Positions 1 through 25,526 of a stretch of DNA of 25,526 bases are shown in pieces (position 1 is the stretch's first letter; each line of letters opens with the position of its first letter). Made by a program: the position numbers and the translations under genes. Source of the DNA: a virus; the IMG/VR virus record IMGVR_UViG_3300021373_002651, positions 1 to 25,526 of that record; one strand, 5' to 3'. Under the pieces are notes generated by a model. The model was given only the letters and a program-made list of their open reading frames with translations, searched no databases and was not told the DNA's origin.

Positions 1-446
1 ATATGAAGAGGCGCATTTGGAGAAGTAGTACCAATACCGACACTGCCATTTGATTTTATTGATAAATTATCGGTTCCAATTCCCGCATTTAAACCTAGAT
101 AAAATGTGCTATTCTCTACGCCTAAATATCCTGTAGTATCATTATCTACAAGGCGTATTTGCATTCTGTTATCAGTAGACCTAAAGTTTACTGTGTTTCC
201 GCCGGCTACATTAACATCTAAAGGATAAGAAGGAGCGGTGGTGCCAATACCGATACGATTATTAACTTCATCTATTTTAAGGGTGCTCTCGTGCGCAACA
301 GTGACTACATCACTATTGGCCGAACCTGTTTGAATATAGAGAGCTTTATCAGCCGTGTTCATTCCGATCTCACCGGCAACACTATTGCTACCCGTGAGTT
401 TATTGCCGGAAGTGCCCGACCGTTTGATCTTAATCGTTTGTGCCAT
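1..446 (-). CDS. Tail fibre protein, N-terminal part (runs off left edge)
   Basis: The frame is open from an ATG at 446-444 to the window edge, giving about 148 residues. It starts MAQTIKIKRSGTSGNK and contains AGEIGMNTADKALYIQTG, the N-terminal signature of many phage fibre proteins and close to the start of the fibre gene just upstream (MAQTIQIKRS, AGELAYS). Two GIGTT(A/S)P repeats follow (NRIGIGTTAPSYPLDV and SVGIGTTSPNAPLH); this repeat is typical of beta-rich fibre shafts that often end in an intramolecular S74 chaperone, but that end lies outside the window. A GGGGA Shine-Dalgarno-like element sits 5 bases before the ATG. It is the last visible gene of the unit driven from 3055-3083, behind a hairpin at 484-503. 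Likely role is receptor binding; this is inferred from family and position, and no specific receptor is suggested. Confidence 0.85.
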   Translation of the reverse strand, partial: MAQTIKIKRSGTSGNKLTGSNSVAGEIGMNTADKALYIQTGSANSDVVTVAHESTLKIDEVNNRIGIGTTAPSYPLDVNVAGGNTVNFRSTDNRMQIRLVDNDTTGYLGVENSTFYLGLNAGIGTDNLSIKSNGSVGIGTTSPNAPLH

Positions 447-483
447 ATTGGTCCCCGTAAATCGCTTATAAAAGCTGGGTTAA

Positions 484-503
484 AGGGCTCTATGTAGAGC
501 CCT
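484..503 (-). terminator. Hairpin between two fibre genes, weak terminator or attenuator
   Basis: A perfect inverted repeat (AGGGCTCTA, CA, TAGAGCCCT) lies in the 63-base gap between the fibre ending at 510 and the fibre starting at 446. On the minus strand only TTTAA follows the stem, so the U tract is poor. It may be a leaky terminator, an attenuator or an mRNA-processing/stability hairpin. The downstream fibre has no promoter I can recognise in the gap, so some readthrough is expected. Confidence 0.5.
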
Positions 504-509
504 ATTTAA

Positions 510-2264
510 TTAGAATTCGCCGCCGTCGAGTGTGTTTGTCCACTGTACAGTATTGCTTGCACCTACCATAAGAATTTGGCCCACACTGTTATTTGTATCA
601 TAAGTACCAATAGGTAGTCGAGCATATCCGCCATTAGCGCCATTTGCACCGTAAATTAAATCGCCGTTTTGAGTTGAGCTAACACCCTTAATTTGTAAAG
701 AGTCTGCATTTGCTGTAATTGTAGCCGAGCCAATTGCATTAATTGTATTGCCCGCTTTTGTAAGACCTGTTCCTGCCGTAATTTGACCAGCGCCCGAAAA
801 CTGAGAAACTGTAAGAGAGGTTGTACCAAGAGTAGGATTACCATTATGAGTAAATACAAAGCCGTTGTCTCCTCCAACAGTACCTTGCTCGACAAAAGTA
901 AATGCGCCCCCAGAAAGCTCAGTTGAAGTATTCGCGTCATCTGCACGAGTCAACAACCATGCTGTAGAGCCGTCACCTACAGTAGTAACTACATAAATAC
1001 CGTTTTGAGCAGCAGTACTTTGATTTTTAACAAGAACTCGATCGCCTTGAGCGAGAGATACTCCATCAATTGAAAGAGCCGCGTTTGTTCCTCCATTTGT
1101 AAGAGTGCCCGCACCATTATCATATGTGGCTGCTAAGTTGCTTGTGGTTGCAACTCTTACGGAATCCTTAATATCAAGAGCTTGTTTTAGGGCATCTACG
1201 TACTCTTTAGTTACAAGAGAATTAGTTCCAAAACCTGAACGATCTTTGTAACCTGAAGGAACATTTACTGCGTTTGTACCACTAGGGCTAAGAGTTATAG
1301 CACCTGAAGCACTTACTGTGTTGCCATCTAAGGTAAGATTGTCTACGTCAAGAGAAGTAAGCCCGTTGATGTCAGTTCGGCTGCTTCCTAAAGCAATTGA
1401 GTCTGAGCCAATTGTAATACTGTCATTTACTAGCTGTCCGTTACTTACGCCACTGCTTTTAATTGAAACAGCACCCGAAGAAACTGTAAAGTCCCCACTA
1501 TCAAAACTTGCTACACCTTTTACAGACGTTGTTGCAGTAGCTACATCAATTTCTACGTTATTATTAGTAACGGCCGTGCTAATTGCTGAACCGTTGGGAG
1601 CGTCAAATACTAAAGTATCACTAATTAAGCTTATAGTATCTGTGTTTGAACCATCCCCTACTGTTAGAACGGTAGAAATCGTAGTAAACGAGACAGTATC
1701 ATTACCGTCTGTAATAAGTGCTTGACCTGGAGAACCGTCTGTTAGAGGCAGTGTATATGCGCCTCCGATTTCTACTTGCTTATTAAGCTTGATTTTTTCG
1801 GCGGAGTTTGAAGAGTCAAGAGTTATGTAATTATTATTGCCTTCACTAATTGTTAAAGCAGTTGCTGAGTTGTCTACAATCTTAAACTCTGTTGCTTGGC
1901 TACTAATATCAATTGAGCCCGCATCAATATCTAAACTTGAGTTTGGATTAAGTACTAGATCACCCGTACTTGTAGCGATTGTGTCTGTATTTGTACCTGC
2001 AGCAATACTAATATTGCTAACATAAAACTCATTAATTTTCTTTTGGCTATCAACAAGTACTAGCTTGCTTGCCTCCAAAGTTCCAGCAGTTGTTGGGAAA
2101 AGATCTGTATACTCAGTACCTGCAATTGTTAATACAGCATTTCCGCTGGCAGGACTACCTATAAATAGTTTGCCCGATGCAGATGAATAGGCTAATTCAC
2201 CTGCATTTAGGGAAGAAGGTGCAGAAGTACTATCACTGCGCTTAATTTGAATTGTTTGAGCCAT
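510..2264 (-). CDS. Tail fibre protein, KEYVD type
   Basis: This 584-residue protein starts MAQTIQIKRSDSTSAPSS followed by LNAGELAYSSASGKLFIG, a common fibre N-terminus that probably anchors to the tail. Residues about 60-330 are Ser/Thr/Asp-rich and look beta-helical. SLVTKEYVDALKQ at about 348-360 leads into a domain with DSVRVATTSNLAATY, GDRVLVKNQSTAAQNGIYVV and AWLLTRADDA, a module repeated across many unrelated phage fibres. The C-terminus ends in NTLDGGEF, echoing TLDAGAF at the end of the 135-residue protein upstream. The start has CGGAG about 8 bases upstream, and the gene lies 20 bases after that neighbour in one transcription unit. No enzyme motif is visible. Its role as a receptor-binding or structural fibre is inferred from the family. 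Confidence 0.85.
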   Translation of the reverse strand: MAQTIQIKRSDSTSAPSSLNAGELAYSSASGKLFIGSPASGNAVLTIAGTEYTDLFPTTAGTLEASKLVLVDSQKKINEFYVSNISIAAGTNTDTIATSTGDLVLNPNSSLDIDAGSIDISSQATEFKIVDNSATALTISEGNNNYITLDSSNSAEKIKLNKQVEIGGAYTLPLTDGSPGQALITDGNDTVSFTTISTVLTVGDGSNTDTISLISDTLVFDAPNGSAISTAVTNNNVEIDVATATTSVKGVASFDSGDFTVSSGAVSIKSSGVSNGQLVNDSITIGSDSIALGSSRTDINGLTSLDVDNLTLDGNTVSASGAITLSPSGTNAVNVPSGYKDRSGFGTNSLVTKEYVDALKQALDIKDSVRVATTSNLAATYDNGAGTLTNGGTNAALSIDGVSLAQGDRVLVKNQSTAAQNGIYVVTTVGDGSTAWLLTRADDANTSTELSGGAFTFVEQGTVGGDNGFVFTHNGNPTLGTTSLTVSQFSGAGQITAGTGLTKAGNTINAIGSATITANADSLQIKGVSSTQNGDLIYGANGANGGYARLPIGTYDTNNSVGQILMVGASNTVQWTNTLDGGEF

Positions 2265-2284
2265 TTAAAAACTCCGATTTGCCT

Positions 2285-2692
2285 TTAAAAGGCTCCTGCG
2301 TCTAGCGTATCTGAGTCTGGTGAATCGTCTCCTATCATTATAGGCACCCATTCGAAAACTCCTGTGCTAATCTCGCGGTATACTTTTAGTTGATTATCAT
2401 CTACGTCGTACCAAGTGTCTCCTTCTTCTATGTTTGAGCCAGTTGGTGTTTCTGTTGTTCGAAAGTCTTGGTCTGCAAGTTGCTGTATTGCATCTCGAAC
2501 ATTAGTGGCAGACAAACTGCCGTATGCATTTATAAAAACATTCTCTGCATCAAGAAAATTTACAGGAATAGCAAAATTATTAACGCTAATAGAGGTTGTA
2601 TCCGGCGCAAGAGTTACTTCTACAACATTATTTTCTTTTGTAGATATCTGAGTGACTGTTTCAGCAATTTCAACAATAGTAGTATCAGACAT
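2285..2692 (-). CDS. Small fibre-associated structural protein
   Basis: This 135-residue protein has three recognisable parts. The N-terminal half is short and beta-rich. A central block, GSLSATNVRDAIQQLADQ, belongs to a linker type seen in many environmental phage fibre proteins. A block EEGDTWYDVDDNQLKVYRE follows, a short beta-hairpin type also common in phage fibres. It ends in TLDAGAF, nearly the same as the end of the 584-residue fibre (TLDGGEF). Its ATG overlaps the stop of the preceding gene (TAATG), indicating translational coupling. It probably connects fibres to the tail tip or contributes to a fibre complex; this is inferred from motif content and neighbours. Confidence 0.7.
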   Translation of the reverse strand: MSDTTIVEIAETVTQISTKENNVVEVTLAPDTTSISVNNFAIPVNFLDAENVFINAYGSLSATNVRDAIQQLADQDFRTTETPTGSNIEEGDTWYDVDDNQLKVYREISTGVFEWVPIMIGDDSPDSDTLDAGAF

Positions 2693-3033
2693 TATCTAGT
2701 AACTTCTTGGTTTATCGTAACCTCTCCCTGTATCAGGCGTTTAACAATAGCGTTATTTGTTGTATGAATTTCTAAATCATAATAGTAACGACCCGCTTCC
2801 ATTGCGGAAGAGGCTGCGTTGGATAATTCCATTTTTACTTTTCCATCTGTAAGTGGAGTAAGCACAGTACAGGTAAACGTGCCTGCAACTGTGGAAGAAG
2901 TTCGAGACTTGCGCATTTGTGCCCTGGCTGAATAGCCAGATAAATTCTTAGCCACAGAATCCTCTTTGATTGTTAAGTCAATCGCAAAATCAGATCCTTG
3001 GTCAATAACTAGGTCATATGTAGCAGCGGTCAT
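2692..3033 (-). CDS. Ig-like/BppU-N-like phage structural protein
   Basis: This 113-residue protein begins TYDLVIDQGSDFAIDLTIKE and includes NLSGYSARAQMRKS and AGRYYYDLEI, followed by a closing strand (IQGEVTINQEVTR). This layout is widespread as a small beta-sandwich protein in phage tail-fibre modules and resembles the N-terminal domain of BppU-type baseplate proteins. It is the first gene of the fibre transcription unit: AGGAG lies 8 to 9 bases before the ATG and a perfect sigma-70 promoter is centred about 35 bases upstream. It overlaps the next gene by one base at TAATG. The role, a fibre attachment or adaptor piece, is inferred. Confidence 0.7.
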   Translation of the reverse strand: MTAATYDLVIDQGSDFAIDLTIKEDSVAKNLSGYSARAQMRKSRTSSTVAGTFTCTVLTPLTDGKVKMELSNAASSAMEAGRYYYDLEIHTTNNAIVKRLIQGEVTINQEVTR

Positions 3034-3054
3034 TTATTCTTCTCCTATGCTAGA

Positions 3055-3083
3055 ATTATATCTCAGGGGACATTTTATGTCAA
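3055..3083 (-). promoter_or_regulatory. Perfect sigma-70 promoter of the fibre module
   Basis: Read on the minus strand, TTGACA (3083-3078) and TATAAT (3060-3055) are separated by exactly 17 bases, an exact match to the bacterial housekeeping consensus. The start codon of the 113-residue gene is about 22 bases below the -10 box, with AGGAG between. A perfect palindrome overlaps the -35 box. Confidence 0.93.
3069..3081. promoter_or_regulatory. Palindrome overlapping the -35 box, possible operator
   Basis: GACAT, TTT, ATGTC is a perfect 5-base inverted repeat that covers four bases of the -35 element and the first part of the spacer. A dimeric repressor bound here would block RNA polymerase. 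It is short and part of it is the -35 consensus itself, so chance cannot be excluded. Confidence 0.4.
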
Positions 3084-3103
3084 GGTTTATTTTTGCTAGG
3101 TAT

Positions 3104-4255
3104 TTAATTTATGTTTGGGTAGTATCTTTCTAGGCTAGACAGGTTAGAGTAAGAATTGTACCAACCTTTATCCCCTTTTTCAACATTTAAAATATCTGTG
3201 AAAGTTTTTTCGTACATCTCTACAACTCTATACATATCAAAGTTTCTTTCTGCCCACTCTCTACAAAACTTTGGATCGATCTTATCTATATTCTTGGCTG
3301 CTTCTACAAAGTCTCCAAAAGTTCTACAACGATACCCTGTCAGGCCGTGAAGATTATTTTCTGGAAACGCTCCCCAATCAGGAGTAATTGTAGGCGTTCC
3401 AGAAAGTAACATTTCAATTTGAACACCCCCAAAAGGCTCGTGATAGATTGAAGGAATAAAAGCAGCTTTTGCTTTTGACATTAGCTCACGTCTCATCTCA
3501 ACGCCAGCATAGCCTAGTTCTTCAACGTGCTCGGGAAGTTCAGTGTATCCCATATGAGACATCTCTTGAACAATTCCCCCCTGCCCTGCAACTTTTAGCT
3601 TTACTCCAGCAGCTTCTGCTGCTTGTATTGCGATGTGAACACCTTTACCCTCGTAGACTCTTCCTAAATATAAGAAGTAGTCTTCTTTTTCGTCTTTATC
3701 ACGAAAAGTAAACTGAGATGTATCAAAGTAGTTAGGAATAACTGAAGCATACCAATCTGTTTTACAATGACTGGAGGCTTCTGTGCCTCCCATAATGTGC
3801 ATAATACAGTACGACTCATATATCTTATAAGGAGCAAAAACTCCATAGCTGTATCCGATTCCGGGTTCTACATTTATTAAATCAGGAAACGCATCACATA
3901 CTGCTTTATGTCCCCACCCAAAGAATGCAAGTACAAAATCGTGTTTTTCTTTTCTTTTTTCAATTTCTGCAATTGTATTTTTGTAGTATGTTTGATAAGC
4001 ATGATCATTTACATCGAACTGAAAAAAGTTTTCTCTCCAGTTATAATTTCCATATGCTTTTTCAAGATCAGCGTTTGTAACTACCGTAATGTGCTCATCG
4101 CAGGGTACATCTGATTCTTCGTGTCCATAATGAAAAAGAGTGTGGCCTCTTCCTTGCATCATCTGACAAAACTTTACTACTTTCTGCGTATATGCACACG
4201 CTAAATATTCTAAATTGGACACCGTGTGAGGCAGCCCTAAAACATGAAATCTCAT
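3104..4255 (-). CDS. GT-B fold glycosyltransferase, GT4-like
   Basis: This 383-residue protein has the two-lobed layout of GT-B retaining glycosyltransferases. The C-terminal lobe carries YLGRVYEGKGVHIAI (about 194-208), the nucleotide-sugar-binding loop type of family GT4, and HEPFGGVQIE (about 270-279), the EPFG/E-x7-E signature contacting the nucleotide sugar, followed by LLSGTPTITPDWGAFPE. The N-terminal lobe begins FHVLGLPHT. No signal peptide or membrane segment is visible, so it should act in the cytoplasm. It has its own perfect promoter and an AAGGA ribosome site. It lies between the collagen-bearing tip protein and the fibre genes, so virion glycosylation is one candidate role; modification of host surface glycans or of DNA are alternatives. 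Neither donor nor acceptor can be read from sequence. Confidence 0.88.
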   Translation of the reverse strand: MRFHVLGLPHTVSNLEYLACAYTQKVVKFCQMMQGRGHTLFHYGHEESDVPCDEHITVVTNADLEKAYGNYNWRENFFQFDVNDHAYQTYYKNTIAEIEKRKEKHDFVLAFFGWGHKAVCDAFPDLINVEPGIGYSYGVFAPYKIYESYCIMHIMGGTEASSHCKTDWYASVIPNYFDTSQFTFRDKDEKEDYFLYLGRVYEGKGVHIAIQAAEAAGVKLKVAGQGGIVQEMSHMGYTELPEHVEELGYAGVEMRRELMSKAKAAFIPSIYHEPFGGVQIEMLLSGTPTITPDWGAFPENNLHGLTGYRCRTFGDFVEAAKNIDKIDPKFCREWAERNFDMYRVVEMYEKTFTDILNVEKGDKGWYNSYSNLSSLERYYPNIN

Positions 4256-4286
4256 GTCAGTATTCCTTCTATAAAGTTAAAAATAA

Positions 4287-4315
4287 ATTATATGATACTT
4301 ATGATACTTTGTCAA
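4287..4315 (-). promoter_or_regulatory. Perfect sigma-70 promoter of the glycosyltransferase
   Basis: On the minus strand TTGACA (4315-4310) and TATAAT (4292-4287) are separated by exactly 17 bases. The start codon at 4255 lies about 31 bases below the -10 box. The spacer is built from a tandem repeat, described separately. Confidence 0.92.
4292..4309. repeat. Tandem 9-base repeat inside promoter spacer
   Basis: ATGATACTT occurs twice head to tail (4292-4300 and 4301-4309), filling the whole 17-base spacer and one base of the -10 box. It could be a regulator half-site pair or simple slippage. Loss or gain of one copy would destroy the optimal spacing. Confidence 0.7.
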
Positions 4316-4324
4316 GCATTATTT

Positions 4325-4516
4325 TTAAGAAACGTCTAAGTATGAGCTTATATCATAATCTTCTTCGCTTCCTTGAGCAACAAACACGTATCGAGTACTT
4401 CTTGTTGTAGAGTCAGCCAAAGAAAGTGCCGCTGCATTAGCTTCTTCTAAATTATCGTGAGAAGAAACGACACTTAAAGTTTTATCAAAATTTACTGTTC
4501 CTACTAAAATTGCCAT
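4325..4516 (-). CDS. Small protein of unknown function after the tip gene
   Basis: This 63-residue protein starts AILVGTVNFDKTLSV and has a helix-prone middle (NLEEANAAALSLADS) between strand-prone ends. It has no membrane segment, cysteine or metal motif. The ATG is 3 bases past the stop of the giant tip gene, so it is probably translated by coupling; no good ribosome site is seen. It ends just before the glycosyltransferase promoter. I do not recognise the family. The tight placement suggests a tail-tip accessory or chaperone, which is only a guess. Confidence 0.6.
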   Translation of the reverse strand: MAILVGTVNFDKTLSVVSSHDNLEEANAAALSLADSTTRSTRYVFVAQGSEEDYDISSYLDVS

Positions 4517-4519
4517 ATA

Positions 4520-7500
4520 TTACACCGTTAGCTGTATAGCACCATTTAAAGCTCTTAAAAATAGTGCGTCTTCGTCTGTTGTAGAATTAAATCCTACACT
4601 ACTATACCAAACATCGTCCCCTACAGTCCAGTTAGGAATTGAAGTACTTTGTCTTGTCCAGGTTATTGCAGTTCTATCTGTTGAACTATTATAATTCACT
4701 TGTTGAATTTGGAAACCTAAAAAACTACTTACAGAAGTTGATTTTGATGAACTATTTTTAATTCTAGGAGTAGAATCTCCTGTTCGGCCTGCAAGAAATG
4801 AAGTAACATCCCCTCCTACTTCAACAATACTTTGACTGCTATACTGTCCATTTGAAGAAGCTAAACAAGGCCCCAGAAATTCTATCTTTCGCTGGTCTGT
4901 TGTAACCACTCCAGAAGTACTTCTCTGTTGGTGTCTCATTCTGAGTCTGAATTCTGTAGCCTCTGAGATATTTCCTAAAGGAGTAACGAGCGCGTGCATA
5001 GAAGACGTCTGTCCTGTTCCAATAGAAAGCTGCTGATACTCTGGATAAGTATGAGCGCTAATGTATGAGCCTGTATTACTCCAAGCAGCTCCATTGTAAT
5101 AAACGGTCTCATTAATAGAAAACTGACTGCCCATATTGGGACCAGATAAGAAAAATATAGTTCTATCTGTAGAGGCATCATAGCGTATGCCCCGAATTCT
5201 GGATGAACCTGCAGAGGCTGTTGTAGTGTCTGCTATACCTCCAAATCTATCTACAATTTTTGTTTTGTCTCCGTCTACTTCGAGTTCGTGAAGTCCCATT
5301 GAAATAGCTGTAATTGCTTTTGCAGGCCCTAAAGAAACTGTATTGTTTAATCCTGCTGTAGTTTTTTTCTCTAAAACTGTGTGTATTTCCCAAAGAGTCA
5401 TTGCGCTAGAGTTTGGATAGTTTACTACTATTTCCATCTCTGCTGTAAGTACAGCAGCTTTTGTTAAGTCATCAGCAGGATCAGGAACAGAGAATTCAAA
5501 AACTGTTGACGCGGTTGGCATATTGTTACCATTTTCGGATACATTGTGCCTTGCTCCGCCATACACAGCATTTCCATTATAATATGCAAGTTGTTGAATT
5601 TCGGCAACATTACTTGCAAATAGTCGTGGATTAATTGCAGACTCAAGCTCTGTGAACTGTATTGATGTTCCTGTATTTGTAATAGTACTTGTGCCTTGAT
5701 ACTGGTATATCTGTCCCGTGGTTACATCCCAGTATACGTCTTGTGGTCTAATTAAATTTTCGCCACGAACAGCCGCAACAAGATTTGCCATAGAGTCTGT
5801 TGTTGCCATAGAGCCTGGATTACTATTCTGTACTCCATCAAGATCGAAACCAATTGCCGCACCCGCGCTTCCTGCTGGTCCTGACGGGCCAGTAAGTCCT
5901 GTTACTCCAGTACTTCCATTCGGGCCTTGAGCGCCTGTGTTTCCTGGAGGTCCAGAGGATCCTTGAGCTCCTGTATTGCCTGAGGGTCCTTGTACACCTG
6001 TTGGGCCTGTTGCACCAGGAGCACCTTGAGCACCTGTATTACCTACCGGGCCTTGAGCACCTGTATTACCTACCGGGCCTGTTTGTCCTCTTGCTCCTGT
6101 GTTACCTTGAGGGCCTTGCTGTCCTGTATTACCTACTGGTCCTTGAGCACCTGTGTTACCAGACGGCCCTTGAACACCTGTTGGTCCTGTTGGGCCCACT
6201 CCACCTTGAGCACCTGTGTTACCTCTTGGTCCTGTTACACCTTGAGCGCCTGTGTTACCCACTGGACCCTGAGCACCTGTATTACCAGATGGTCCTTGTA
6301 CACCTTGCTGTCCTGTATTACCTACTGGTCCTTGAGCACCTGTATTACCAGAGGGTCCTTGTACACCTTGAGCACCTGTATTACCTACTGGACCTTGAGC
6401 ACCAGTATTACCAGACGGTCCTTGTACACCTTGAACGCCTGTATTACCCCGCGGTCCTTGAACACCTGTTGGTCCTGTTGGCCCGTCAACGCCTTGAACA
6501 CCTGTATTACCGGTTGGTCCTACAGGTCCTTGAGCTCCTGTATTGCCTGAAGGTCCTTGTACACCTTGAGCGCCTGTGTTACCCACTGGACCCTGAGCAC
6601 CTGTATTACCAGATGGTCCTTGTACACCTTGAGCACCAGTATTACCTCGTGGACCTTGTACACCTGTCGGGCCTGTTGGTCCTACAACCCCTTGTACACC
6701 TGTATTACCAGTTGGCCCTACTGGACCTTGAGCGCCCGTATTACCAGACGGTCCTTGTACACCTTGAGCACCTGTATTACCTGTTGGTCCTTGAACACCT
6801 TGTACACCTGTATTACCTCGAGGACCTTGTACACCTGTGGGTCCCGTCGGTCCGACAACACCTTGAGCACCTGTATTACCTACTGGACCTTGAGCACCAG
6901 TATTACCAGACGGTCCTTGTACACCTGTACTTCCTTGAGGGCCTTGAACACCTTGAGCACCAGTGTTACCTGTGGGGCCCGTACTTCCCTGTAGCCCTTG
7001 CTCTCCTTTTTGTCCTTTGATTAGTACAGGATCTTGGAAGTCATCTTGAGTGATATCTATGCTTGCTTTTTCAAGAGCGGATATAGTCCATTTAATATTT
7101 GTTACACCAGCAACAGTTGCATCAATATACCAGCGATAACGAGAATCTGTTTGGCCGCCTTCTACCGTAAGCCAGTAGCCAGACGAACTAATAAATACTG
7201 TAGGAGTAAGCCTTGTAAAATCAGAGGTAGAGGAAGAGTTATCTGGCCCAGCAAAAATTTCTGCCCAGTATGCGGTATCTGATGCAGGAGCAGTACTTCT
7301 TCCGCTGTGGTTTTGTAATGCTACGTATACTTTGGAAGAGTGAGACCTAACATTGCCTAGAGTATACGAACCTCCACTACTCCACGCATTAATTGTGGGA
7401 GCGGTATCTAAAGTATCATCAGGAGCAGTGCTGTAATAAGTAAATACTTGATTTCCTGCAATTCCAGTGCTTCCTGCCGGGCCTTGCTGTCCTTGAGGGC

Positions 7501-10500
7501 CTGAAGAGCCTACAGGACCAGTAGGGCCTACGGCCCCTTGTGCGCCTGTATTACCTACGGCACCTTGAGCACCTGTATTACCTCGTGGACCTTGAACACC
7601 TTGAGCACCAGTATTACCTACAGGTCCTTGAACACCCGTCGGTCCTGTTGGTCCGACAACACCTTGAACACCTGTGTTACCTAAGGGCCCCTGCACACCT
7701 TGAATACCCGTATTTCCTTGGGGCCCTTGTACGCCTTGAGTACCAGTATTACCTACTGGTCCTTGAACACCTTGAGCACCTGTACTTCCTTGAGGGCCTT
7801 GTACACCTTGTGCACCTGTATTTCCTTGAGGACCTTGAACACCTTGAATACCTGTATTACCTACTGCACCTTGTGCACCTGTATTTCCTTGAGGGCCTTG
7901 TATACCTGTTGGACCTGTTGGACCTTCAACACCTTGTACACCTGTGTTACCTCGAGGCCCCTGCACACCTTGAGGTCCTGTAAGTCCTATAGGACCTTGA
8001 ACACCTGTATTACCTGCGGGGCCTTGGACACCTTGTACACCTGTGCTTCCTTGTGGTCCTTGAACACCTTGAGCACCTGTATTACCTTGAGGCCCTTGTA
8101 TTCCTGTTGGGCCAGTAGGTCCATCGACGCCTTGAGCACCTGTATTACCTTGAGGACCTTGTACGCCTTGAATACCCGTATTACCTACTGGTCCTTGTGC
8201 GCCTGTATTACCTTGAGGACCTTGCACACCTTGAATACCTGTATTACCTACTGGTCCTTGTGCGCCTGTATTACCTTGAGGACCTTGCACACCTTGAATA
8301 CCTGTATTACCTCGTGGTCCTTGAACGCCTGTGTTACCTTGAGGTCCCGTGTCCCCTTCTGGACCGGTAGCACCTTGAGGTCCAGTGTCCCCTTCTGCAC
8401 CGGTAGCACCTTGAGGGCCTTGTACACCCGTATTTCCTACAGGGCCTTCTGCACCTGTTGGTCCTGTTGGTCCTTGTGCGCCTGTTGGTCCTATAACGCC
8501 TGAAGGCCCTTCTGGTCCTGTGGGGCCTGTTGGTCCTTGAGAGCCTTGTGATCCTGTTGGTCCTACTGGCCCTGTTGGCCCTTGTGTACCTGTTGGTCCT
8601 TGTGTACCTGTTGAGCCTGTGGGACCTGTGGGACCTGAAGGGCCTCTTACTTGTCCTACATTGTCCCAATTATTTCCGTCATATACCCACATATCACCAG
8701 TATTTTGATCAATTACACCATTACCTGCCGCAGCGTTAGGAAACGCTGCATTAAGAGTAGTTTGTGCATTTGAACCTACCGTTGCTACTGAGCCTACAAT
8801 TGTTACCGAAGTTCCGTCTGCACCTGTTGGTCCTGTTGGTCCTGATGGTCCTGATGGCCCTTGAGTATCTAAAGATCCTCCAGAGACTCCGGTACTAGTG
8901 AAATCGGGGGCGTAGCTAGAAGTACTTGTTTGAAGCCTGTTGAGTTTATTTATAAACTGTATTCTATACCGTATCCAATAATATCTTGTTGCACTTCCTG
9001 AATCTAAAATCTGATCTGTATAGGTGTCCCCTTTTGCATCTGCAATCTTTTTCGCAATATTAACGCCTGATCCACTACTTGAACTTCTCCATATTTCTAC
9101 TGTATGGGTGGTATCTTGATAATTACTTGCATTATCCCAGTTAAGTTCAATGCCCCCTCTGTTATTATTTGTCGCCGTTAAATTTTTCGGCCCAAAAGGA
9201 GTTACTGGAGGTCTTCCAGGAGTTTCTGTGTTGTATTCAGCTACTAAGTCTGAAGGAGCCGCTTCTATAACATAAGCAGAATCATTGTGCTCTTTTGCAA
9301 CAATATCTACTAAAAGATCGTCTCGTACATTTAGAGTTTCTAATCTAAATAGCTTTTTAGTCCAGTTAAATTTAGGATAAGTAATTCCTATGATATTTCC
9401 CGCAAGCAACATATAGCCTTTAGGCGCTACTGTAAATGCGATTTCTAGACCTGCTCGAGATTCGTCCAAAACTTGCTTAATGTTCATTCTAGCATTAAAG
9501 TAGTTTGAAATTCCGGGCGCTTCATAACTACCTTGACGAGGAATACCTTTATCTTGTTTTTTGTAATTTGAATTATAGAACGCTATTGAACGAGGCTCAA
9601 AGTTATTCGAAGGATCAATAATTTGAGCATTAACGGAGTTAAAAGTCTTACTAATTCCTTTATCAGAGATTTTTATATCTCCTACAATTGAATCTTCTGT
9701 AATTACTTCATCTGCCACAAAATCTGCTATTGCTTTTGCTTTTGTTCGCTGATCTAAAAAGTATTTACCATTTGCAAAGCGTAGTATGCCGTTAAACTGA
9801 CGAAGTAAGCTATTTGTATTATCAAACAAAGATTGAGAAGTATCAATAGTAATATTCGTCTGATGACGAGTAGCATATCTTTGATCTGAATTATCCCATC
9901 CTACATACTTCCAGTATTTTACATCATCAGAATCGTACAACGAGTATCCAGTAACTACATTACCGTTAAAAATTTGTTTTACAAAAGGATTGCCTATATT
10001 TGTTGATAGCGAAGTGTTTATGGCTACATCGGTAGTAGTGCCTTCTTTTCGTAAATTAATTGTAATTGAAGCAGCTTGTGTTGGAGCACTCGACAAAGTT
10101 CCTGCGGTAGTAATTAGGCCCCAATATCCTCTATCTGTCCATACTATTTCATTCAAGACGTAAGAAGTATAATTATTCCATTTGCGCCCTAGTTTTCCTA
10201 CACAATCTATGAAGCGTACTTGCTTATAATTAGTACTATTATAAGTGACAGTGTTTACTTCTTCTACTGTACCTTTCCAGAGTAAGTCTCCGGTTTCAGG
10301 GTATCTATACACATCACCTTTTGTTAAAGAAACGCCAGAGGCAAACATTAAAGTTACGTCAGATTGAGTATCACAAGCACGAGCAACCTCTTTAAAGGAT
10401 GCAAGATCTAAGTCTTTTTCTATATCTAAGCCCTTGCCGTAGCGAGTACTAGTTAAATAATCTAGTAGCTGCATTGCTGGATTTGTAGTTACACGTAAAT

Positions 10501-13333
10501 CTCCAAACTGCTCAATATCTAAATGACTGCCCTGTACGCCATACTTATACTTTGCATTTGATATTGTTATTGCATTTGGAATTTGCTTGCTTAAAGATAA
10601 GATATTGTTTGTGTCGCAGAAAGTACGAAGAGCCGTAGTAGTAGGCATTCTAACTGCGCCATTAAAATCATTTTGATCTACTTCAGTTATACTTATGTTT
10701 AGGCCTTCCGTATCTGTTGGATCAACAGTATCGGAAGAATTTTGATAAATCATAGCGCGACTAGTTACGGAGGAACCAGTAGATGAGACTGTGCTCGTAC
10801 CTGTGGCATTAGGGCCGGGAAGACCAAAAAGATTTTCAAACGCAGAAGAAATACCAGTGAATACATACTCCATCGTACTGTCGTCCAAGTCTCCCATACG
10901 TAGACTTGTAGTAGTATTAAACGAGTTCGCAGACAGAGTAACAGTTACTAATTGATTAGTCTCTTTTGCTACTTTAAGAGCATTTTGAGCAAATACAGAA
11001 AGCGAGGAAAAATCTATTTTATACTTGTAATGATATCGCGTTACAGGTACAGTTCCTGAAGGTTCTGGCTCTCCCTCTCCATCATCGCTCCAAACAATTT
11101 CATACTCAGTTGTATGAGTAAGAGTTCGAGTAAGAGTAAGAGTTTTATTTGAAAAATTGCTTCCGGATATAACAAAACCGCCTACAGCGAGCTCATCAGT
11201 AGGAGCTACAGGTGCAGTGGGATCGTTTGAGTACTCAGGAGATATAAATACTAAGTTATCAGAGCCTTTTGTTACTGTGAACTTTCCTAGACTTTGATCT
11301 ACATTTATAGCTTGCTCAGTGGACGCAGTAGAACACTTAAATCGCATTCTGTACTCATAAGCACCTGTAGGATTGATAAAAGACCACTTATCTATAATTT
11401 CGGCAGTTCCACCGCTGGTAGTGCCATCAGATAGAGTTATGCTTACAGTGTCCCCTAGCTTAAAGTTTGTGTGACTTCCTTGAGCAATTCTATAAGAACC
11501 ATCGTAATTAAAGCAGTTAACAAACTTACCTCTAACAACAAAAGACAAGTCAGGGGACCTTTCGTCTTCTGCAGTAATTCCATCCCGTGTAACTACATAG
11601 GCTGTATCAAGAAGCTTATGGTTAGCGGTCCAGTAAGTAGTCGCGTCATCTTTGTAGTATCTTTGCTGAACTAAGAAATCTTTTGAGTTTGCAATACTTA
11701 ATAAAGTTTGATCTGCTTCTTGGTCTTCTTTACCTGCATGAAGTGTTAGCTGAATATTTTTTGCTAAAGGCCAACGAAAGCTTTGACCGTGAAGTACTCC
11801 TCCGCCTGCTGCTGTGCTTGCATTTGTAAAGCTATTATTTCGAATATAGAGACGAGGAGGCTCAAAAATAGTATTCGGATCTCTCCATAAGTCTTCGCCT
11901 TCAAAATCCTCTACTGTTCCATAGTTTTCAGGTTCTAATAAATTACCTGTGTATAAATTTTGACCGGCTAAAACAGTACCGCGATCCATTCTTCCAATAC
12001 AAGGAATGTCTTCTCCGCTTCCTTGTCTTACATCACTGTCTGCTTTATCTCTACATATTAAACCTTTATCCTCCATGTAGATATCATAAACGCCGCCAAT
12101 TGGTCCTTCGCAAAGAACTTGTGCTTGAAATAAGTCTGTTCTACCTTCGGCAACATTATTATCTGCATTGGTATCTTGTGTAATTACTACGTCTGCAAAT
12201 ACAGGAATTGGATCTACTTTTTGAACACCATAAACAAGAGGAATATGCCTTGCGTCAAGATTTAAAGAAAGATCAAGTTCGCGAGTTAACTCAAACTTTT
12301 CTTCTTTGAGTTTTTTACCTCCAAGCATACCAGCGAGACCGCCACGCTTTACCATTTTATACTTTGTACCAATATCGGTATAGCTTGCGATAACATTTAA
12401 AGAAGAATCTGCGTGCATAAAACCTAAGTCTTGAACATACTCAGGTCGAATTGCAGAATCTTCGTTTGAAATACCCGAGCTATCTAATCCTCGGTGAAAT
12501 TCATCAGAAGTTATTCGTCCATTTACACGTACAAAATCTCCCCAGTGACTAGTAAGAGACCAAGTAATTGTTGACTTACCTTGTGCTTTTTCGTTTAGTG
12601 TACCTTTTGCAATAATACCTTTAAAGAGTAGTACTGGATTACCTATTCTTACTCCTGTTGCAGGATTTGCAAAAACTCTGTAAATAGTTACACTTCTATT
12701 GATATAATTATCAAAACTTACAGGCGAAAAAACGGTTTCAGTACCAGAATTGTCTATTCCTCCGGCAACTAAAGCATCAACTTCAGAAGAGTCAAAGCGA
12801 ATATCATAAGATACAGATGAATTTGCTGCAATAGCCGTACTTTCAAGACTAGTAATATCTATCTTTGTTCCGTCACCATGCAAAGAATCAATTCTTGCTC
12901 TAAAAGTTGTTGCAGGATTTGCGTTTCTTTCCGTAAATAAAACAGTGTCTCCCGGATAAAAACCGGACTTAAATAAATCAAAATCTACAGTAAGAGTACC
13001 TGTGCTGTCTGCAGCAATAGAGCTATTTGTAACAGATACTGCATTTGCTCTTTTTCCTAGTTTTGTGGCAGACAGTGTTAGCGAAAGACTAGTCGCTTTC
13101 GCTTCTACAGTTTCTGGTACTTTACCTACTTTCAGTAAACCCCCGGGCTGATAAGTATTTGAGTCATACTCTACAGTATAGGGCGCATCAGTTAGATACA
13201 CATAGTCTGTTGCCTTCTCTGCCTCTTTCGCAAGCTGAGAAGGTTTTTCAAACTTCACTAAGTGATAAACCAATAAAGGATCGTTATTAGCGAGAGCAGT
13301 TTTTATTTCAGATGATATATTTCGTAAAGCCAT
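4520..13333 (-). CDS. Giant tail tip protein (gpJ-like) with FnIII, collagen-like tracts and CBM-like insert
   Basis: This 2937-residue central tip protein is the likely host-recognition hub. Residues 1 to about 270 resemble hub-type domains of the DUF2163 class. A gpJ-like body follows, with the hallmark [19 protein letters not shown] at about 949-967. A fibronectin type III-like domain lies at about 1375-1475 ([20 protein letters not shown]). Collagen-like GXY tract 1 is about 1562-1958 and tract 2 about 2105-2489, with a short GXY patch near 1490. Between the tracts, an insert of about 145 residues contains [20 protein letters not shown] and a later YWAEI, similar to chitin-binding CBM5/12 modules. 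The C-terminal 450 residues are beta-rich with an internal duplication and should form the distal head. Ordinary gpJ is about 1100 residues, so most of the excess is the collagen stalk and head. The ATG follows the upstream stop directly (TAAATG). Confidence 0.92.
6024..6077 (-). repeat. Exact 27-base tandem duplication in collagen array
   Basis: Two identical 27-base units (6024-6050 and 6051-6077) each encode three collagen triplets (GPV GNT GAQ). Identity at the DNA level indicates a recent duplication. Confidence 0.9.
6237..6631 (-). repeat. Pair of exact 71-base direct repeats
   Basis: Positions 6237-6307 and 6561-6631 are identical over 71 bases and lie 324 bases apart, which is exactly 36 collagen triplets (108 codons). 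Recombination between them would remove or add 108 residues in frame. Confidence 0.85.
7460..8655 (-). repeat. Collagen-coding tandem repeat array 1
   Basis: This array encodes about 397 residues of Gly-X-Y. The main unit is again seven triplets (63 bases) but with another consensus, [21 protein letters not shown]. The first part is rich in GPT/GPS and acidic triplets (GAEGDTGPQ). It is separated from array 2 by the CBM-like insert. Confidence 0.93.
8178..8303 (-). repeat. Exact 63-base tandem duplication in collagen array
   Basis: Positions 8178-8240 and 8241-8303 are identical over 63 bases, the full seven-triplet unit. Both copies keep the reading frame. This is the clearest sign of recent unit expansion in the window. 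Confidence 0.92.
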
Positions 13334-13978
13334 TTATGAAAGTGTCTCTTCTAATTTTACAGAAAAAGTGTAAAGTCCTTGTGCGTTAATGCTGTATTGA
13401 ATGTCGGAACCTGGAACTACTACCCTCATACGAGGAGTTCCAAAGCTAACTTGCTCCGTACCTGCTTTTGTTGTGTCAATCTTTCTTTGAAGAGGTGGAG
13501 TTATTTGAAGAGTGCTGCCACTTATTTTTGTTACTTTATAAGTCTTTACGTGAGTATCATCATTTGGATCTGTAACAAAGAACATATCTCCTACATTAAT
13601 ATTTGTTACATTATTCAATGATATATTTACAGCACCTGCTTCTGCGGTAGAAGATACTTCTTTTGTTCCTGCACTTGTGTTTCCATATTGTGGAAGCTCT
13701 ACAAAGAATGCTTCAAGACTCGCTTGTCTTTGTAGCAGAAAAGGATAAACTACATCGAACTCTGCTTTTGTAAGTGAGTTATATTTTATGTCTACCATAA
13801 ACTTTTGATACTTATTTATGCTACGAAAAGCAAGTCCTGAGTTTGAACGATTCATTACAACAGGTTGCTGAGATGTAAGAGTTACAGAAGAAAAGCCAGG
13901 CCCATACGAACCTGACGTATCTTGTCCAGCATCATTAATTCTATTATTTGGATCTGGTAAAGTATTCTGAACCGCCAT
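13334..13978 (-). CDS. Minor/distal tail protein between tape measure and tip
   Basis: This 214-residue protein lies where lambda has its small distal tail genes and where other siphoviruses encode the distal tail (Dit) ring. The segment NRSNSGLAFRSINKYQKF followed by MVDIKYNSLTKAEFDVVYPFLLQRQ, then FFVELPQYG, looks like the tip-proximal minor tail fold in which the first domain packs against the tube. Residues about 115-175 (INVGDMFFV, YKVTKISGSTLQITPPLQ) form a small beta-barrel-like insert. The ATG overlaps the tape-measure stop (TAATG) and the stop abuts the tip gene, so the three are translationally coupled. Family assignment is by position and general appearance. Confidence 0.65.
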   Translation of the reverse strand: MAVQNTLPDPNNRINDAGQDTSGSYGPGFSSVTLTSQQPVVMNRSNSGLAFRSINKYQKFMVDIKYNSLTKAEFDVVYPFLLQRQASLEAFFVELPQYGNTSAGTKEVSSTAEAGAVNISLNNVTNINVGDMFFVTDPNDDTHVKTYKVTKISGSTLQITPPLQRKIDTTKAGTEQVSFGTPRMRVVVPGSDIQYSINAQGLYTFSVKLEETLS

Positions 13979-16900
13979 TATAGCTCCGCTACGTTAATGT
14001 TCTCTAAGAACGCATCGCCCTGTGCATTTGCCGCATCTCGAATCATACTAATAATGTTCCCGCGTTGATTCATGAGTACATCTTCAACGCCTGCTGCATC
14101 TACTGCTGAAATGTTAATTGTTGCGTTTACTGGAGTGCCCTGTTGAATATCATCATTTGGAACAATACGTCCAGGTCTTTCTGGTACAAATAACTCTGGT
14201 CCTTGCTCTCCTACCATAAACGCTGTGTTTCCGCCCTCTGCACGATTCTTATAGCCTGCAAATGCGGGAGTAAAATTCTCTGGACCACCTTGTCCTCTTG
14301 CTCCTCGGAAATATGCAAGTTCTCCTGCGCCTCCTCGTGACCGTGCAAGATCTGTAGAAGACTTTCTTTCTCCTACAGAGATAGAGGTTGCGGCACCGCC
14401 TCCGCTTCCTACACTTCCTCCTCCTGAGTAAGAAGTGCCGGCAATCATTGCTATCTGTGCCGCTCCAAGAGCAATAGTTATTCCGTTCAATACTCCTAAA
14501 ACTCCGGCGAACACTGCGGGAGCTGCTATACCCGCCGCCGCCGCCGCATTTGATGCTGCGGCTACGTTTGCGGCCACTGATGCAGCAGTATTGATTGCAA
14601 CCATACCCATTTGCATTTTCTTCTGTTGCTCAAACGCTTTTCTTTTAGCTTTATCTTTTTTCTTCTCTAGTGCATTAATTTTTGCAACACTATCGGCAGA
14701 TTTTCCGTCTCTTTTCTTTTCTGCTGCAATTTGCTTATCAATTTCTGCAATAGAAGCCGCTGATTGTTTTTGCATAATATCAAAGACTGCGGCCATAGCT
14801 GTAGATACTACTTGTAAAGTAGCGGCAGTTCTTACGGCTCCTTCTGATGCCTTACCTGTAGCGAAAGTTATTTGCTCTGAAGCAACTTGATATGCTGTCG
14901 CAATACTCATAGCCCCTCCAGCAACCGAAGATATAACTTCCCCTTCGGGACCTAGCTTAGCTAAATCTTCTAACATAGGAGTTAGAGTGTTTTGCATACC
15001 CTGAAGCTGCATACTTAAAGGAGCAGCGTTTCCTGATTTTGATCCCTGAGCTCCTGTGCCTAGCATATCTACAAATGACTGACCTCTTTCTATAGTACTA
15101 CCAGATTGAGTTCCTTTTAAGGCTTCTTGATTTACTTTACTTACTGTTTTTATGTAGTCTGCTGAAATAGCAAGCATTGTTGCTTTGTGCTGTTGTTCAG
15201 CAGCAGTTAAAGTTGCACTCTTTAATTGTGAAAGTATTCCTTCGTCTGATAGGAAGTCTTTTTCCAGAGTATTAGCAAGATCTGTAAACTCTGAATCTCC
15301 GGTTTGTTTTGCTTGTAGCTTTAGTTGTGCTACCAGCAATTTTGTTTGAGCCTCTAGTAGTTTGAACTCTAATTCTATAGACTTTTTTCGTATATCAAAA
15401 GCTTTTACTTCTGCTTGAAATCTTTCTGTTAGTAGACTTCGCTCTATCTCTCTTGTTTGTGAGGCTGTTATATTTGGATCGTAGCCTCTGTTTGGATCTC
15501 TTGAGTTTCTTATCGCAGTTTGGCTTTCTAAAATAGACTTACGAGCACTTATTTCTTTTTGTACTTCTGAGTTCAGCTTGCTCTGCATATCTAGCATAGC
15601 TTTGGCGCCTTTTTGCTTGGCTTGTATTACTGCTACATTTGCTTCCTCTAAAGCTACCGCACCTTCTAGCTCATCCGTTTGCTTTTCTGTTAAAGTTAAA
15701 ACTTCTTGGTCTAACTTTGCTATAAGAGCCATTATATCTGCCCTAGCTTCTGTCGTTACGTTCGTTTGTAATAAGGACTCATTAAAAGCTATCTGACCGT
15801 TTAAGTCGTCTAATTGGACATCAAAAACTGCTTGCCTAGCTGCTAAAAGCTGCCTTGTACCCTCGACACTAAAGTTATTTCTTGCTTCTATTTCCTCTGC
15901 AAATAACTTTGCACGGCTTAGTTCGTTTTTAGAAACTATTTGTCTTTGACGCTCAGTATTAAATAAATTATTTAAAGTAGTTAACTGGTCCCCCAGAGAA
16001 GCTTTTTTTGAATCCTCTATCGCTGATTGGAGGCTAAGAGAGGTTGTTATCATACCATTTAAGGAGTTTTGCTCTCTTAGTAAGTCAGTATTTATAAGAT
16101 TATACCTTACCTTTTTATTCCCCATAGTATCTGTTCGTACTGCTTCTCTTGCTTTGTATAAAGCATTTACGAGCTTTCGTTGTTTTTCTATTTGTGCGTT
16201 TTGATGGGCTAAAGAGTCTGTTAATCCTGAGTCAACAACAGGAGCTACCATATTTTTTAAGTTTTCTAAAGCAGGACTTTTTGCTATTTGCTCATCAATT
16301 ATTTCTCCAATATCTCTACCTCCTGCATTTCCAGATAGGGAGTTTACAACTTCGTTTAATGCATCACTAATTGCATCTACAGTTGTCTTTGGACGCAAAC
16401 TTGTAAAAAAGTCAGCAGCTGCGGTTTCTGCATTTTTGAATGCCTCTTCTATACCTTTTACCGCTATAGCCTGTGCTTGCTGAGCTTTTATTAAATTCAA
16501 CGTTATTTCTAATTGATTCTCTAAGTTACCATTTAGTTCTCTTATTTTTGTTGTTCCATAAGTTTCTTGAAAAGCTCTTTGCAGCTTTTTACTGCTGTCT
16601 ATCTGCTCTTGAAGGAACTTTGCAGTTTCTTTTGGAGCAGCTACAGCATCGGTAGAAGATAGCTCCTGAGCTTTTTCTATTACTGTAGAAAGACTGTTTC
16701 CATAAGCAATATAAGTTTTAGTTACGCTGTTAATTTTATCAGAGTTTCCTGCTACGGCCTTATCTATTTCTTTAAAGTTTATTGCAAGCTCTTCACTAGT
16801 TTCTTTTAGTCCTTCTAGTCTTTTTTCAAGAAGTTTTGTTTCTTCGCTTATAAACTGTTTTCTTACTGCTTTGAAGCCTTCCACTAACATACTGAAAGCC

Positions 16901-18396
16901 ATGATAGCCAAAGATATAGGCCCCAATAACAAAGAGAAAGCCGCTCCAGCAAGACGTGCAGCAGTTCCAAATGCTTTCAGAGCTACAGCGCCAACTCGTA
17001 AACTTTTTGTAAAAAAGCCCTGTGCTTTTGTGGCCGCACCTAAAGAGCCTCTGTAAAGAAGCATTGATCTTCTTAAATTCTTTAAAGCTACTCCGTATCT
17101 TCCTGCTTGAAGTGCATTAATCGCTTTGGACTCTGCCAAAGCGGCACTCGAAGCTCTTTGACGCATTTCTGCGCCTCGTATTTCGTTAATAGCTTTTTTA
17201 TTTGTTCTGAGTCTTTTTGTGTACTCTTCTTGAGTAATTGATCCTCTTGAAAGAGCACCTAAGTTGCCTCTCATCGACATTACTTGGCCTTTTACAGCTT
17301 CGTCATATTCATAAGTTGCCGCAGTGCCATCCTTCAACGAGGCTGATAAATTAGATAGGGTAGTACTAGATCGGTTGAAGAAGTTTAAATTTTCTCTAGT
17401 TGTTTTACTTAAACCTTTATTTGCATCAGCAATGTTCTTTGCTTTATCGGAATAGTCAGCAAGACTTCCTACTAATTGCTTAGATATAGTGGAGGCAAAC
17501 AGAGCCATAACACCTATTAGAGCTGCAGAAGATCCTGATACAAAATTTATTAAAGGAGTTAAAACATTATTTAAAAGATTTAATCCTGACTTTGACAAGT
17601 CTGCAAACGCTGCAGCAAGACTATCATAAGCATTAGAGTCTACATTAATATTACCAAACTTTTCATTTGCTTGATCTAAGGTTGCATTAGCGAAGGCCTG
17701 CCTCTTTTCAAAGTTTGTAAGTTGAGTAACGCTTTTTCCTAAAGTTCTAGCGTATTCTTCTGACGCTTCATCGACTCTTACAAACAAGCCTATTTCATCC
17801 AAAAGTTCTGGCTCTAACTTTGTAACACCTCGAGTAAATCTCTCAAGAGCATCTTGGGTGTTTCTGCCTAGAGCAACTGCAGCTTTTTGAGCGGCGGCGC
17901 CAAAGTCATCAACCAAACTAGGATCAAGTCCTGCACTGGTAATCATTGAAGTTGCTCTCATAGCTTCTTCTAGGCTAAGTGCATTTTTTGTTGCTTCTTG
18001 CATTCCTCTTGCTAGAGTTCCCATTGCAAGACCAGAAGCTCTGCCCATTTCAGTCAATCCCTGGGCCAGCTGCTCAACTTGAGCGGCTCGTCTTAAAATA
18101 TTGAAGGCAGCACTAAGAGCAAAAACGTTTGCAGCAAGAGTAGCGTACGCAGGTACAAGACCTCCACCTCCAGTCATCGACTCTCTCATTTTTGAGAAAG
18201 CTTTTGTACTGTTACTTGTAGCTTGAGCTACTCCTTTTTCGCCTTTGTTATACTTTTCTCTGGATTTACGAGTTTTGTCTGTTGATTTACCAAGCTTATC
18301 GGTTTCTTTAGCGGCTTTATCTGCTTTTTTCGCAACAACGTCTAAAGAGCCGTCATCTCCAACGCGAATAGTTAATTTAACTTCGTTTGATGCCAC
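13978..18396 (-). CDS. Tail tape measure protein
   Basis: This 1472-residue protein sets tail length and is ejected with the DNA. It starts at GTG (18396), with AGAGA about 7 bases upstream, and overlaps the chaperone stop by 20 bases. The N-terminus is basic and Lys-rich (KADKAAKETDKLGKSTDKT). Hydrophobic stretches lie at about 77-104, 279-299, 484-505 and 1265-1330, with long helical coiled-coil-like segments between (about 510-610 and 780-1110). Near the C-terminus, FMVGEQGPELFVPERPGRIV (about 1394-1413) is the GE-GPE-FVP signature common in tape measure proteins. At the usual rule of about 1.5 Angstrom per residue it would specify a tail near 0.2 micrometre. No lysozyme or peptidase domain was recognised. 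Confidence 0.93.
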   Translation of the reverse strand: MASNEVKLTIRVGDDGSLDVVAKKADKAAKETDKLGKSTDKTRKSREKYNKGEKGVAQATSNSTKAFSKMRESMTGGGGLVPAYATLAANVFALSAAFNILRRAAQVEQLAQGLTEMGRASGLAMGTLARGMQEATKNALSLEEAMRATSMITSAGLDPSLVDDFGAAAQKAAVALGRNTQDALERFTRGVTKLEPELLDEIGLFVRVDEASEEYARTLGKSVTQLTNFEKRQAFANATLDQANEKFGNINVDSNAYDSLAAAFADLSKSGLNLLNNVLTPLINFVSGSSAALIGVMALFASTISKQLVGSLADYSDKAKNIADANKGLSKTTRENLNFFNRSSTTLSNLSASLKDGTAATYEYDEAVKGQVMSMRGNLGALSRGSITQEEYTKRLRTNKKAINEIRGAEMRQRASSAALAESKAINALQAGRYGVALKNLRRSMLLYRGSLGAATKAQGFFTKSLRVGAVALKAFGTAARLAGAAFSLLLGPISLAIMAFSMLVEGFKAVRKQFISEETKLLEKRLEGLKETSEELAINFKEIDKAVAGNSDKINSVTKTYIAYGNSLSTVIEKAQELSSTDAVAAPKETAKFLQEQIDSSKKLQRAFQETYGTTKIRELNGNLENQLEITLNLIKAQQAQAIAVKGIEEAFKNAETAAADFFTSLRPKTTVDAISDALNEVVNSLSGNAGGRDIGEIIDEQIAKSPALENLKNMVAPVVDSGLTDSLAHQNAQIEKQRKLVNALYKAREAVRTDTMGNKKVRYNLINTDLLREQNSLNGMITTSLSLQSAIEDSKKASLGDQLTTLNNLFNTERQRQIVSKNELSRAKLFAEEIEARNNFSVEGTRQLLAARQAVFDVQLDDLNGQIAFNESLLQTNVTTEARADIMALIAKLDQEVLTLTEKQTDELEGAVALEEANVAVIQAKQKGAKAMLDMQSKLNSEVQKEISARKSILESQTAIRNSRDPNRGYDPNITASQTREIERSLLTERFQAEVKAFDIRKKSIELEFKLLEAQTKLLVAQLKLQAKQTGDSEFTDLANTLEKDFLSDEGILSQLKSATLTAAEQQHKATMLAISADYIKTVSKVNQEALKGTQSGSTIERGQSFVDMLGTGAQGSKSGNAAPLSMQLQGMQNTLTPMLEDLAKLGPEGEVISSVAGGAMSIATAYQVASEQITFATGKASEGAVRTAATLQVVSTAMAAVFDIMQKQSAASIAEIDKQIAAEKKRDGKSADSVAKINALEKKKDKAKRKAFEQQKKMQMGMVAINTAASVAANVAAASNAAAAAGIAAPAVFAGVLGVLNGITIALGAAQIAMIAGTSYSGGGSVGSGGGAATSISVGERKSSTDLARSRGGAGELAYFRGARGQGGPENFTPAFAGYKNRAEGGNTAFMVGEQGPELFVPERPGRIVPNDDIQQGTPVNATINISAVDAAGVEDVLMNQRGNIISMIRDAANAQGDAFLENINVAEL

Positions 18397-18715
18397 TTGA
18401 ATTTCTCTTTAGCTTGTCATATTCTTTCTTCAATTGCTCTGAAGATTTTTTAACAGCTCTTGAGTCTAACCAACTCAGTATTTCTAGAAAAAATTCGGTA
18501 TCTTCTATACCATAAACTTCAAGAAAAAATGGAAGATTTGTATAATCTTTGCCTACAAATCCTACTTCTGGATACACCCTGTCTCCTAAATTATTAAAAG
18601 TACTAAGTGCCTGTATTACTATTTCAGGAAGGTCCTCCCAGTCTGGAGGTATCTCTTCTTCTATTGGTTCCTTACCTAGTTGATCCAGCATATCTAGGTA
18701 ACGATCCCTGGTCAT
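18377..18715 (-). CDS. Tail assembly chaperone T domain, probably made by frameshift from G
   Basis: The sequence RYLDMLDQLGKEP, then PPDWEDLPEIVIQAL and GFVGKDYTNLPFFLEVYGI, has the look of the T part of gpG/gpGT-type chaperones that bind the tape measure. The listed ATG (18715) has AGGA abutting it with no spacing, a poor start. The same frame stays open upstream to 18790 and encodes NLAIERLEKLFQNSDSG before that Met, which joins smoothly to the preceding gene if the ribosome shifts at the A7 run (18765-18771). The natural product is therefore probably a G-T fusion of about 267 residues rather than a separate 112-residue protein. It overlaps the tape-measure start by 20 bases, as chaperone genes usually do. 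Confidence 0.8.
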   Translation of the reverse strand: MTRDRYLDMLDQLGKEPIEEEIPPDWEDLPEIVIQALSTFNNLGDRVYPEVGFVGKDYTNLPFFLEVYGIEDTEFFLEILSWLDSRAVKKSSEQLKKEYDKLKRNSSGIKRS

Positions 18716-18725
18716 TCCTGAGTCA

Positions 18726-19175
18726 CTATTCTGAAACAGTTTTTCCAGTCTTTCTATTGCTAGATTTTTTTGATCCCGTACGAAAATTATCTAAATCAAA
18801 GACTACCTCATTGAGCCATGTATCAAATTCCGACGAGTTTGTAACAAGAACTTCTGCATTGTCTTTTGAATATTCTACTTCTGCATCGGGATCTTGATTT
18901 TCTGTATCAATTAGTAACAAAGTTTCTAAATGCTCTACAGTAAGGCCTTTCCAGTTTTTGATACTAGCTTCTGCAAACTCGCTGACAAACTTATCTTCGT
19001 CAAGAGTTTCTACAAGCTGTCTTGTTTTTCTATCAAATTTTTGTGAAGTACATCGCTTTCGTAATGCTGTAAGCTCTTTACGCGAAAGATTTGCTACTTC
19101 TACCGAAAATCCGGATAGCCCCGGAAAATCGATCCAGACAGCTTTGCTGTCGACCATAAGTTTTTTAAGTTCCAT
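18726..19175 (-). CDS. Tail assembly chaperone G
   Basis: This 149-residue protein lies directly upstream of the T frame and the tape measure, the position of lambda gpG. The N-terminal half (WIDFPGLSGFSVEVANLSRK) is beta-rich. The middle is helical (EDKFVSEFAEASIKNWKGLT, VEHLETLLLI) and the tail is acidic then basic (SKKSSNRKTGK). A strong ribosome site, AGGAGGT, sits 5 bases before the ATG and overlaps the stop of the preceding gene. High translation of G and low-frequency shifting into T is the known pattern in this family. The slippery run lies 12 codons before its stop. Confidence 0.8.
   Translation of the reverse strand: MELKKLMVDSKAVWIDFPGLSGFSVEVANLSRKELTALRKRCTSQKFDRKTRQLVETLDEDKFVSEFAEASIKNWKGLTVEHLETLLLIDTENQDPDAEVEYSKDNAEVLVTNSSEFDTWLNEVVFDLDNFRTGSKKSSNRKTGKTVSE
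18765..18771 (-). promoter_or_regulatory. Slippery heptamer A AAA AAA for programmed frameshift
   Basis: In the G frame the codons read TCA AAA AAA TCT, so the seven A bases form the canonical slippery heptamer X XXY YYZ. A -1 shift would hit TAG after one codon (ATC TAG). A -2 shift continues AAT CTA GCA ATA GAA into the open T frame; a +1 shift gives the same frame. The T frame opens just after a TAG at 18791-18793, so the shift must occur between 18790 and the G stop at 18726, and this run is the only obvious site. Confidence 0.75.
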
Positions 19176-19186
19176 TAATGACCTCC

Positions 19187-20074
19187 TCAGTCAGTTTCGT
19201 ATTTAAGTATTGTTGCTAGATTAGAGGGATTTTGTGTCATTCTCCAATCATAATTTTGTAGGAAAATATTTCCTGATTGAATTCTGTTAGTAAAACTGCA
19301 AGTTGCAGGGCCAAATGAAAAACCCCTAAAAGCTGCTCCAGATTGTCCATTGCCCGCTTTTATGCTTAAACTTGCATCTGTATCCCAGCCTTGAGTATAT
19401 GCGATATTACTTCCGGTAAGATACTGACGTATAGAACCAGCAAGTATTTTTTTGGAGAGAGTGAACGTCGAAGGAAACATCGACGTTGCAGCAGAAGTTG
19501 CAGATATTGCTCCGCTTACAGTTGTGTAAGGAGTCCACTTTATATCGTTTTGCAACTCCATTGTAACACCTATAATGTCAGAAAGAGTTGTACCATTTAG
19601 AGTAATATCTACAATAGGTATAATATAGTTCTTTGTAGAACTACGAGTTTGAAGAGTACCTGCTAAAGAGGCTCCTCGTATTAGCTTTCCACCTTCTCCA
19701 TCAATCTCAATACTCAGGGGCCGAGATCGCTCGATAACGAAACTCCCATTTGTAATGACTGCTGTTTCAATTTTGAAAGTATCAGCCGGTGTTTGTACAT
19801 ATAAATCAAAAGAACTTGCGTTCAATAAAAGAGTTTCTATAATAGAATAGTCGGCTTGTGTAATTGCAGGAAAAGTAAATTTAAAATTTGCTGCGTTTGC
19901 TTTGTTAATTACACTGGCTTCAAACAAGTTATTTTGGGCGTGTAAAGTTCTAACGGGATAACTTTCTTCAGAAAACGTTTGACTAAATTCTATGTCTGTT
20001 ACGTCTATTCTGTGTCTGTTTCCTCCGCTAACTACATAAACTTGTGCCTCTTGTTTAAAGTTGTAAGTTGGCAT
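19187..20074 (-). CDS. Second tail-tube-like protein (minor tail protein)
   Basis: This 295-residue protein has HRIDVTDIEFSQTF near the N-terminus, KANAANFKFTFPA about 30 residues later, and IVDITLNGTTLSDIIG with MELQNDIKW in the second half. These blocks run parallel to the major tail tube protein (PVLDGFSFSQ, SLSAGEWSFSTYVRP, RLTSLTIDGSAQTG), so it probably has the same tail-tube fold and arose by duplication. It is the first gene after the promoter at 20122-20150, with only a weak ribosome site before the ATG. Possible roles are a tube-initiating ring or a minor tube component at one end of the tail. This is inferred from similarity and location. Confidence 0.65.
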   Translation of the reverse strand: MPTYNFKQEAQVYVVSGGNRHRIDVTDIEFSQTFSEESYPVRTLHAQNNLFEASVINKANAANFKFTFPAITQADYSIIETLLLNASSFDLYVQTPADTFKIETAVITNGSFVIERSRPLSIEIDGEGGKLIRGASLAGTLQTRSSTKNYIIPIVDITLNGTTLSDIIGVTMELQNDIKWTPYTTVSGAISATSAATSMFPSTFTLSKKILAGSIRQYLTGSNIAYTQGWDTDASLSIKAGNGQSGAAFRGFSFGPATCSFTNRIQSGNIFLQNYDWRMTQNPSNLATILKYETD

Positions 20075-20121
20075 GTAATTTACTCTGCTTAAAGCCCGTT
20101 TTTCTATTACTAACTTCTTGT

Positions 20122-20150
20122 ATTATAGTGTAGGTGAGGAAAAATGTCAA
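20122..20150 (-). promoter_or_regulatory. Perfect sigma-70 promoter of the tape measure/tip unit
   Basis: On the minus strand TTGACA (20150-20145) and TATAAT (20127-20122) are separated by exactly 17 bases. It lies just past the terminator at 20174-20195 and about 47 bases before the first ATG, and should drive roughly 15 kb of tail genes. Confidence 0.93.
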
Positions 20151-20173
20151 GAGTTATTTTTGGTAGGAGTAAT

Positions 20174-20195
20174 AAAAAAGGGGCCGAAGCCCCTT
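20174..20195 (-). terminator. Strong intrinsic terminator after the tail tube gene
   Basis: On the minus strand AAGGGGC, loop TTCG, GCCCCTT is followed by a run of T. The seven-base GC-rich stem with a stable UUCG tetraloop and U tract is a textbook factor-independent terminator. It starts 17 bases past the tail tube stop and isolates that unit from the next promoter. Confidence 0.93.
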
Positions 20196-20211
20196 AAAAA
20201 CAACGTTCTTA

Positions 20212-21504
20212 TTATACTTTATACTTGAGAGTCATTTCGTTTGTACCATCAATGGATGAAGGTAGCGCCTGGAAGTTTGTTTCCAAAGAAATAACATCTT
20301 CGATAGAGTGTGTTGGAATTTCAACGTGTGCAGTTCCAAAGTCAAGTTCAAGTCGACGAGTGTTACTTGTTGTGCCGCCAACGTTAAATGTAAGACCAAC
20401 GTTATTAGTTACAACACTTGTCAAGCCGCGTAGATCCTCAAAGAAGTCGCGTGATCGAGTTGAATCAAAAGTAGAATCATCACGAGTTAAATAACAAGTG
20501 AAACTACCAGATACTGAACGAGCACCGGTTACGTGACCAATTGGAACATTTACAACACCTAGTTCTTCTGGAGTAATATAGCTAACGTTATTGGAAATAG
20601 TAATATTACCACCAGTAAGAGTAAGTGAGTAAGAGTTTTGCAAGCCGGTTTGCGCACTTCCATCAATAGTAAGTGAAGTTAAACGATTACGAATAAAGTT
20701 ATCACTATCCGTGATTGCTTCATTTACGTATGCTGTAAATGCTTCATTACCGGAAGCATTGTTTGTGCAAACAAATAAACGGTGAGTTTTAGGCGTTGAG
20801 TTAGAATCTAGCCATACATCGCCGTCTGCTAAAGCTGTACCGTCTTGAGTTGTATCGCCATTATTTGGCTCTGCATTAGACTCAATAGTGCTGCCAGTAA
20901 AGTCAAGTACTTCTGAACACTGACCTGACCAGTTAATTGTTGCAATACCATCAATTTCAAAGTCGATCGAAGCTTCGTTTACGACCGCATCTTTCAACTT
21001 AATAACAGTACGAGAAGAATCTCCAAGTACAAAATAGATATTTGCAGTTGTAAAAGTTGAGCGATTAGATTCTGCAAAACCAATAGTGCTTTGAGACCCT
21101 GCAGGAGTAATAACTGCGCCACCACTTACGGCGGGGTTAGCTGTACGAGTATACGCACCTGCAGAATAAGTATCTGCACCTGCCATCATTGCCCAAAGAA
21201 CTTCTTCTACTGCGTGAACTTCTGCTGAAGCGTCTGCCGAGCCTGTACCAAGAGTAGCACCTGCTGCCTGGAAAGGACGAACATAAGTTGAAAAAGACCA
21301 CTCACCAGCAGACAAAGAGTCGTTAAATGCACGACGGCCTCGTCGGCTTGCTCCGGTAGTAGATTCCATTTCGCTCAGAGTAATTTCTGAGGTATTGTTC
21401 GCCTGTGAGAAACTAAAGCCGTCCAGTACTGGAATTTCCCATACTACATCTTTAAATTCGATGAAGCATTTACTGTCCCGGCTAAAATATAATTGATCTG
21501 CCAT
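20212..21504 (-). CDS. Major tail tube protein
   Basis: This 430-residue protein starts ADQLYFSRDSKCFIEFKDV, with VLDGFSFSQANNTSEITLSE and SLSAGEWSFSTYVRP following, in keeping with phage tail tube (gpV-like/phage_tail_3-type) proteins. The second half repeats a tube-like pattern (RLTSLTIDGSAQTG, ISNNVSYITPEELG, VSGSFTCYLTRDD) and it ends NEMTLKYKV. A loop at about 215-250 carries ADGDVWLDSNSTPKTHRLF, a hairpin also seen in fibre proteins and possibly exposed on the tail surface. AGGAG lies 7 bases before the ATG. A dedicated terminator follows, consistent with an abundant product. No promoter was recognised in the 61-base gap upstream. Confidence 0.82.
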   Translation of the reverse strand: MADQLYFSRDSKCFIEFKDVVWEIPVLDGFSFSQANNTSEITLSEMESTTGASRRGRRAFNDSLSAGEWSFSTYVRPFQAAGATLGTGSADASAEVHAVEEVLWAMMAGADTYSAGAYTRTANPAVSGGAVITPAGSQSTIGFAESNRSTFTTANIYFVLGDSSRTVIKLKDAVVNEASIDFEIDGIATINWSGQCSEVLDFTGSTIESNAEPNNGDTTQDGTALADGDVWLDSNSTPKTHRLFVCTNNASGNEAFTAYVNEAITDSDNFIRNRLTSLTIDGSAQTGLQNSYSLTLTGGNITISNNVSYITPEELGVVNVPIGHVTGARSVSGSFTCYLTRDDSTFDSTRSRDFFEDLRGLTSVVTNNVGLTFNVGGTTSNTRRLELDFGTAHVEIPTHSIEDVISLETNFQALPSSIDGTNEMTLKYKV

Positions 21505-21565
21505 AGTAATCTCCTATGTATATTGAAAGGACTAGGGCGTGAACGTTTGTTCGTGCCAGTCGTTT

Positions 21566-22024
21566 CTAGTATCGAACCTCTATGAGTATTTCTCCTACTC
21601 CTAAAGGTTCTAGTACACCTTCGTCAGTATCAATACTAACTATAGTGATCTGTTGACAATTAAACTCTTTGTTTAACTTGTCTGTATACTTTAAGTTTGA
21701 ATTATCTTCGATGACAGTCTCTACGTCCTCCATCAAAGCGTTTAAAGCTTGTTGTGCGTTCTCTTCTTGAACATAACAACGGACAGTTACTGTCAAAAAC
21801 CTGTCTTTATATCCTCCGCCTTGGTACTGACGTGTTTCACTTCCTGCATTTAAATGTATTGCGGGAAACTCGTCTACTTCGTCCCAAAACTTCAAAAAAG
21901 GATGTACATTTTCGTGTACATCAGTAAGAAAAGCCCCTGCTCCATTGATTGTCTTCAACTTATCAGCAAGTGCTTCTACAATATTTGCTCTTCGAGAAGT
22001 ATAAGTTCTTGATGTTGTAGCCAT
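21566..22024 (-). CDS. Tail terminator / tail completion protein
   Basis: This 152-residue protein begins SRRANIVEALADKLKTING and has FPAIHLNAGSE, a central strand FLTVTVRCYVQ, helix NAQQALNALMEDVETVIEDN and a final strand GEILIEVRY. This alpha/beta order (helix, strand, long helix, strand) matches tail terminator proteins of the lambda gpU class, which form the ring joining tube to neck. Its place between a neck protein and the tail tube protein supports that. The ATG overlaps the previous stop (TAATG) and AGGAG precedes it by about 6 bases. Confidence 0.72.
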   Translation of the reverse strand: MATTSRTYTSRRANIVEALADKLKTINGAGAFLTDVHENVHPFLKFWDEVDEFPAIHLNAGSETRQYQGGGYKDRFLTVTVRCYVQEENAQQALNALMEDVETVIEDNSNLKYTDKLNKEFNCQQITIVSIDTDEGVLEPLGVGEILIEVRY

Positions 22025-23376
22025 TATACTCTCCTAGTAAAAAATCTTCCTAATGCCATTTCTGCGGCAATCTCTCTCATTGAAGTATCAATTAATCTTC
22101 TTGGGTCTCTTTCAACACTGGCAAATCGGCTGCCACTTGAATTTTCGTAAACTCCATAAGGGCTCCGTTGATACGTGTATCCAAAACTTGGATAGCCTTT
22201 TGCAGTTGTTGTAACATCTACTACTCGAACACTGCTTGCAAATCTACCTGAACGAGATTGTAGTCTTGGAGCTTGCATATTTTCTTCAACTTTTTGAGGA
22301 AGCTTTGCATTAAACATTCTTATAAGAACAAGAGGAGAGGAAGCTACTCCTTTCTTTGTTTTTCTTTGTGCGGACGGTCCTGTGCCTTTTGTTAGTCCTG
22401 CCCCTTTTACACTTTTTGTAGATCGCTCGTTATTAGTAGCTGCGTCGGTCTTACCTACTTTTATTTGTACATCTTCACCGAGTTTAACAGTAGTATATTT
22501 ACCTTTGAATTCGTCAGCAACTTTTTTTAACAGTACTTTTCTTTTCTTGTCAAGAAAACTATCGGAGCCGGGCAAGCCAATAATTCTTTCTCCATTTTCT
22601 ACAACTAATTTTCGAGCGTCTTCTATTATTGTTTCTAAATCTTGCTTTCTTTGTCTGGTCTCTTGTGCTGCGGCTAAGTTTGCAAACTTTGAACCAATAA
22701 AAACTTCCATCGTATCTGTTTTAGAGTTTCTTACTATTCTTATATCTATACCACTGTTTTTTAACCATTCCAAAACAGCTTGCTCATCAATATCAGAAGT
22801 AGTTGCTTCTATGGCATCAACCATTGCATCTTTAACTTGAGACTCCGCAATTCCTTCGAACTCTTCGTGCTCTAAGTTAAAATAATCTTTTGCTCTATTT
22901 CCAAAAGACTCTCCAATTATTGTAGTAGATAGTTCTGCAACTTTTTCTGCGTATGCATTTAAAAACTTATCATAGCTTGTGTATATTTGTTTGTATACGT
23001 TTCTAAACTTACCGTTATCTTGTAAAGTAGCAGTAAAAAAGGCTTTAAAAACTCTTTTTTCGTCTTTTATAGTTTCTACAACTACCACAGAGTTTGGATC
23101 GTCTCCTCGCCTTTTTACGTTTGTTGCTATCTGTGAGATTACTTGTTGAGTGTGTGGCTCTAAAGCCTTTAGTACTCTTGCGATTAATTCACGAGATCCT
23201 TTTTCCCCTGCTAGTTTTCTTTCTAACGTATCTCGAACTCCTCGATGAAGTTCTGTTTGACTTGCTCTAAAAGTATGATGTACTCTATTTCCAGTATACC
23301 TTCTATAAACTTTTGAGCGCCTAGCAAGCTTCTTTTGAAACTCTTCTAGAAATGCCTGTTGTTCTGCTAAGCTCAT
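22024..23376 (-). CDS. Large neck/head-closure candidate protein
   Basis: This 450-residue basic protein lies between the connector and the tail terminator, where HK97 gp10-type or stopper proteins lie. Residues about 1-330 are mainly helical and charged (RRYTGNRVHHTF, ELIARVLKALEPH, EAVLEWLKNSG-like stretches) and I do not recognise them. The last 105 residues (SPLVLIRMFNAKLPQKVEEN, QSRSGRFASSVRV, SPYGVYENSSGSRFASVERD, PRRLIDTSMREIA) resemble small neck/minor capsid proteins. The usual family size is 110-160 residues, so a long N-terminal extension appears to be fused on. The start abuts the previous stop (TAAATG). The neck function is inferred from position. Confidence 0.6.
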   Translation of the reverse strand: MSLAEQQAFLEEFQKKLARRSKVYRRYTGNRVHHTFRASQTELHRGVRDTLERKLAGEKGSRELIARVLKALEPHTQQVISQIATNVKRRGDDPNSVVVVETIKDEKRVFKAFFTATLQDNGKFRNVYKQIYTSYDKFLNAYAEKVAELSTTIIGESFGNRAKDYFNLEHEEFEGIAESQVKDAMVDAIEATTSDIDEQAVLEWLKNSGIDIRIVRNSKTDTMEVFIGSKFANLAAAQETRQRKQDLETIIEDARKLVVENGERIIGLPGSDSFLDKKRKVLLKKVADEFKGKYTTVKLGEDVQIKVGKTDAATNNERSTKSVKGAGLTKGTGPSAQRKTKKGVASSPLVLIRMFNAKLPQKVEENMQAPRLQSRSGRFASSVRVVDVTTTAKGYPSFGYTYQRSPYGVYENSSGSRFASVERDPRRLIDTSMREIAAEMALGRFFTRRV

Positions 23377-23958
23377 TTAAAAGTTTTTATACATATCTAA
23401 AATTCTTTTGATATGATCTGGAAAACCTACATTGTCTGTAAGAGTAGAAGAGCCCTGGTTTTGAATGCTTGCTCCGCCTAGAGTTCGACGCTCTTTGTAC
23501 TCATCCTTCAAATAGTAAGTAATCAAATCAATTACAGCCAGTTTTAGATCCGCAGGAGTATCTGAATATCCTGCACTATACGTTATTTTTACTGCTCCCG
23601 CTCCGCGAGGCCAGTTTTTATAGGCAGATCCGGTTACATAAAGTATACTATCCGTCGTCTGGTCAAGATAATAGTCTGTAGTTGGCACGGTGGTATAACT
23701 AGATGTAACCGAATCTCTTTTTTCTACAACACTCACACTATTTACAGGGCTTTCTGTAAGCTGTACAATATGGGTGGCCCAATCAACATTAAAATACTCT
23801 GTTTTACTCGCCGAGTAAAAATCAATAATACTATTTCCACAATAAGTTTTTACTAATTGACTCACAGAAGAAATTAAGGACTCGATTCGTACATCGTCCT
23901 TAACATTCTGCAAACCTTTTGCATCTTTATAGTCTTCTAAAGTAATTAAATTTGCCAT
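23377..23958 (-). CDS. Head-tail adaptor, gp6-like
   Basis: This 193-residue protein has LITLEDYKDAKGL followed by DDVRIESLISSVSQLVKTYC and later WPRGAGAVKITYSAGY, DTPADLKLAVIDLITYYLKD. This is the recognised layout of the HK97 gp6-like/YqbG head-tail connector family, which adds a 12-13-fold ring below the portal: an N-terminal helical bundle, a beta-rich middle and a final helix. It directly follows the capsid gene after a terminator, so its expression depends on readthrough or another promoter; none is seen in the gap. Confidence 0.82.
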   Translation of the reverse strand: MANLITLEDYKDAKGLQNVKDDVRIESLISSVSQLVKTYCGNSIIDFYSASKTEYFNVDWATHIVQLTESPVNSVSVVEKRDSVTSSYTTVPTTDYYLDQTTDSILYVTGSAYKNWPRGAGAVKITYSAGYSDTPADLKLAVIDLITYYLKDEYKERRTLGGASIQNQGSSTLTDNVGFPDHIKRILDMYKNF

Positions 23959-23970
23959 AAGTCAATTAAT

Positions 23971-24000
23971 AAAAACTTGGGGAGGAAACCCTCCCCAGTT
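23971..24000 (-). terminator. Intrinsic terminator after the capsid gene
   Basis: On the minus strand TGGGGAGG, loop GTTT, CCTCCCCA is extended by further pairs with one bulged base and followed by GTTTTTATT. It lies about 15 bases past the capsid stop. It probably raises capsid mRNA over the connector genes by partial termination, because no promoter is visible before the connector gene. Confidence 0.9.
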
Positions 24001-24014
24001 TATTTAGCTAGCTA

Positions 24015-25385
24015 TTAAGCTTCGTTGTCGATCTTAACAACTGGCTCTGCACCAGTAGCACCAGCAATGATTTCTTCGAAACCAAGTGACTGTGAAGCAA
24101 CCAACACGCGACGCTGGTTCATTACTTCGTAGTCTTGCTCTACTGTTACACCACGGAGACGTGGGATAACGTAGTTGCGAGTGTTAACTGCGAATGCAGC
24201 AGGAGTACCATTAGCAGCGGCTGGGAACTCTTCAGATACAACTACGGCTGAACCGTAAACTGCACCGATAGTACCAACAACACGTGCTGCGAGGTCTGAA
24301 CCTACTTCATCCAGAGTCTGGAAGTTAGCATCATTCAACAGGTCAAAGTATGAATCCTGTGATACGATGTAAACCATCTCTGAAGGTACAAGACCGTACT
24401 TACCCATCTTCTCACGAGCACCAAGAAGCATGTCAGCAGTCAAACGAGTACCAGCACCTACTGAGAAGGTACCTGGATCGTGTGCAGCTGCATATCCGTC
24501 AAGACCAGTGATTGAACCTGAACCATTGATGATTGCATCTTCTACCGCGCGACCGTGTGCACGAGCAACTGACTCAGTGAGCATAGGCATCAAGTTGATA
24601 AGTACCTGCTCGTCTACGTCGTTGTCCATAAATGTGCTTGAGATCAAACGATATGCGTTCAGAGTTACTTGCTTCGCATTGTACTGATTGTTAGTGATTT
24701 CTACACGGTTCTCCAAGTTACCAGCAGTTGCTGCAGTAGACTGGAATGCAGCCTTACCAGCGTCTGTCTGGATTGGCAATACAGTAGCACCACCGTTTAC
24801 TGGGATCTCACGGAACAAACGCGCAACCTTAAGCTCACGCATGATTTCCTTCTCGATCTGTGAAGAAACTTCTTGATCGATGTCAGCAGCGTTAGCTGCA
24901 TAGTTGATACCAGCCTTCTCTTGGATATCACGTGCGAAATCAGTGTCCCAACCCTTACGAGTCATTACGCCGAGCATGTGAGCAGACATAAAGTCCTGGC
25001 CCCACTTAGTGATGTCCTGCTTCTCTGCACGATCAGCAAATACGCGCTTAGAATCACGCATCTTAGAGATTTCATCAGACTTCTCTTCGAGCTCTTTCTT
25101 GTACTGAGCAAGAGTCTCTTCCATGTTCGCATTGCGATCATTCAACTCTTTTTGTACGTCTGCAAGTAGACGCTCAGCACCCGACTCGATACCAGTACGG
25201 ATCTGAGTCTTAACTTCTTCTTCCTGAGCTGCTTTTACAGCTTCAGCTTCTTCAGCTGCTTTAGCTTCTGCTTCAGCGGCTGCTTTTTCTTCGGCCTGAC
25301 GAATTGCAATCTTAGCAGCAGTCTCATCCGCTACCTTCTTAGCAAAAGCCTCAAGGTCGATTTCGGGAGTTTTTACTTCCGACAT
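24015..25385 (-). CDS. Major capsid protein, HK97 fold, with N-terminal scaffold-like helix
   Basis: The preferred start is the second ATG (25385), because AAGGAG at 25397-25392 is 6 bases before it but abuts the first ATG at 25391. Residues about 8-115 are charged and Ala/Glu-rich (AEEAEAVKAAQEEEVKTQIR), a long coiled coil like the delta (scaffolding) domain of HK97-type capsids, normally removed by the prohead protease. The capsid domain follows from about residue 130: FREIPVNGGATVLPIQ, AYRLISSTFMDND, RAHGRAVEDAIINGSGSITG, KYGLVPSEMVYIVSQDSYFD. Codons look more GC-rich and uniform than in neighbouring genes, as expected of a very abundant protein. The frame remains open upstream beyond the start (see the 25386-25526 entry). 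Confidence 0.92.
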   Translation of the reverse strand: MSEVKTPEIDLEAFAKKVADETAAKIAIRQAEEKAAAEAEAKAAEEAEAVKAAQEEEVKTQIRTGIESGAERLLADVQKELNDRNANMEETLAQYKKELEEKSDEISKMRDSKRVFADRAEKQDITKWGQDFMSAHMLGVMTRKGWDTDFARDIQEKAGINYAANAADIDQEVSSQIEKEIMRELKVARLFREIPVNGGATVLPIQTDAGKAAFQSTAATAGNLENRVEITNNQYNAKQVTLNAYRLISSTFMDNDVDEQVLINLMPMLTESVARAHGRAVEDAIINGSGSITGLDGYAAAHDPGTFSVGAGTRLTADMLLGAREKMGKYGLVPSEMVYIVSQDSYFDLLNDANFQTLDEVGSDLAARVVGTIGAVYGSAVVVSEEFPAAANGTPAAFAVNTRNYVIPRLRGVTVEQDYEVMNQRRVLVASQSLGFEEIIAGATGAEPVVKIDNEA

Positions 25386-25526
25386 GTTCATCTCCTTTTG
25401 AACTGACTTTTCAGTTCCATCCGGTGTATCACTAGCTTCAAATGAATCTTCATCTTGAGCCAGAGACTGACCGGCTAGATCTACACTATTAGTGAAAGTT
25501 TTTTTGAATTCATTATACTCTTCAAC
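25386..25526 (-). CDS. Open upstream extension in frame with the capsid gene, possible protease C-terminus
   Basis: The capsid frame stays open to the window edge and reads VEEYNEFKKTFTNSVDLAGQ, then SLAQDEDSFEASDTPDGTE and KSVQKEMN into the capsid start. It is acidic and looks like a natural linker. The other two minus frames stop within the first 45 bases. In HK97-like phages the gene before the capsid is the prohead protease, so this is probably its C-terminus, joined in frame to the capsid protein with an internal ribosome site. The protease domain itself is outside the window, so the identity is inferred. Confidence 0.55.
25512..25517 (-). promoter_or_regulatory. TATAAT box near the right edge, possible capsid promoter
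   Basis: The exact -10 consensus used by the three promoters in this window occurs here on the minus strand, about 120 bases before the capsid start. A -35 box would lie at about 25535-25540, outside the window, so it cannot be confirmed. Confidence 0.25.

Follow-up and report, generated by a model that had tools for sequence, protein, structure and literature searches.

The tail-tip hub gene of this marine virus runs on, in one reading frame, from its hub body into two long collagen tracts with a middle domain between them, and its product is likely to form a trimeric collagen stalk that is enzymatically modified and holds a distal head far from the tail. The gene lies at positions 4520 to 13333 on the minus strand of the window (the whole stretch of 25,526 nucleotides that was analyzed), as do all other features described here. 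It is a single intact ORF with an ATG start, open throughout, and encodes 2937 aa. The hub body (aa 1 to 1490; positions 8864 to 13333), assigned by PDB, PHROG, and tblastn comparisons, ends in an FnIII-like stretch (approximately 8894 to 9220). A scan for Gly-X-Y repeats then revealed a mini collagen tract of 6 triplets (8807 to 8860) and, after a short interdomain of 54 aa named lk1 (8645 to 8806), which sequence comparison also placed in the hubs of relatives L014 and L226, collagen tract 1, with 133 uninterrupted triplets (399 aa; aa 1564 to 1962; 7448 to 8644). The middle domain, lk2 (144 aa; 7016 to 7447), leads to tract 2, with 129 uninterrupted triplets (387 aa; aa 2107 to 2493; 5855 to 7015). 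Straight after tract 2, the C-terminal head of 444 residues begins with a cap domain that is common to relatives and carries an IxFD...DVYWD motif in their alignment (5624 to 5854), and it ends with a distal head of ~370 aa (4523 to 5623). An earlier note on this DNA had described uninterrupted tracts of about 397 and 385 residues at 5866 to 8655, linking the body of a tail-tip protein to its C-terminal head; the gene layout bears this out, and the stalk is real, with the span about 11 bases off (the tracts lie within 5855 to 8644) and each tract two residues longer than noted. The window sequence contains no frame break in the repeats.

Homology and gene position identify the product as the hub of the baseplate in a T5-like siphophage of marine origin. 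A phmmer search of the PDB with the hub body matched 7zhj (E = 3.9e-76) and 8hqz (E = 2e-70), the pb3-matching stretches being aa 209 to 440, 506 to 616, and 1133 to 1355, and tblastn gave matches in about 900 T5-like phage records. As expected from the position of a T5 pb3-type hub, the gene follows those for a T5 pb2-like tape measure protein of 1472 aa (13978 to 18396; PHROG 3779, E = 8e-74, and tblastn with T5 D18/pb2) and a T5 pb9-like distal tail protein (13334 to 13978; PF21425, E = 3.5e-5, and PHROG 1302). The body had previously been called that of tip protein J. T5-type hubs were the sole PDB matches and gpJ was absent from them at E values up to 10; lambda gpJ was therefore dropped as the direct homologue in favor of T5 pb3, though the PHROG 31 profile matches (E = 9e-29), as PHROGs puts T5-type and gpJ hubs together as "central tail fiber J." The likeness to lambda gpJ thus lies in functional position, in this common grouping, and in the same kind of stalk on J-like hubs of relatives (L022, L023, and L091), whereas the window body has no direct sequence match to gpJ structures. 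Lambda J itself is not known to contain collagen. The earlier label "FnIII" is plausible by eye (aa 1372 to 1480) and by position, but Pfam and PDB searches with this stretch were not significant and leave it unconfirmed.

The T5 pb3 hub is a trimer and starts the central fiber (PMC10038345). Since T5 hubs of this kind are trimeric, the hub would suit a collagen triple helix, and to this extent the earlier argument from a trimeric tip protein holds. The window and T5, with its pb3 and central fiber pb4 (PDB 7zhj and 7zqb), share a homologous hub body, the gene order of tape measure, distal tail protein, and hub, and a hub C terminus that begins the central fiber; however, T5 follows its two FNIII domains with a beta-helix spike formed by a different protein, pb4, whereas the window hub continues into two collagen arms within one polypeptide. 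In our model, three hub copies would seal the tail tube in the manner of T5 pb3. Their C termini, rather than giving way to a separate pb4-type fiber, would extend as a single-polypeptide, trimeric stalk of collagen. Each tract comes to about 110 nm at 0.286 nm per residue, in agreement with the estimate of over 100 nm made previously: arm 1 would reach ~114 nm if fully helical and arm 2 ~111 nm, and the middle domain, if folded, could be a knee. The cap domain aligns among hubs of both hub types described below and is a probable trimer-registering cap, beyond which the window phage would carry its extra 370-residue head.

The N-terminal half of lk2 is weakly CBM5/12-like (Pfam CBM_5_12, E = 0.007, below the cutoff), and the domain is 77 to 83% identical to the middle domains of L021 to L024; no homologues of it were found in bacterial genomes or plasmids. 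Relatives of the distal head were found in neither phages nor IMG/VR, and although the head looked internally duplicated on inspection, self-BLAST gave no support for this. With too few relatives, AlphaFold models of the middle domain and the head reached pLDDT values of just 42 and 32, respectively, too low to be usable.

The collagen-domain-collagen stalk is a module that occurs on two hub families, one T5 pb3-like and one lambda J-like, and two alternative middle-domain types are each present on both. The lk2-type stalk is found on T5-like hubs L021 and L024 and on J-like hubs L022 and L023, the body of L023 matching gpJ 8iyk (E = 8e-60), while the second type is common to L205 and J-like L091 (59% identity). 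The hub survey covered 79 loci of 215 relatives, and because collagen contaminates the J profile, J-like hits were retained only if they scored high and had a body other than collagen. The two-tract layout, for which a search among J proteins had been suggested, also occurs in J-like hubs and is a recurrent module rather than a unique case. A single tract with breaks of 1 to 4 residues near its middle is found in L196, L204, and L215, so that the arrangement of a domain flanked by two tracts is not universal among collagen hubs. Although tracts this long had been called exceptional for gpJ, their length is not exceptional among viral proteins: in a sample of 80 viral contigs selected for long collagen tracts, 17 reach 129 triplets or more, and the related hub L219 has a tract of 210 triplets plus at least 154 more, which rules out a record for the window hub.

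The slot after the hub gene holds a GT4 glycosyltransferase gene (3104 to 4255; PHROG 3408, E = 2e-154; Pfam Glycos_transf_1, E = 2e-16), which we propose to be stalk modifying, and is bounded by g113, an LtfC-like or L-shaped tail fiber assembly-like gene (2692 to 3033; PHROG 3304 and PHROG 1084). The earlier note was silent on this neighboring glycosyltransferase, which we judge the most informative part of the region. The contents of the slot differ among relatives, which have 2OG-Fe(II) oxygenases, glycosyltransferases of other kinds, or a COLGALT/LH3-like fusion there. Glycosyltransferases or hydroxylase-like oxygenases, alone or together, occupied the slot in 10/10 collagen hubs and in 2/25 hubs with little or no collagen (Fisher P = 3.6e-7), and in 0/19 hubs without any. 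Conversely, when GT4 relatives were gathered by glycosyltransferase sequence alone, 14 of 17 loci had a collagen ORF within 10 kb, directly upstream in 8, and the same test gave 0/103 for control ORFs at hub loci. A glycosyltransferase gene is thus linked to a collagen gene, as for BclA and L230, both in the window and across loci. Within the T5-like hub set, the window-type GT4 is confined to the window, L021, and L024, the other collagen hubs having other enzymes. The GT4 would probably glycosylate the stalk before assembly, stabilizing or protecting a collagen without hydroxyproline. Reading its target from Ser/Thr at Y was dropped, as no enrichment was seen next to GT4 (P = 0.29); GNT enrichment occurs in a subset of GT4 loci only. 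GT25 and/or PLOD domains, as in PLOD/L230-type enzymes, are not those of the window enzyme; they occur in L205, where an enzyme that fuses COLGALT1-like and LH3-like domains (GT25 and GT_PLOD, matched to the human proteins) adjoins a lysine-rich collagen.

The tracts themselves are clearly collagen-like (Pfam Collagen, E = 1.4e-111), and none of 200 shuffled versions of the protein had a Gly-X-Y run above 6 triplets. All four Gly codons are in use, the 786 tract residues include no aromatic residue, His, Cys, or Met, and no exact DNA repeat exceeds 72 bases, which makes a simple repeat artefact of assembly unlikely. They could conceivably be low-complexity, length-variable linkers without a rigid triple helix, so that the head would hang on three flexible strands. 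Charged residues are indeed few (9 K+R and 10 D+E), Pro at Y is almost absent, and Asn, which is not known to be stabilizing at X, fills 18% of X positions. We nevertheless consider such linkers improbable, as Gly periodicity is perfect across 262 triplets, Pro makes up 35% of X and Gln/Thr 75% of Y in keeping with the uninterrupted, Pro-rich repeats of collagen-like fibers, bacterial triple helices typically have Thr at Y and Pro at X (PMC8968730), and a triple helix has been proven for EPclA, a collagen of phage origin (PMC3368898). The two arms are matched in length across a more than fourfold range of total length (11 proteins; Spearman 0.92; permutation P = 4.5e-5). Equal arms might be a by-product of recombination of one tract with the other and not of a structural need, which is quite possible even if we lean against it: the two tracts of one protein have more similar vocabularies than tracts of different proteins do (mean cosine, 0.34 versus 0.06), but the partner tract is the best match in just 6/12, the arms of L205 (60 and 45 triplets) have no common hexapeptide vocabulary (cosine, 0.0), and the window tracts share at most 25 identical bases.

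Under the preferred reading of a modified stalk, the slot enzymes would act on collagen. Their target might instead be DNA, glycans of the host surface, or a different tail protein, and they might lie near collagen only because both belong to a variable receptor-recognition region; small tail proteins also occupy the slot in L024, L186, and L018, and nearby collagen is absent from GT4 relatives L148, L149, and L173. This seems rather unlikely, as the inserted tail genes of L186 and L018 come without an enzyme (and with 19 or 0 triplets), none of the 19 collagen-free hubs has a slot enzyme, and in the sampled long-collagen contigs COLGALT/LH3-like genes adjoin collagens with Lys at Y (median, 0.23 versus 0.0; P < 1e-5), which we read as an enzyme-substrate match. 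It is also unlikely that the protein is an ordinary phage collagen-like tail fiber protein, new in length alone. Such fibers are well known (PMC3368898), and viral contigs often contain long tracts; however, the stalk is here fused to the very hub that would close the tube, and this in two separate hub families, which, together with matched arms and linked enzyme genes, sets it apart. Like the EPcl side tail fibers of E. coli prophages, it would be a trimeric phage fiber with a collagen rod between capping domains, but those are not hubs, their longest Col domain is 322 residues in one piece, and excerpts of PMC3368898 mention no linked modification genes.

Glycosylated collagen-like surface fibers are also known from Bacillus BclA and from Mimivirus, which encodes its own modifying enzyme, L230 (PMC8968730, PMC4691112, and PMC9614988); these are spore or giant-virus surface proteins, whereas the window enzyme, a candidate stalk modifier, is a GT4, not L230-like. 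The enzyme gene beside the hub suggests that this virus and its relatives carry out their own collagen processing, in much the same way as animals. Beyond this, we put forward, as a tentative proposal with slightly less than an even chance of being right in full, that tailed phages of marine waters mount collagen stalks on the tube-closing hub and encode the collagen-type hydroxylases and glycosyltransferases that process these stalks, including some COLGALT/LH3-like fusions matched to lysine-rich collagen; that the 2OG-Fe(II) oxygenase "auxiliary metabolic genes" of marine phages are partly virion-maturation enzymes; and that equal arms plus a middle domain make a foldable, knee-jointed stalk. 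If so, a collagen chain, a hydroxylase, and collagen glycosyltransferases in one tail operon would be a bacterial-virus counterpart of animal collagen biosynthesis, and phage-carried hydroxylase genes would gain a concrete role. In a Baltic Sea survey, prolyl 4-hydroxylase was among the abundant viral genes, and its use by viruses "remains cryptic" (PMC9301287). A siphophage tail tip might then bear a stalk that roughly equals the tail in length (~225 nm from the residue count versus ~220 nm from the tape measure), which would change the picture of host search at low cell density. The modification claim is directly testable in cultured phages: Roseobacter phage CRP-6 (gp60 and gp58), cyanophage S-CAM9, and phage S-8S56 resemble L205 in pairing collagen with a GT25 plus GT_PLOD enzyme, the domains of human LH3/PLOD3 and COLGALT1, with 2OG oxygenases as separate genes in S-CAM9 and S-8S56, and ACG-2014f and S-CAM7 combine genes for collagen, GT4, and 2OG/PiuC.

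The minus-strand ORF at 4520-13333 is open throughout its 2937 residues, with no stop or frame break, and carries the two long, uninterrupted Gly-X-Y tracts described in the earlier note. Tract 1 (7448-8644, minus strand) is strict Gly-X-Y over 133 triplets and tract 2 (5855-7015, minus strand) over 129 triplets, with a 144-residue domain separating them and a mini-tract of 6 triplets lying upstream of both. The longest run in the shuffled hub protein was 6 triplets at most. An origin of the tracts by chance, by slippage only or by assembly collapse is a weak explanation, since aromatic, His, Cys, and Met residues are absent from them, all four Gly codons are in use, and the longest exact DNA repeat is 72 bases.

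The body of this protein had been taken for lambda gpJ, a reading that had to be given up, as comparison with solved structures returned T5-type hubs only (7zhj, E 3.9e-76; 8hqz, E 1.9e-70). Genes for a pb9-like distal tail protein, a pb2-like tape measure, a tail tube, and T5-like capsid proteins lie near the hub gene. Together, the hub matches and these neighbors identify the source record, a virus contig of 25.5 kb, by homology as a fragment of a T5-like siphophage, which, judging from its relatives, is probably marine. An FnIII assignment for part of the hub body is plausible, and searches of Pfam and PDB gave no confirmation of it. The T5 protein pb3 forms a trimer that seals the tail tube and is the start of the central fiber, continued by pb4 (PMC10038345). 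Further tail-fiber-like proteins are encoded at the left edge of the window (3-446, cut by the contig end, and 510-2264).

The length of the tracts turned out to be less exceptional than first proposed. A scan of IMG/VR with a threshold of at least 65 Gly-spaced triplets matched at least 120 stretches; long collagen tracts are common in viral proteins, because 17 of the 80 stretches examined reach at least 129 triplets. Among the 120 stretches sampled, a long tract was found on no T5-type hub and on one J-like hub (locus L091). A hub-directed search yielded at least 20 triplets in 19 of 83 T5-like hubs, duplicates included, and the hub of locus L219 has 210 plus at least 154 triplets. Long non-collagen extensions are present on many collagen-free T5-like hubs; the T5-like hub at L019:9986-23506 has 4507 amino acids with a repetitive non-collagen extension. 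By eye, some T5-like hubs, including those of L015:7010-13780, L197, and L199, have C termini with the look of a Hint/intein-type self-processing domain (Cys start, HNHAFLT, and terminal CVHN).

The domain between the tracts recurs with 77 to 83% identity in four other contigs, on T5-type hubs (L021 and L024) and on J-like hubs that match PHROG 31 (L022 and L023, the latter with E 8e-60 to lambda J 8iyk). In both hub types it is flanked by two collagen tracts. A second, unrelated-looking middle domain is common to T5-type L205 and J-like L091 (59% identity), and most often tract 2 leads into a cap domain. The same middle domains and tract layout on both hub types indicate that the stalk is a cassette that moved between hub families.

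The two arms are matched in length. For the two largest tracts of each of eleven non-duplicate complete proteins, the triplet counts were (133,129), (76,81), (57,50), (100,100), (23,40), (132,102), (60,45), (73,79), (76,77), (47,49), and (55,62), giving a rank correlation of 0.92 (permutation p 4.5e-5; n = 11, kinship between proteins ignored) and a mean ratio of shorter to longer arm of 0.88 versus 0.39 for random break points (n = 11). Three of the 11 are single tracts with breaks of 1 to 4 residues near the middle. A stalk that can fold at a central knee would account for the matched arms; a realistic alternative is that the tracts recombine with each other.

Where a T5-like hub locus lacks collagen and g113, the LtfC-like gene, is recognizable, this gene usually starts 44 to 78 bases past the hub gene. 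The slot between the two is filled in 10 of 10 non-duplicate collagen hubs. By Pfam, the occupants are GT4 in the window (3104-4255, minus strand), L021, and L024; a 2OG-Fe(II) oxygenase in L196, L197, L202, L204, and L215; a Capsule_synth glycosyltransferase-like protein in L196 and L215; GT25 plus GT_PLOD in L205; and DUF6445 with a weak GT2 match in L180. An enzyme occupies the slot in 2 of 25 hubs with fewer than 20 triplets, those two having 10 and 7, and in 0 of 19 hubs without any collagen (slot enzyme versus collagen on the hub, Fisher p 3.6e-7). Except for the window, L021, and L024, the loci surveyed came from the hub search and not from a collagen search; L021 and L024 were first found via the middle domain, and the hub search also yields them (as L239 and L189). 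Relatives of the slot oxygenase at L202:17116-17658 occur in 350 phage records, mostly of cyanophages. Small tail proteins lie between hub and enzyme at L024:9149-10634 and L204:15809-17255 (MAYGIEIFN... and MKQFAF...) and are candidate distal adhesins binding the stalk cap.

The pairing also appears when the hub is set aside. Starting from GT4 only, a collagen ORF lay within 10 kb in 14 of 17 non-redundant viral loci and directly upstream in 8 of 17; the count for control ORFs at hub loci was 0 of 103. Successive regions of the L205 enzyme match human LH3 (E 1e-28) and COLGALT1 (E 3e-13), and genes resembling it are found close to collagens in which Lys occupies Y (median 0.23 versus 0.0, p below 1e-5, in sampled long-collagen contigs, several of them related). 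Among cultured phages, Roseobacter phage CRP-6 encodes a 99-triplet fiber in which 26% of Y positions are Lys, and the second gene after it encodes GT25-GT_PLOD. In cyanophages S-CAM9 and S-8S56, genes for a collagen fiber (37 to 44% Lys at Y), for two 2OG-Fe oxygenases, and for GT25-GT_PLOD follow one another. Collagen and GT4 genes occur with PiuC in ACG-2014f and with a 2OG oxygenase in S-CAM7.

Collagen extends 0.286 nm per residue, and a tape measure corresponds to about 0.15 nm of tail per residue. Most likely, the trimeric hub would extend into a collagen stalk, putatively triple-helical, that measures about 225 nm. This approximately equals the tail length predicted from the tape measure (1472 residues), and the cap would set the register of the putative trimer. 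GT4 probably adds sugars to the stalk, compensating for missing hydroxyproline. Lys stands at Y in about 0 of 262 triplets of the window tracts, and Ser/Thr at Y showed no specific enrichment beside GT4. In BclA collagen, the sugars are believed to aid hydration (PMC8968730). Viral collagen is both hydroxylated and glucosylated by Mimivirus L230 (PMC4691112, PMC9614988). Phage collagen fibers are already known (PMC3368898); among the papers searched, none describes hub-borne collagen stalks accompanied by modification enzymes, and the wider literature may contain such a description. What viruses use prolyl 4-hydroxylase for was called cryptic in a Baltic Sea survey (PMC9301287).

The GT25 plus GT_PLOD proteins, at L205:8125-9315, L240:7899-9665 (CRP-6), L241:7857-9698 (S-CAM9), and L242:2964-4826 (S-8S56), lie beside Lys-rich collagen fibers, with 2OG-Fe(II) oxygenases also present in two of the three cultured phages; in all three phages, the protein is annotated as "hypothetical protein."
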